From Chrysophaeum taylorii (lineage: Eukaryota; Sar; Pelagophyceae; Pelagomonadales; Pelagomonadaceae): 64,000 nt of DNA. This document shows, piece by piece, positions 1-64,000 of this stretch (position 1 is the stretch's first letter; each line of letters begins with the position of its first letter). The stretch spans positions 124,001-188,000 of the forward strand of contig JAQMWT010000314.1 of assembly GCA_029834535.1 (NCBI GenBank), written 5' to 3'. The position numbers and the translations under genes are program-made. Under the pieces are notes generated by a model that made no database searches, was not told the DNA's origin, and was given only the letters and a program-made list of their open reading frames with translations.

Positions 1-2
1 CT

Positions 3-340
3 CCCGAAGCACCGCCCGGAGAACCTAAAGCCAAGCGAGCACCACCCGAGGACGTGGCAACGATGAGCGTCGGCCAGCTGCGTCGTGCTATCGAGAAAGC
101 GGGCATGTCGCACGCCGGCGTCGTGGAGAAGTCCGAGCTGCGGAAGATCGCAGCCAAGGCCGTATCGAAGACGACAGAAGAGGCCAAGCCGCCAGAGGAC
201 TCGTGGGCGGACTTCATCGCCGCGCAGCAGCAGAAAGCAGAGAAGCTTGAAGAGCCTCCGGCCGAGGAGCCAACGGGTGTCGCGCAACAGCAACAAGAGG
301 TGTCACCCGCTGAGGAGGTGCCTCTCCCAAGAACCAAGAA

Positions 341-373
<33 letters not shown>

Positions 374-887
374 CAAGACTGCGAAACGGAAGCCGCCTCC
401 GCCTCCCGCGAAGAAGCCGCCGCAAATTGCCAAACCCGTCGAGGAAGAGAGTGTGGACGTTGCACCGGTCGTCGCCGAACCTGTGGAGAAACCGGTGGTG
501 ATCGAAGAGCCGCATAATAATATCGAAGAAGAAGAAGAAGAAGAAGCGGCCAAGGAGGGAAACGAAGAAGCGGGGCCGAGGGAAGCAGAAACACCGCAGA
601 AAAAGCTGTCGTCTATCTTCGATGAGATCCGCGATCCATCGAAGCGAGCGAGCCTCACGAAGACTCCCGAGAACGAGTCTCCGTCGTCGCGGCCCCCCTC
701 ACACATGGAGAATTCCCTCCAAAGCGCGCTTTCCCAGATGCGGCAGTTTGTCGCCGCGGACGACTTCGACGACGACAACGAGGATGATGCTTGGGGGCCA
801 GACGACGACGAGCAGCCTGCCGCGTCCAATCCAAAGGCAACAATGAGCTTTGGCGGTGCCAAGATCACCACCACCTGCGAGCTTTAG
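3..887 (+). CDS. Proline- and glutamate-rich protein, C-terminal part (5' end outside window)
   Basis: The frame is open to the first base of the window, so this is the 3' part of a longer gene; the first in-frame ATG is at 63. The visible protein begins with a short helical module (motif SVGQLRRAIEKAGM, then VVEKSELRKIA) that resembles the SAP-like or ARMET-C-like helix pair found in many protist proteins. It then becomes low complexity: a polyproline run of 11 residues, Lys-Pro stretches and a Glu-rich segment. An acidic C-terminal region (DDFDDDNEDDAWG) follows before the TAG stop. Polyproline plus acidic tails suggest a cytoskeletal or scaffold protein, but that is inference. The next gene starts only 51 bases downstream on the same strand, in line with the compact host gene style. 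I do not recognise the family. Confidence 0.7.
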
Positions 888-938
888 GATGCCCCTCTTA
901 ACAAAATTAAACACCCCCCCCTAACCTAACCAATTTGA

Positions 939-1703
939 ATGGAAACGACGACGACGACGATGTATGGGGCTCTCTTGTGCCGCGCCGAGGCGGCGGATGT
1001 CCGGGCGTGGCAGGCGCGGATGTGGCGGATCTTCGTCGATGGCCTCGAGGCCGCGACGGGAGAGAGACCGGGGGTGTGCGGCGTGGACGGGGACTACTCG
1101 AGGTACGACCACCCGCAGACAGTTATCTGCCTGCAGGGGGTGATCCACAAGACAATAAGCGCGCCGAGCGACGGGACCCTGCGGCTGGAGGATCTGCGAA
1201 TGTGCGCGAAAGCCCTCGAAGTCGGGACCATCCGAGCCCCAATCACGGGGGTGTCGGCGCTGCTCGCGCCAAACTACGGGATGATGCTCGTCAACGTCCA
1301 AAACGAGGAGACCGATCTATTTCCGACGGCGCACACGACTTTGGTGGGGATCAAGCTGGCGCACCTCACGACGGCGCGGGGCTTTTCGGAGGATCTCGTG
1401 GCGTGCGGACGGTTGCTGGAGACGATGGAGGCAGAACGCAGAAACTTGACGCTATCCGAAATGGAGAGGATTAAAAATGCTCTGTACGCGAATTTTCCGC
1501 CGCTCAAAGCCTTGGAGGACGAAGTGGTTGGTGGGACCATCGAGTTCGACTCGATAGTCTTGAACGACTACGTATCGCCCTTTCGGGCGGACGGACCGCC
1601 TAAAGGGTCCCTCGAGATGCTCGTCGCGACGGGCTTCGCGCGCCGCGACCTCGGCACCACCTACGAGCCATCTACGGTCCTCGGCCAAAGAAGAAGAAGA
1701 TGA
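939..1703 (+). CDS. Hypothetical protein, 254 aa
   Basis: Complete frame from ATG to TGA with the GC-rich codon use of neighbouring host genes. A second ATG seven codons in (METTTTTM) could also be the start. No signal peptide or membrane segment is evident. The composition is that of a globular alpha/beta protein, for example the segments GVIHKTISAPSDG and GVSALLAPNYGMMLVNV, and the C-terminus is basic (GQRRRR). It is convergent with the next gene, with 23 bases between them. I do not recognise the family and assign no function. Support comes from frame length, composition and tight packing between neighbours. Confidence 0.6.
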   Translation: METTTTTMYGALLCRAEAADVRAWQARMWRIFVDGLEAATGERPGVCGVDGDYSRYDHPQTVICLQGVIHKTISAPSDGTLRLEDLRMCAKALEVGTIRAPITGVSALLAPNYGMMLVNVQNEETDLFPTAHTTLVGIKLAHLTTARGFSEDLVACGRLLETMEAERRNLTLSEMERIKNALYANFPPLKALEDEVVGGTIEFDSIVLNDYVSPFRADGPPKGSLEMLVATGFARRDLGTTYEPSTVLGQRRRR

Positions 1704-1726
1704 TGATGATGGGGCCTGTGTCATTT

Positions 1727-1757
1727 TTATTTGCAATTAGGAGAAGAAGGAGGCGGC

Positions 1758-1791
<34 letters not shown>

Positions 1792-2605
1792 CCTCGAGGA
1801 AGTCAAAGCCCGTGTCGACGACATCGAGGCGGAGTCCCGGCGTTCCCCAGGAGGGCTGGACGATGGCGGTGGGCCACTTGGCGTGGGTTTGAAGATCGAG
1901 GGCAAGGAGGTGGACGAGCTGGAAGCGCCGGGCGGGGAGATCGAGGGCCTTGGAAACGTCGGCGACAATCGTGCGCGCTTCGAGAGACTGCTGAATTTTC
2001 CAGAACTCGGGGGGCGACCGCGAGACGAAGGCATCGGGTGTCGCAGCGAGCGAGGAGATGTGGTCGTGGACGATGTCGGCGAGCATTCTAGCGGCCACGT
2101 TCACGAGCAAAAAAGGGACGTGAGGATGGGGGGGTCTCGCGTCGATCCTTACACCCTTGCACGCGCCCGTCGTGAGGAGGGCGTGGGCGACCGTCTCGGC
2201 AAGCGCGTAGTCTTTCTCGAACGCCGCCATCGACGCGTACTCGCCGCCTAATATTTCGAGCGTCGACCTCGGCTGGCGGTCGAGCACTTCGCCCAGCTGC
2301 TCTCGCAGCCACCAGGCGTTCTCGTTCAAACACTTGCTCTCGTCGTACCGGAGCTTGTAAGTCTTCCTGGGGAGGCTCCGGTCCCAGGCCTCGTAGCACG
2401 AGACGCAAAGATCGACCCTGTCGAAGATGGTGGTCACGTTTGCCACCAGCTCCCGGTACAAACTCCTCAGTTCGGCCTCGTATCGCTTGAGATTGTCTTC
2501 GTACGACTTGACCTCGTCCGAGGCGCGCGTCCAGGCGGGGGCAACCCAGGTCTCGGCGGCGGGTCGCCCAAACCAGATCGAGCAGCAGGTGTACTCCCCG
2601 GTCAT
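1727..2605 (-). CDS. Hypothetical protein, 292 aa, with C-terminal poly-Asn tract
   Basis: Complete frame on the minus strand starting at ATG 2605. The N-terminal third is helical and charged (SYEDNLKRYEAELRSLYREL), compatible with a short coiled coil. The middle is mixed helical with two Cys close together (DLCVSCYEAW). The C-terminal end carries a run of about ten Asn encoded by a (GTT)n microsatellite at about 1760-1795, then Pro/Ser residues. No family is recognised. The gene is convergent with the 939-1703 gene and divergent from the gene at 2831; a minisatellite lies in the divergent gap. The Asn run is probably length-polymorphic. Confidence 0.6.
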
Positions 2606-2670
2606 GATGATGATGACGACAAGGAGCCGTTGAGATGACGGACAAAGGGTTTAGCCATAGGATTTTTCCG

Positions 2671-2830
2671 ATGAAGCCATCAAGCCATCAAGCCATCAAC
2701 CCATCGAGCCATCAAGCCGTCAAGCCGTCAACCCATCGAGCCATCGAGCCATCAAGCCGTCAAGCCGTCAACCCATCGAGCCGTCAACCCATCGAGCCAT
2801 CGAGCCATCGAGCCATCGAGCCATGAAGCC
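2671..2830. repeat. Minisatellite of GCCATCAA/GCCATCGA-type units
   Basis: About 160 bases built from imperfect 8-9 base units (AGCCATCA, AGCCGTCA, ACCCATCG) in higher-order combination. The array occupies nearly the whole gap between the divergent genes at 2605(-) and 2831(+), and it ends at the ATG of the downstream gene. An ATG at 2823 inside the repeat opens a three-codon upstream reading frame (ATG-AAG-CCA-TGA) that overlaps the real start. Confidence 0.85.
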
Positions 2831-4390
2831 ATGAAGCCCCTCGCCGACATGGTCTTCGAGGCCGCGATGGAGGAGGAGGAGGAGGAGGAGGAGGAAGAGG
2901 GATACGAGGTGAGCGTCCTCGTCCACCCCGCCCCGCTGGTGACTGGGAGACGGGGCGCGGCGCGGCGGCTGCTTGAACGCGTGGCGGCGACGGCTAGAAC
3001 TCTCTCCGAAGAAGTTTCTGGAAGCGTGTGCGCGGCCGTGTCCTCGACGACGACGACAGAACGGTACGTGGCGACAGCGAGAACAGCCATTTGGTTTTTC
3101 GTGGGGGACGACCACAACCGAGCATTCTTGCATCTCGGACGCTCGAAAACACGGCCAGAGAGGGGCATCGTCGTCGGCCGGTACGGCTGCCTCCACGTCG
3201 CGCGAAAGGCCGTTGCCGTTGGGGTGCCGATCGTCGCCTGGCTCAAAGCACCCTTCGAGCCCCGGGTCGTGCGCGACGTGATCGTCCCGACCCTCGCCGC
3301 CGCAAAAAAAGGCGACGACGACGACGATTTCGCGCGTTGCTTCGACCAAGCCTCGAGGGGCTACCCGCAATCGGGGGTCCTCACCTCGACGCACCACTAC
3401 AATTTGAGCCGCCGCCGCGAGCGAAAATGGCTCCGGGGCATCGAGGTGCGAGCCCACGAGAGAGTCTGGCGCCTCGATAGAGACGAGCGCCCGACCCCGA
3501 CCCTCGCGACCAACGTTCCCGAGTCGTCGCCCTTTAGCGGCTGCGGGATCGCAGACCTCGCCCTCGCGTCGCGCCTCTGCTCTCTCTTCCCCCAAACCGC
3601 CTCGGTCCTGGGGGTTTCCCTTTTCGGCCCTCGAGCGCGGTGCCGCGCCGTCGCCCTCGAGTGCTGCGACGCCGTCTTGTCGACCAGGGACGGACAATTC
3701 GACGTCGTATGGCGCGTCTCGTGCCGCGAAGACTGCGACGCCTTCGTCCGCACCCTTCTCCGCTGCCCTACCCCCCGGACCTTCGCGCTCGTCCTCGTCG
3801 ATTCCCCCCAGCCAATCCACCTCGCCAAACGCCTCGCCGGACTCGCCCCCAACGTCAGACTCTTGGTCGTCAACTCGCACTTGGAAGGCCTCGTGCGCGT
3901 CGACCTCCCCCTGTCCTCGGACCAGCACCCGCTCCTCGAACCTACCCACGCCGAGCTCGTCCGCCTCGTCCCCGCTTCCACGCCCCACCCCCGTACCGGA
4001 CCCTCGAGCTACGAGGCGACCTTTTTGCGCCTCTCGGGCGTCGTCGCCTGCCTCCGCGACGTCCTCGAAGACGTCGCTCTCGTTGCGGGCTTCGTCGACG
4101 ACGACGGCTCCATATACCTCCGGTTATGCGTCTCCGCGGCTAAACTCCACCCCGACGTCCGAGCCCTCGGTCTCGGCGAGTGCCCCTACGCCTCGCTCCA
4201 GAGCGTCCTCGACCATCTCGGCTTCCACGTCGACCACGCAAGTTCCCTTGTCCGCCGAAACTTCAAGGCCCTGGCCACCCCCATCATCGACCGCACGCTC
4301 GCCTCGAACCTCGCGCTCCGCCAATACCCGAGAGTGTTTTCCGACGACCTCCGCAGACACGTCTTCGCCTTCCTCAGGGCGGTCACCTAA
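2831..4390 (+). CDS. Hypothetical protein, 519 aa
   Basis: Long single-exon frame with GC-rich host codon use, starting at ATG 2831 immediately after the minisatellite; a second in-frame Met (MVFEA) follows six codons later. Near the N-terminus is an acidic run of about ten Glu, encoded by (GGA)n, followed by a Val/Arg-rich globular region. The rest looks like an alternating alpha/beta fold (for example FALVLVDSP, VRLLVVNSHLEGLV), suggesting a Rossmann-like or NTPase-like fold, but no Walker or other diagnostic motif is evident. The C-terminus ends HVFAFLRAVT. No family recognised. It is followed by about 120 bases and then the LINE relic. Confidence 0.65.
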   Translation: MKPLADMVFEAAMEEEEEEEEEEGYEVSVLVHPAPLVTGRRGAARRLLERVAATARTLSEEVSGSVCAAVSSTTTTERYVATARTAIWFFVGDDHNRAFLHLGRSKTRPERGIVVGRYGCLHVARKAVAVGVPIVAWLKAPFEPRVVRDVIVPTLAAAKKGDDDDDFARCFDQASRGYPQSGVLTSTHHYNLSRRRERKWLRGIEVRAHERVWRLDRDERPTPTLATNVPESSPFSGCGIADLALASRLCSLFPQTASVLGVSLFGPRARCRAVALECCDAVLSTRDGQFDVVWRVSCREDCDAFVRTLLRCPTPRTFALVLVDSPQPIHLAKRLAGLAPNVRLLVVNSHLEGLVRVDLPLSSDQHPLLEPTHAELVRLVPASTPHPRTGPSSYEATFLRLSGVVACLRDVLEDVALVAGFVDDDGSIYLRLCVSAAKLHPDVRALGLGECPYASLQSVLDHLGFHVDHASSLVRRNFKALATPIIDRTLASNLALRQYPRVFSDDLRRHVFAFLRAVT

Positions 4391-4511
4391 TAATATCTTT
4401 GAGCTTTAAGCTTGTATACGCCGCGACGCGCCGCGCCTTTTGTTCTTGTTGTTGTCGTTGGAATCATCGAAATCAACTTCTGAAAACCGCAAGGCGGGCG
4501 GGCGGGCACTT

Positions 4512-7075
4512 TTATTTACCTCGTGCCGCCGCCGCCGCTCCGGACCTTGCATACTCTAGTGGTACTCCCAGAGCCGTGGCGCGTGGGAGTAGGGTCACTG
4601 TGCGACGAGACGGGAGGGGATTGAGGACGAGTTGATTTGTTCTCGCCACGGTTTTGAGCGAGGGAGTACCAGGTCGCTGCGGGTATGTGGAACTGGCGGA
4701 GTGGCTTGTTGAGACCACGGACGTACGTGAGCTGTGGGGACCTGCGGGGACGTTTGGAGGCGCACCAGGAGGTGAGCATTTTCCGAGGGAGGCGATGCAA
4801 GGGCATCCGGGCAACGTGGCCTGCCCAGCGAAGTTGTCGGCGCGAGATTTAGATGTCGATAGTCTCCAGGCCGAGGCGCCGGAGGAGGAGGGATAAAGTT
4901 TTTTATTTGATGTTGCCAGGTCTGGCGACGTGTAACGCACCATTTCGCGCGTGCGCACTGTGCGTGGACGCATCGTAGGCGACTGTAGACAACCTCGGTT
5001 AGGCACCGTGATTCCGCACCGTGAAGGAGGATTGCGAGGATAAGACCGACGTAGTTCGTTTGGCTCGGGCAGAGACATAATTTCGAGCTAAAAACGTAGT
5101 GACAGAGCGCGCCGAAAGCCGCTGCCGCCTTCTTTAGACGAGAGTCGACGTCCTCAGAGTCACCGCATTTGTGAGAGAGTATAGAGCTCAGTTATTTGAA
5201 TGTCGCCACCACAGGGATATGACGGCCATCACCTAAGTTTAAGAGAGGGAGAGGTGAGCACCATCGTAGGTTGTCGGGTCATTGTAGAGAACGCCTGGCT
5301 TGGCAACGAACTGTATCTCGGATTTCGACTCTTTTACTGCTTGTCGGTCACCCGCGGGGACTTCCATACCCCATCTGGCAACAAAAAATGCCGGATGAGA
5401 CGGGGCGTCGCCCCATTCACAGCACGACGATCGGGAAACAGGAACGCCACGTCATCTGCGTACGCTGACTCTTCGAGTGCGACTTCCTCAGTCCCGCGTT
5501 TTTGCGTTGTAGCGGCGTCCAGCGAGTACATCATCTTGCTTCGTCTTGACGACGCATGCTAGTTCCCGCCGTGGTTCCCGACCTTCACGACGTCGCCATG
5601 AAATGGTCATGGCCGCCATGCAGAGAACGAAAAGAACCGGGCCTAGGACATCACCCTGCTTAACGCCGATGATGGAGTCGATCGAGGCCCTAGCCCCGGT
5701 GACGGAGAACCGCACTTGTATACGGTGGAGAGCTAATAATGAGGCGTACGAGTTTCGCTGGAACGCCGAATTTCGATAGCACTTGCCAGAGTAACTCCCG
5801 CGGGACCATGTCGAAAGCCTTGCTGAAATCATTGAATAGTACCCATGTTTCCATGCCGTGCTCACGACGCTTCTTCAATGCCGTCTACAGGCTAAAGGTT
5901 GTGTCGGCAGTCCTTCGTTCCGGCCGAAAGCCGCACTGCGACTCGTGTTCAAGCTCGGCTGAGATGACACCGAGACGCGTGCGTATGATGCTGGAGACAA
6001 TCTTTTGTGCGCGGCCTCGAGCATCATCACGCCGCGATAGGAACCTGGGGGCGAAAGGCCAGCGAAAGGCCACCCTTCTTCGGCAAAATACCCTGAAGGC
6101 CGATATCCCTCGCTTCGGGTTGTTTCTTCTAGGACGACCCGAAATCATGCACTACTGTACTGAGGATCCTAAACGTGCTCTGACGACCAGCGAGCGTCCG
6201 CCATAGCTCCGCACGAACGCCCGATGCTCCTGCTGCGGAAAGATTGAGCTGCCGCACAGCACGACGAATCTCGTCATCTGACGGTACAGCACCAAGTTCA
6301 TCACGGTTTGACCGCTGATCTATATCCTTAATGACTTCTGCGTGAAAACAAGGCTGGCGGTGATAAAATGTGAACGGAACACTTCGGCATTTTCCTGTGT
6401 CGTTGAAAAGAGCGTCCTTTCGTCTTGCGCAGGAGTGTCTGACGCGACTTTCTATCCTTGGACAAGCCGCTCTGAAGGCGGCCGCCAATCTCCCAATATC
6501 GCTTCGTGCCACCACGCGACTCGCAGCCGGCATTCAGCCCGCCATACATCGAGCAGACCCAGCGTTCCTTTGCCTGCACCAATTGCCTTAGAGACCTCAC
6601 GACGAGCAACACTCAGAGGAGTGAGGAGCAAGCGGCGCGCGGCGGCCGAGGATGCTGCTGTGAACGCTGCGAAAGCCGAGTTGCGCGCTTGATTTAGGGG
6701 TGATGCAGCTGCGAACCAACCCGGTTCTTTGCGTTGGGTATAGAAGCCGTTGCTTGCGCCGCTGCTTCCAACTTGGAGTACTCAGAACCCGCGTCCGCGT
6801 CTGACGGTGTCGTTGCTAACGTGTTGTAGTTCGCATGGCGCGGCAGAAACTGGTCACACCATCGGGAATTTGCAGCGGGGAGTAGTCTAGGCGGGGGTGC
6901 GTTTTCCGTCCATTGACAGGCCGCGAGAGTCGCATCTGGATTCGGAAAATGCACTTGAGCGCTCGGTGATCAGATTCGGTGATGTTCTCAGTGACACCTA
7001 CATCCAAAACTCGACCCAACTTGTGACGGTCCGGTGGGGTAAACACGAACGGGGACAGTCGATCAACCAATTAAT
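4512..7075 (-). mobile_element. Decayed non-LTR (LINE-type) retrotransposon
   Basis: Minus-strand remains of a LINE whose modules occur in the expected order but in shifting frames. Around 7070-6816 is the end of an AP-type endonuclease (motif ESDHRALKC). At 6533-6129 is the endonuclease-RT linker (SDDEIRRAVRQLN). At 6148-5334 is the reverse transcriptase. Near 4806-4516 is the post-RT tail (LPRKMLTSW, then PQLTYVRGLNKPLRQF), a region typical of LINE C-termini. The 5' end is missing, because only the last part of the endonuclease is left. No poly-A or clear target duplication was found, so the 3' boundary is approximate. Several frameshifts and stops mean it is dead. Confidence 0.85.
5334..6148 (-). 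pseudogene. LINE reverse transcriptase, frameshifted
   Basis: Reverse transcriptase core of the LINE, readable in at least three minus frames. From the 5' side it shows the conserved QCGFRPERRTADT block (about 5930). Next is the first catalytic block FNDFSKAFDMVPRELLW with its Asp (about 5830-5790), then the GVKQGDVLGPVLF block (about 5670-5630). Last is the catalytic YADD box at 5462-5451 followed by VAFLFPDR. All key RT blocks are present, but they are split by frameshifts between 5885 and 5690 and again before 5534. The match to non-LTR RT rather than LTR RT rests on the FSKAFD and GVKQGD blocks. It cannot make an intact enzyme. Confidence 0.88.
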
Positions 7076-7167
7076 TAACCACCAGCGCAACCGAGCGGGA
7101 TGCCGCGGCCTGAATCGACAAAAAAAGATGGACCTGTTGATATATAGATGCGGGTTGTTTGGTGCGT

Positions 7168-7320
7168 AGTGGCGGTCCGCCATCCATGCACTTTCATCCC
7201 TCGCCTCTACCCCAACTGTGTGATTTTTGCTCTGTGATCCTGGACCGGCTACTACCGGCCCAGCCTGGCCTCCATGCCCGGGAGAGGTCCGAAGTTAGTT
7301 AGTTAGTTAGTTAGTTAGTT
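7168..7320 (+). mobile_element. SINE-like element, copy 1 (5' truncated)
   Basis: Matches the 3' halves of the two other copies at 14656-14944 and 25944-26315: a shared GTGGCGGTCC start, then CCTCGCCTCT-CCCCAACTG, and the end CGGGAGAGGTC-GAAG followed by an (AGTT)n tail. The tail here is about six units. More diverged than the other two copies, with no clear target duplication. Confidence 0.75.
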
Positions 7321-7989
7321 ATCGAGCCTTTTTTTTGTTGCGTCGGCCGGTCTCGCGGCAAGACTATAATAGACTTGCTCAAATGCGCTCGTTCATCTCG
7401 CCGAGAACATGTGCATTTCGGCACCAATTGGTTATTTCAGAGGGCTGTGCGTTTCTGCAAATCCTCTCGTGAGGCCTGTGCCAAATGCCTCCTGCACAAC
7501 TAAGGACCGTCCGTACGCGCTTCTGATCTGGGTAGAGAGCACCATCGTGTGAGCCAGCTGCAGCGGAGTACACCTCGTTGTTGCCCAGCACGGTCCTTCG
7601 CAGTCGCGGACTCTCTGTGCACGTTCGTACCGTGGTGGATCCGGCTAACGCATCCGACTGGCCAGCCCCAGATATAACCATGTGGCTGCAGCGGTTGTGC
7701 CGCGAGAACAGTGCGTCCCTCCATCGGCAGCGGCCTATGGTCAACTTTGCGCGCGGTGTGGTTGCTGCTGCCGAGCTCGATACGCGTTATATTTCGGTTG
7801 ATGGTACCGTGGCGGGCGTCGCGCGTGCCGAGGTGAGGCCTTGAGCATGGTTCGCAGCAGCCACCTTCGCATGGTCGAAGCGCACGACACGAAATATTGA
7901 CGCTGCTCCGGTTTGTGAATAAAACAACTCTCGTTTTATCGCCGGGAGTTGCGTCCGGGTGCTACAAAATCGAATGGATGTGGTCCGAT
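7321..7989. other. Intergenic, no gene recognised
   Basis: No convincing coding frame. Short open frames on both strands have no recognisable motif and inconsistent composition. The stretch lies between the SINE tail and the palindrome. Confidence 0.5.
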
Positions 7990-8023
7990 CAAGGGGTTAT
8001 CAATAATTATTGATAACCCCTTG
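7990..8023. repeat. 34-bp perfect palindrome
   Basis: Two 17-base arms, CAAGGGGTTATCAATAA and its exact reverse complement, meet without a spacer. It could extrude as a cruciform or, if transcribed, form a strong hairpin. No gene lies immediately beside it. Confidence 0.95.
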
Positions 8024-8580
8024 GTCGCATCGTGAGCGTGATTAACGCCAGGCTATTCCGATTTTTGCCAATGACGACGCAGGCTTATCTGCCGCAGTTC
8101 CATCAAAAAGCTCAAGTTTATGATAGTTTTCCACTGACACTTTTTCGGCGGCGGCGGCGGCGGCGGCGGCGGCTAGAAGCAGTTTCTACGGGCGTTTGAA
8201 GACCGTGCGTTCATTCTACGTCCGATCTGAGAGCTGACTGGAATCTTGCAGCAAAGTTCGTCGTCAAGGGCCATGTGCAGCTGCCGTTTCTCGTGTTAGC
8301 ATATGCGTGGCCTCCGAGTGTCAGTCAGAATTGCCGGATGCATAGAAGCGAGCGAAGCTCTTGGCTGCCGAGAGGTACGCGATCGTGCCGCGGTGGTTGT
8401 GTCCTCTAGTTGACACATCCCATGAGAACCGATGAGGAACTGTGCACGCCAAAGTCCTCGAACTCTCGACCCGTGTTCCTCAAGACGTGCGCTTCAAAAA
8501 AATGCTTATTTTGTAGCCTTACCCTTGCTCATACCACGTCATACTTGATGTCACTAAGCGCTAAACCCTCCAAGTTGTGC
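8024..8580. other. Intergenic with a (CGG)9 microsatellite
   Basis: No gene recognised. A pure CGG trinucleotide run lies at 8146-8173, preceded by a T run. The remainder is unique-looking sequence without a supported frame. Confidence 0.6.
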
Positions 8581-8981
8581 TCATGAGGTCAGAGCCTTAG
8601 ACTCCTCGGCCGGTGGCGGGCCGAGCTTGAGGCGGTCGCACAGCGCGTCAAAACGTTGGGCCTTCAACGTGAGCTTGCTGCGGCCTTTGAAGTCGATCCG
8701 GGCGAGGTACGTGTGCAGTTCTATGGTGGTGGGCTTGCGAGGCGAGTGGTAGGTGTGTTGCTTGAGCTCTTCTAGCGCGCGCGCGCGATCTCGTCCTTCT
8801 TCTGCTGCGCCTCGCGTACCTTGGTGGCGTCGTCCTCGGGCCACTCTGCTGCACTGGCGAGGCGCTGCTCGAAATTCTTGATGAAGCCTTGGACGCGCTC
8901 GAGCCCCACCGTAGACGTGCGCGCGCTCGTCGACCTCGCCTCTCTCGCAGGCGGCGGCGATGACGTCGGTGATTTTTTTGA
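8581..8981 (-). pseudogene. C-terminal gene fragment, frameshifted, family unknown
   Basis: A coherent protein-like segment can be read on the minus strand if one frameshift near 8785 is allowed. The upstream part contains VKKITDVIAAACERGEVDE and VQGFIKNFEQRLASAAEWP. The downstream part contains TIELHTYLARIDFKGRSK and LKAQRFDALCDRL, ending in TGA at 8581-8583. The upstream side breaks at a stop near 8985. A GC dinucleotide run (GCGCGCGCGC) sits at the frameshift and is a likely slippage point. The protein is not recognised; it could be a relic of a host gene or of a transposon-borne gene. Confidence 0.45.
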
Positions 8982-9361
8982 CAGCTAAGGTTTAAAGTGC
9001 TGCGTCGAGCGTCGGCCGTGGGAAGCTTGGCACGCGAGCGCGTTGTTCCTGATCTTGGAGGATCTCGGGCTTGCCGTGTTTGCGGATATGATGCCGCCGC
9101 GGATCGATCGTACGAGATTTCGGTGCAACCCCGCGTCGCTCGAGAGTCGTTTTCATAAGGCTATCGGAGTCTTCTGCGTAAACGCAAACGCACCCGAAAA
9201 GGGAGATGCCCGCACTCGGGGAAAAAAAAAAGAGCTCGAATATCGCTGCTGGCACCAACCCCGGCGGGGGGGGGTCGCGAACAAACCAACCCAAAAAACC
9301 AGCCCGCGCTTGAAAGTAATGAGTTCGGTCTGTCATGTCTCGAAATAGAAGTAGAGCGTCG
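8982..9361. other. Downstream flank of SAS-6, no gene recognised
   Basis: GC-rich sequence with a run of ten A (about 9221-9231) and a run of eight G. No supported frame. It lies on the 3' side of the SAS-6 gene and may hold its 3' untranslated region. Confidence 0.5.
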
Positions 9362-11227
9362 TCAGTAGTAGCCGGCGGCGGCCGCGGGCGCGGGAGGTGT
9401 CGCGAAGGAGGAGGCAGCCAGACCGCCACCAAGAGGGGTTGCCGAGAAGCCGCCGAGGGTGTCCTCGTCGGTGAGGTTGCGCGCCGAGCTGAGGGAGTCG
9501 TCCGCGTAGCGCTCGAAGTACGCGGCGGCGGGGTCGCCCGCGGGCACCGCGTCGTCGTCGTCGTCGTCGTCGTCTTGGCGTGGAGTCGGGTCGTTTCTTT
9601 TTCCCCCCTCCCCCACCAGAGGAGGAGGAGGAGGAGGAGAAGAACGAGAAGGGCGACTCGGAGTACCACCTCGCTTTTTGGCCGCCGAGAGACGGCGGGT
9701 TGTGGACCGCGGGGGTACGTAGTCGTCGTCGTCCGGGGAGACGAGGTTGGCCGATCCGTAGACAGCGTCGCGACGGGACTGGTGCTCGTTGAGCTCCGAG
9801 TTGAGGTACTGGATGACCTGCTGATTATTTTCGAGAAGCTCGGCGGCGTCGACGAGCTTAGCCCTCGCGTCCTGCAGATCCGTCTCGAGCGAGACGCGGC
9901 GGTCCTTTTCGCGCGAGAGGTCGGCCTCGAGGAGTTGGCGCTTGTGTTTTTCGTCGTCGACGCTTTTAGCGAGGTCTTCGGCGCGTTTCTCGAGCTGCCT
10001 CGCGACGTCCGTCTTGAGCCTGAGCTTGGCGGCGAGGGCGCGCGCCTGGTCCGAGAGTTTCTCGATGATAGAATTGCCGCGGCGGATCTCCGAGCCCGCC
10101 TGCTGGAGCTGGTCGTCGCGCTTCTTGAGCTGCTTGGCGGCCTTGTCCGCCGCTTCCTTCGCGAGGCGGCCCGCGTTCTCGGCCGCGGCCCGCAGCGCGT
10201 CGGCGCGGGTTATCGCTTGCTGCGCGTCGTCGGCGCGCTGCGTCGCCGCGGCCAGTCGGACCTCGGCCGCGTGGCGCGCGGCCTCGGCGGTGTCGCGGTC
10301 GGCGTCGGCGGCGAGGCGCGCCGCGCGCTCCGTCTCGGCGCTCGACTCGGCCCTGTCGCGGCGCTCGGTCGAGACACCCAGCAACCGTTCGAGGTCCGCG
10401 CGCCTCGCCTCGGCCTCGCGGGCCTCCGCCGAAACCGCGGCGAGGCGCTCCTTCGCGACCCCCAACTCCTCCTGGAGCTTGCCGACGGCCGCCGCCGTAC
10501 TTTTTCTCATTTCTTCGGTCGCGGCGTCGCGCGCGTCGCGCTCGGCGTCCAACGCGCGTCGGTGCGAGTCGGCCGCCCGCGCCGCGCTGGCTAGAAACGA
10601 CGCCTCGAGGTCCGAGGCCTCGCGCTGGCGGCGGACCTCCGCCTCCCCGAGCCTTGCTTTGGCGTCGGCTAGGTCGGCGCTCGCGGCGGCGAGGAGCGCC
10701 GTAGTTTCTTCCAACGTCCCGCTCGCGTCCCGCTCGCGACGCGAGGTCTGCGCCAGGCGACCCGCGAGGTACGCCTTGACCGCCGCGTCGTCGCCCGCCC
10801 GCACCTCGAGCGACACGTGCGTCACCTGCTTGAAACGGTTCGCCTCGATCACCGACAACCGGCTCCGCTCGAGGGCTATGCTGAACTTCGAGTCGCCGCG
10901 CCCTCCTTCCGTGCACCGCGCCAACAGCTCGATGAAGTGCCTCGGGAAGCTCCCAAAGTCCACCAGGAGCGCGAGCTCGCGCCGGAGTTCGTGGAAGTCC
11001 CCCTCCCCCACGTCGAGGGAGTACAAAAAGTATGGGTCGCTCTCGTCGCACACTTCTAGATGCAACACTTTCTCGCGCCCGCGCTCGTCGTCCCGCTGAA
11101 CCACCGTCGTCGTCGCCGGGACCCGCGACCCCGTCAGGAGCCGCACAGTCAGCGCCTTTTCCTCCTCCCCCGACCGCACGGGCAGCACCGCATCAAACAA
11201 GGGACGCTCTCGTTCGAGTTCGAGCAT
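9362..11227 (-). CDS. SAS6: SAS-6, centriolar cartwheel protein
   Basis: 621-residue protein with the two-part SAS-6 plan. Residues about 10-160 form the N-terminal globular (PISA/SAS6_N) domain. Its conserved strings include DPYFLYSLDVGEGDFHELR, LLVDFGSFPRHFIELL and FSIALERSRLSVIEANRFK. The Phe at about 132 in NRFKQVTHVSL corresponds to the family's head-to-head oligomerisation residue. Residues about 160-530 form a long Ala/Arg/Glu coiled coil, ending with the conserved QVIQYLNSELNEHQ segment. The C-terminus is disordered, Ser/Pro/Asp-rich. In the known family, coiled-coil dimers join through the heads into the nine-fold cartwheel hub that templates centrioles and basal bodies. Its presence implies the organism builds centrioles or flagella. 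ATG at 11227; single exon. Confidence 0.93.
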   Translation of the reverse strand: MLELERERPLFDAVLPVRSGEEEKALTVRLLTGSRVPATTTVVQRDDERGREKVLHLEVCDESDPYFLYSLDVGEGDFHELRRELALLVDFGSFPRHFIELLARCTEGGRGDSKFSIALERSRLSVIEANRFKQVTHVSLEVRAGDDAAVKAYLAGRLAQTSRRERDASGTLEETTALLAAASADLADAKARLGEAEVRRQREASDLEASFLASAARAADSHRRALDAERDARDAATEEMRKSTAAAVGKLQEELGVAKERLAAVSAEAREAEARRADLERLLGVSTERRDRAESSAETERAARLAADADRDTAEAARHAAEVRLAAATQRADDAQQAITRADALRAAAENAGRLAKEAADKAAKQLKKRDDQLQQAGSEIRRGNSIIEKLSDQARALAAKLRLKTDVARQLEKRAEDLAKSVDDEKHKRQLLEADLSREKDRRVSLETDLQDARAKLVDAAELLENNQQVIQYLNSELNEHQSRRDAVYGSANLVSPDDDDYVPPRSTTRRLSAAKKRGGTPSRPSRSSPPPPPPLVGEGGKRNDPTPRQDDDDDDDDAVPAGDPAAAYFERYADDSLSSARNLTDEDTLGGFSATPLGGGLAASSFATPPAPAAAAGYY

Positions 11228-11340
11228 TTGAATTTCAAACCAAGGGTTTACTTACTTACCGGAGTGGCACCTGGGCACTATTTATTGAACGGCGCTATAT
11301 TATATTGCCAAAAATATAATATCGTTGTTTTTTCGTTTTA
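11228..11340. promoter_or_regulatory. SAS-6 upstream region
   Basis: About 110 bases between the SAS-6 start and the Helitron 5' end. It is AT-rich, with TATATTATAT around 11296-11306, in contrast to the GC-rich genes. The Helitron insertion therefore sits directly behind the promoter. No defined motif is claimed beyond the AT-rich stretch. Confidence 0.35.
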
Positions 11341-12389
11341 TCCTAACTACTAATCGACAGATGTTTGTCTGTCTGTCTGTTTGTTTGTTTGTCTGTCTGT
11401 TTGTCCCTCGATTTAGGGTAAGGATCAGGTAGGCGCGAGAGTAAGGATCAGGTAGAAGCGAGAGCCAGACAGTGATCCTCCAAGCCGTCTACGGCGACCT
11501 CGCAGACTATTTCCACGACCCGCGGCGGCTCTTTCAGCGCGCCATTCTCACGCCCCGTCGAAACGATGTTGTCGATGCTGACAACGCGCGCATGACCGCG
11601 GCCTTTTTTTCCCGAAGACGAGGCGTCGGAGTTCTTTTCGGCCGACTAGGTTGGGTCGGAAGCCGACGCCTCGCTCTTTACAGTCGAGTTTTCAACTCCC
11701 TGACAACCAACGGCATGCTGACTTTGATCGCGAGCTTAAAGTCTTCGCAACCTCGACCCGTCGCACGGCCACTGCAACGGTACCAGATACATGATCGATC
11801 GTGTCGTTGTCACCGAGGCTCCTCCAACCTGTATCCCGTAAGGCCCGCCGACGCCAAACGATCACCAAGAGCCAGGGCCAGACGCCCCGCGAGGTCGGCG
11901 TCCTCTTGCCCACAAGCCCGTCTTCTGTCACGTCCAGCTCTACGTGGCTCTCTGTCGATCGGCAACCCCGAGAATATGCTCTTCTGAGTCGACGACTCCA
12001 CCCTACCTCACACGTGCTCCGCAATACCGATAAGCCCCCTCCCGGCGTCTACACGCGCACTGTAGGTGAACTTACTGGGACCAGGTGAACTAACTGGGGT
12101 TTGAGATTGGGATAGGTGAATATAGTGACCAGGTGAACTTACTGGGACCAGGTGAACATACTGGGGTTTTAGAGCAAAGGGTTTTTAGAGTAAGCTCACT
12201 CAAAGGTAGGCGGCGCGTGCGGATCGAAGCAGCTTAGATTGGCGGAGGCGAGAGCGACGAGCTCAAAGGAGTTGGTGTGAGCTAGGTGAACTTACTGACC
12301 AGGTGAACTTATATGAAACTTACTGGGAACCAGGTGAACTTACTGGGGTTAGAGATTGGGACTAGGTGAACTTACTGGCCTGCACTTGT
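11341..12389 (+). mobile_element. Helitron, internally deleted, copy 1
   Basis: 1049-base element sharing exact ends with copies at 16712-17757 and 34746-36585. The 5' end is TCCTAACTACTAATCGACAG followed by a GTCT/GTTT-rich tract. The 3' end is GGCCTGCACTTGT, preceded by a cluster of AGGTGAACTTACTGGGACC repeats. The centre (about 11472-12000) encodes the decayed end of a Pif1-type helicase as found in Helitron Rep/Hel proteins: DPRRLFQRAILTPRRNDVV, then SLTTNGM, then KSQGQTPREVGVL. The 5' TC and insertion after an A fit Helitrons. The 3' end lacks the canonical CTRR. Frameshifts and loss of the Rep domain make it non-autonomous. Confidence 0.8.
12063..12380 (+). repeat. Minisatellite in the Helitron 3' region
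   Basis: Repeated units of about 19-20 bases (AGGTGAACTTACTGGGACC and variants), interrupted by unique spacers. The same cluster is present in Helitron copies 2 and 3, so it is part of the element's 3' subterminal region. Confidence 0.8.
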
Positions 12390-12473
12390 ATTGATATTAT
12401 ATGGATGCCATTTTTTTTTTTAAACAACGCCTATACAAAATTAGACAAACCAACCAACAGCCGAACTTCTTCT

Positions 12474-13646
12474 TCATATCTCGGAAATGTCGAGCACTAC
12501 GGCGACGAAGGAGGCGTCATCGGTGACTGACTGCTGCTGGGTCTTCGTAGTCGGAGCGTACGGCTGGTCGAGAGGGGGCTCGTCCTCGTCGTGGCAGTTG
12601 CTCAGCGTCTGCGTGAGGAAGTCGCCGGGCTCCTCAGTGCACTTGTTGAGGAGGCGGAGGTTGACATAGATAAAAGAGAAGGCGATGGAAGGTGAGGGTG
12701 TAGAAGCGGTTGCGCGTCTTGGTAAGGATGAGCTTGTGGGTCTTGCAGACTCGCTCGACGTCGGCAGACTCGACAGTCATCTCGTCGATGCGGATGGCGA
12801 TGCGGGTGATCAATCTTTGGGAATTGCTTGATGCCGGTGAGTCGCCAGTCGTCGGCGACGGACATCATCCGCGACTGCTTGAAGATCTCGCGCTCGGTGG
12901 ACGTTTTCTTGAATCGCATGTCGGCGGGCGGTTTGATGAGGGACTGCTCGCGTTCGATGAGCGCGCCCCACTGGCCCCGGCGGAGAGCGATCTGCTTGAG
13001 CTCGGTCAAGGCCACCTCGCGGCGATCAGCAGAGTCTGGGTAGAACCGCTCGATTATCTTGATGCCGTGGTCTTTCTTCCCAGTCTGTCACGTTCAAAAG
13101 CTCATCGTACGTCGGCGTTGTGAACGGGACTACCAGCCAGGCGAAGATATGCAGCGAGTCCAGAAGACCAACCTACCGCGATGGAGAACGGGAGAGCGCA
13201 TCCGACAACGAACTTGGTGATCGTCGCGGTGATGCGCTGTGCACGCGCGTCGTCACAACGGTCAAAGCAGCCAGTGTGTTACCCGGGCCTGCTTACTCTT
13301 ACTGCTCGCGGCTGGCTCGGACTCGGCTGTTAGCTTAGAGGGGATCGATTCAGACATGGCGCATGTCACCAGTTCCGTGGCCCTCTTCTCCATAGTGCTC
13401 AAAAAGGCCCGCGTCTTCGTCGTACTGGCGGACTTGGCGACGGCGATTTTGACCTCATCAGTAGTAAACTTGCACCCAACAATATGAGGGATCCGCCCAG
13501 TACGACGCCGTCCATGTCTGCGTCTCCTTCGAATAGGTGCAGCCATGCGCCGCACAAGAAAACGTGGTTTGATTCTCGGAATTCGTAGGTCCCTTCACGA
13601 CGTAGTCCGCGACGATGCTCTTTTTGCGACCAACCTTCGGCGCCAT
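12474..13646 (-). pseudogene. Relic of a BED-finger transposase-like gene
   Basis: Minus-strand, multi-frame remains of one protein. The start at 13646 reads GRKKSIVADYVVKGP, with a Cys-His pair (SCAAHGC) like a BED zinc finger. It continues in another frame as GRIPHIVGCKF and AFLSTMEKRATELVTC, then PTYDELLNVTDWEE (about 13110). ELKQIALRRGQWGALIERE follows near 13000, and the end is SFIYVNLRLLNKCTEEPGDF and VVLDISEI with a TGA at 12474-12476. The finger plus a C-terminal INLRLL-like segment recalls hAT-type transposases, but no DDE core was confirmed. At least three frameshifts. Inverted ends were not identified. Confidence 0.45.
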
Positions 13647-14642
13647 CGACGCAACCGCCTCTCAAAAGTACTCGACAACCAAGTACTGACGCGCTGAGAG
13701 GGTTTTCAAAGCAAAAATTGAAAAAATACAAACGAAACGATATAATATTAAGATAATACCGATATAAAACGAAATTATATTTTGGCCCGTTATAAAAACG
13801 TTTAAAGCTGTTCAATACTGGGGACATAACACTGTAGGGTGCGAGGATGGATGACGTTCAGCCTACAATGCTGTAAAATCCCAAATGTAGGTTTCTCGGA
13901 CAATTAATAATAATAGGGAAAAGTCAAGTTTCCAACCACCATATATGTTTGGTCACCGTAAACCCTCAACAAGTTTGGTCACTTAAGTTTAGTCAATCCG
14001 TATCTTGGCTGACTAAACTTGTACTCTTAGAGAGCAAACATACTGTTCGCTGACAAAACAAGGCCCGCCGTGATCAAGCTTTCAGCGGTTCTGTGTGTCG
14101 CATTGAGACTCCGGAGCGTCCTTCGACTTCGAAACGAACACGGTATCGATGCGGGTTTCGTCGCTCAGGTCGAGCGGGAGCGTGGTGGTAACACGCCGAC
14201 GTCGGTTGACCACGACGCCGAGAAAGAAAACAAGAAATCGCGTGCCCAGACGAAGGTAAACGACTATGAGAGATCGCCGAGTACGCTGTCGCAGCTCAGA
14301 GCGCGCAAATGCGAGGCTCCACTTTACTCGATCTAACCAAGATGCCAAGTTCAGCATGTGTGTTCTCGAGGCCGACTTGCAGCAGATGATGTTCGACACG
14401 GGCGGCAAGTTGATGGTATGTACAACATGGTCTACAGCGCGACAGCGCTGTCGTTCAAGTGCTATATGCAAGATGCAGCTTTTATGTGCGTGCTGGTCGT
14501 TGTGATGTGCAAGTAGACAATACCGTCACGTGTGCTAAAAGGCACACCTGCTCCGAACCTGCTTGCCGACAAAGATCCAGCTATCGCGCGAAGCACTTCT
14601 GCGAGGCCGTGTCGGTCCTCATCAAGGGCTTTATGGAGGGCA
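13647..14642. other. AT-rich intergenic DNA with TTTGGTCA-type repeats
   Basis: AT-rich from about 13690 to 13930, then short dispersed copies of TTTGGTCA/CAAACTTG (13945-14045). No supported gene; the small frames after 14070 show no recognisable motif, although the stretch ending at the SINE insertion (14643) may be a decayed coding sequence. Confidence 0.4.
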
Positions 14643-14655
14643 AGTCAGGCGGCTC

Positions 14656-14944
14656 GGTGACCGGTTAGCACCCGGAAAGTCCGCGCTGGGATGGGGTTCG
14701 CTCGGTTGGGCAGAGCGCGACGGACAGGTCGATTGTTCGTGGACCAACACGTCCGCGGCCTGCGACACTTTTGCACGACCTCGCACAAGACCGCGCAGTG
14801 GCGGTCCACCATCAACAAGTCCGTCCTCGTCCCTCGCCTCTGCCCCAACTGCGTGATTTTCCTCCGTGATTCCGTACCGGCTCCTGCCGCTCCGGCCTGG
14901 CTCCCATGCTCGGGAGAGGTCTGAAGTTAGTTAGTTAGTTAGTC
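14656..14944 (+). mobile_element. SINE-like element, copy 2, with 13-bp target duplication
   Basis: About 289 bases, nearly identical over its length to the 3' three quarters of copy 3. It ends in an (AGTT)n tail. It is bounded by the direct repeat AGTCAGGCGGCTC at 14643-14655 and again at 14945-14957, a target-site duplication typical of LINE-mobilised SINEs. 5' truncated by about 90 bases relative to copy 3. Confidence 0.85.
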
Positions 14945-14957
14945 AGTCAGGCGGCTC

Positions 14958-16406
14958 TTCTCGGCATATGCGTTTGATAGACATCTGCAACAATGTCATC
15001 CGCTAAAGGCACGAGATGACGAACCGGGATCGTTCGCTGTAGTCTGTCATAAACATCGAACTAATAAGGCGCATCCGAATAATCTTGGGCGACGAAACAG
15101 CGTGGTATCAGCGTTGTCTTGCGCAGGCCTTGTTTGTATATGTTGCTCTGCGAGTGTTCGCATGTTGATGCGCGTGTATGGTCAAACTTGGAGGCATTCA
15201 ATTTGGTGTGATCAAATTTCGAACAATCACATCAAACTTGTCGTATTTTAGACTCGTACTGATGACTGGGTTAGAATTACAGGGGTGGTGTCGGCGATCT
15301 TCCGGAACGAGGCTGTCGACGTCTTGACATCCCTTCGCGCCGCAGCTTGTATTTGCCGACTTTCTCGTACAGTGCTCGACGGTGCGGCAGCAGCTCCCGG
15401 GGAGATCTTGCGGCAGGGCGGGGTTGTCGAGATGCGCGAGGAGGAGGAGGATAAGGAGGTGTTCTCTTACGGTCGTGCGAGTTGTTTATGCTGGCGTAAC
15501 GGCACGTGCTCGCGTTGCCGTCCCATGATCAAGCTGGACAGCTAACTCCGGATCGGGTACGCGACGGTGAGGAACTCCTGAACGTGGTCCTGTACGGTCC
15601 CGCACAAGTGTGGGACTACAATCTTTGGGTTCTCGAGGGGCGTTGCTCGCACAGTTTCTCGAGGTCGTCGAGTTTCGCGTTCTCGACCCCGAGTCGATTA
15701 TCAAAGACGCTCCCTCTCGGATTTTGGGATGCAGAATGCGGTGATCCGTCTCACGCAGTAAGTCTGGTGTCCGATGTCCGCTTGTTGCTGAAGAATGACG
15801 CACGACCACGGCAACACCACCATGGAGAGTCGCGGTTTGGGTGGCTTCTACGAACGATGGAAGGTACGAGAATGGGCCCAGCTTAAATACGCCAAGCCGT
15901 GGGAATCTGCTCTCGAGGCCGCGCTTCGCTACCCGCTCTCCTTGCGTATCGCCGCGCTGTCTTAGGATGGACCTCCTTCTAAGGCGGTCATGGGAGGGTG
16001 CCCATGCCGCGCGTGTAACGCGACGGTAGATTCTGCGTGGCTGCAGCACCTAGCTCTCGTTTTTAAAGCATTTTCGCACCAAAAGCGCTCACGCGCCCCC
16101 TTGAAAAGCCTTCTTAAGTTTTATTTAAAAAGCCGAAGTTTGGTCAATACTGTGGATGTTTGAGGAGTAGTGATCAAACTTGTTGACCAAACTTACAAGG
16201 AAATTAATCAAACTTGAAGAGTTGATTGATCAAACTTAATGCAACTTTGGAGTGACCAAACTTAACTGACAAAACTTCTATGGAAAGTGACCACACTTGT
16301 GAGTTTTTCCTTAATCATACATAAAAATCGAGCAAACATGAAAGAAATTCACCAAACTTTTTGACCAAACTTGACCGATCCCATAATAATAATATTAACA
16401 GCTTGT
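14958..16406. other. Gene-free DNA with CAAACTTG/TTTGGTCA repeats
   Basis: No supported gene. Between about 15180-15240 and 16130-16380 there are many scattered copies of CAAACTTG, ACCAAACTT and TTGATCAAA in both orientations, giving an irregular repeat field. The middle (15285-16050) has open frames on both strands without recognisable motifs. Confidence 0.45.
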
Positions 16407-16494
16407 ACACAGGGGTATATATAGCCCCGGTCCTGGTGTGCGCGAGTGCCCGGGGCGTGTGTGCGAGTGCCCGGGGCTATATATACCCCTGTGT
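16407..16494. repeat. Large hairpin: 24-bp perfect inverted repeat with repeats in the loop
   Basis: Left arm 16407-16430 (starting ACACAGGGGTAT) and right arm 16471-16494 are exact reverse complements. Each arm contains TATATATA flanked by GGGG/CCCC blocks. The 40-base loop holds two direct copies of a GCGAGTGCCCGGGGC unit. This could be a foldback or MITE-like element, or a structured RNA if transcribed. Confidence 0.9.
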
Positions 16495-16711
16495 TGTAGC
16501 CTTGTGAGGAAGCTATGACACTTACCCCTGCACCTCGTATCCAGTATCCCTACGTCATTCCCTTATCGCTAGAGTAACGCCCCATTTCAGTTCTCAAATC
16601 CCCATTTCAGTTCTCACAACCCTAGAAGCAAAAGGGGAAATTTTTGTCGAATATGCGGGTTTGCGAATCGAGGATTTTGGGGGGGGGGGGTGATTTGGGG
16701 GGTATATGAAG

Positions 16712-17757
16712 TCCTAACTACTAATCGACAGATGTTTGTCTGTCTGTCTGTTTGTTTGTCTGTCTGTCCCTCGATTTAGGGTAAGGATCAGGTAGGCGCG
16801 AGAGTAAGGATCAGGTAGGCGTGAGAGCCAGACAGTGATCCTCCAAGCCGTCTACGGCGACCTCGCAGACTATTTCCACGACCCGCGGCGGCTCTTTCAG
16901 CGCGCCATTCTCACGCCCCGTCGAAACGATGTTGTCGATGCTGACAACGCGCGCATGACCGCGGCCTTTTTTTCCCGGAGACGAGGCGTCGGAGTTCTTT
17001 TTTTCGGCCGACTAGGTTGGGTCGGAAGCCGACGCCTCGCTCTTTACAGTCGAGTTTTCGGGAACTCCCTGACAACCAACGGCATGCTGACTTTGATCGC
17101 GAGCTTAATGTCTTCGCAACCTCGACCCGTCGCACGGCCACTGCAACGGTACCAGATACATCATCGATCGCGTCGTTGTCACCGAGGCTCCTCCAACCTG
17201 TATCGCTTAAGGCCCAACAAGAGGGCAGACGCCCCGCAAGGTCGGCGTCCTCTTGCCCAAGCCCGTGTTCTGCCACGTCTACCTCTACGTGGCTCTCTGT
17301 CGATCGGCAACCCCGAGGATATCCTCTTCTGGGTCGACGACTCCACCCTGCCCCACACGTGCTGCGCAATACCGATAAGCCCCCTCCCGGCGTCTACACG
17401 CGCACTGTAGGTGAACTTACTGGGACCAGGTGAACTTACTGGGGTTGCAGATTGGGACTATGTGAACTTAGTGACCAGGTGAACTTACTGGGACCAAGTG
17501 AGCTTACTGGGGTTTTTAGAGTAAACTCGAAGGTTAGCGGCGTGTGCGGATCAAAGCAGCCTAGATTGGCGGGGGTGAGAGCGACGAGCTCGAAGGAGAG
17601 TGGGGTGAGTGGGTGTGAGCACGAGTGGGCTTACGCCGAATTTACTGGGGTTAGAGATTGGGACCAGGTGAACTTACTGGGACCAGGTGAACTTACTGGG
17701 GTTAGAGATTGGGACCAATAGGTGAACTTACTGGCGAACTTACTGGCCTGCACTTGT
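16712..17757 (+). mobile_element. Helitron, internally deleted, copy 2
   Basis: 1046 bases with the same ends and order as copy 1: the TCCTAACTACTAATCGACAG start, a GTCT/GTTT tract, the AGGATCAGGTAGGCG repeat, the helicase tail relic (from ATCCTCCAAGCC at about 16837), the AGGTGAACTTACTGG cluster and the GGCCTGCACTTGT end. The coding remains read DPRRLFQRAILTPRRNDVV and NSLTTNGM. It is a close sibling of copy 1 with small indels, so both descend from an already deleted parent. No target duplication. Confidence 0.8.
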
Positions 17758-18588
17758 TATAAACAAATCCGTTGTTACACAGCAATGTTTTCGGACTCGG
17801 ACAATAGAAATACTAACGAGACGAACCATAACGAACAATCAACTACAGAGAAATCTGATGCCTCTTAACCTTATCCGTCCGTCGAAAGCGTGATCTCTTC
17901 CTTACCCTTCTTCTTCCTTTTCTACACGGTCAATTAGTCCTCTGATTTGTGCTCAAGCTCATCATCATGGTCTAGCGCGTCCCGAGATATGTAGCACTAT
18001 ACACTTAACTTTTCTCGTGTAGTTCTAGATGCCGCCTGTCGTGTTCTGAGAATATAGGGAACATACCTTTCATTCCCCGAATTAACCTTCCAGACGTTTC
18101 ATGATGAGACGGGATGGTTCCCAGGTGACTTACCACTGCATGCTAAATTCTCTGCAGGTTATGGGCCCAGGCGGGTCCCTGAGAAGCCATGTGTTAAAGC
18201 GTGCACGTAACCTATGGGTTTTGGACTGTTACCGCGCCAGTCCAGCCTCGCCACGCAAACACGCTTGTTTATACAGCGCCATTACCATTGGGCTGTATAT
18301 AGCATATTTTGCACACGTGATCGTGTAACCTTGTGTGCACCTGTTCATAGTATCGTGTTGTCATGTCAATGTTGATGTGTGTGTAAGTTGGCTTCCCTGT
18401 ACTCTTGCACACATGTTATGGAATATTTTGGGTACGTCCACTCGTACATTCCGTGACAATGCACTTACCAAGCTCCTTGAGAGCACCAAAATAACCAGCT
18501 GCCATGAGTGACTACGCTTAGCGGCACTACTCTGGACTCACAGCTTGAAGAGTTGTCAAATAGACGTTTTTCCATCGATAACGCGTGA
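17758..18588. other. Intergenic upstream of the gag-protease element
   Basis: Moderately AT-rich, without a supported gene. It may include the 5' LTR and leader of the gag-protease element that starts near 18589, but no matching 3' LTR was found in the window to prove it. Confidence 0.4.
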
Positions 18589-21482
18589 GTGTACATAGAC
18601 ACCGATAGACAGACCCCCTTAGAATGTCTAGACGGTGTCAACTGCGTGACTGAACCCACCGGTTCCCCGTCAACTGCTATGGCAGAACACGCAGCACGAG
18701 CCGCACCCAAGACGATCACAGGTGCGGACATACTGAAGCTCGAAGCTCCTGTAGTTGAGTTTCTCAACGAAGGAAATCGATTTCAGCTTCAAACCCGCAA
18801 GGTGTCCTTGCAAATTAAGCATATTAAACAATTATTACGGTCCAGTCATGCCGATGCCTTCCTCGAGTACGACTCGTACGAAGCATACACTCGGTCATGC
18901 AAGGATTACGAGATCCTCCGGAATCAAATTCTCGATCGCGTTTTCCCGGAATGGAAGGCCGATAGGGCTGCTGATCTCCATTTAGCTTATGATGAATTGC
19001 CCTCTGAGTATCAGGAATGGCACTTCACCAATAAAGCTTTCCCCAACTTAACTGACGCAGAAGTAGCTCAGCTAGCTACTGTCTGTTACGACAATGAAGT
19101 CAAGACATTGCGCCCTGAAATCAATCTCCGTTTCTTAGAAGGGGAATGAATCTTAAATCGCGCGCACCCGAAAGCATTAGCTTTTGACACCCGTGGTCGT
19201 GCCCCTGTTACCATGTTCTCGTTAACTGCTGCTGATTGGCACACTTATCAGAACACGTATGCTACATTCTTGCATACTTACTTCAATCTTGAAAGTGTTG
19301 GAAAACCAGCACTTGCGGCATGGCCCGCCGTCAATGAGGTGTATAACAAAAGTTATTTGCCCAACGAGGCTCGCGCCATTATGCTCAATGCCTTTAGTCA
19401 CTTCGAGTCTGTTACGACTACTGATGTGTCCTACCTGAAACAGCAGTTTAACTCTGTTGTCTATAATCCTAACTGGGATGTCCATGTCTTTATTGAAGCT
19501 GTCCTAGCAATTAGCCGAATCTCTTACCAACTTAACCAGGAAGAGACTGACCTTCAATTCGACTTTGGTACTCTTTGTAGAAAATTTATGGAGAGATACA
19601 TCGGCATTATGCCGATAATACCAGCAACAATCGTTACGATCGTGGTTGGGTAGACTGGTGTGATATGTATGAAACTCGATCTTCATCTCTTCCTGTGCCA
19701 GACGCTGAACGATCTGAACGATTGTGTCATCCTACCAACCCTAGCTATATCTTAGAATACGCATTAGACTTATGTAATGTAGTATCAAATGGGTCGAACA
19801 AAAGACGCTTAGAACGCCCTGTTTCTTGGCAACCTTACGTTGTAGGATTGACACCACAACCAAAACCGAAATTCCTACTTACAAACACGCTGGATCTATC
19901 AGACAAAAGTCTGACTCAGACTGCAAACGCTCTTGCGTCCATTACTCCTTCTCAACCTGGAACATCCTCCACGTTTAACGCTAGACGCTTGCGTAACTCT
20001 AACGATGCACGCCAGCCTTTCTCTCGCAGCGACTTATCGTATTATCGTTCTGGTGATTCTTATGTCACCAAGAAAACTGCTGGACAGTCCCATGACCATC
20101 CAATTTACTCTCGCACTTTCGACAGGTCCTCTCGATCTAATATGAAATTATTGGATCGAACTAAGCACACCATAAATACACTGCAAGAGCAGTGTAGTGA
20201 ACTTACGAAGCATGTGACAGATAATAATGATATCACGGCTCAGCTACAACAGAACATCACCAAGCTATTTGAGACTCTGTTGCAATCCGCCGATATTCTA
20301 TCAACCACATCTACTGAGGACAATGGTGACTTACTTCGTCTAAACGAACAACTCATGTTCGCAGAAGACATCATTTATGATGTAGACGTTCATCTATCCT
20401 CGACCGAAAAGTCGTTAAACTACGTGGAGCCACAACATCATACTGTTGCTACTGCTCCCACCCCAAAGGCAACTCCTCCTACTACAGATACCAAGAATGC
20501 CTCCAACACACAGGGTAACCCCTCTGATATAGTGCCTAACCTCTTTACTGCTTCCGCCATCTCGGCGTTACCACCAGCGTTACTGTCCTCGTTATCTTCA
20601 CAGGCCCAATCAGCCATAAACCAACCACAACAAGCCAAAACCACAAGGGATGTCGATAAGACCTCGCAATCATCATTTGATGAGAAGTACGGCATGGCTG
20701 ATGAGGCTGACGAACCATCACCACCTGTTCAACCGATTTTCATTCCAACTAACCTGTTATTTCTGGTTAACTTCTTCACTGCCAGTCTCTCCACTACTTG
20801 CCCGCATTCGGAAAATGCACTCCTAACGAAATATATGAAGGTAAACAGTGATCCCCAACATTGTTCCTTTTTATATTTTGACTCTCGTGCTACCATATCG
20901 TTAATGTCCAGCTACGATTATGCAATTCCGAATCATATTATTCCACTGGATCCCAAATACGCGCCGATTATTATACAAACTGCCACTGGACAACAACGTG
21001 CCTCACATATGATGTTAACACGTAACATAGTTGTCCCACTACCAGATCATCCACAAATCGGTTACGTGAAGATTGACTTCGCTTTATGTCTTAAGCCAGT
21101 GCACAACCGACATCTCGCTATATTGAGCATGCTCGAGTGGAACCAGACGAACTTGACCACTGTGTTCAGTGGTCGATCTGAGCCAAAGCTCAGCGCTGTC
21201 ACGAGCCGCATAGACAAAAATGTGCGTATTCCCATACATTACGTAACATCTAACTTGCCTGCTCTCCCTTGTCTCACCTACAACATCGCTCGCGACAAGC
21301 AACTCGAACTGCGCTCCCTCGCATTTCCGCTCAAGCGATACCACGAAAACAGGGATCTACTGGCATATTATAACTATCTCCTCAAGAGAGTTTTACCAGA
21401 TCGCCCGTGGATTCGCCCTTTGGTTCTTAATCTTCGGAAACAGAACAAATTCGTTCAGCAAAACACTCCACCACTAACATGA
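18589..21482 (+). mobile_element. Decayed LTR-retroelement gag-protease block
   Basis: AT-richer than the host genes. Frame 1 from 18589 reads a Gag-like helical protein (VSLQIKHIKQLLRSSHADAF, YEAYTRSCKDYEILRNQI). It hits an in-frame TGA at 19147-19149, then continues in the same frame from 19150 to about 19600 (DWHTYQNTYATFLHTYF). After a frameshift near 19600 the frame from 19665 runs 605 codons. This holds a Ser/Thr/Gln-rich linker, a coiled-coil stretch (NTLQEQCSELTKHV) and a retropepsin-like domain at about residues 400-480, with FLYFDSRATISLMSSYD and LAILSMLEWNQTN. The expected active-site DSG reads DSR at 20880-20888. RT and integrase are missing; the block ends where gypsy-type sequence begins. 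Confidence 0.7.
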
Positions 21483-21525
21483 ATGCTTTCTCGCCCAGTC
21501 CGCCGCCGGACGAGCACCCAACGAG

Positions 21526-23631
21526 GTGATGACGCATCGTCGGTCTTTGGCACGGATTTACGAGGAGATGTCGGGCGATGAACTCGAAGAGTCGAGCGAT
21601 GAACTCGAAGCTCCACGATACTGGGAAGACGATTCGGACTCGGAAGACGAAGAAGCCGTACCTTGTGACCCACTGTCCTGGATTACGTTACCTGACGAGT
21701 CGTCCAAGGACGACCCACCGTTTGTTTTTGACGAGGAAGCCCTCGACGCAATCGGCTTATCTTTGGATCCTCCCGGGATGACCTTTGGCGACCGGACTGG
21801 CAGTGAGCCAGACATGGATTTCTGCTGCGATAGCACGGATGATCATTCGACAGATGAGACGATGACCTTGCGAGCGATGCAGACGGCGATCTTACGATAG
21901 AGTTGACGTCGGGGACGACGCCATCTTTTCCCGCGGACCCCCCGAAACTGTTTCGGCTACGACGGATCGAGCCACGGATACGCCGCCGGAAGAAAAGGAT
22001 ACGAAAACGCAGAATGCGTCGGACGAGAGGCTACGTGCACGGTCCGATGACGAAAGAGACGCTTCTCCAATTGAGCAATGCCCGGACTTGTCACCGCCAA
22101 GAGAGGAGAGCCGGGACGGTGTTGCCGGAGTTGAGCCGAACCCAACCGAAGAAGCTTGATTCAAGAAGAAGACTAGCAGCGTTCTCGATTTGGACGAAGC
22201 AGAGCCGACGTGGAACCTGCAGAGTTGGTGGACGAGAACTCGGAACTTCTTGTTAAAGAAGCCACCAGAACCGATGAAGAATCGACCGCTCAGCTACGGT
22301 ATCGAAGCCGCAGCCGACGCGGAACCGATCGGCACCGAATGTGACGATCAACAGATGACGAATGAATCTGCGGATGCATTCTGGAAATGCGAAATGAACG
22401 AGTTAAGGGAGAGATATTTTGCTTCAGAGAACGCCGAAGATCGGGATCCAATACCAGCATTGATTCCCACCGAGATTGTCATGGAGGAAGAGCGGAAGCC
22501 ACCAGATAAAGAGGCGGCCGCGAGCGCTGCGTCGATGACGACGACGACGAACGATACGAAAGCTCAAGCCGCGGTATCGATGCCCAACCCCGGCGACGAG
22601 CGAGTTGGAGACCAATGTTCTCACACTTCGTTAACGCCGCGAGATGGCAAGACTATCGAAGATGATTCGGTGACCCTCAGTTGTTTGGATACGGGTACTC
22701 TGACGTTTATGGCCTGTCACATCTACAGGAATCGTGACGGACCGAAATTCTCGACGACCATCGGTGTTGATGGAATGGCAGATGTTTCCTATATTTGCCG
22801 TGAAATGGTCGGAAAGTTGGCCAAAGATAATCTGATTTTCGATGAAGGCGAGCTTCCGATTAAGCGCAAGCTGTACGGATCGGGGTTGAATACGACGACG
22901 ATCTATCGTTGGATCGCGATCCGAGTTGGTCTCGCCGACGACATCGCTGCCCCCATTGTCGCTTTTGTGGCCGACACCAATTATCTTTTCCTTTTGGGAG
23001 GGCGCGATATCCGAGTTTTAGGAGCCGTGGTGGACTATCCCCAAGACCGAATTTGTTTTTACCGAACCCAAGTCGTCTACGGACGCAAGAAGATTAAAGT
23101 CGAGGGTGAACGAGTCGATGCACCCATTGTGACCTTTCGTCTGCTTACGATCGAGATCCGACAACCGTGCCGATTTACAATCATCAGCACGACGCCTTTC
23201 GACGGAGTCTCGACTTGGTCAAGACCCGAGTTTATGCTCGTTTGAGCACGATTAAAGATCTCCGCAGCCCGCCGCCGGAACGAGCGGTAGCCTTGACGAC
23301 GCGGGGACATTCTACGACCAAACTCTCCCCAGCTCCGGGAGAAGCCGCGCAGGAAGTTGTTGCTTACGCTGCGCGCACGCTACAAATCGAGCCCGGTCGG
23401 ACTTACAATTTGCCGGTTATTTTGTCGAAGCCTATGGAAAAAGGACAGGTCTTCGTCGCTACGTTTGCTGAATACGCGCAGCTAGGGGTTGTCGAAGGAA
23501 TGTGTCCTTCTTGCGAAGAGCACGACAAGTCAGCTGCTCGCGTGGCTGTTACTTCCACGCAAGAAGTGCCGACGGTCGTCACTCAAGGCGAGGTTCTCGC
23601 AATCGGCGATATCGTTCGGTACGAAGATTAG
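21526..23631 (+). pseudogene. Gypsy 1 acidic region and retropepsin-like protease
   Basis: Opens with an acidic stretch (DDSDSEDEEAVP), then needs a frame change near 21900. The continuous part 22190-23245 has a retropepsin-like domain: FSTTIGVDGMADVSYIC (catalytic Asp codon 22769-22771), then IYRWIAIRVGL, then LFLLGGRDIRVLGAVVDY. In active members the catalytic triplet is D-T/S-G; here it reads D-G-M. After another shift, 23167-23631 gives the post-protease domain (VVAYAARTLQIEPGRTYNLP, GEVLAIGDIVRYED), which is typical of gypsy polyproteins between protease and RT. It is a decayed polyprotein segment and not a host gene. Confidence 0.72.
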
Positions 23632-24724
23632 TTGAGCGTTTCTACGATCAACGAGCTTACGAAAGAATGTGAAGAAAGGTATGACAAGGGGAGCCTTTCC
23701 TCCACCGTTTCCGTCGCTAGTCACTTGACGCGCTGCGACGAATCTCCCCCGCCGATGTTGCTGAGCACGGCGCAGAAGGATGCTCCAGCTGCTACTTCGG
23801 ACGCGTCCTCCCCCAAACGACCCAAGCGAGACGACGATTTCGCTCGACGGTCTGAAGAAGATGAGAAAAAGTGCCGCGAGATCACCGAAGCGGAGATCCG
23901 CCGCCGATACGAAAAGGTTCATTGGCTTCCGATCACTTATCGCAAGGTGGTGATGCTGTTCAGTGGAGCCGGAGGCAGCACTTTAGGTCTCCAACGAGCC
24001 AACGAAATGTGTGGGACGTCGTTTCGAGTCGTGTTAGCACTCGATTCGTCGGACACCGCCAACAAGATCCACTGCAAGAATTTTCCGAACACACATTCCT
24101 GTGGTGCAGCACATGCTTTGTGGTCGCTATGTTACTACCTTACGGTTGATCGAAACCAATTTACCTTACGCGGAATGGTCGTCGTCGATGTGCATCGCGT
24201 CGCCACCCTGCGTACACTCCGCTCTGTGCAACTTGACTTCCAGAGATGTTGGCAAGGGAGTCACCGCCACCCACTGGACGATGAAATTATGCAAGATGGC
24301 TGGTTTCTTCATGTGGTTGATAGAGCAGGGGGCCTCGATAATTTCTTACGTCGCGCGTTTACACACTTACGTGTACGTCTTCAATTTTTACGACAGCACG
24401 CCCAGTTTAATGAGCTGTCGCATGCGGTTGTTGGTCTCCAGCCACCCGCTCCACTTGCGCGCAGTTCCCAAGACTTGCAAAAATATGCAACAAGAGTTCG
24501 CCGCTGCGCTTGGCTACGCAGACGAACGGCATTTACTTCAGATGAACAATTTAGGATCATCACGAGCCGCGACGGACGCAGCTTATACCGTTACGCGTGT
24601 CCCGCTTCGCGTAGGACCGCACCGTTCCGATTACCGATCTTTGAATTTGAAAATGACTTCGGAGTTGCTGACGATGTCCTTGATTATGATTGGGCCGGCT
24701 TCTCCAGGACGACCACATCGTTGA
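23632..24724 (+). pseudogene. Gypsy-borne C5-cytosine DNA methyltransferase, two frameshifts
   Basis: After a charged N-terminal region, the C5-methyltransferase order is readable. Motif I VVMLFSGAGGSTLGL (AdoMet binding) is at 23947-23991. Motif II/III is FRVVLALDSSDTANKIHCKNFPNT. The frame then shifts by one base near 24100 and continues with motif IV CIASPPCVHSA, whose catalytic Cys codon is 24209-24211. A motif VIII-like CRMRLLVSSHP lies near 24413-24448. The motif VI ENV is not clear. A second shift near 24680 returns to the original frame. Members transfer methyl from AdoMet to cytosine C5 in DNA. The frameshifts imply this copy is inactive, but catalytic residues persist. It is embedded between gypsy protease and the RT-proximal linker. 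Confidence 0.85.
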
Positions 24725-24901
24725 AACACTTGGCGTCTGTCGTGCCACCAGACACGATGGCGTTATTAGTACTCGATCTGCACAACTCTATGACCAACGA
24801 TTTTAACTTGAGCGGCGAGGCTTTGCCGCCCGCGTTGAGCCCTGCAGACCGACCGTTCGACTATTATTTCCAAATCGATGAAACCACCCTTCGTCAGTCA
24901 C

Positions 24902-25123
24902 TAGAGAACAGTAATCACAACTGTGTTACCCTTCAGCAGAGCGGGAGAACAGTGGTAGTCTGTCCTCGAATCTGTCTTTTAATCGAGGACAGACAGCCGG
25001 TGTGAATAACACAGCGTTTTCTTTTTTTTTTTTTAAATCAAAGGTGGCAAAGTTAATTGAACTAACCCTAGAAGAGGGGGTACAAACTCTACTAGAGTCT
25101 CTAGTTCAGATTTTCTATCTCTA
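24902..25123 (-). repeat. 3' LTR of copia 1
   Basis: 222 bases beginning TAGAGAACAGTAATCACAAC and ending TTTCTATCTCTA on the plus strand. Matches the LTRs at 34528 (interrupted) and 42736. A poly-T run of 14 at about 25020-25034 is an expansion not present in the others. Confidence 0.9.
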
Positions 25124-25928
25124 CGCCCTCACAGATTGAATGCGGGGAGCGAAATCTGGATCAAACTAAGCAGGCAGCGTCTTACCATCGACAAGAATGT
25201 AGAGAGTGTTCTGGAGAGAGTCGTACGGTGGAAGAGTAGCCGAAAGAGCAACTTGATGTGATTGTGGGGAGGATGAAGTGGAGTGAACGCCGTAGGCGTT
25301 TTTGAACTTGTGAAACAAATTGCGTTGAAGGAGCTTCGAAAAATGATCAGCGACCTAGTAGAGAGTAGGACACTAGAAAGGTCTAATGATCGAATTAGCT
25401 TGGTAGTCACGAATGCGAAATTCTCGCAGGTTGATATGACGAGGTGGAGCACTTATATTAGGATGATTAGCGACATGTAGTGCGCTAGCGTTGTCAATAA
25501 GCAAGGGGACAGCGTGAGCTTGATCACACGAAAACAGATAGGGGTGGGAGGAGAAAAGTTTGTAGAACCAGTGACATTCATCAGCAGCTGCGCTGGCGGC
25601 GATGAGTTCAGCTTCCATGTTGCTCTTGGCAGTGAGAGTCTGGCGTTTGCTAGACCAAAATACGAGGTTGCCAAAGACGAATACACATACACCAGAATTG
25701 GATCGTAAGCGAGGGTCAGAACGATCAGCAAAGCTTGAATCAGCAAAACACATAATAGGTGAACGAAAATGATGCAGTTCAGGATAGTGAGCGATCAGAT
25801 GCTGAATAAAGGGGGTAATAGACGGGTTGTCGGATGAATAGTCAAGGGAGTCATTCGGAGTGCCCTTTAAATAGCGAAGTAACACATATATGTGCAGAAG
25901 GTGTGTTTGGTTGGGGTTGTGCATCCCT

Positions 25929-25943
25929 TTGCAACATTCGTTG
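25929..25943. repeat. Left target-site duplication of SINE copy 3
   Basis: TTGCAACATTCGTTG, repeated with one mismatch at 26316-26330 (TTGCAACATTTGTTG). The uninterrupted copia 2 has a single equivalent site near 43744-43758. Confidence 0.92.
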
Positions 25944-26315
25944 GTTGCGATGGAGGACGGCGCCTAACACGCTTGCTCCCTGCGGCGGCCCCGGCCGTCC
26001 CGGAGTGAGACGGTGCCTGCTCGCCTCCCGGGCTGGCCGGTTAGCACCCGGAAAGTCCGCGCTGGGATGGGGTTCGCTCGGTTGGGCAGAACGCGACGGA
26101 CAGGTCGATTATTCGTGGACCAACACGTCCGCGGCCTGCGACGCTTTTGCACGACCTCGCACAAGACCGCGCGCAGTGGCGGTCCACCATCAACAAGTCC
26201 GTCCTCGTCCGTCGCCGTGCCCCAACTGCGTGATTTTCCTCTGTGATTCCGCACCGGCTCCCGCCGGTCCGGCCTGGCTCCCATGCTCGGGAGAGGTCTG
26301 AAGTTAGTTCGTTAG
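25944..26315 (+). mobile_element. SINE-like element, copy 3 (longest)
   Basis: 372-base insertion in copia 1, exactly bounded by a 15-base target duplication. It starts GTTGCGATGGAGGACGGCGC and ends with an AGTTAGTTCGTTAG tail. The body matches copies at 14656 and 7168. Weak matches to RNA polymerase III internal boxes are present: TAGCACCCGG near 26042 and GGTTCGCTCGG at 26071-26081. These would suggest a tRNA-derived SINE, but the match is imperfect. Its orientation is opposite to the host copia. No protein coding. Confidence 0.88.
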
Positions 26316-26699
26316 TTGCAACATTTGTTGCACAAGGTGGTGATGTCCGGCCGACATGTGACAGACAAATAAATGCTGGTGCTACAATAGAAAGGGGAGT
26401 TTTTGCGTAATACATCTAAGGTAGTAGCCAAGTCTGAGAGAAGTTTAGTAGAAGGTTTTTGGACGAGGATGTCCGAATAGGTGACGTCTAGGCTCTGTAA
26501 GTTGAGCTTATACTCAGCAAGCAGCTTGTTGATCTTCGCTGCTACATTCATAGTGAGATGACCAGCGGAGACATTATATTGGACATCGATGCCTAGAAAG
26601 GATCGGATGTTGTCATGCCATGTACCCTTGCCATATTCGGTCTCCAGAGCGGTGCGAAGAGACGCAATATTGGCAGTGTTGGTACCAGTGATCAATAGG

Positions 26700-29600
26700 T
26701 CATCGACTGAAACGGATAGTAATACCCATTGGTTGATAGATCGACCCCAATTGATATAGAGACAGACAAGTATCGACTTGTGAGCGTTCGAACTCATGTT
26801 GTCGAAGAAATGAGTCGAGCTTAATATTCCACAACAAAGCTGACTGTTTGAGGCCATAGAGAGCCTTGACGAGTCGGAGAGCGAGCTTCGACTCTGGATG
26901 GTTCTTCTGTATCTGCTGGATAAGGTTTGGCGAGACACGTATTCCTCGAGGAAAGTCGATCCATATAGGGCGATCGAGTGCCGATTGGATGAATGCCTGA
27001 GGAATGTCCACGTGCGCGACCGCGAGCTTGTGCTTCACAGCGATGGCGAGCAATAACCGGTTGGTGGCGAGCATTGCGGTTGGTGAGGATGTGGCATAAA
27101 AGTCAATGCCTACACGTGCCAAGAAACCTCGGGCGACTAGACGAGCTTTGTAGCGGTCTGGATTGCCGTCAGCAAAATACTTGATCTTCAGCACGAGCTT
27201 CGTCGAGATAGACGAACGGTCTGGTGGTAAAGGCTCAAGCTTGAAGACACCATTGGAGCACAATCCTTCAATTTCCTCGCGACTCGAAGCGATATGCTTT
27301 AACTTATCTTCTTCGCTGAGTTCTTTGAGTTCGACATTCTTTTCAGGCTCATAGACAACATCTTCAGCGGTCACAAGTTGTAACACGACATGATCGATGT
27401 GCTGCAGATCATAGTCCATGACTTCTTGTAGAATGTCTTGATTCGGATCACTTTGACTTAGGAAGAGGTGTCCGAGTTCGCCAGAATCATGCATGAGGGC
27501 ATGCCTGTGACGAGAAGCTAGATGGTAGTGTTGATGCGCGGAGATGTCCCACAGAAGAGAGGAACCCATACAACAGAATTCTTGGTTCCATTGACGCGCA
27601 TAGAACTCTGCCGGTGACACTTCGTCATGGCGCATGTAGTTCTCGAGAACAGAATTGTCGTTATCAAGGTGGTCAACCAACACAGATGAGTGGTATGGCT
27701 TCCTGGGGAAGTCAACGTACAAGAGTTCCGCGTCGGTTTCTCTCTGCAAATCCAGTGCGGTGCCGCCCATGATACCATAGTCTTGTGTGGTACTTGCTAG
27801 GAGACATCCTTTCGGGACATCATTAGGTGGCTTAGCATCTCTTCGAATGTTGAGAGCAGAGGCGATGCTGGCGGCGTGGCCCTGGTGCAAAGCGCTGACA
27901 CTGATGAGGAACATCAATGTGCTGGACATGTTGGCTGTGGCGTGAGCCGTGGATTGCTCCTGCTGGTATTTCCAGTTGCGACCACACTCTGAGGCGATAA
28001 TGCGTCTGGTGAAGAGTTTTCCATCGTCAACACGTCTCACGATGTAGAGTTGATCCTTCGGGATGCGGAATCCACGTTCGTCATTGAGATCAGCTTTGAG
28101 TTTATCGCTCTGGTTGCGATGCACGAGAACTGGAGTAGAACCTGAATCGTCGAGAACAACCTCTAGGCGATCTTTTCCTTTGGGCATCGGAATGCTACCA
28201 TCCGGCGGAGGTGGCCGGTTGAGGAACGAAAAATCCTGTTCAGGTGTCGCGATGCGGATGGGACTAGAATCAGCAGCGGGAGTTGGATCCGGTTCTTTGT
28301 GTTCGGCGTCATCGCTAGGTTTATCATCGTGCTCGTCTTCGTGAGTCTCGCCCTCATTTTTTGATTCCTGTCTGACTTCCGGCATTTGCTGTTCGCTTAT
28401 AGCTGGTAGCGGGTCCTCTTGTCGTGCCTTTGTTGGGATCTGTGCGAGTACTTTGATCCGTGCGATCTCCTTGTTACGGTTGACGGGCATGTCTGCGTCG
28501 ACATGAAAGTCGTTAGAGGTGACGATTTTTCCATATCGCCCTTGATGTACAAGCAGGATAGAGCTGTGAACATCACGGATAAATCGGTCCGTACCGGGGA
28601 GGTTCGGGAGATAGTTGTTACTGTGGAAGTAAGAGGCGGAGACGCTGGAGGGTTCCAGTTTGTGACTTTGAGGGTAGACATGAGTGACAGGTTCGCCAAA
28701 GGGGATAAGCTTCAAGAGCGGTGCCGTGGGTGACATGATACGTCGGGGAACGGTGCATGGCATGTGTGTGCGCGAAGGCACACCGTGAGAGCGCTGGTTG
28801 TCGGCTTGGATCTTATGCAGGAGAGCAAATGGGTGATAATACTCAGCGGCAATAGACTTTCCTTTGATGCGTACACTGCGAAGGTTGAGGAGACGAACCA
28901 CGGTGCCTCGAGTGTTTTCTTTGATAGTGTTTTCAGCAAAGTTCCGCTGGTGGAGGTGGCGACCAAGGATTTGGAATTGGAGACCAAGCTGCACCTTGAG
29001 GGGGTGGAAAGCTTCAGAGCGAAGAGTTGAGAAGGCATCAGACGATATGATCTTCACATTGACATCGAATTCGACTTTAATCACATTGACCACATAGAGG
29101 ATGCCGGCCAGAACATCTTGGGCGTCTAATTTCCGTAGGAAATAGACCCATTTGTGTGCTGAGATGATACACACGAAGTGCATGATATAGCGAAATCCGC
29201 CGTGGCACTTGTGGATGCTCGGGTATGACACATCCATGTGGAGGTGTTGGCCAGGAGCAGAGGCCAGTTCATCCTGTGACCAGGAAGCGTTTTTGTGACT
29301 GAAGCTTACGTGCGATTGGCAGCGCTTGCATTCACTGCAGTCTTGCAGATACCGATCATCACCTGGGCGGAGATTCGTTACGTTAGCGGCAATCGTGCGG
29401 CGAAGAATCTCTGGTTGCTGGTGGTGTATGCAGTGCCAGCGAGTGACCAAAAGCACTCTTTTGGCGTGCTGAGTGGTGCCAGGCTGGTGCAAGGGAGGCA
29501 GAGCGGCAGTCCAAGCGCAGGGGGGGCTGGGTCGCTTGTCGACTCGGATTTTGGCAACGGTTGCCTCGGCAAGAAGCGTCTCGAGGTTTGTCGATTTGCT

Positions 29601-32267
29601 TGGTTTGTTTCGGATCGCATCATGGTGAACATCTGCAACGGCATTGAAGAGGGAGGTGAGGTTCAGGTCTTCTTTTGCTAGGAGACGGCTGGAGAAGGCC
29701 GAGAAGAATTCTGCAACCTGGTGGATGTCTCCAGGGCTGGGGATGCCATTGCGTATTGTAGCCCATTCGACGTGAAGGTTCACGTGGTGGTGCGATTCGT
29801 GGAATGCGAGGACATCGCTGTACTTTGCCTGCAACATGTGGTGCGGGACGGCGTTGGCCAGTGCCTTGAACGCGAAGTACGGCGGGTGCTGTTTGAATAG
29901 TCGGAGCAGTTCCGGGTCCGAGTGGTGTCCAAACTTTGCGATTTCGTTGAGGGTCGCATAGCGGATGTGGTCTGGAGAGATCAGCAGCAAGGCGTTGGAG
30001 TAGCTCGTGTTGGTGGGGTACGAGCCAGTGACCGAGTAGCACTTGGTGCTCTTCTGAAGCGTGTCTCCGATGTGGCCGACATAGTCCGCGTAAGTGGGAT
30101 GTGCTTTGGACATTACGAGTCCCTTGGGGTCATCGAGAGCAATTCGCCCTTGTGAGTCGATCGCGGAAAAGCCTGGATGCGAACGATTCATATAGTGGAC
30201 CCAAGTGGACGGGCGCGAACAGCTGTGAGCGGCGGCCAAGGATGTGGTGTAAGCGACGACCAGAAAGGCGGTGCCCTTGGGAACATCCAGGGAAAAGGAG
30301 TGCGTTGGGGAGAAGACTGCGGGTTGATGGGAACAGTCCAAAGTCTTAGGGCGCCTGGAATGGAGGGTGAGGGAGGCGCGCGGGAAGTAGCCACAGGCGA
30401 CGGCAGTAGCGGCGGTGCTGGTGATGGCTCCATCTGAATGGTAAGCACATTGGGACTCTGAGGCATGAAAACAGCGGATGGTGTTCCAAGCGGCGAGAGT
30501 GGGGTGTTGCGACAAATGGTTGTCCAGGAGCGTGAAAACCAGTAGGTTTGAAATGGACGCCATTGTGGCGTAGGGGGTGCCGTTGGCATCTAGACCGACG
30601 TCCGTGAAGGGCTTGGTGAGACGTGCGAGCATTTGGCAGATACGGGCATTCTTGGAAATCGAGAGTTTCGAGGCGTTGGCGGGCTTGTAGGAGTAGGTGG
30701 CCTTGTGCTGGTAGTAGTCCAATGTGGAACGGGACACTGTACCACGAAGGGCGGGTTTGGCGATCCAGAGATCGTCAGGATGGTGTGACTGGGATCCAGG
30801 AGAGGAACCATGCTCGGAGGCGAGGTTAACCAAGTAGAGGCGGTTTTCTCGAGGTTGTAGCCGGAGGGGGTGCCGGGCATGCACAGCGAGATAGCGTGTC
30901 TTGCTGATGACATCACCAAAAGCAGAGGCATTGTAGACGCCGGAGTGGCGGAAGTAGCCTAAGCGCTGATAACCTTTGGCGAGTTGAGCATACTCATGGT
31001 GAGTTCGGGGGTTGGGAGGTACGTTCTCGACAATGGCATAGGTCGGGAGCGTGCAACGAACGAAGCGGAGTTGTTCTTTGACGAAAAGGTCGGCGGTGAC
31101 CGGAGTGGCATAACCGTCGTAGTCTTTCATTACACTCAGATGTTGGCAGGGCAAAGTAAAAACTGCCAGGTCGAATGTAGGGAGTCGTAGTCTGGCGGTT
31201 TGGAGTGCGGCATTGAGTTTTCTGAGGTCCGCATAGTGCTTGGCATGCGGGAAGAGGTGGTGCGCACGGGTGCGCAGGATATCGTTGATTTCACAGGTGA
31301 CTACGACAGTTAGGCGTTTGTCGAATCGTTTGCGGAAAGTGTCGAAACCTTCCTGGTGGAGTCCACCTGCAATAATGGCGGTTTTGAGCAGAGGGGGTGG
31401 CGACTGCGCAGAGAGGTCTGCTGAGCCATTGAAGGTGTAGTGGACGACAGGAGATTGGATGTTGAGCACCTCGGTAAGATACATGGAATGATTTTGTAAC
31501 TTCGCGAAGTCAAGCGTGTGCGATTTTGAGCGTGTCTTTGCGACATGCTGTGTGATGTGTGCAATCTCATCTTGGAGTGACATTCGTTGCCTTATGTGAA
31601 AGCTGACCACAGTGGCGAATGTTTGCTTGGGGTGGGATGGCAGGGACAACAGGCCGTTAGGCTTGCGAGCGGCAAGTACGACGGCGGTCTTTCCTAGAAG
31701 TGTTGCGTAATTGTGGGGGTCTGAGGTTGAGGACTTTAAGAGCTCATAAAGGTAGGGGTCGTGGGGCAGTGGCGGGTCTGTTGCTTGTACATGCAGAGCT
31801 TTGAGCTGAGATGTGGCAATAACTTGAAGACTTTGTCCGAATTGCGGGACTACCATAAATACGAGATATAAAACGTAACCGGTCTTGTCTTTTGTATCCT
31901 TTGAAGAGAGACCTGCAGCCTGCAGATACAACGGTTTAACACCGATGAAGTGACTGGTAAGAGTCCCTCGGCCCATATGAATGGTGTGTTCGGGAATTCG
32001 GCGGATGGTCTCGGGAACAAAATTTTGAATTGTGCGCGTAAAGCAAAAAGATGCGCCACCGTCAATCAATGAGGTTTCAGTGCCGGGGCCATTGCATCCG
32101 TGCAGTGAGCTAGTCTTCTTTGAGGTCTTGTCTGGAGTGTAAGCTGCACAAAGAAAATCTGCGACTCGCGTGGAAATAGTCGATGAAGTCGGGAAATTCG
32201 TCATCTGGAGGTTTGGTGCCTGATGAAGTAAGGTGTGGTTGGCGGCACAGGCGTCGTCGGCAACCAT
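26700..32267 (-). CDS. Copia 1 Pol: protease, C5-methyltransferase-like, possible 2OG-dioxygenase-like, integrase, RT
   Basis: Uninterrupted 1855 codons. Protease-like site SLIDGGASF (Asp69). C5-methyltransferase-like block about 295-470: AIIAGGLHQEGFDTF (degenerate motif I), VTCEINDI and HLFPHAKHYADLRKL (II-III), DLAVFTLPCQHLSV with candidate catalytic Cys374 (IV, codon 31146-31148), AIVENVPPN (VI) and KTRYLAVHARH (VIII). Segment about 595-700 has HSD (610-612), PRASLTLHSRR, VPKGTAFLVVAY and His681, an arrangement that could be a 2-oxoglutarate/Fe(II) dioxygenase fold. Integrase: HHCC finger (HCIHH about 945, CSECKRC 977-983), core Asp1012, Asp1077, Glu1112. Copia RT from about 1674 (KARLVARGF, HVDIPQAFIQSALD, LVKALYGLKQS). 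The frame ends inside the RT; the rest is in +1. In the family, Pol is translated with Gag. Confidence 0.88.
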   Translation of the reverse strand: MVADDACAANHTLLHQAPNLQMTNFPTSSTISTRVADFLCAAYTPDKTSKKTSSLHGCNGPGTETSLIDGGASFCFTRTIQNFVPETIRRIPEHTIHMGRGTLTSHFIGVKPLYLQAAGLSSKDTKDKTGYVLYLVFMVVPQFGQSLQVIATSQLKALHVQATDPPLPHDPYLYELLKSSTSDPHNYATLLGKTAVVLAARKPNGLLSLPSHPKQTFATVVSFHIRQRMSLQDEIAHITQHVAKTRSKSHTLDFAKLQNHSMYLTEVLNIQSPVVHYTFNGSADLSAQSPPPLLKTAIIAGGLHQEGFDTFRKRFDKRLTVVVTCEINDILRTRAHHLFPHAKHYADLRKLNAALQTARLRLPTFDLAVFTLPCQHLSVMKDYDGYATPVTADLFVKEQLRFVRCTLPTYAIVENVPPNPRTHHEYAQLAKGYQRLGYFRHSGVYNASAFGDVISKTRYLAVHARHPLRLQPRENRLYLVNLASEHGSSPGSQSHHPDDLWIAKPALRGTVSRSTLDYYQHKATYSYKPANASKLSISKNARICQMLARLTKPFTDVGLDANGTPYATMASISNLLVFTLLDNHLSQHPTLAAWNTIRCFHASESQCAYHSDGAITSTAATAVACGYFPRASLTLHSRRPKTLDCSHQPAVFSPTHSFSLDVPKGTAFLVVAYTTSLAAAHSCSRPSTWVHYMNRSHPGFSAIDSQGRIALDDPKGLVMSKAHPTYADYVGHIGDTLQKSTKCYSVTGSYPTNTSYSNALLLISPDHIRYATLNEIAKFGHHSDPELLRLFKQHPPYFAFKALANAVPHHMLQAKYSDVLAFHESHHHVNLHVEWATIRNGIPSPGDIHQVAEFFSAFSSRLLAKEDLNLTSLFNAVADVHHDAIRNKPSKSTNLETLLAEATVAKIRVDKRPSPPCAWTAALPPLHQPGTTQHAKRVLLVTRWHCIHHQQPEILRRTIAANVTNLRPGDDRYLQDCSECKRCQSHVSFSHKNASWSQDELASAPGQHLHMDVSYPSIHKCHGGFRYIMHFVCIISAHKWVYFLRKLDAQDVLAGILYVVNVIKVEFDVNVKIISSDAFSTLRSEAFHPLKVQLGLQFQILGRHLHQRNFAENTIKENTRGTVVRLLNLRSVRIKGKSIAAEYYHPFALLHKIQADNQRSHGVPSRTHMPCTVPRRIMSPTAPLLKLIPFGEPVTHVYPQSHKLEPSSVSASYFHSNNYLPNLPGTDRFIRDVHSSILLVHQGRYGKIVTSNDFHVDADMPVNRNKEIARIKVLAQIPTKARQEDPLPAISEQQMPEVRQESKNEGETHEDEHDDKPSDDAEHKEPDPTPAADSSPIRIATPEQDFSFLNRPPPPDGSIPMPKGKDRLEVVLDDSGSTPVLVHRNQSDKLKADLNDERGFRIPKDQLYIVRRVDDGKLFTRRIIASECGRNWKYQQEQSTAHATANMSSTLMFLISVSALHQGHAASIASALNIRRDAKPPNDVPKGCLLASTTQDYGIMGGTALDLQRETDAELLYVDFPRKPYHSSVLVDHLDNDNSVLENYMRHDEVSPAEFYARQWNQEFCCMGSSLLWDISAHQHYHLASRHRHALMHDSGELGHLFLSQSDPNQDILQEVMDYDLQHIDHVVLQLVTAEDVVYEPEKNVELKELSEEDKLKHIASSREEIEGLCSNGVFKLEPLPPDRSSISTKLVLKIKYFADGNPDRYKARLVARGFLARVGIDFYATSSPTAMLATNRLLLAIAVKHKLAVAHVDIPQAFIQSALDRPIWIDFPRGIRVSPNLIQQIQKNHPESKLALRLVKALYGLKQSALLWNIKLDSFLRQHEFERSQVDTCLSLYQLGSIYQPMGITIRFSR

Positions 32268-32323
32268 CAGCGAAAAAGCCGACTCTGGTGGAGAGCACGC
32301 ATGTAGTCACTGTGACGTTTAGC

Positions 32324-32930
32324 TTAGTCTTCGGCGGAGTCACCTTCATCATTGGTTTCGGGAATGGCGTCGTCGTAGAGGTCTAGCTGACCTTTGTCGT
32401 CATGGAAGCCGAGATGTCCTTTGTCGTCTTGTTCATCGGTTTCGGCTTCGCCCTCATCAGATTGATCGTCTTGGGGATCGGACGTTAACATCTGGAGGAA
32501 TTCGGCGGCGTCATTTTCGGCTTCCGAAAGAAGTATCTCGTCGGAAATGGTGGTGATGAGGTTGATTAGCTTGTTCATATGCTCGGAGCTGGACGTATGT
32601 TGGCGACCGGCTTGGCTATGATTCCGCATGGTTTGGAGCTTGCGACGGACTTCACGAAGGGGGACCTTGAAGCGTTGGTCTGGAGTAGATGGTTTGGGGG
32701 GATGAGGTTGTGTTGGGAAGGTGACCTTGCGAAGATGCGGGTGCTCTCGTTTGTCAGGGGTGACAGGAGGAGCGCGGGGACGGTGCTTGTTCTTCGGTGG
32801 GGTGACAGGGGTGGCCTTGGGCTTAGGACTGTCATTGACGTCGTAGTAAGACGGGGAGCGAGGATTAGGAGGCTTTTTGCCTGGAGGGGGCTTTTTGACG
32901 TGCCGCGAAATTTGCTTCTCGGTAGGCGTG
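32324..32930 (-). CDS. Copia 1 middle frame: basic then acidic Gag-Pol linker
   Basis: Frame +1 relative to both gag and pol, overlapping the last part of gag and ending at 32324, just before pol. Its own part is Lys/Pro-rich (KKPPPGKKPPNPRSPSYYD, TPPKNKHRPRAPPVTP), which could bind nucleic acid as a nucleocapsid would. It then becomes acidic (ENDAAEFLQMLTSDPQDD and a long Asp/Glu tail). It looks like the true C-terminal part of Gag, reached by a +1 frameshift near 32930, but a mutation in this copy is equally possible. Copia 2 is truncated before this region, so the question cannot be settled here. Confidence 0.5.
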
Positions 32931-34442
32931 TAGTTGGTGAATAAGATCAGTGTCTTCCTCTTGATCAAGATTGGCCTCCGTGAGAAAAACGGCGACGGGG
33001 TCGGTGTCTTCAATGGGGTCCGGTGGGGTGTCGTCTTCAGAGGGAGAGGTGTCTTCCTCGTCTTCGGTGAGGTGGAGACCATGACGGCGGGAGCGAAAGC
33101 GGGGGTTTTCTTTGTCTTTTGTGGGCAGACGACCAAAGTCCGTAACGAAGCGCAAAGGCTTGAAATTAAGAGTGGGGTGAGGCTTGAGGTGAGCCCAAAA
33201 GTTGCGCTCAAACGTTGAGATGACGGTGATGCGGGCGATGAGCTTAGGAAGGTGGTGGATGGCGTCCTTGTCTTCGTCGAGTAACAGCGAATCGCTTGGA
33301 GTGCGCAGACAGTTAGCAAGACGTGCAAAGCCCTTGATGTGGGTTGGGGCGCGGGAGTCAAGCAAGCTTGGAGGGTACTTGAAGCGAAGAATTTGGTGAA
33401 TTTCTTCGAGGATCTTGTGGCCAGGGAGTTGGAGAGAAGTGTCCGTGGTGATCTGGCGGAGTTGCTGCTGGACATGACGCATGTAGTCGATGTAGTGAGC
33501 TGGCTCATGCATTTCGGGGTTGAATGGCGTGTCCAGAAAGGCATTGTAAACATAATGCGCATGGTGGATGTGGTTCTGGCCCGTATACTTATCGAGTGCG
33601 AGGCGAACTTGAAGCACGAATTCGAGTCCTATCGGGCAGGAGGATCCGAGTGCATCGATTTCGTCGTATGCTGGGTGCTTGACGGAGTCGCTACCGGCAT
33701 GTAGGAAACGACGAAAGAGGGGGTGTACGGTCTCGCGGAGATATACGATGAAGTCGGCTTCTTTTCCTTGGAGATGTGGTTGAGTTATTGGATCTAACTT
33801 GCCTTTTGTCATATCGGTTGGTTCCTTGTCTTGGTTCTTGAGTTGTTGAAGTTTTGGCTCGTAGACGTTGTCCAGGAAGTGTTTGCCGAACTTGCGGTAG
33901 ACACCCTTGTAGTATACGTAACGGCCTTGGAAATCTTGCGTGTTCCCGGCGGTAGAGTGGTTGTTGGGGTCCTTGTCGTATTCGTCGATACAGTGGCTTA
34001 GGAGAGCGTCAGCGAGATCGTTAGATCCGCGCAGGACGGATTCCCACGCGTAGAAGCCCTGTAGGAAGTACTGAGTTATACCTGTTTCAGGCATCAGATG
34101 TTCGACGAACAATTGCATGACGCGAAATGAAAGCATCTGGGGTGTGACTCGAGCGTTGTCCATAGACTTGAGGACGGCGCTAGGGGGGTCACTAAAGGTG
34201 TTGACCTTAGACTTGGGATCTTGTTGGGCCGGAGTGGGGGGAGCAGTCGCTGCGGCGACGGCAGGTGGTGGTGATTGCGTTACTTGCACTTGGGTAGCCA
34301 ACGCGCTTAATTGAGCAGTGAATTGTGCCATCAAGCGAGTTTCTTGGTCTTGCATCTCTTGTTTATGCCGAGCTCCCAAGCGAGCTTCTATGCGAGCTTC
34401 TTGTTCTCGCATCTCCTTTTGGAGTTCTTGATTGGTTGGCAT
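32865..34442 (-). CDS. Copia 1 Gag-like protein, 525 aa
   Basis: ATG at 34442, 86 bases inside the 5' LTR. N-terminal coiled coil of about 60 residues (ELQKEMREQEARIEARLG, MQDQETRLMAQF), an Ala/Pro linker, then a large helical Gag-like domain (about 90-450). The domain includes YFLQGFYAWESVLRGSNDL, FIVYLRETVHPLFRRFLHAG and YIDYMRHVQQQLRQI. The C-terminal part is acidic (EDEEDTSPSEDDTPP). No CCHC zinc knuckle is seen. Same frame as pol but separated by stops; the middle frame lies between. Position and architecture support the Gag call; there is no direct family signature. Confidence 0.72.
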   Translation of the reverse strand: MPTNQELQKEMREQEARIEARLGARHKQEMQDQETRLMAQFTAQLSALATQVQVTQSPPPAVAAATAPPTPAQQDPKSKVNTFSDPPSAVLKSMDNARVTPQMLSFRVMQLFVEHLMPETGITQYFLQGFYAWESVLRGSNDLADALLSHCIDEYDKDPNNHSTAGNTQDFQGRYVYYKGVYRKFGKHFLDNVYEPKLQQLKNQDKEPTDMTKGKLDPITQPHLQGKEADFIVYLRETVHPLFRRFLHAGSDSVKHPAYDEIDALGSSCPIGLEFVLQVRLALDKYTGQNHIHHAHYVYNAFLDTPFNPEMHEPAHYIDYMRHVQQQLRQITTDTSLQLPGHKILEEIHQILRFKYPPSLLDSRAPTHIKGFARLANCLRTPSDSLLLDEDKDAIHHLPKLIARITVISTFERNFWAHLKPHPTLNFKPLRFVTDFGRLPTKDKENPRFRSRRHGLHLTEDEEDTSPSEDDTPPDPIEDTDPVAVFLTEANLDQEEDTDLIHQLHAYREANFAARQKAPSRQKAS

Positions 34443-34527
34443 TTTGCTTGGGTTCAGGAACGTCAGTGAGCGTGACTTGTTTGGAAATCCTGAGGCTCTG
34501 CTGATACCGGGACTGGTGCCCAGTACC

Positions 34528-34745
34528 TAGAGAACAGTAATCACAACTGTGTTACCCTTCAGCAGAGCGTGAGAACAGTGGTAGTCTGTCCTCGAATCTG
34601 TCTTTAAATGTCGACTGCTAAGAGGGGTGTGTGTGTGGGGAGCATGAAGGATGTGGGTGGGTTTGTGGGGAGCTGCAAAGACCTCGAATCTGTCTCTTAA
34701 TCGAGGACAGCCGGTGTGAATAACACAATGTTTTCTTAAATCAAA
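34528..34745 (-). repeat. 5' LTR of copia 1, inner part
   Basis: Starts TAGAGAACAGTAATCACAAC like the other LTRs. Relative to the 24902 LTR it contains an extra segment of about 80 bases (about 34606-34690: GTCGACTGCTAAGAGGGG, a TG run and GCATGAAGGATGTG). This segment is flanked by direct repeats of CCTCGAATCTGTCT. The same segment type occurs in Helitron copy 3 and at 50756. The LTR resumes after the Helitron at 36586-36654. Confidence 0.85.
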
Positions 34746-35756
34746 ACAAGTGCAGGCCAGTAAGTTCACCTAGTCCCAATCTCTAACCCGAGTAAGTTCA
34801 CCTGGTCCCAGTAAGTTTCAAAAAGTTCACCTGGTCAGTAAGTTCACCTAGCTCTAACCAACTCCTTTGAGCTCGTCGCTCTCGCCTCCGCCAATCTAAG
34901 CTGCTTTGGTCCGCACGCGCCGCCAACCTTTGAGTTTACTCTAAAAACCCTTTACTCTGAAAACCCCAGTATGTTCACCTGGTCCCAGTTTCACCTGGTC
35001 ACTCAGTCCACCTAGTCCCAATCTCAAACCCCAGTAAGTTCACGTGGTCCCAGTAAGTTCACCTATAGTGCGCGTGTAGACGCCGGGAGGGGGCTTATCG
35101 GTATTGCGCAGCACGTGTGGGGTAGGGTGGAGTCGTCGACCCAGATGAGTATATCCTCGGGGATGCCGATCGACAGAGAGCCACGTAGAGCTGGACGTGG
35201 CAGAAGACGGGCTTGGGAAAGAGGACGCCGACCTCGCGGGGCGTCTGGCCCTGGCTCTTGTTGATCGTTTGGCGTAGGCGGGCCTTAAGGGATACAGGTT
35301 CGAGGAGCCTCGGTGACACGACGCGATCGATGATGTATCTGGTGCCGTTGCAGAGGCCGTGCGACGGGTCGAGGTTGCGAAGACTTTAAGCTCGCGATCA
35401 AAGTCAGCATGCCGTTGGTTGTCAGGGAGTTGAAAACTCGACTGTAAAGAGCGAGGCGTCGTCTTCCGACCCAGCCTAGTCAGCCGAAAAGAACTCCGAC
35501 GCCTCGTCTCCGGGAAAAAAAGGCCGCGGTCATGCGCGCGTTGTCAGCATCGACAACATCGTTTCGACGGGACGTGAGAATGGCGCGCTGAAAGAGCCGC
35601 CGCGGGTCGTGGAAACAGTCTGCGAGGTCGCCGTAGACGGCTTGGAGGATCACTGTCTGGCTCTCACGTCTACCTGATCCTTACTATCGCGCCTACCTGA
35701 TCCTTACTCTCACGCCTACCTGATCTTTACCCTAAATCGAGGGACAGACAAGCACG

Positions 35757-36022
35757 GCTGCGTCAACTTCACAGAGGCAAAGGCGGCCCAAACTCGCCGC
35801 ATCTACCGTGAGTGGGGGATCGCCAACGCATTAGGCCGGGCTCGCTGTGCCCTCACCGCCCTCACCCATGTCGCCGCCTCGGGGAACCCCGCCCAGGCCG
35901 CCCGATCCCAGCAGGACGTCACCCTTCGTCGCACATACGTCCGGCGGCAGCATGCGTACGACCTACGGGCGGGGCCCGTCGACTCTTCGCCTGCCCCACG
36001 CCTCGGCGATGACCCCGACTAG
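35757..36022 (+). pseudogene. Short coding remnant inside Helitron 3
   Basis: Plus-strand open stretch, opposite to the helicase relic, reading TEAKAAQTRRIYREWGIANA and ARCALTALTHVAASGN, then RRTYVRRQHAYDLRAGPV, ending in TAG at 36020-36022. The last third and its downstream spacer are repeated at about 36148-36345. No start codon context or family is recognised. It is probably the 3' end of a gene carried by a longer parent element. Confidence 0.45.
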
Positions 36023-36056
36023 GTCCCGCGTACTTATCTCCGCCCGTCAGGCACAT

Positions 36057-36540
36057 CCCTCATACCCCACAAACCCACCCACATCCTTCATGCTCCCCAC
36101 ACACAACCCCCCCTCTTAGCAGTCGACATTTAAAGACAGACAAGCACGGACGTCACCCTTCGTCGCACATACGTCCGGCGGCAGCATGCGTACGACCTAC
36201 GGGCGGGGCCCGTCCTCTCTTCGCCTGCCCCACGCCTCGGCGATGACCCCGACTAGGTCCCGCGTACTTATCTCCGCCCGTCAGGCACATCCCTCATACC
36301 CCACGAACCCACCCACATCCTTCATGCTCCCCACACACACCCCCCTCTTAGCAGTCGACATTTAAAGACAGACAAACGTTTAAAGACAGACAAACAAACA
36401 CATCCTTCATGCTCCCCACACACACCCCCCTCTTAGCAGTCGACATTTAAAGACAGACAAACATTTAAAGACAGACAAACAAACACATCCTTCATGCTCC
36501 CCACACACACACCCCTCTTAGCAGTCGACATTTAAAGACA
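36057..36540. repeat. Tandem cassette CACATCCTTCATGC...CTTAGCAGTCGACATTTAAA
   Basis: Four imperfect copies of a 60-75 base cassette: CACATCCTTCATGCTCCCC, an AC-rich run, CCTCTTAGCAGTCGACATTT and AAAGACAGACAAAC. Related single copies lie in the copia 5' LTR (about 34606-34672) and at 50756-50830, both as reverse complements. Confidence 0.85.
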
Positions 36541-36585
36541 GACAAACAAACAAACAGACAAACATCTGTCGATTAGCAGTTAGGA

Positions 36586-36654
36586 TGTGGCAAAGTTAAG
36601 AGAACTAACCCTAGAATAGGGGGTACTTACCCTAATTCAGATTTTCTATCTCTA
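36586..36654 (-). repeat. 5' LTR of copia 1, outer part
   Basis: Continuation of the LTR after the Helitron: TGTGGCAAAGTTAAG to TTTCTATCTCTA, matching the end of the 24902 LTR. Host-side sequence GTGAGGGTGGG begins at 36655. Confidence 0.85.
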
Positions 36655-36858
36655 GTGAGGGTGGGTATCCCGCGTTACTTGGCGCTATTTGCAGGCGCGA
36701 GGAGGAAGAAGAAGAAGAAGAAGAAGGGCCCATTGCATTGATTAATATTGGGAAATAATAGTGTGTGGAATAATGTAGGTAGGAGATGTGTACAAAAGGG
36801 ATAGATGGCCCACTACACGCACGCCGCGGATCGCAGCAGCAGCAAAGGCCCCATAGGT

Positions 36859-38106
36859 CTAGCCACACCACGTCGCTGAGCACTGCTCGCAATGGGACTG
36901 ACTCTGCGCGCACCAGTTGTCCAAGGATGCGAACGACTGGCACGCGGCGCACGAATCTGCCACACCCGGTGGTGCATAAAAGCAGCACTCGCTTTGTGCT
37001 TGCGTTGGTGCCAGCGTAGGACGCGGCGTGGTCGGTGCGGTCGAGTACGTCGGTTTGGGGGAATATGTCGGCCGGGGATTGGGCGCCGCGGTCGCACCAC
37101 CACCTCCACACCACGTCGCCGAGCAGTGATCGCAATTGGACTGGCTCTGCGCGCACCAGTTGTCCGAGGGCGCAAAAGATTCGCACGCCGCACACACGTC
37201 CACCGAGGTTTGTGCGGGGTAGAAGCAGCACCCGCTTTGCGTTGGCTCCATAGTAGGGCGCAGCGTTGTTGGCGCTGGCGAGTACGTCGGCTTTGGAGAG
37301 GACGTCGGCGCCTCGGTCTCCCTGTAGTCGGGGTACTCGTCGTTGTCGAGGGGCTCGGTCCCCGAGAGCGCGACGAGCTCCTGGGGGCATTTGACGCGCC
37401 GAAAACGCACGTAGGGGTTGTCGGACTTGCCGTTTCGCGTCTTCCACGAGTACGACGACGAGTAACGCCACTCGCAGCCCGCCCGCAGCTCGCCCGGCAG
37501 ATCGGCACATCCCGACACGTCTTCGCAACCGCCGTAGTTGTTTCCGCAATCAAAGTCATCGATCTCGTACCCAGGAAACTGCATCGCGCACCCCGTCGTG
37601 AAGATTCCTTGGCCAGAGCCGGGAATCTGGAGATCGAACGAATGCGATCCCGAGACGTCGTGCCCAATATTCGTCACTTGAATGATGTGCTTCTTCCCCA
37701 CGATGTCGGGGTGCGCGCCGCCACCATACGAAAACTCCTCCGCAGTCCACCGGAGCTCGTAGCACTCGCCGCAATTCTCGTCTCCTTTAAGGCCGCTCGC
37801 GCCGCCAACGGCCGCGGCCGCGAAGCCCATCGTCACGCCCTCCTCCACATCAAACGGTTGGTGGTCGGCGCAGCTCGCTGCCGTGCCCCCATCGCACACG
37901 CTTGCGGTGTCGGGGTCATCGAGGGTGTTGCCGGTTTCGGCCTCGCAAGATCGAACAGGTCGTGTGACGGAACCCTTGCCAGACCATGAACAGGACGGCT
38001 TGCAACAGTCCCAGTACCCGGTCGTGTAGGTCCCCGTGGTCCACTGCGCGTCGTCGGCCGCCGCCGCGCGAAGCAAGGACATCATCATCATCATCTTGAA
38101 CATCAT
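36859..38106 (-). CDS. Secreted GH45-type endoglucanase with two C-terminal Cys-rich modules
   Basis: 415 residues. The N-terminus (MMFKMMMMMSLLRAAAA) is a likely signal peptide. The catalytic domain is about residues 22-245, with the glycoside hydrolase family 45 signature TTGYWDCCKPSCSW containing the base Asp33. The second conserved block SHSFDLQIPGSGQGIF contains the acid Asp158, so both catalytic Asp are in place, with many paired Cys. GH45 enzymes cleave beta-1,4-glucan by inversion outside the cell. Two Pro/Thr linkers follow, each leading to a 41-residue Cys-rich repeat (293-333 and 374-414: CCFY, DVCAACESF, DNWCAQSQSNCDHCSATWCG). These are probably carbohydrate- or wall-binding modules. 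The gene stands between two transposons. Catalytic call strong; substrate inferred. Confidence 0.88.
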   Translation of the reverse strand: MMFKMMMMMSLLRAAAADDAQWTTGTYTTGYWDCCKPSCSWSGKGSVTRPVRSCEAETGNTLDDPDTASVCDGGTAASCADHQPFDVEEGVTMGFAAAAVGGASGLKGDENCGECYELRWTAEEFSYGGGAHPDIVGKKHIIQVTNIGHDVSGSHSFDLQIPGSGQGIFTTGCAMQFPGYEIDDFDCGNNYGGCEDVSGCADLPGELRAGCEWRYSSSYSWKTRNGKSDNPYVRFRRVKCPQELVALSGTEPLDNDEYPDYRETEAPTSSPKPTYSPAPTTLRPTMEPTQSGCCFYPAQTSVDVCAACESFAPSDNWCAQSQSNCDHCSATWCGGGGATAAPNPRPTYSPKPTYSTAPTTPRPTLAPTQAQSECCFYAPPGVADSCAACQSFASLDNWCAQSQSHCEQCSATWCG

Positions 38107-38756
38107 CCTCGTAACAATCAGAATTAGAATTCAACGATATCTAGGTGTGTGTAACAAGCGGAAATGCGTTGCTTGATTGCGCGGAAATAAAAATAACGCG
38201 CCGAAATGCGGGAACCTCAATAATCATTACCCTCATCTTGAAGTCAGATCCTTTGTGGCGATACAAAAATATAAAACATTCGACGAGTTTACTAGACGCG
38301 AGGATTGAGTCTTGACGAGATGCAAGTTGCCAGCAACGATGTTGTCTGCTCAACTAGTAGTTGCGACTCCAGCGCTGCCCACTGACCGTTTGCCTCAATA
38401 AAAATGGGCGGAGTTTTTTCCTTACCAACATAGTAGTGCATTCGTGCATCTCGGGATATTAAAGCGTACTATTCACGTTTTGAGGCAATCTTTCTTCTGT
38501 TCTATCCGGCCACTCGGTCCCCGAACTCCGCGAGAGAGGTAGTGCCGAATCACGAATGAAAAGCAGCATCCCCTCGCTCTGGCTGCTCGGTTGCTTGTTG
38601 TTGTGGTGAGGGCCACCTGGCACAGGTGCCCACCTATTTTCACGGGCATCAGGGGACCGACCGTCTGGGGTACTTGTCATTATTTTGTGATTAGATGCGC
38701 GCCTTCGAATCTTTTTTGCTATAATTTATAACGTTGGCCCATAATACTTTGATTTT
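38107..38756. other. Intergenic, no gene recognised
   Basis: 650 bases between the GH45 start and the hAT end. It becomes AT-rich towards 38700-38756. Nothing beyond small unsupported frames. Confidence 0.5.
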
Positions 38757-41296
38757 CAGCGTTGGGAATTCACTGGGCTCACTTCACTAGGTTCACCGAA
38801 TTTGGTTCACTTCACTTCACTTCACTTCACTTCACTTTACCGAAAAATTTCGTCCGAAGTCCAATGTTTACTTCACGTTCATTCACTTTGGCTGAATGCC
38901 AAGTCTGATGAGCGAAGTCGAGCCGCGCTACCTGGAGGTGGAGGATAATGTTGATGATGAGGAGGAATACGCGGAACAGAAGGAGGAGCACAAGAACAAG
39001 CCGATTGCGACGTCGATGTCGTGACGTGGAACACACCCGGCAAAAGTGGACGATCAACCAGGTTTTTCCAAGGTGTGGGACTGCGTACGTAGACTGAAGG
39101 AAAATCATCCTGGCCGCGTCAGTGGGAAGGCGACGCATATGTGTATCCGGTGCTGGGAGCGCCTGAAGGTGACGAGAGACTTCAAAAAAGGCACGTGGCA
39201 GACGACCAAGCCCTCTTGGGGCCCACTTCAAGGCTGCGCAACCGGAGGAGGACGAGCTGGGACGTCAACAGCTCACCAAGAAACAGAAGACAGCCAAGAT
39301 AAGGAGGGAGTTATGACGGCCGTGGGCGTTGTGGCAGCCTCGAAGGGCAAATCGGATATTGCGAGATACTTCATGGCCATGCCCAGCCAGGCAAAGCACT
39401 CTTCCCTGATGGCGTTCTCGGCTCGGCACTACGTGTACACGTCACAGCGGATTTCCAAGCGCACCTTTGACGACGAAGATCATCGCAACCTAATTGAGGC
39501 GTATTACCGCGGCGGTGGCGGGAAAGGCAAGTGCCCGTTCATGACTCGAAAGGCGCCGTTTGAATGGGTGGACGCTGAATATCGTTGCTTTGTTCGAATC
39601 TTGATACACGTCGTTACGGAGTGTTATGAAGCGGCGGCTTTCGGCAATCCATTCGCCCAGGGGCTGCATGACGGCGGGACACTCAAGGATGAGTTCAAGC
39701 GAAAGGCCATTGGCCTATCCTTCATCTGGCCCGATTGGAGTGGCGTTGAGACGGTGTGCGTGGGCCTTGTTCCAGCTGACGACGGAACCGATTCCGGCAC
39801 GGCTTCTCTGCTCCGTTCTGTGGTCGCGGAGCGTGCGAGAATCGATATCGATTTGGCGGCCGCAACCATTGTTCAAGACCGGGCTGCAATTGGCGTCGCC
39901 GAAGAAATTTTTGTTGAGGTCGAAGCGTGTGTGACATGCATGATATCTCAAAAATCTCAGCAGCGGCATGTGGCGACTTGACACGATCCAGAGGCAAGCA
40001 GCTGATCAATCTATTCCCAGCTCGCCAGGAGCTGCTGAACAGTGCCCACGATGGAGCCAAGTACTTTTCTTACGGCACATGTTTGAAGGATCTGCATGCG
40101 CTTTTGCCATTATAGCCGGGGAAATAAATCGCCGAAGCTCAAGCTCGACCTCAATAAGACGAGGATCCGGGCGCGATACCAACTTATTCGTTCCTTGCTG
40201 CGTATGCACCACGTGCTCAAACTGTACACGGCTACCAACATTGGACTCCCCTGGACAATCAGTGATGAGCAATGGGTGGCGTTGGCTGAATTCGAGGCGA
40301 TTTTGGCTTTAACGGATGACCCCGTTGTTTTCGTGCAACATGAACACTTATACCTGGGGGCGTGTGCCGCATTGATCAGGCACAACATGATCGAGTCTCT
40401 GCGACCTGGGACGCTAGAAGTCATTGATCTCCCGAACATAACTGCGAACTCCAATCCATGCCACGTAAGACTGTCGATGTTGACGACCTCAGCGAGACCG
40501 GCAAAATCTGTTTTCAGCTGGCTATACTCGAATGTGAGCGTCGGTTTTGCGGGAATAATGAAAACTACGTGCGTCACTTCGACTACGAATTCAACGATCG
40601 CGAGCTGATTGCCTTCCTTCTTGACTTTCGGACTATCAACTGCCGGCGTGCTCGACGTTGGAAAGCTGTATCGACCGCTCATCAAGGAGCAGTATGGGTT
40701 CCTTCCCGGACATGGCGAGAGCCTCTAAGGGTTCAATTGGTACACATGGAGCGCAGAGCTACTGTGAGCGCTGCCTGAGCATTGGAAATCTTGTCCTGAC
40801 CGAGGGAAACACGTTGCTCGGCGCGGACGAGACGGACAAAGTTGCCCTACTGCGCATGAACAAGAATTTCATTGCGGCGGCCCGGATTAAGTACAGGGAC
40901 CTCGAACACGAGACCGAGTTTTTCAAAAACGCCGAGAGCACCATCCCCGAGACTCTTTGGAGATGGAGGTTGATGAGGAAGAACCAGACGAAGATACCGA
41001 GGTCGTTCACATTGCCTAAAGTAAGAAACGCTGAACCCAATCCACGGTAACTCCTCCTTCGTCCCGAAACGCGAATGAATCTAAGAGCACCAGACCTAGG
41101 CAATAGCGCGCAGGGGGGGACGGAACTGACGGGGCGCGGCAGGGATCGGCGCTGGCGTTAAAAGAAAAAAAGTGGCGTTCACTTCACAAAGGTTCACGCC
41201 ACGTAGGGTGACGTGTTCACTTCAAATCACTTCACCAATATTGCGTGGCTTGTGAAGTGGTTCACGTTCACTTGCTGAAGTGAATTTCCAACGCTG
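38757..41296 (+). mobile_element. hAT-superfamily DNA transposon
   Basis: 2540-base element with terminal inverted repeats CAGCGTTGGGAATTCACT (38757-38774) and its complement at 41279-41296 (17 of 18 match). It is flanked on both sides by the 8-base target duplication TTGATTTT (38749-38756 and 41297-41304). Eight-base duplications and CAG/CTG-type ends are the hallmark of hAT. Subterminal clusters of TTCAC repeats lie at both ends (38780-38840; 41175-41280) and are likely transposase binding sites. The interior holds a decayed transposase gene. Confidence 0.95.
39046..40640 (+). pseudogene. hAT transposase, frameshifted
   Basis: Starts with a BED-type zinc finger: VWDCVRRLKENHPG, MCIRCWERLKVTRDF. 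It continues as ARYFMAMPSQAKHSSLMAFS and GTLKDEFKRKAIGLSFIWPD, then GLVPADDGTDSGTASLL and IVQDRAAIGVAEEIF. The frame changes near 39930, where CDMHDISKISAAACGDLTR and AKYFSYGTCLKDLHAL are the expected hAT middle segment. A further shift near 40100 leads to LLRMHHVLKLYTATN and WVALAEFEAILALTDD, and another near 40460 to CFQLAILECERRF. Three or more shifts mean no active enzyme from this copy. Identification rests on the finger, the CDMHD segment and the element ends. Confidence 0.82.
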
Positions 41297-41304
41297 TTGA
41301 TTTT

Positions 41305-42735
41305 CCTTTAGTATTCTCTGGACCTTCTACTCGATCCCGGTGGGCCCGAGAGTTGTAAATGCACAAAAAAATATCGGAAGAGTGTGATCTAATCTGGTCG
41401 TACACGCTGCGAAGAAAAGGTAAATACCCACGGCGCTGTAGTGAATGCGGTCGCATGGACTGCGGATTCAAAATTAAAGGTGCCTGGAGGAGGCGGTGCG
41501 TGTCATATGCTCGGGACGATGGATGAGGCGCCAGGCTACAATGGAATCCACCACTTGCTTTTGATGGAGTGCGATGCCGCGGAGCCGGAGAATGTCGTAG
41601 ACGAGGTGGTTCTTTCAGAAACTTGACGCGGCTGTCGACGTAGTCGATATGGCTGGTCAACTATACGAAACCTTGGTCAGTGACATCCCGACAGTTACGC
41701 CTCACGTTTTGGGATAATATAAGGTTCTTTCACGTTCTCTTTGAGGAGCCGCACGTGTCTTGAAACTCCGAGGTGCTGTGCACCGGCGGCAACGAACCTA
41801 GTGGCTTGTGAGTCAAAGCGTGGACATCAAAGAGCTCGCGCGCCGGATCTCAAACTAGGCGGGTGACCTGCGCCTCGTCCGCAGCCGCAATCCTGGGGCG
41901 TCCATCTCGGAGCTTAGTATAATAACAACGTCGATTGCGGACGGCAGTCGCCGAGAAGACAGCTGTCGAGAAAGAAGTTGTCAACGGGCGTTCCCAGTAA
42001 CTCCCACCCGATCGTCCACAAGCTGGAACATCATCAAGTCGCCCGTGTAGCCAGGTGGTTTGGTGATCCAGCGTGCTGCGACGACCTCGGAGAGGAGTAC
42101 GTACACAAGCAATTTGCCTTGCCAACAACGTCCAATCTCGTACTTGAATTCATTGAAACAACAAGTGGGAGCGGTTTATCATCGCCAACTCTTTTGTTGA
42201 GCCACGCTTCAAAATGGGAGAACCGTACAGTTGGACTACGGCTTGTGTCGGAAATCTACTTCTCGCGGACCACGGTGTCGAGCTGCAACTTCAACGCGGC
42301 AACCGTGCTCGAGTTATCTTTTGCTTGGCGCTCGACCCAAGGCGACAAGGGACTTGACTAGCATGTCCGCGAAGCAACATCAACAGCATCACTCACTGCC
42401 GAGTTGTGCGACCCACAGCTTCAAACAGGACCACGGTATCTTAATTTTTTTTGCGTATGTTCATCTAGAAACTTTCGGATTTCAGGGAAAAAACCGGACC
42501 TTGGATCGTGCACCTATAAAAATCGTAAAGAGTAGTACTCCTTTACTTCGTAGTTGAAGTCTTCGCCAGAATACAATTAGGGCCGGCGCGCAGGACTTTA
42601 TAAGCTTATTCGAGGATACCCCCACGAAGTTCACCCGAAAATTGACCGCCCTCCTGCCCGCAGCCCCACACCTAGCCTGTGAGAGGGTCGAACGAGGCGT
42701 CGATCGGTGCCTCGAGAAACCCGGGGGGGGGCGCA
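41305..42735. other. Gene-free stretch between hAT and copia 2
   Basis: About 1.4 kb without a supported gene. Small frames show no motif. A G9 run lies just before the copia 2 LTR (42723-42731). Confidence 0.5.
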
Positions 42736-42938
42736 TAGAGAACAGTAATCACGACTGTGTTACCCTTCAGCAGAGTGTGAGAACAGTGGTAGTCTGTCCT
42801 CGAATCTGTCTCTTAATCGAGGACAGCCGGTGTGAATAACACAGCGTCTTCTTAAATCAAAGGTGTGAAAGTTAAGTGAACTAACCCTAGAACAGGGGGT
42901 ATTAGGGGTACTAACCCTAATTCAGTTTTTCTATCTCT
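42736..42938 (-). repeat. 3' LTR of copia 2
   Basis: Starts TAGAGAACAGTAATCACGAC and ends CTATCTCT followed by G instead of the A seen in copia 1. About 203 bases. Confidence 0.88.
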
Positions 42939-42979
42939 GCGCCCTCACAGATTGAACGTGGAGCGAAATCTGGATCAAA

Positions 42980-45900
42980 CTAAGCAGGGAGCGTCTTACC
43001 ATCGACAAGAATGTAGAGAGTGTTCTGGACAGAGTCGTACGGTGGAAGAGTAGCCGAAAGAGCAACTTGATGTGACGGTGGTGAGGATGAAGTGGAGTGG
43101 ACGCCGTAGGCGTTTTTGAACTTGTGAAACAAGTTGCGTGGAAGGAGCTTCGAAAAATGATCAGCGATATGGTAGAGAGTAGGACACCAGAGAGGTCTAA
43201 TGATCGAATTAGCTTGGTAGTCTCGAATGCGAAATTCTCGTAAGTTGATATGACGAGAAGGAGCACTGACTTTAGGATGATTAGCGACATGTAGTGCGCT
43301 AGCGTTATCAATAAGCAATGGGATAGCGTGAGCTTGATCACACGAAAACAGATAGGGGTGAGATGAGAAAAGCTTGTAGAACCAGTGACATTCATCAGCG
43401 GCTGCGCTGGCGGCGATGAGTTCAGCTTCCATGGTGCTTTTGGCAGTAAGAGTTTGTCGTTTGCTAGACCAAAATACGAGACTGCCAAAGACGAATATAC
43501 ATGCACCAGAATTGGATCGTAAGCGAGGGTCAGAACGATCAGCAAAGCTGGCATCAGTAAAACAGATAATAGGTGAACGAAGGTGATGCAGTTCAGGATA
43601 CCGGGCGATCAGATGCTGAATAAAGGGGGTAATAGAGGGGCTGGCGGATGAATAATCGAGGGAGTCATTCGGAGTGCCCTTTAAGTAGCGAAGTAAAACA
43701 TATTAGTGCAGAAGGTGTGTTTGGTCGGGGTTGTGCATCCCCTTGCAGCATTTGTTGCACAAGGTGGAGATGTCAGGCCGACATGTGACAGACGAATAAA
43801 TGCTGGTGCCACAGTAGAAAGGGAAATTTTGGCGTAATACGTCTAAGGTAGTAGCCAAGTCTGAGAGAAGTTTAGTAGAAGGTTTTTGGGTGAGGATGTC
43901 CGAATAGGGGACGTCCAGACTATGTAGGTTGAGCTTATGCTCAGCAAGCATCTTGTTGATCTTCGCTGCGACATTCATAGTGAGATGACCAGCGGAGACA
44001 TTGTAGTGAACATCGATACCAAGAAAGGATCTGATGTTGTCATACCATGTACCTTTGCCATATTCAGTCTCCAGAGCGGTGCGAAGAGACGCAATTTTGG
44101 CAGTGTTGGTACCAGTGATCAATAGGTCATCGACTGAAACGGATAGTAATACCCATTTGTTGATAGATCGATCCCAATTGATATAGAGGCAAGTAAGTGT
44201 CGACTTGTGAGCGTTCGAACTCATGTTGTCGAAGAAGCGAGTCGAGTTTGATGTTCCACAACAAAGCTGACTGTTTGAGGCCATAGAGAGCCTTGACGAG
44301 TCGGAGAGCGAGCTTCGACTCTGGATGGTTCTTCTGCATCTGCTGGATAAGATTTGGCGAGACACGTATTCCTCGAGGAAAGTCGATCCATACTGGGCGA
44401 TCGAGTGCCGATTGGATGAATGCCTGAGGAATGTCCGCGTGCGCGACCGGGAGCTTGTGCTTCAAAGCGATGGCGAGCAGTAGCCATTTGGTAGCGAGCA
44501 TTGCGGTTGGGGAGGATGTGGCATAAAAGTCAATGCGTACGCGTGCCAAGAAACCTCGGGCGACTAGACGAGCTTTATAGCGGCCCGGAGTGCCATCAGC
44601 AAAATACTTGATCTTCAGCACGAGTTTCGTCGAGATAGACGAGCGGTCGGGCGGTAAAGGTTCCAGCTTGAAGACACCGTTGGAGCACAATCCTTCAATT
44701 TCATTGCGAATCGAAGCGATATGCTTTAACTTATCTTCTTCGCTGAGTCCTTTGAGTTCGACAATCTTTTCGGGCTCATAGACAATATCTTCGGCAGTCA
44801 CGAGCTGTAACACGACGTGATCGATGTGCTGCAAATCATAGTCCATGGCTTCTTGTAGAACATCTTGATTCGGATCACTTTGACGTAGAAAGAGGTGTCC
44901 GAGTTCGCCAGAATCATGCATGAAGGCATGCCTGTGACGAGAAGCTAGATGGTAGTGTTGATGCGCGGAGATGTCCCACAAAAGAGAGGAACCCATACAA
45001 CAGAATTCTTGGTTCCATTGACGCGCATAGTACTCTGCCGGTGACTGTTCGTCGTGGCAAACATAGTACAACACACAACAGAATTGTCGTTATCAAGGTG
45101 GTCAACCAATACAGATGAGTGGTATGGCTTCCTGGGGAAGTCAACATACAAGAGTTCTGCGTCGGTTTCTCTCTGCAAATCCAGTGCGGTGCCGCCCATG
45201 ATACCATAGTCTTGTGTGGTACTTGCCAGGAGACATCCTTTCGGGACATCATTAGGTGGCTTAGCATCTCTTCGAATGTTGAGAGCAGAGGCGATGCTGG
45301 CGGCGTGGCCCTGGTGCAAAGCGCTGACACTGATGAGGAACATCAATGTGCTGGACATGTTGGCTGTGGCGTGAGCCGTGGATTGCTCCTGCTGGTATTT
45401 CCAGTTGCGACCATACTCTGAGGCGATAATGCGTCTGGTGAAGAGCTTTCCATCGTCAACACGTCTCACGATGTAGAGTTGATCCTTCGGGATGCGGAAT
45501 CCACGTTCGTCATTGAGATCAGCTTTGAGTTTATCGCTCTGGTTGCGATGCACGAGAACTGGAGTAGAACCTGAATCGTCGAGAACAACCTCTAGGCGAT
45601 CTTTTCCTTTGGGCATCGGAATGCTACCATCCGGCGGAGGTGGCCGGTTGAGGAACGAAAAATCCTGTTCAGGTGTCGCGATGCGGATGGGACTAGAATC
45701 AGCAGCGGGAGTTGGATCCGGTTCTTTGTGTTCGGCGTCATCGCTAGGTTTATCATCGTGCTCGTCTTCGTGAGTCTCGCCCTCATTTTTTGATTCCTGT
45801 CTAACTTCCGGCATTCGCTGTTCGCTTATAGGTAGCGGGTCCTCTTGTCGTGCCTTTGTTGGGATCTGTGCGAGTGCTTTGATCCGTTCGATCTCCTTGG

Positions 45901-46173
45901 TACGGTTGACTGGCATGTCTGCGTCGACATGGAAGTCGTTTGAGGTGACGGTTTTTACATATCGCACTTGATGTACAAGCAAGATAGAGCTGTGAACATC
46001 TCGGATAAATCGGTCCGTTCCGGGGAGGTTCGGGAGATAGTTGCTACTATGAAAGTAAGAGGCGGAGACGCTGGAGGGTTCCAGCTTGTGACTTTGAGGG
46101 TAGACAAAAGTAACAGGTTCGCCAAAGGGGAGAAGCTTCAAGAGCGGTGCCATGGGTGACATGATACGCCGGG
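42980..46173 (-). pseudogene. Copia 2 partial pol (RT, RNase H)
   Basis: Acidic linker and pre-RT region at 46173-45070, a local scramble near 45065 that breaks the frame, RT first half at 45074-44127 (KARLVARGF, ALYGLKQSALLWNIKL), then a +1 shift to the RT second half at 44365-43703 (SVDDLLITG). The RNase H is at about 43690-43350. Its last part, from MEAELIAASAAADECHW to a TAA near 42980, is open and longer than in copia 1. The +1 shift in the RT sits at the same place as in copia 1. The 5' part is missing. Confidence 0.85.
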
Positions 46174-48477
46174 CAACAAAAATTTGCTGCAGCTTTAGGT
46201 TATGCTCATGAACGCCACCTGCTCCAGCTGAATAATCTTGGCTCATCCCGAGAAGCAATAGATACGGCTTACACCGTTACGCGAGTTCCTCTTCGTTTGG
46301 GGCCGCATCGCTCGGACACTCAGCCGTTGACTCTCGAGATGACGGCCGAGTTGCTCACGATGCCGGTGGACCATGATTGGGCTAGCTTGTCTAAGACAGA
46401 TTCGTTCAAACATTTAGCGTCTGTCGTCCCTCCAGACACTCTTGCGATTTTAGCAGTCGATCTGCACAACTCCGTGACCAGAGGTTTCCGCCAAAGTGGC
46501 GAAGTCCTGCCGACCGCGTTGAGCCCGACAGATCGATCCTTTGAGCAGTATTTGCGAATCTCCGACACCACCTTTCGTCACGTACAGATTCCGCTGTTAA
46601 ATGCGCGTACTCGTGTCGTTAAGTGGGTGTCAAAAGACGATCTCCAGGATCCCACTAAATGGGAACCGCCAGAAGTCCCTATGCTTCCGCTTCCAACAGA
46701 TGCGCCGGGGACGGCTCATGCTTTTTCGGCTGCCCCGCCCCCCCCCCGACAATCAAAAGTGGACGTTCCGCCGGATCCTGAACCTGAACAGGAGCCGAAA
46801 GTAAGGAGCGAGCCGAATGTGCGCGTCAAAGGCGATAAGATCAATAAGAGCCACCCCGAGGTGAGGTTCAAATACGAAGAAAAGTTCGATGTGCCATGGA
46901 AGGATGCGCCGCGCGATGCGGACGGTGTACCGTTACCGCAGACTCCCGAGCACGTCAAGGACAATGATGCGATGAAAGTCGTAATTCCGACGAAGGAAGA
47001 AGTCGAAAAGGTTGTTCGAGATCTGGGAATTCCCGACAACCTGCATCTGGATGATGATGCGAACATGATGTTGAGCCACTGCGTGCAATACGCGTGGGCT
47101 TTCTTTGATCCGATTATGAGACCCGTGGACTCGCCACCGGTTTCTCTACGATTTAAAGACGCAAACCCACGACCGATCAAGATGACGCCTTATAGGTTGA
47201 CGCCAGCAAAGCTCGAGTGTCTCAGAAAGCAGATCACTGAGTGGTATCGCGATGGAGTCATCCGACCGGCGAACTCTCCGTGGGGATTCCCTGTACTGAT
47301 GCTGCCTAAGAAGGGAGCAGAGGCCGGGACGTCGAATGCTTTTCGTGCTGCAGTTGACTTGCGTCCGCTCAGTGATCAGCTGGTCAATGACAGTTGGCCG
47401 AATATCCGTCAAGATGATACTTTGGCTTTTCTTGCCATGCGCCGTTGGCGGACGTGCATTGATATTCGATGGGGTTATCATAACCTACGTTTGGACGCCG
47501 CTGCTCAGGACGCCGTTACGATGGTTAGTCCACTTGGAGCCCATAGTTTCTTGCGCTTGCCTCTAGGAGTAAAAGCAGCAGGAGCTCTCTTTTGTGAGCA
47601 GATGGCTAGCGATTTGTCCACATGGATGTATAAGGACTGGGTCGCGTTTGTTGACGATATTATGATGGGATCGGATGAACTCCATCGACATTTACAAGTT
47701 TTGATTGAAGTGTTGTGCCATTTAGCACAGCGAGGATATAGTAGACGAACTTCGAAGTTCCACCTCCTCGAGCATGAAATCGATTTTTTGGGACATATTT
47801 CGACTGCGGAAGGCTTGAAGCCGAATCCCAAGACGTTAGAAGCGTTGCAGCAGATGCCGATTCCTGGTACGTTGCCCAATACGTACCCGAAGACCCAGAT
47901 TCGATCTTTCATTGGCATGAGCAACTATTGCCGCCGATATGTGAAGAATTATTCGAAGATTGTGGAGCCGCTTAGGCGATTGTGTCTTGAAGGCGTTAAG
48001 TTTGAGTGGACGCCTGAGTGCCAAAAGGCATGGGACACGATCATCGAAGCTTTGGTGGATTCTCGTGGAGTTTATCATCCTGACTACGATCTTCCTTTTC
48101 AGATCCGCTCGGATGCTTCCAAGGATGGTCTGGGCGCATATCTTTTTCAGGAAATCAAGGACGAAACCGGCAAGGTGACACGAGAGGAACGAGAAATTGA
48201 GTATTGGAGCCGAGCTGTGCCGAAAGAGATGCGGAACTATGAGCCTCGCCGGCTAGAGCTACTGGCAGTTATTCTTTCTCTTGAGCATTTCCGCTCTTAT
48301 ATCGAAGGTCACAAGACGATCCTTGAAGCAGATCATCGTAACTTCAGATCTCACCTTTCATGCTTCGTCTTAACCGGCAGCCTTTATTGCCAACCGATTA
48401 CACGATCATGGATCTTGATGTCCGCCGCTTACCGAAAACTCGCTCCGATGTTGTGGCAGAGACTCGCGAGAGGCTGA
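46174..48477 (+). pseudogene. Gypsy 2 reverse transcriptase and RNase H
   Basis: Open from the junction to 48477; first ATG in frame at 46297. A proline/acid linker (EPEQEPKVRSEPNVRVK) precedes the RT. RT blocks: WYRDGVIRPANSPWGFPVLM, AVDLRPLSDQL, TCIDIRWGYHNLRLD with catalytic Asp, FLRLPLGVKAAGALF, and the FVDDIMM box at about 47647-47667. The gypsy-typical IDFLGHISTAEGL and RSFIGMSNYCRRYVKNYS follow. RNase H begins with FQIRSDASKDGLGAYLF and continues to YEPRRLELLAVILSLEHFR. After LEADHRNFRSHLS the sequence departs from RNase H and the frame ends, so the RNase H tail and integrase core have been deleted. Parts up to that point look intact. Confidence 0.88.
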
Positions 48478-49154
48478 AGTTCTATACCGTTACGGTGAAC
48501 GAAGCTCGCGAGAAGGCTCTTCGTAAACAACGTCTCGCCTATAATGCGGACCATGTTGATGATTCTCCTCCTGAACGCCGTTGTGTTCATGTTAGCCAGA
48601 TCACCCCTGTGATGGTTTCTCCAGTGGTCGATCGAGCTGTGCCCAAGCCCAAGGAGACCTTTCGGGATGATTACAAGCATGGCAAGTTCGTTATCTTTCG
48701 GATTCCGGATAACAAACGGCCCAATTGGCGAAAGAACATTTACGTCGCTGAAGTTTATGAACCCTATGTTTTTGTGAATGATCGAGCCGCTCTGCATTTC
48801 TATGCCGATCTTGGTCCCCATGACAAGGTTTCTTATTACAAGCCTACCTCACATCTCTCTACTCGCAAGCTTAAGCCGGAATACAAGGACCTAGACGGTC
48901 GTAGTTTCACCGACAAGACCAAGGTCAACAACAGTACCACTCCTTGTGTCACCGACTTCGCCCCGCATGAGATCGATGTGTTGATTCCTAAGTTCACTTT
49001 GCGTGGTGGACGCGTTCCTGAACCTGTCGTTGAACGTGTCTACACGAAGATTCGTTCCCGAGACGCTCATTCAGCCAAGGTTCGTGCTTCTCGCCGGACT
49101 CGCTGTGGGCAGCTCGTGTTCTCACCAGGGGAGTCCTGCGACGGCAACTCCTGA
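48360..49154 (+). pseudogene. Gypsy 2 post-integrase C-terminal region
   Basis: Opens in another frame right at the deletion point. It reads the segment that normally follows the integrase core: ETRERLKFYTVTVNEAREKA, LRKQRLAYNADHVDDSPPE, followed by a basic, aromatic domain (RPNWRKNIYVAEVYEPYVFV) and a C-terminal tail ending in TGA at 49152-49154. The first ATG at 48360 is fortuitous. In an intact element this would be continuous with the integrase. No clear chromodomain seen. Confidence 0.7.
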
Positions 49155-50135
49155 CCGCTAAGGCTTACCCTTCATTTCTCGAGGGTTGATACCCGTTCAA
49201 CGGGACGCCGTTCCCTTCCTAGTGACATCATACCTCTCTCTTGTGAGAAGCATTCTTGCAGCATTCTTGTAGCATTCCTGCTATCATATACCATCTCTCC
49301 ATCTTGTTGAGAGGCTTGGTGAGCGTGAGCAAGGTGTGCGGCGAGCATACCCGACCCCGAATCCGTGTTTTCCTCGTTCAGTGAGGTCTAGGACGAGTCG
49401 GTGAGTACCCCCTTTGTCACCCGGGGGTCGGGATTGTTTTTTTTTTCTGTGCCGCCATACCTGGTGTGCTCCGGGAGCCAGTGGGCGACGGCACTCATAT
49501 GGCGCTCCCGTCCCGGGAGCGCGTAGTGGAAGGGCCGGACACATCGGACACGTCGGGCGCCGCTTCGGATGCGGATGGCGCCGATGGCGCACAAGAGCCA
49601 GCGATGGGCGTGTCTTTTCGACGGCTTGCCACGTGTCCCAGTAGTACGTCTCGTATCGTGGCTCGGACGGAACCATCGCCTCGTTGCAGGGGTACCAATG
49701 GCGCTGTGGTTGGATCTCGGGGACGCCATCCATATCGGAGGCAGCGGATGCCGTCGCCGACCCGGGCGGAAACCGTGGCGCCGGAAAAAGCCGTAGGCTG
49801 GTGTTGCTGTGCTACTTCAATTGACCCGGCGCCGTCGCGACGGCGACCGTCATGGGAAAAAAAGCGGGAGACGTCGTCAAGCGACGCGGAAACTCAAGTG
49901 ATCGACGAGCGCCGAGGGCTATGACAAGAAACGAAAAAGACAAGGTTGAGCGGTGTGTGTGTACGGTATGGGCGGTCGGTCGTCGTTGCATTTCATTCGT
50001 TTTTTCTTTCTTCTGGCGCCAGGGGCCCCTCGCTTCGGAGAAGAGAAGGAGTCACAGAAAGAAGATGCGGACAGAATGAAGAAGGAAGAAGTTGGAGGAG
50101 GCGTCGGGCGTCGTTGGGAAAATGATGCCTGGCAT
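49155..50135. other. Possible gypsy 2 3' flank/LTR and intergenic DNA
   Basis: Begins right after the gypsy 2 stop. Short repeats GCAGCATTCTTGTAGCATTC near 49255-49280 and a T/G-rich tract at 49435-49447 are present. It could contain the 3' LTR, but no partner LTR was found in the window. Open frames on both strands between 49280 and 49920 carry no recognised motif. Confidence 0.35.
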
Positions 50136-50726
50136 CTACATGACGTGGATGAACTTGCGGAGGGCTCTACGCTTCTCGACCACTGTCGAGTTGGCAGGGA
50201 GCTCGATCTCGTAGAATTCCAGCAGCTCGTCACACCTGTCTCTCGTGAAGAAATCAAATTCGTTTTTCGTGGCGGGAAAGACCGGGTCGCGGGTGCCGCC
50301 GTCGTCGTCGTCGGCTTCGCGCGGAAGCCTGTTGGTGCTGGGTTGCTTCAGAGGGTGTAGTGGTTGATCCAATGGGATCGCTTGGTTGGCGAGGCGGGTG
50401 TTCAGGTTGTAGTTTGCAGCGATCTGCGCCTTGAGCGGAGCGAGAGCTAGGGCCAGAGCTTGGGCCATCGCCGGGCCAAACCACGGCGGCGCCGTGGCAT
50501 TTCCGTCGGCTTGGACCGTGGCGGCGTTCAAGGCGCTAGCCTCCGCAGCCATGGCTTGACGGTGCTCTGCAGCAGAAACGATCCCCATCTCGTTGAACGT
50601 CTCCGACAGCTCGCGCTTCCTTGACATAGCGACGGTTTGCTCATCCGCGGTCGCACCTGGTGGCGGGTGCAGGTGGTCCAGGGCCCACGCCGAATCGACA
50701 TTAGCGAGGGGTATGTTTTGCGCCAT
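50136..50726 (-). CDS. Mobile-element-associated protein, 196 aa
   Basis: Complete frame from ATG 50726. The N-terminal part is helical, the middle is Ala/Leu-rich (GPAMAQALALALAPLKAQIA) followed by LNTRLANQAIPLDQPLHPL, and a short acidic patch precedes the C-terminus. The C-terminal helices (DRCDELLEFYEIELP, VVEKRRALRKFI) resemble a SAP-type motif. No enzyme motif. Directly upstream (50756-50850) is the cassette that also occurs in Helitron 3 and the copia LTR, so the gene probably belongs to a mobile element; whether Helitron or retrotransposon is unclear. Function unknown. Confidence 0.5.
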   Translation of the reverse strand: MAQNIPLANVDSAWALDHLHPPPGATADEQTVAMSRKRELSETFNEMGIVSAAEHRQAMAAEASALNAATVQADGNATAPPWFGPAMAQALALALAPLKAQIAANYNLNTRLANQAIPLDQPLHPLKQPSTNRLPREADDDDGGTRDPVFPATKNEFDFFTRDRCDELLEFYEIELPANSTVVEKRRALRKFIHVM

Positions 50727-50755
50727 CGTAAAATCTTCTGGTCGTTGTTGTTTTT

Positions 50756-50850
50756 AAAGGTCGACTGCTAAGATGGGGTGTGTGTGTGGTGCGTGAAGGA
50801 TGTGTGTGGCTTTGTGGGGTAGGAGGGATGTGCCTGACGGGCGTAGATAT
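50756..50850 (-). repeat. Single copy of the GTCGACTGCTAAG cassette
   Basis: Reads GGTCGACTGCTAAGATGGGG, a TG run, GTGAAGGATGTGTGTGG and GGATGTGCCTGACGGGCGTA on the plus strand. This is the reverse complement of the spacer and cassette in Helitron 3 (36030-36130). It lies upstream of the 50726 start. Confidence 0.85.
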
Positions 50851-50918
50851 TTGTTGTTTCCTTCTCGTCGTTCACTGCTGTTTCAAAAAAAAAAAAAAAA
50901 CGCAATTATTTTCGGCGG

Positions 50919-51583
50919 TTAGGGACAGCTCACATTAAAAACCCTCGTTCGCTTTTTCACCTTACTACTTACCTCTTCATCGATGCTTCGGACTCTAGCG
51001 TGACGTGTTAGACGTCTTGGCGTCAGGTCCGCGCGCCCAACGCTGGCGGCGAGAGGGCCTGTTGTCTTGGAGGTCCTGTCGGCCCAGGACTTGGAGGCTT
51101 TGAGCGCCGACTCCCGGTTGCCGGCGCCCTTGGCGCATGCGCAGGGACGGTTCAGCTCGTTGGCGACGACCTCGTGGATCGCCTCGCAGGCATCCTCGGT
51201 GAAGAATCCGACCGTGTGCCAGCCAGCGTGTGGCGGCGTACTTGACATGATCATCGATGATGATGTGGAGCTTGAGCTGCACGTGGATGGTCGGGTACAC
51301 CTTGCGCGCGGCAGTTGACACGACGTCACAGGCGGCGAAGAGCCTCTCAACAACCTCGGAGGAGTCTAGTCTGCGAGGAGACGCGCAGCGCGAACGAGAT
51401 GGAAGACAGACGCGTAGGCGCGCTAGAGGGGATGGGATCGACGCGCGAGATGACGGGCTCGATCTCTTCCTTTGGCTTTGTCATCATCGTTTGACCATCC
51501 GACTCCATGATGAGCTCATCGGTGGGTGGGTAATATAATCTAGTCCACATGCCCGCGATGTCATCCAGGACGTTGTTGCTCAC
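50919..51583 (-). pseudogene. Relic of a transposase-like gene
   Basis: Minus-strand remains in two or three frames. The 51583 end reads NNVLDDIAGMWTRLYYPPTD and EIEPVISRVDPIPSSAP. Another frame from 51321 reads RKVYPTIHVQLKLHIIIDDH, and the third (51353-50919) contains GWHTVGFFTEDACEAIHEVV followed by a conserved-looking ELNRPCACAKGAGNRE. The EDACEAIH segment recalls the E-x3-E/H helix near the end of several eukaryotic DDE transposases, but the family was not fixed. A run of 17 A lies just past its 3' end (50886-50902). Confidence 0.4.
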
Positions 51584-51843
51584 GAGGCCACGCTGGTAAA
51601 GCGCCCAACGCGCAACCTAACGGGTATGTCGAGGGTGCGGCGGGGGGGCGCTCGACGGGGGTACTTACTTCGCCGACCCGAATACGTATGACACACGGCG
51701 CCGATCCGGGTACGGCGCCGATCCGGGAGGTCCAGCCGGGGAGGCTGGGGGTCCACAAGCGCCGACGACGGGAAAAAAAAAGAGGCTCTGCCCCGGGTAC
51801 ACACACCAACACCCAAACTGAACCTGTCTAAAAAAGCAGGCTC

Positions 51844-54162
51844 ATGAAAAAGAAGAAGGGCAAGAAGATCATCGCCGCCCCCGAGCGCGAGGTGATACGG
51901 AACGCGTGCGTGCTGGGGCACGTGGACCACGGGAAGTCGAGTCTCGCCGACTGGGTGGTCGCGGAGACCGGCGTGATCCCGGCGCGGTTAGCGGGGGAAA
52001 TACGGTATCTCGATGACCTCCCCGACGAACAGGCCCGGGGCATCACGATGCGGGCCTCGGCCGTGTCGGTGGTCTTCGAGACAGCAGCAGCTGCTACTGC
52101 TGCTGCTGCAGGGGTGAAGAAGAAGAAGTATTTGGTGACGCTCGTGGACTCCCCCGGGCACATCGACTTCGCGTACGACGCGTTCGCCGCCGCCAAGGCG
52201 TGCGAGGGCGCGGTCGTCGTCGTGGACGTCGTCGAAGGCTTGAGGGTCCAGAGCCTCGCGGCCCTGCGCGTCGTCCGGTCGGAACACCTCGCGGCTATCC
52301 TCGTGCTGAACAAAATCGACCGTTGGGTGGGCGTCCTGGAGCCGTCGGAGGCGTTCGAAAAGGTGTCGCGGCTCGTGGAAGCGGCCAACGCAGCTCTGGG
52401 CGAGACGTATTTCGCGTTGGAAAAGGGGAACGTGGTCTTCTCGAGCGCCAAGCACGGCTGGGGGTTTACGCTGCCGATGGTGGCGCGGGTTCTCGCCGCG
52501 GAGCTCAAGGTTCGCAAGGAAAGCTTGGTCGAGGGCTTGTCGGACGCGGCGGCCTTCGTCTCGGGTCGGTTCGTCAAGCGCGGCGCCAGCAGAGCGCCGG
52601 CCTTCGTGACCTTGGTGTTCGAGCCGATCTGGGCGTATTATAGTCGGGAAAATGCCCCCGCGCATTTAATCATCACTTCGCTCCGCGAGCAGTTTCCGAT
52701 CGAGCGCGCGACGCTGCGAGCGGTCGTCGATCGGGTACCGGCGCCCGCGCGAAGAGACGAGGAGGCCGTCGTCGCGTACGTTGCGAAGGTGTTCTCGCCG
52801 TCGCCCGACAAGTTCGACACGCTCCTCGCGTTCTCGCGGTGCGATTCCGCGATTTCCATCGGGGATTCTCTCGAGGTGGTGACGGAAGAAGAAGAAAAAG
52901 AAGAGGGCACTCCTACAATAGTAGAGATCGAGTCGATATTCGCGATGATGGGCGCGTCCGTCGAGCCGATCGAGAGTGCCGAGCCCGGCCGCCTCGTCGC
53001 CCTGGGACCCGAGGTCCCGCGTGCCATGGGCACCGCCAAGCGCGCGATTTTAATGAAGAGGGGGGGAACGCCCCCGGCCTTCCCCGCCCGACCTCCGCAG
53101 CCGCCGTTTCTCGAGGTCGCCGTCTCGGCCTCGACGCGACGCGACGAACCCGCTTTGGACGCGGGGCTCGCGCTTTTGAAGCAACTCGACGCCGCCGCGA
53201 CCGTCGATTTGGCGACTTCGGGCGACCGCATCCTCGGTTGCGTCGGCGAACTTCACCTCGACCAATGCCTGAAGGACCTGCGGGAGCGATACGCCCGCGT
53301 CGCGGTCGACGCGTCGCCGCCCGTCGTCGGTTTCAGGGAAGGTATAGTTGCGGGTCCTCCCGGTCACCAGACAACCCTTCCGCCCTGGCGCGACGAGCTG
53401 GCGGGCCTCGACGTCTCGGTTGCCGGGGCGGCCCGCCTCGGCGACGTCCTCGAGATCAGGGCGAGGCCCGGAGGAGGAGGACCGCTCGAAGAAGAAGACG
53501 ACGAAGAAGAGGTGGCGCGGCGAGGCGAGTGCGCGCTGGTGGCCCGGCGCGAGGTTTTTTCTCGCGACCTCCTTGCTACCGTCGCGTTTGGCTTCAACCT
53601 CGCCGTCGATTCCGGCCCTCTGGCCGAAGAACCGATGCGCGGCGTCGAGTTTAGGGTTTGGCATCTCGATCACGACGGCGGGCCCGACCTCGTTTCGGCG
53701 GCCAAGCGGTGCTGCCGCGCGGCCGTCCTCAATTCGAGCGTCCGCGTCTTCGAGCCGATGCTCGAGTGCGAGCTCAGGTGCGCCGACCCCGAAGCGGTCG
53801 GAAAGATGTACGCGCTCGTCTCGAAACGACGCGGCAAAGTTGCGTCCGAAGAGGAGGCGGCGGAGGACTATTATTACGCGGCGACGGTGGCGCTCCCGGC
53901 GATCGAATCTATTGGGTTCTCCTCGGCGCTTCTCGAGTGGACGTCGGGTCGAGCGACCGCGCCGTCGATGCAGTTTTCTGGCTACGAAATCGTCGACGTC
54001 GACCCCTTCTGGCGCCCCGCGACCGAGGACGAGCGCGAGGAGCACGGCGACGCCGCGACCTTCGCCCCGAACCGCCCCCGCCGCCTCATCAACGCCACTA
54101 GACAAAGAAAGGGTCTCCCGACCGAACTCAAACTCGTCCGCGAGTCCGCCGAGAAATTATGA
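51844..54162 (+). CDS. EFL1: EFL1 (Ria1)-type ribosome-maturation GTPase
   Basis: 772 residues, an EF-2-like translational GTPase. G1 GHVDHGKSS (25-33), G2 RGITM (65-69), G3 DSPGH (102-106) and G4 NKID (156-159) are all present. The later domains follow the EF-2 plan: GELHLDQCLKDLRERY in domain III, AAVLNSSVRVFEPMLECELR opening domain V. The C-terminal NATRQRKGLPTELKLV segment distinguishes EFL1 from EF-2. It lacks the EF-2 diphthamide loop context and is shorter than animal EFL1 (about 1100 aa), with short, charged insertions in place of the usual long one. EFL1 acts with SBDS to release eIF6 from pre-60S subunits in the cytoplasm. It is convergent with the next gene; the coding ends overlap by six bases. 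Confidence 0.9.
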   Translation: MKKKKGKKIIAAPEREVIRNACVLGHVDHGKSSLADWVVAETGVIPARLAGEIRYLDDLPDEQARGITMRASAVSVVFETAAAATAAAAGVKKKKYLVTLVDSPGHIDFAYDAFAAAKACEGAVVVVDVVEGLRVQSLAALRVVRSEHLAAILVLNKIDRWVGVLEPSEAFEKVSRLVEAANAALGETYFALEKGNVVFSSAKHGWGFTLPMVARVLAAELKVRKESLVEGLSDAAAFVSGRFVKRGASRAPAFVTLVFEPIWAYYSRENAPAHLIITSLREQFPIERATLRAVVDRVPAPARRDEEAVVAYVAKVFSPSPDKFDTLLAFSRCDSAISIGDSLEVVTEEEEKEEGTPTIVEIESIFAMMGASVEPIESAEPGRLVALGPEVPRAMGTAKRAILMKRGGTPPAFPARPPQPPFLEVAVSASTRRDEPALDAGLALLKQLDAAATVDLATSGDRILGCVGELHLDQCLKDLRERYARVAVDASPPVVGFREGIVAGPPGHQTTLPPWRDELAGLDVSVAGAARLGDVLEIRARPGGGGPLEEEDDEEEVARRGECALVARREVFSRDLLATVAFGFNLAVDSGPLAEEPMRGVEFRVWHLDHDGGPDLVSAAKRCCRAAVLNSSVRVFEPMLECELRCADPEAVGKMYALVSKRRGKVASEEEAAEDYYYAATVALPAIESIGFSSALLEWTSGRATAPSMQFSGYEIVDVDPFWRPATEDEREEHGDAATFAPNRPRRLINATRQRKGLPTELKLVRESAEKL

Positions 54163-55656
54163 CGACGATGATGATGCTGCGGTTTTATTATTCCCGCGCC
54201 ACTCGCGTTCGACGCGGGCCATCGCGTTGGCGTAATAAGCCAAGGCGGCCCGAATCGCATAGTCGTAGGCGTCGTTCTCTATTCCAGAGTTGGGGTGAGC
54301 GTACTGGAGGCGCGGGGCGGCTTCCGAGATAATCCGCCGCATAAACGCGATCTTGTCGTCAGAGACGGCGGCGAGCTTTTCGTATACGGCTCCGCGCGGG
54401 TCCTCGTCGGCGCGCCTGGCCGGAACCACGATAGCCCAATTGTATCTCGCGGCCGTCTCGGCGGGCGGATCGAGTCTGCCGTGGTCCGCGTCGACCGCGT
54501 CAAAAAGCGGCGCGAGGGCCTCGATAAGAAACGGCTCGAAGAGCACGGGGATGCCTCCCGCCAGCAAACACTGGTACACGGCGTTCCGCGTCGGGGTCGT
54601 TCCAAAGGGTTGGATGCAAAACACGCCCGACGCGTACAACGCGAGGTGTGGCGAGTGGTGTTGTCGGACCACGAAAGCCGCCGAGTCCCGCAGCTCCCTC
54701 CTCGCCGCCTGCCAGTCCTCGCCGCAGATATCGGATCCCATGCGCTCGCACTCGAGTTTTAGGGTTTCCCGGAGCGTCGACCCCGCGCGATTGTGCGACC
54801 CGATCACCTGGACGACCAGAAATTGTCGGTTCGAATCCCGCTGGAATTGGCGCAAACTTTCCAAATCGCCCAACGACCGGAGCCTCACCCCGGCCGGATA
54901 CGGCACGGTGTGGTGGCTCCTCAGCCCGAGGACCGACGTCGCGACCGTCCGCGACTCGGTGACGTCGAGGTGAGCTTCGCGCGACGCGAACTCAACCCTG
55001 TACGGCGCCTCGATCGTCAGCCACTGGACGTTCTTCCGGAGCCACTCGTAGGTCGTCCGGCACGACTTGCCCCACTCGTGCATCAAGCTCGACGCGACGC
55101 GCGCGACGGGGGCGACGTGGTCGAGGGCCGCGAACGTCCGCAACAGCCGTCGTCGCTTCCGCGCCATCTTCAAAGTCAACAGCGACGACCCCACGTTTTC
55201 CAGCTCAGAAAGTCTCCTCCTCCCTTGAATCATCGTCTTGGAATTGGCAAAGTGGGGAGGGAGCGAGGCGTTTTTCCGCAAGCCGAGGGTCTGGTTGATG
55301 AAGGAGCGGGTCTTGAACATCTCGATCTGCTGCCGTTGCGGTTCGACGATCGCCCGAACCTCTGCCACCCGATTGCACACGTGCTCGTGGTTCTTGGGCG
55401 CGGCGAGCCCGAACGACTCAACCTTGTACCGCTGGAGGTCCATCGGCACGAAAAACAGCGTCGCCGCCTTGGGGTCGTCAGTCCGTCGACTATCAACGAG
55501 GACGCGTTCGTACAACACCGAACCAACCGAGTACTGCTGCGCCGATCCGTGGTGTTCGGGCCTCAAGCTCAGCTCGGCGGGCAGCGTGTACACGAAGATC
55601 TTTTTCGCCTCGTCGGCGGCGGCGCCGACCACCAGCGGCAACAACAACAAGATCAT
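54157..55656 (-). CDS. Exostosin-family (GT47) glycosyltransferase
   Basis: 499 residues with an N-terminal signal or anchor (MILLLLPLVVGAAA). The exostosin N-terminal block follows: KKIFVYTLPAEL, SVGSVLYERVLVDSRRTDDP, AATLFFVPMDLQRY. The C-terminal donor-binding block reads SPHLALYASGVFCIQPFGTT and PTRNAVYQCLLAGGIPVLFE. The spacing and both blocks are typical of GT47 enzymes, which are Golgi type II proteins transferring sugars to glycans or wall polysaccharides. The actual donor and acceptor cannot be told. The C-terminus ends in a Ser run encoded by the (ATC/GAT)n-like bases at the overlap with EFL1. It is divergent from the TPR gene, 69 bases between starts. Confidence 0.87.
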   Translation of the reverse strand: MILLLLPLVVGAAADEAKKIFVYTLPAELSLRPEHHGSAQQYSVGSVLYERVLVDSRRTDDPKAATLFFVPMDLQRYKVESFGLAAPKNHEHVCNRVAEVRAIVEPQRQQIEMFKTRSFINQTLGLRKNASLPPHFANSKTMIQGRRRLSELENVGSSLLTLKMARKRRRLLRTFAALDHVAPVARVASSLMHEWGKSCRTTYEWLRKNVQWLTIEAPYRVEFASREAHLDVTESRTVATSVLGLRSHHTVPYPAGVRLRSLGDLESLRQFQRDSNRQFLVVQVIGSHNRAGSTLRETLKLECERMGSDICGEDWQAARRELRDSAAFVVRQHHSPHLALYASGVFCIQPFGTTPTRNAVYQCLLAGGIPVLFEPFLIEALAPLFDAVDADHGRLDPPAETAARYNWAIVVPARRADEDPRGAVYEKLAAVSDDKIAFMRRIISEAAPRLQYAHPNSGIENDAYDYAIRAALAYYANAMARVEREWRGNNKTAASSSSS

Positions 55657-55725
55657 TTTTTTTATTTATTAACCACGACCACCCGCTGTGGCAAATCATA
55701 ACCGCTCCCCTTCACGGGGTGGGTT
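55657..55725. promoter_or_regulatory. Short bidirectional promoter region
   Basis: 69 bases separate the divergent starts of the GT47 and TPR genes. They include a T-rich/TTTATTTATTAA stretch (55657-55672) and AACCGCTCCCC. Shared regulation is inferred from geometry only. Confidence 0.4.
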
Positions 55726-56358
55726 ATGATGAAGAGCTTCGCAGTCACCAAGAAGAAGAAGAAGCAGGGCCGCAAGCTCGCGGCGACACTCCCCGCCTTC
55801 TCCCCCATGGAGGATTCGGAGCCGCCAGCGCGCCGGCCGAAGCCGACCAAGGGAGGGGAAGAAGAGGCACAGCGGTACCAGGACAAAGGCAACGCAAGGG
55901 CCCAAGCCGGGGACTTCGCGGCCGCGCTCCCCAACTTCGACGCCGCCATCGCCCTCGCTCCCACGGCAGCTAGGTTCGAGCTTCGCGCCCAGACACTCCT
56001 CGCCCTCGACCGGGACTTCGAGGCGACGCTGGCGGGCGAGTCGGCGGTGGAGCTCGCGCCAGAGTGGAGCGAAGCTCACCTCGCGCTCGCGAGAGCCCGC
56101 CTCAACCTCGGCGAGATCGACGCCGCTTTTGAAAGTTTCACCAGAGCGGCCGCTCTGGACCCCTCAAACAACGACGAGCTGCGGGCCTGCGACGACCTGC
56201 GGCGCGCCGTCGACGCGCATCGACGTCGCGACAAACTGCGAGCCGAAAACGCCACCGAAAGCGACCTGGCCGAGGTCCTCAGGTGCAAGGCTTCCCTCCG
56301 CCGCGCCCAACTCCCCAAGCCGCGGGACGCCTTCGTCCCGCTCCTAGGAGAATCCTAG
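55726..56358 (+). CDS. TTC33-like tetratricopeptide repeat protein
   Basis: 210 residues. Lys-rich N-terminus (KKKKKQGRKL), then three TPR-type helical pairs. The first is around residues 45-80 (YQDKGNARAQAGDFAAALPN), the second around 80-113 (AARFELRAQTLLALDRDFEA) and the third around 113-147 (WSEAHLALARARLNLGEIDA). The order AQ-LLAL, then AV-P-W-EAH, then GEID resembles animal TTC33. TPR proteins are scaffolds; the partner is unknown. Two alternative start Met (MM). The stop codon lies in the first unit of the adjacent minisatellite. Confidence 0.75.
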   Translation: MMKSFAVTKKKKKQGRKLAATLPAFSPMEDSEPPARRPKPTKGGEEEAQRYQDKGNARAQAGDFAAALPNFDAAIALAPTAARFELRAQTLLALDRDFEATLAGESAVELAPEWSEAHLALARARLNLGEIDAAFESFTRAAALDPSNNDELRACDDLRRAVDAHRRRDKLRAENATESDLAEVLRCKASLRRAQLPKPRDAFVPLLGES

Positions 56359-56508
56359 TCTGCGATTGATTGAGAATCCTAGTCTGCGATTGATTGAGAA
56401 TTCTAGTCTGCGATTGACTGAAAACCCTAGTCTGCGATTGATTGAGAATCCTAGTCTGCGATTGATTGAGAATCCTAGTCTGCGATTGATTGAGAATCCT
56501 AGTCTGCT
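56348..56508. repeat. 24-bp minisatellite, about 6.7 units
   Basis: Unit GAGAATCCTAGTCTGCGATT plus GATT, six full copies and a partial one. Its first unit contains the last codons and stop of the TPR gene, and the array ends at the stop codon of the minus-strand gene at 56508. It thus fills the whole gap between two convergent genes. Confidence 0.95.
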
Positions 56509-56993
56509 CACAATATTGCTCCTACTGTTGCTTCATCAGAGGAAGGTGGTGAGGCGGCCCCGTCGTCGTCGTCGTCGTCTCCAACGACATCTTCGGGTCG
56601 GGTCTCGTCGTCCGCTTCGATGCTGGGCGGCGAAATCGTGGTCGCGGCGAGGTGCGCCGTAACCGTGATGTTGTTGTTGTTGTTGTTGTTTGAGGCCATA
56701 TCCTTATTTTCTGGCGGCGGACTGCTCGCAACAGCAGCCATCGTGTGGTTCCCTCTCAACCAGGTCGTCCGATTCTTCACGTGCAGCGGCAGCATGACTT
56801 TGCGCTTCTGAACTTCGGGCTTCGTCGCGTGTAAGTACAACATGTCATCAACGAGGAACACGGGCAAGCACACAAACAGCAAGACGACGGCGAAGATCAT
56901 CAAGACCACCGCGTGGCCCTGATCGGCCAGGATCTTCCGTATCCTTCGCGAGACGTGGTGCCGCGGGTCCTCGTCGTCCTCGTAAGCCCCCAT
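56508..56993 (-). CDS. Small type II membrane protein, 161 aa
   Basis: Short charged cytosolic N-terminus (DEDPRHHVSRRIRKILADQ), one membrane span at about residues 27-50 (HAVVLMIFAVVLLFVCLPVF), then a luminal or extracellular tail. The tail has candidate N-glycosylation sites (NRT, NHT), a poly-Asn run from a (GTT)n microsatellite and an acidic stretch (DDDDDDG). The topology is inferred from the basic residues before the span. No family is recognised. The start at 56993 is 42 bases from the 3' end of the helicase gene on the same strand. Confidence 0.6.
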   Translation of the reverse strand: MGAYEDDEDPRHHVSRRIRKILADQGHAVVLMIFAVVLLFVCLPVFLVDDMLYLHATKPEVQKRKVMLPLHVKNRTTWLRGNHTMAAVASSPPPENKDMASNNNNNNNITVTAHLAATTISPPSIEADDETRPEDVVGDDDDDDGAASPPSSDEATVGAIL

Positions 56994-57035
56994 GAGGCAA
57001 GATTCGAACGGACAAATCCGAACGGACCGATTCTT

Positions 57036-59183
57036 TTAGTCAGCGTACATCCAGGCCGTGTCCTCCCCAGGCTTTTTCGCGAGGAACTCGGCGACCCCCG
57101 GCAGGTGCATGTACTCCTCGGGCTCGGGCAAGGGAAACAGTCGGAAATGCTCCTCCTCCTCCTCCTCCGAATCCTCATCCTCCTCGTCATTTTGCTTTTT
57201 CTCGTCGTCATCGACACGCGAGGAGGTATTGTCGTCGACGTCCATGGGGTCGTCGACGACGCCCTTGTCGTCGTCATCCTTTGGAGATGTTGTTGGTCTT
57301 CCGCGGTAGCCGCGCTGCGCGGCTCTGACTGCGTCCTCGAGGTCGGCGAGACAGGCCTTGTACTTGGGCGCGAGCGCGGCGAGGGTGGCGCGGGGGATGC
57401 GCTTGCGGGTCGGCGCGAGGTCGTCGTCGATTTGGGCGCGGAGTCTGGAGAAAGCGCGGTCCTGACCGCGCTTGATGAGGGTGACGGCGTCGCCTTGTCT
57501 ACCCGCGCGCGCGGCGCGGCCCACGCGGTGGACGTAGGCCTGGACGCTCGAGGGCGCGTCGTAGTTTAGAACGAGGTCGACGCTCATGTCGATGCCGCGC
57601 GCGGCGGCGTCGGAGGCGACGAGGACCGTGTGGGCGTCGCGGCGACGACATGCCTCGATCGTCGCGTCCCGCTGGCGCGCCTTCATCGCCGACGAGAGCT
57701 CGAAGACGCCCTCGCCGCCGTCGTACCAGAGCCGGAGTAAACACGCGACGCGGAGCGCGGTGTCGACCGAGTTGGCGAAGACGAGGACGAGGCGACAGCT
57801 TCTGAACTCCTCGAGGGCAGCGATCAGAGCGAGGGGCTTGGTGGGCGCGTCGCACAGAATCGTGAACTCGCGAAGCGTCGCCGGCAAGGCCGTCGTATTC
57901 ACGGCCTCGTCGCCCCCGCGCACCGCGTCGTCTCGAACGTAAAAGTACTTTGGGTTCTCGAGCATGAACGTCGAGATTAATCTCGGATCGTCGCCGAGGG
58001 TCGCCGAGAACAAGAGCTTCTGCAGGCGCGCCTGGATCCTGGGGCATGGTTCCTCGAGGGAGCGGCGCGTGACTGGCGCGTAGATTCGTTCGAACATGGT
58101 CTCGAGCTTAAGCTCGCGCTCGGGGACGTCAGAGTCGTCGAAGCACGCCAGAATGGTCTTTCTCGCCCAGTCTTGGTAGGACTGCGCGAGGAGCCGGTCG
58201 GCCTCGTCGATGACGAGATACCGGACGTGCTGGAGCGTAAACCCGGGCGTCCTCTCGACGTGGTCCACGAGGCGTCCGGGCGTGCACACCAGCACGTCCG
58301 GGTGAGGCCGCTCGTCGCACACCGGGCAGGCTATCGACACCTCCTGATGCTTGAGGTGCTCGGGCTCGATGAATATGTTGTCCTCGGTGCCGCCCGCCGA
58401 TTCCGAAATTCGGATTCTCGGGAGCTCTGGGGGCATCTCGGGCCTAAACCTCTCCAACTCGACGCGCGCTTGCCTCGCGAGCTCGCGAGAGGGCACGACC
58501 ACGACGGCTCTCAACGACCGGAACGTGCGGCGAACGAGCGCCTGGTGAATCGCGAGGGCGTAAATCAGCGTCTTCCCCGACCCCGTGGGAGCCGCGACGC
58601 ACAGGTCCCGGAATACCCCCTTGGGCTGCTCCTGCGGGGCGTTGGCGTCGTACAACGCGTACGGCAGCACTCCGCGTTGGATCGGAAAGAACCGGTCTAT
58701 GCCCTCGCGCTCGAGGGTTGCGAGTAACCTCGGATCCAGCAGCTCCCGTATGTACTGCTCCTGTTCGGCCTCCGACGCCGTTTCGACGGCCTCGGGCGTG
58801 CCGGGGAAGGGCGTACCCTCGGCTTCGAACGCGGCCGCGACCGCCTCCGCGGCTTTCCCGCGATCTTCGATCTCGGCGGCGCGCCGTTCGAGCTCCTTGA
58901 CCTTTGCGACGAGTTCGGCTTCGGTCGGGGGCTCGTCGTCTTCCTCGAACAACTCCTCGTACGCATTCAACAGCCCGGCCTTCTCAAGCCTTCTCCGTGC
59001 CCGCTCCTTGAGCTTGGCCAACAGATTCTTCCAAAATGCCAACTCCTTCTCCTCGTCGCTCTTTCCCTCCGACGACTCCTTCTTCTCCTCCTTCTCCTCC
59101 TCCTCCGAGCTGCTGCTGCTGCTTTCCATCTCCGACGCGGGTCGCTTGTCCCGCCGGCGCCGCCGCCGCCGCTTGTTCACCAT
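57036..59183 (-). CDS. DDX51/Dbp6-like DEAD-box RNA helicase
   Basis: 715 residues. A basic then acidic N-terminal extension (RRRRRRR, SSSSSSEEEEKEE) is followed by the helicase core: FFPIQ (165-169), motif I AAPTGSGKT (197-205), Ia PSRELARQ (231-238), TPGR (301-304), II DEAD (326-329), III SAT (393-395), V ARGID (528-532) and VI HRVGRAARAG (552-561). The FFPIQRGVLPY entry and the insert with a C-x2-C pair (CPVCDERPHPDVLVCTPGR) fit the DDX51/Dbp6 branch rather than eIF4A. Family members act in early 60S ribosome assembly in the nucleolus. The C-terminal tail is acidic. Subfamily assignment is moderate; the DEAD-box call is firm. Starts 24 bases from the divergent ankyrin gene. Confidence 0.88.
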   Translation of the reverse strand: MVNKRRRRRRRDKRPASEMESSSSSSEEEEKEEKKESSEGKSDEEKELAFWKNLLAKLKERARRRLEKAGLLNAYEELFEEDDEPPTEAELVAKVKELERRAAEIEDRGKAAEAVAAAFEAEGTPFPGTPEAVETASEAEQEQYIRELLDPRLLATLEREGIDRFFPIQRGVLPYALYDANAPQEQPKGVFRDLCVAAPTGSGKTLIYALAIHQALVRRTFRSLRAVVVVPSRELARQARVELERFRPEMPPELPRIRISESAGGTEDNIFIEPEHLKHQEVSIACPVCDERPHPDVLVCTPGRLVDHVERTPGFTLQHVRYLVIDEADRLLAQSYQDWARKTILACFDDSDVPERELKLETMFERIYAPVTRRSLEEPCPRIQARLQKLLFSATLGDDPRLISTFMLENPKYFYVRDDAVRGGDEAVNTTALPATLREFTILCDAPTKPLALIAALEEFRSCRLVLVFANSVDTALRVACLLRLWYDGGEGVFELSSAMKARQRDATIEACRRRDAHTVLVASDAAARGIDMSVDLVLNYDAPSSVQAYVHRVGRAARAGRQGDAVTLIKRGQDRAFSRLRAQIDDDLAPTRKRIPRATLAALAPKYKACLADLEDAVRAAQRGYRGRPTTSPKDDDDKGVVDDPMDVDDNTSSRVDDDEKKQNDEEDEDSEEEEEEHFRLFPLPEPEEYMHLPGVAEFLAKKPGEDTAWMYAD

Positions 59184-59207
59184 TCTGATGTTGTAGGGTA
59201 AGTCTTA

Positions 59208-60365
59208 ATGAGAAGGATAATAGCGCCGAAGGCCATGATGTGCCTAGTTGCAGCCACTGCCGCCGCCGCCGCCGCCGAGGAGCTCTGGGTGTTTCCCCCG
59301 GTCACGCTGTCCCAGCCGTCCGGCGACCCGCAAGACTTTGGCGCGACGATAGTCGTCGACGTCGAGACTAGTTCTGGGGCGGGCGCGCTTGCCCCCCTCG
59401 TCCCTTTTGAGGCCGCGGGCTGTATCGACACCAAGGAAGCTATCCAGAAGTACGGGTGCGCCGCTCACGTCGAGGATGCCTTTGCCGTGTGTGCGATGCT
59501 CGAGACGTGCGTCGCGGTCCAGTGTCTGCCCACGGACACGTTCGAACTCTCGGACCAATCGGATCGCGCGGCCCGGCTTCGCGAAGCCGCAGACCGCGGA
59601 GACGCCGAGAACGTCGCGCGCGAGCTCCGGCGCGACCCGTCAATGGTTGATGGCGCCGACAACCGGGGCCGCACGCCCCTAATGCTCGCCGCGCGCGCGG
59701 GATCGATAGAGGCCGTCGCGGAACTCGTCGCGTTTGGCGCGAAAGTTCTCGCGGCTGACACCCAGGGCCTCACGGCGCGCGACCTGGCCCACGCGCCCCC
59801 TCATTTGGCGCCGGCGGTCGTGCGCGACGCGACGCGCCACGAGATCGCGGCGCTCCTGGACGCGGCGGCGTCGCGAGAATCGATCGCGACGACGCGCCTC
59901 GACGACGGACGCGTCGACGACGCCGCGCCGATGCTCGTCCGCCGCGCCCTCGCACGCGACGCCATCGCGCGCTTCAAAGCGTCCAAGAACGCCGCGCAGC
60001 TCGAGGCGGCCGTTCGCGGCCCGCTCTGCCTCTTCGCGAGCGATACGCGAGATGGAGATCACTTCCAATGCGACGGCAACGCCACCCTCGACGTCTACGC
60101 CCCCCGCCGCCGCTGCACGCGCCACGTGATGCGCCCTGCGCGCATCGCGGACGCCCTCGACCTCCGCACCCTCCCCGCGCCCGCTGTCCGCGCGATCACG
60201 AACGCGCGCCGCGAACATCGTGCGGTCTTTGTCTACGACGACGCCGAGACGTGGCGACTCCCCGACGTAGCCAACGGACGAGCATACGACGCCGCCTCAA
60301 ACCGCCGCCGACGCGTCTCCATCGTCGACGGCGCAGCGACAGCAATCCTCGGGCCGCGACGCTAG
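59208..60365 (+). CDS. Secreted or membrane-lumen ankyrin-repeat protein
   Basis: 385 residues from ATG 59208. The second and third Met (MMCLVAATAAAAAAEE, from 59235) give a better signal peptide and may be the true start. A Cys-containing segment (GCIDTKEAIQKYGCAAHVED, CAMLETCVAVQC) is followed by ankyrin units: LREAADRGDAENVARELRRD, then NRGRTPLMLAARAGSIEAVA, then TQGLTARDLA. The C-terminal half has further Cys and a basic end and no recognised fold. Ankyrin repeats bind partners; a signal peptide with ankyrins is uncommon, so the location is uncertain. Confidence 0.65.
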   Translation: MRRIIAPKAMMCLVAATAAAAAAEELWVFPPVTLSQPSGDPQDFGATIVVDVETSSGAGALAPLVPFEAAGCIDTKEAIQKYGCAAHVEDAFAVCAMLETCVAVQCLPTDTFELSDQSDRAARLREAADRGDAENVARELRRDPSMVDGADNRGRTPLMLAARAGSIEAVAELVAFGAKVLAADTQGLTARDLAHAPPHLAPAVVRDATRHEIAALLDAAASRESIATTRLDDGRVDDAAPMLVRRALARDAIARFKASKNAAQLEAAVRGPLCLFASDTRDGDHFQCDGNATLDVYAPRRRCTRHVMRPARIADALDLRTLPAPAVRAITNARREHRAVFVYDDAETWRLPDVANGRAYDAASNRRRRVSIVDGAATAILGPRR

Positions 60366-63014
60366 CTCGGCTCGTGATGATCACCAGCAATACCAACCAA
60401 CCAATCAATCAATCGCGCGAAGGACGTCGCCAACATTATGGACCCGAGGGAAGGCGCGCGCTTTTGGACCGACCGACCGACCGACCGACCGACCGACCGT
60501 GGTTATAAGCCGGCAAGTTGGAGAATGATGTTCATCGAAAGAAGAAGAAGAAGAAGAACAAGAAGAAGAACGGTGGCGCCTGAAGAACGGCGGTGTGCGA
60601 TCGATCATAGCCGTGATTGTGATAAACGCTCGGGGCGGCGCATCCCTGATCGGGGCCGATCGCGATTGACCTGGTCAATTACCTAATCAGCCCATTGGTG
60701 ATTTGACTTGATTGATCACGGGCGCATTCTTTTTTTTTTTACGCGAGATAATAATGCCAGATGCAGCCAGCAAAGCAGAACGATACATAAACGAACGATG
60801 CAGTGGCGGAGGAGGCAAAACACGCCGAGAAGATCCAGGTGTTGTGTTCGAGCGACGCGGACTGACGAAAACCATAATATCACTTCTACGAAAAGACGTC
60901 CAAGCCAAGTGTATGGATATCATGTAAGACAACGCGCGCTTCCTCGTTCGTTCTTTCGCTCATTGTATAGTTGACGGGTCAGTATATCCTTGTTCAATTG
61001 GAATTCCACCACGTCTTTCCCGTTCCAGCGCATGAATGGCGAGACCTGCGATAGTGGTGGCCAACCAGCACGGTGGATGGCTGCCACTTCCGTCTCGCAG
61101 GGAGCGGGCAGAGAAGTGGAGACAAAAAGGCTCCAAATCGTCACCGTGCTCGTTTAAAAAGTCATTCGCGTCGTATTCTCGTTCGACTCAAGAGTTGCGC
61201 TGCCGGCTTCGAGAGAAAGGCCAACCGCCGCCGTCGTCTTACGAGACGAAAACCTATTCCTTACGAGACAAGACTCAGCCAACGCGGAGTTTCGTTTGGA
61301 CATCAGCTTTGGAGTTATTAGCCGCCTCGAACTCACCAGGCAACGCGTAACTGCCGACGTTGTTTCTAACTCTCACAAAACTTCAGCGCTCGAGCCGACG
61401 GACAAGTCGTCTTTCTCGTAGAGCTGGTCCCGCTTAAGATTCGCTTCTTCGAGACCGACCGCTTGTCATCAGGCTTGTCCTTACGCTGCTCGGCATTGCT
61501 CGCGCGGCGTCGCGCGTCGAGATGCCGGCAACGTTTCGTCGCATCATCTCCGGGCACCGCCAGGCGACAGCTCTTCGGGGCGCGAAGATCTCGTTTTTCA
61601 GCCCGCGCTTGCCAGCTTTGATCTGCTGATAGATATCATTGAGGTGCACAGTCAAAGAGAAGGCAGCGTTTGCTGCAGAGTTGGCTTTGCTGCTGCCGAT
61701 CGGTGTCGTCCGTAATGATATTGGTATTTTGTCAAGAATGATGGGCGTGATTTTTTCCCAATGTTTTTCGAGTGGGCGTCGATTTGCTTCTTGAGGGCTT
61801 TCGTTGTCGTGTGCTCTCGGTTTTGCGGGCGCAATGAGCATTTCGCGCCGCTTTTGCCAGCTACGCGTCGTAATCAGGCGCGATCGTAACGCGGCGTCAA
61901 CAACACCGCTTCTCGTGCGCTCTCGTCGAATCTGGAAAATCGGCAGGGCGTTGATCGATTTGGATTTCGTCGCTGATGCGTGGCGTTTTTGTGCGATTCG
62001 CGTCGTCGTTATTTTCGCGGTGCTTTCGCTCGCGGCGGTTCGCGGGTCGATCTCTCGGCGGAGGAAGTAGTCAGTCACTCCGATAGGCGGTGACCGCAGC
62101 GACGACGCTATGTTGTTGGGGATAGCGCGGGCGTAGTCCCGCAGGGTCGCCAAACTCGTCCTCCTAGAGTGCCTGCCTCATCGAGCACATCCTCAAGAAC
62201 TCAAGCTCGGCGTGGCCGGCTCGCGCGCGTCTGGAACAGTCCTTTATTCCCACAGGCTAACCTTCCTTGCCGAAGAAGTTTGGTAGTGGCTGTTTCTAGT
62301 TTGAAACGGAAAGTGTGTGTGTTTTTTGTGAGTTTTCCCGTAGCCAGCTTGCGACGACAAAATAAAATCGGAGATTCGACTTTGGACCGCAATCTTCTGA
62401 TGAGTCGCATGATGAGTCACGACGACGTCGCCCATCGCGGGCGCCGTCGCCTCGGCACAACAATCGCCGCTATCCACGAGACCGGACGCGATTCCTCGCA
62501 ATCCCACCACATGACCCTCCCTCATGTCTTCGTCCCAGCCCTGCCGAATCCACGGCCGAACACGACCACGCCGCGCAACACATATGGCTTAGGCATTATT
62601 GTTCAAATTGGTGATCTTAAAATTTTCTCTTCTCCAGAGTTGACCATGCTGCGACCCGCGTCTTCTTCTTCTTCTTCTTCTTCTTCTTCTTCTTCCGGTC
62701 GTCGAACGATTGTGAAAGTACTGCGTTGTTGCATATATTCTGTGTCGAAGCGCCGCCCTTTCTTGTCTTGTGTTCTCTCTCTCTTGCGATTTGATTTTGA
62801 CACGATAAAAAAATAGCGCTCAGCCACCAAAAAAAGGTCGATCGACGCACCCTTACATTAGAAAGATAGATCGATTGAGAAAAAACAACAACAACAACAA
62901 CTAGACAAGGACGACGACAGAGCCACTCGGCCGGCCTCTATTATGCCAGAGATTGGTGGTAGTGGTGGTCATCGTTTAGTGTGGTGGATGGGCGCATGAA
63001 GAATGAAGGGCGTG
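60366..63014. other. Gene-poor stretch with microsatellites
   Basis: About 2.6 kb without a recognised gene. Simple repeats: (ACCG)n at 60470-60499, (GAA)n at 60540-60570, (TTC)n at 62661-62696 and (AAC)n at 62885-62902. Open frames exist, the longest being 61434-62153 on the minus strand, 239 codons, containing LEKHWEKITPIILDKIPISL. Composition and motifs do not identify any as real genes. Confidence 0.5.
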
Positions 63015-64000
63015 TCAAAAAAAGTCGTCCGGGGGTGCCTCGTCGAGCCCGAGGAAGCGCGCGAAGGAGATGTCGTCGAGTTTGTGGAACATGTCCTGGA
63101 AGACAGCGGTGTGCCAGCGCCCTTCCGAGGAATAGTTCAAGACGCGGAGTCTCGCAGCCTGGATGGTGTGGTGCCTAAAGCCGGATTTGAGCTGGTATTT
63201 GTCGTCGCAATAGCGGAGTTGGGGACAGCGAGCTCGCCACTTGGAGCAGGGAAAGTAAAACAAGTGCGAGAAATTTTGGAGAACAGTGGAGGCGTTGTCC
63301 GATCGGATGTCCTTGTAGGTCAAGTTCAAGTAGAGCTCGTTCTTGTAGTCAAAGCAGTTGGCGCGAAGGCCCATTTCGAGCAGCGTATGCCAGAGACTGT
63401 ACTGGTCCTTGAAACCGCAGCGATTAGCGAGCCACGTGGCCAGAAAGAGGATCGCCGAGGTGGCGCGCCTCGCATAAAACATAAAGCCCTTGACGCGCCA
63501 CCACATGTCGGTCTCCGCGCGAGCGAAGAGTAAGTCCACGGCCTCGTCTCTGTGTATGTCTACTATGCGCTGATTCTCGGTCGCGTTCGGGACGACGTCG
63601 AGGTCGAGGTAAAAAATGCCGCCCGCGTGCGGGAGGACCGACAGGGCCGCGAGCATCTTGGTGTGGTGGTTCGAGTTCATCGTTGCGGCGCGTTCCTGGC
63701 CGTCGTACCACGAGCGCGAGCCGCCGCCGAATCGTTTCTCAAAATCAGACGTCGATGCGACTTCGCGCTCCCGCGACGACAAACACAGCCGGTTGTTCGT
63801 CGTCGCCAAATGAGGCGGGAGCTGGCCGATCCGTATCGCGACCGGCATCCCCGCCTGCCGCGCCCACAACATCTTGTGCACGAAGTACGGCCACAGCCGG
63901 AACAAATACTGGAAAGAGTTCGCGACCATCACGACCGTCGGCTTGGACGGCTCCGACCCGCGGACGCACACCACCCACGGTGGGACTCCCGCCGGCCAGC
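63015..64000 (-). CDS. GT-A-type glycosyltransferase, 5' end outside window
   Basis: The minus frame is open through the window end, so the N-terminus is missing; the visible part is about 328 residues, with stop at 63015-63017. It has a Rossmann-like start (TVVMVANSFQYLFRLWPYF), then NHHTKMLAALSVLPHAGGIF leading to the DXD motif YLDLDVV, which binds the metal and nucleotide-sugar in GT-A enzymes. Conserved-looking later parts are ETDMWWRVKGFMFYAR, CGFKDQYSLWHTLLEMG and HHTIQAARLRVLNYSSEGRW. The overall pattern recalls GT34-like or nucleotide-diphospho-sugar transferase folds. Donor and acceptor are unknown. Confidence 0.7.
   Translation of the reverse strand, partial: WPAGVPPWVVCVRGSEPSKPTVVMVANSFQYLFRLWPYFVHKMLWARQAGMPVAIRIGQLPPHLATTNNRLCLSSREREVASTSDFEKRFGGGSRSWYDGQERAATMNSNHHTKMLAALSVLPHAGGIFYLDLDVVPNATENQRIVDIHRDEAVDLLFARAETDMWWRVKGFMFYARRATSAILFLATWLANRCGFKDQYSLWHTLLEMGLRANCFDYKNELYLNLTYKDIRSDNASTVLQNFSHLFYFPCSKWRARCPQLRYCDDKYQLKSGFRHHTIQAARLRVLNYSSEGRWHTAVFQDMFHKLDDISFARFLGLDEAPPDDFF

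Follow-up and report, generated by a model that had tools for sequence, protein, structure and literature searches.

The window analysed here, a stretch of 64,000 nucleotides from Chrysophaeum taylorii, carries on its minus strand a Copia superfamily LTR retrotransposon (Table 1), as its RVT_2 domain, the position of its integrase before the reverse transcriptase (RT), its LTRs and the target duplications of its family make clear. The order is that of Copia elements, with the integrase motifs (28917-29339) upstream of the RT motif (27123-27155) on this strand. Pfam found no rve match in the window ORF, and in two relatives (L045 and P0007) only a weak one that fell below the cut-off; the Gag-like ORF likewise had no Pfam match above cut-off. 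LTR pairs were located in five of the 20 copies scanned, where they are about 195 bp long, start with TAGAGA or nearly so and are 91.8-97.5% alike, and target duplications of 5 bases could be seen by eye in three copies (L011, L012 and L027).

The initial annotation had described the Pol of this element as an uninterrupted frame of 1855 codons. Such an ORF, of 1855 amino acids, is indeed present at 26700-32267 of the minus strand, but Pol is incomplete: the RVT_2 match (E 9.4e-28) gets no further than position 152 of the 244-position profile, the RT frame is broken, and three-frame translation places the remainder of the RT in a different frame (26315-27034). Moreover, comparison with copy L009 reveals an insertion of about 370 bases (approximately 25943-26316) that interrupts the RNase H piece, with a 15-base overlap of its flanks. 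With part of the methyltransferase recognition region also out of frame, the window copy is a decayed one.

Table 1. Features of the Copia element in the window.
Feature	Position	Strand	Basis or remark
3' LTR, ~190 bp	24901..25091	-	alignment to LTRs of other copies
RNase H-coding piece	25376..25963	-	separate frame, three-frame translation; RNase H by eye
Long open frame	26703..32306	-	protease, methyltransferase, integrase, first part of RT
Reverse transcriptase, in-frame part	26763..27251	-	RVT_2 from profile position 2
Integrase	28887..29354	-	zinc-binding and D,D,E motifs, by eye
C5-cytosine methyltransferase module, motifs I-X	29802..31388	-	PF00145, HMM and profile comparison
Motif X ALANAVPHHM	29835-29864	-	aligned with same region of public relatives
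Motif IX IRYATLNEIAKF	29931-29966	-	aligned with same region of public relatives
~200-aa stretch within recognition region	30081..30692	-	unaligned to profile of relatives
Out-of-frame stretch of recognition region, residues 469-496	30780..30863	-	absent from 16 other alignment rows
Motif VIII-like ISKTRYLAVHAR	30873..30908	-	Arg458 kept in family rows
Motif VI VENVPP	31014..31031	-	Glu kept in family rows
Motif IV LPCQHLS	31134..31154	-	candidate catalytic Cys374 (ATG numbering)
HYADL	31224-31238	-	located in ORF
Motif II	31281-31298	-	located in ORF
Motif I	31344-31379	-	located in ORF
Protease active-site motif DGGAS	32049..32063	-	by eye, without Pfam match
Gag-like ORF, 525 aa	32865..34442	-	position and length only
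5' LTR, without its 5' end	34526..34746	-	carries an inserted dispersed repeat of ~72 bases

Between the protease and the integrase lies a module whose homology to C5-cytosine methyltransferases is demonstrated at the level of the sequence, as are the order of its motifs I-X and its conserved Cys, Glu and Arg. All of the motif strings quoted in the initial annotation are found at their places in the ORF, and the PF00145 match to residues 342-479 (E 4.9e-7) scores 29.9 bits where the curated cut-off is 22. This match covers motifs II-VIII and leaves motifs IX-X outside. The domain had been placed at 30858..31385, which does contain motifs I-VIII; since motifs IX-X follow about 900 bases further on, the module continues to approximately 29802 (29802-31388). 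An HMM of seven modules from public relatives finds the homologous stretch in copy L009 (aa 307-836, E 1.2e-54), and for motifs IX-X the L009 segment 450-541 aligns with the relatives in profile comparison. The reading of LPC in place of the usual PPC in motif IV was correct, although this is a minor deviation, because M.HhaI (one of two weak PDB matches) has FPC there.

In principle, such a series could be no more than short motifs lined up by chance in a variable linker of Pol. Motif I is divergent, NCBIfam gave no methyltransferase match in the window ORF itself and a PDB search with a single sequence matched nothing. However, the window ORF lies above the curated Pfam cut-off and, in sister copies, PADLOC, PHROGs and the NCBIfam dcm model (which hits three of them, with scores under its own cut-off) match the same stretch. 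In addition, a profile of six rows (four public relatives and two copies of the family) draws almost exclusively C5-methyltransferases from the PDB: of 35 distinct sequences with E<=10, 33 are such enzymes, and the best E is 1.3e-9. A chance origin of the motifs is thus scarcely credible. A 2OG-Fe(II)/AlkB domain seen by eye at pol aa 610-740 was rejected; this segment belongs to the recognition region, which separates motif VIII from motif IX, has no Pfam match and gives an hhalign probability of 0.1% against six AlkB-like genome sequences (with a very shallow element alignment), and in 6 of 32 rows Gln replaces the first His of its supposed HxD...H iron ligand.

With respect to the class of the enzyme, many of the PDB matches of the six-row profile are M.HhaI variants. 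M.HhaI and M.HaeIII, type II enzymes with the same motif order, are its best matches and score slightly above DNMT2, but they are stand-alone bacterial enzymes with low identity to the element module, and the class is judged by score only. Among the 35 PDB sequences at E<=10 none is named DNMT3, while HhaI, HaeIII, DNMT2 and DNMT1 are all represented and a few hits have generic names; by this same measure of score, the enzyme looks unlike DNMT3. The two genome loci with the best PF00145 matches are presumably, from their motifs, DNMT2-like (L029) and DNMT5-like (L030); neither was significantly matched by the element domain in BLASTP, and on these two loci a host DNMT was rejected as the donor.

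DNMT2 acts on tRNA, and the presence of DNMT2/tRNA methyltransferases among the best PDB matches (9hgm, 1.7e-8; 1g55, 1.9e-8) raises the possibility of an active C5-methyltransferase with an RNA substrate, either the genomic RNA of the element or its tRNA primer; methylation would then serve to protect the packaged RNA or to license it. RNA methylation was also raised for LINE-borne enzymes in the relevant passages of de Mendoza et al. (PMC5890265). Nevertheless, the slightly better scores are those of DNA enzymes, and the module adjoins the integrase in Pol instead of occupying a Gag or ORF1 position, so that we consider an RNA substrate unlikely.

The family to which this copy belongs (lineage F1) has at least 151 matches in the genome, a count in which fragments of single copies figure as separate matches, and PF00145 matches (E<=10) 14 of the 16 family rows tested. 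The initial annotation had suggested that selection keeps the domain, and further genomic copies with a conserved Cys374 and a dN/dS below 1 do exist. The P, C (Cys374), Q and S of motif IV are kept in 32 of 32 rows, Glu414 of motif VI in 31 of 32 and Arg458 of motif VIII in 31 of 31, although these rows, which also served for dN/dS, were not sampled at random (20 copies had been selected by long open frame and by divergence, and 8 further loci are the best PF00145 matches) and such a choice favours intact motifs. For the segment with motifs I-VIII and some of the recognition region (pol codons 313-610), the median pairwise dN/dS is 0.155, compared with 0.158 for the RT and 0.092 for the integrase, and it is still 0.149 at dS>=0.25; for codons 780-1000, the motif IX-X part, it is higher (0.261). 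These substitution patterns demonstrate purifying selection on the methyltransferase domain, over motifs I-VIII at a level like that on the RT, and they support the view that a C5-methyltransferase-derived domain has been retained by selection in this Copia Pol.

In favor of methylation, CpG observed/expected in the element lies below that of the flanks and TpG/CpA lies above it, with coding sequence and flanks being unmatched controls. In 123 non-independent pairs, C/T differences amount to 0.084 before G (0.079 before T, 0.075 before C, 0.066 before A) and G/A differences to 0.064 after C versus 0.061 after A. The excess before G or after C being only slight, a clear CpG mutation footprint was rejected.

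Homologous modules occur in two further Copia lineages of this genome (F2 and F3). Against the profile of the public relatives, whose module ends were placed by eye, the F1, F2 and F3 modules give E values of 2.3e-32, 2e-17 and 1e-14, levels reached by none of 100 shuffles in each case. Direct homology of F1 and F2 was rejected as non-significant (42 of 150 shuffles), and the two are linked only via this profile. Neither by itself nor as a 16-row alignment did the methyltransferase part find relatives in protein searches; the INT-RT part did find relatives, 8 of 120 of which, among the matches listed, have the module. No relatives were confirmed in the viral contigs searched. In P0001, P0007, P0009 and P0011 the module is part of uninterrupted polyproteins of 2428-3361 aa. 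PF00145 is above cut-off in the first three of these, and in P0007 it spans profile positions 41-321 of 324, motifs IX-X included; the module versions of P0007 and P0009 have 351-395 aa.

An RT tree was built from 10 carriers, five rows that start with the integrase or slightly ahead of it and so could not be judged for the module (P0002-P0006), and 24 others selected among the 107 RT sequences that remained out of 122. F3 was left out of it; from distance and strand we infer that L046 and L048 are parts of the same elements as the F3 RT (43% identical to the F1 RT). All 10 carriers placed fall into one clade (support 100/97) together with the five unjudged rows, which sit among them and which, if they have no module, would require a loss or a second gain. 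The distribution over three Copia lineages and public polyproteins, with the carriers in one RT clade, is thus established from sequence and is most simply explained by a single capture at the base of this Copia clade, followed by retention. Since the public relatives also have the module, the capture looks old and seems to have been kept by selection and not by accident. Many copies, that of the window included, are broken, as would be expected of a passenger, a host sequence picked up by chance and carried without benefit. But a dN/dS of about 0.15, even among the more divergent pairs, contradicts this, as does the retention of the module across a deep RT clade and in long uninterrupted polyproteins; a mere passenger is very improbable.

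Not all of the motifs are equally well preserved. The EN of motif VI is replaced by EM or EL in the public relatives examined as well as in F2 and F3, and motif IV has lost its Pro in F3 (AEC) and in P0007 (TC), so some lineages may be inactive. Together with the poor motif VIII (SKTR) and the long lineage-specific stretch within the recognition region, this could point to a catalytically dead scaffold that binds or flips nucleic acid, its fold serving DNA handling by the RT or integrase with no methylation. Such a scaffold would need neither the Cys nor the Glu nor the Arg, yet all three are invariant in the six-row alignment and are kept in 31-32 F1 rows, and we therefore judge it improbable.

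We thus favor, with a probability of roughly 0.5, a Copia element whose C5-methyltransferase, lying between protease and integrase, was captured once at the base of the clade, has been kept since and serves to methylate the element itself. Pol would be produced as a single precursor and then cut by the protease, and the methyltransferase would be carried in the particle alongside the RT and integrase. The enzyme would methylate cytosines in freshly synthesized element DNA, at integration or earlier, the new copy thereby arriving in the genome pre-marked as self. Alternatively, the new copy might gain by escaping cytosine editing or by not being recognized as bare DNA. Readers of 5mC may exist, given the five MBD matches and the single SRA match in the genome. 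A bolder proposal is that one capture of a prokaryote-like, not DNMT3-like, enzyme founded the clade, independently of the captures by LINE, DIRS and Gypsy elements, and that the enzyme is obligatory and active, self-methylation being a fixed step of the life cycle; this we hold more tentatively.

LINE, DIRS and Gypsy elements with a methyltransferase have already been published. In the passages of PMC5890265 on KnitGypsy-Dnmt3 of Klebsormidium nitens, this LTR retrotransposon resembles ours in having a C5-methyltransferase within the Pol ORF with its key residues kept (Ka/Ks <0.2), but it is a Gypsy element with a Dnmt3-class enzyme, described there from one host lineage. The same source, as far as its passages on Symbiodinium go, presents SymbioDIRS-Dnmt3 and SymbioLINE-Dnmt as old, with hundreds of copies under purifying selection, and Copia elements as being without DNMT; these carriers differ from ours in being DIRS and LINE elements, the LINE enzymes being in ORF1. 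The de novo CG methylation by SymbioDIRS-Dnmt3 domains in yeast, also given there, lends support to a self-methylating role. With de Mendoza 2018 as its reference, a passage in PMC12344493 (Mol Biol Evol 2025) places some DNMT3 members within 'LTR Copia' and DIRS elements. The carriers in that reference are Gypsy, DIRS and LINE, so that the mention may be a slip; the passage itself describes no Copia element, and the enzyme here appears unlike DNMT3 by score. Phalaenopsis orchid Gypsy elements, according to the relevant parts of PMC9289625, carry a 2-ODD/AlkB RNA demethylase, and the screen of 121 angiosperm genomes reported there assigns its 15 extra domains to Gypsy rather than Copia elements. 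They too are LTR elements with a captured nucleic-acid-modifying enzyme, but the enzyme is a different one, in a separate ORF, and the element is Gypsy.

A Copia clade with an apparently non-DNMT3-like enzyme adds a new form to this known type of element. The described captures of a cytosine methyltransferase by retrotransposons that we found are in LINE, DIRS and Gypsy, with those of DIRS and Gypsy of the Dnmt3 class. A deep Copia clade with low dN/dS and a fixed, putatively catalytic Cys would make such capture a recurrent solution across retroelement types, and its natural variants (EN, EM or EL in motif VI; PC, EC or TC in motif IV) would allow a test of whether selection keeps self-methylation.

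The open reading frame of 1855 codons described in the initial annotation does exist, and the ordered series of C5-cytosine methyltransferase motifs claimed for it is present, each quoted string being where it had been placed. Two Pfam families match this frame at E≤1: RVT_2 (9.4e-28) and DNA_methylase (PF00145; residues 342-479, E 4.9e-7, 29.9 bits against a cut-off of 22). An NCBIfam search of the same frame gave no methyltransferase match. In sister copies, three model collections hit the same stretch: PADLOC with type II methyltransferase models (E down to 5.1e-9), PHROGs with two DNA methyltransferase families (E down to 6.2e-12) and NCBIfam with dcm, whose best match (3.3e-11) stays under the model cut-off of 100.65 bits. 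With a single sequence, a PDB search gave zero matches; a 16-row profile gave two weak ones (E 0.15 and 0.2), both C5-methyltransferases, with M.HhaI in register from motif IV and 8yf3 from just past it.

Judged from sequence, the methyltransferase module is predicted to be one enzyme, complete from motif I to motif X. A profile of six copies of F1, the family of the window element, matches the modules of public proteins related by integrase-RT at E 2.3e-32 (score 236; shuffle maximum 23, n=100). There are two aligned blocks, one with motifs I-VIII and a second made up of the last part of the recognition region with motifs IX (IRYATLNEIAKF) and X (ALANAVPHHM); ~200 residues of F1 between the two are unaligned. 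In the relative P0007, PF00145 spans profile positions 41-321 of 324, and this span together with the alignment sets the extent of the module (see table). A first reading of residues 610-740 as a second, AlkB-like domain was ruled against by tests. The recognition regions seem to expand or to be exchanged between lineages. Segment 246-449 of the pol of L009, an F1 copy, and the same place in the relative P0001 hold long recognition-region stretches without visible likeness; the region is shorter in P0007, P0009 and P0011.

The class of the enzyme (which METHYLTRANSFERASE) was judged by score in a PDB search with a six-row profile, built from two copies of F1 and four public relatives of which one is truncated. 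C5-methyltransferases account for 33 of the 35 distinct sequences that it hit at E≤10, and many of these are M.HhaI variants. M.HhaI was best (1.3e-9), followed by M.HaeIII, DNMT2 types from 1.7e-8 and DNMT1 types from 8.8e-5; no DNMT3-named sequence occurs among the 35, a few of which bear a general name only. Among the positions invariant in the six-row alignment are Cys of motif IV, Glu of motif VI, a preceding Gly-Asp and Arg of motif VIII. PF00145 has 57 matches (123 scored) in the genome, a 70.8-Mb assembly of 697 contigs that includes C314, the contig of the window. The best two are L029, which we take to be DNMT2-like, and L030, presumably DNMT5-like; among the remainder, those that were compared fall at F1 places. 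Further matches in this genome are one to SRA and five to MBD, and SAS-6 is an example of the eukaryotic genes found. On contig C594, a 5mC reader and a demethylase-type enzyme may be fused at one locus.

Relatives were sought among 5.8 billion proteins with the integrase-RT (residues 1000-1950 of the L009 pol frame), and of 7901 candidates 393 reached E≤1e-5; the top 120 of these were analysed. Precomputed annotation places PF00145 and RVT_2 together in P0001, P0007, P0008 and P0009. A profile built from the modules of P0001, P0007, P0009 and P0011, all four being uninterrupted proteins of 2428-3361 aa, detects the module in P0008, P0010, P0012 and P0013, which lie outside it, at E 3e-47 or better. 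Outside itself, a seven-module profile matches P0013, L009 along its full length (1.2e-54) and the motif IX-X part of L045 (1.6e-16); by this profile the module is present in 8 of the best 120 relatives, the other 112 having E≥0.4 or no match. Among the 112, P0002-P0006 cannot be judged, their sequences beginning no earlier than just ahead of the integrase.

Two further Copia lineages of the same genome resemble these modules. The abundant family F2 (that of L045; two parts searched, with 150 of 839 and 150 of 960 candidates scored) has TSPCT, EMTPP and YQARERWILVA in its first part, and IRHYSTRELARANNF and IANAIPAGT upstream of the integrase. F3, known from the loci L046 and L048, has SAECT, EEMTPP and SRIRWFAF or SKIRWFAI, and RT hits lying where they would be expected, by distance and strand, share 43% identity with the F1 RT. 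A Pfam search gave no methylase match in either lineage; against the profile of the public relatives, F2 reaches E 2e-17 and F3 E 1.2e-14, each equalled by 0/100 shuffles. Direct comparisons are significant for F1-F3 and F2-F3 (0/150 shuffles each) and not for F1-F2 (42/150), nor was an earlier F1-L045 comparison significant. The fetched L045 and L048 copies have frame breaks inside the module. In an RT tree of 39 rows, ten carriers and the five unjudged proteins group together (support 100/97, branch 0.85; bootstrap unsettled at 0.986, long L045 branch), with 24 others apart. Within this group the unjudged proteins are interspersed with the carriers, so absence of the module from them would need a loss or a second gain. 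The simplest reading is that the module was captured once, before these lineages split.

Within F1, there are at least 151 genome matches to the domain (150 of 434 candidates scored), some being pieces of one copy. Twenty copies of 9.9 kb each were chosen for long open frames and divergence; both LTRs were located in five (pairs 91.8-97.5% alike), and 5-base target duplications are readable in L011, L012 and L027. A comparison of 33 rows (the window, L009-L028, L003, L004, L006, L007 and L031-L038, these eight being among the best PF00145 matches; L001, L002, L005 and L008 excluded as duplicates), its row choice biased toward intact motifs, bears out the expected conservation of Cys374, the candidate catalytic residue, in 32/32 rows with data. 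Pro373, Gln375, Ser378 and Asp347 are likewise conserved in 32/32, Glu326 and Arg458 in 31/31, and Glu414 and Asn415 in 31/32. Median pairwise dN/dS (Nei-Gojobori; non-independent pairs with dS 0.1-1.5) is below 1, as had been anticipated: 0.155 for pol codons 313-610 (motifs I-VIII and part of the recognition region; 461 pairs), 0.211 for 610-780 (367) and 0.261 for 780-1000 (motifs IX-X; 302). Elsewhere it is 0.187 in the protease region (458), 0.217 in the linker (128), 0.092 in the integrase (183), 0.145 for codons 1500-1680 (130) and 0.158 in the RT (72). At dS≥0.25 the values are 0.149 for codons 313-610 and 0.203 for 780-1000; close pairs (dS<0.2) give a higher 0.258 for 313-610, as expected from dead copies.

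The window copy itself is decayed. Its Pol cannot be called uninterrupted, because the RT is in another frame from about pol residue 1848 onward, the RNase H part carries an insert of ~370 bases, 28 residues of the recognition region are out of frame and the 5' LTR is truncated, with a dispersed repeat of ~72 bases inside it. The methyltransferase motifs are intact despite this decay elsewhere. Because its peptide TNFRPLPSMGARPDR recurs in L047, the ~370-base insertion probably represents a short mobile element, accompanied by a duplication of 15 bases.

Features of the window and of one further locus (window positions unless a contig is named)
Feature	Position	Strand	Remarks
Insertion in RNase H part	~25943-26316
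Open reading frame of Pol	26700-32267	-	1855 aa
Methyltransferase module (predicted)	~29802-31388	-
Dispersed repeat, ~72-85 bases	34597-34670; 36065-36542		tandem at 36.3-36.6 kb; also in 5' LTR; further copies at L014, L026, L030
GH family 45 match	36859-38106	-	1.9e-45; 415-aa ORF adjoining element
RVT_2 fragment	43703-44365		ORF overlapping F1 RT remnant; score just under cut-off
F1 RT remnant	43874-44696 (C314:167874-168696)	-	93-94% identical; two pieces
Gypsy-type RT-RNase H ORF (retroelement remnant)	46297-48477	+
2OG-FeII_Oxy_2 (AlkB-like) and SAD_SRA	G000:C594:63354-64520	+	adjoining matches, each in frame given as 909 aa

DNA methyltransferases in LINE, DIRS and Gypsy elements are already described (PMC5890265), and we file the methyltransferase-bearing Copia clade as a variation on these captures. 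In the portions of the sources at hand, an 'LTR Copia' with DNMT3 has a single passing mention (PMC12344493), a paper on accessory domains assigns cytosine methyltransferases to Gypsy and DIRS without the word Copia (PMC6338049), and no retrotransposon-borne enzyme was seen in a survey of microeukaryotic DNMTs (PMC9998398). No description of such a Copia clade was found in the available text of the open-access PMC literature.

With respect to function, the available part of PMC5890265 reports that DIRS-borne enzymes methylate CG de novo in yeast; with the LINE and Gypsy enzymes no methylation was seen in that work, a result its authors call inconclusive. In the window, CpG observed/expected is 1.00 in the element against 1.23-1.29 in the flanks, with TpG at 1.15 and CpA at 1.12 against 0.95-0.96 and 0.87-0.89; between close copies, C/T differences show only a slight excess at CpG. 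RNA is also a possible substrate, and the domain may alternatively be a dead scaffold. By its anatomy and by analogy with DIRS, the enzyme, either cut free from Pol or active within it, would work inside the particle and methylate the DNA of the element; such self-methylation is probably its working mode.
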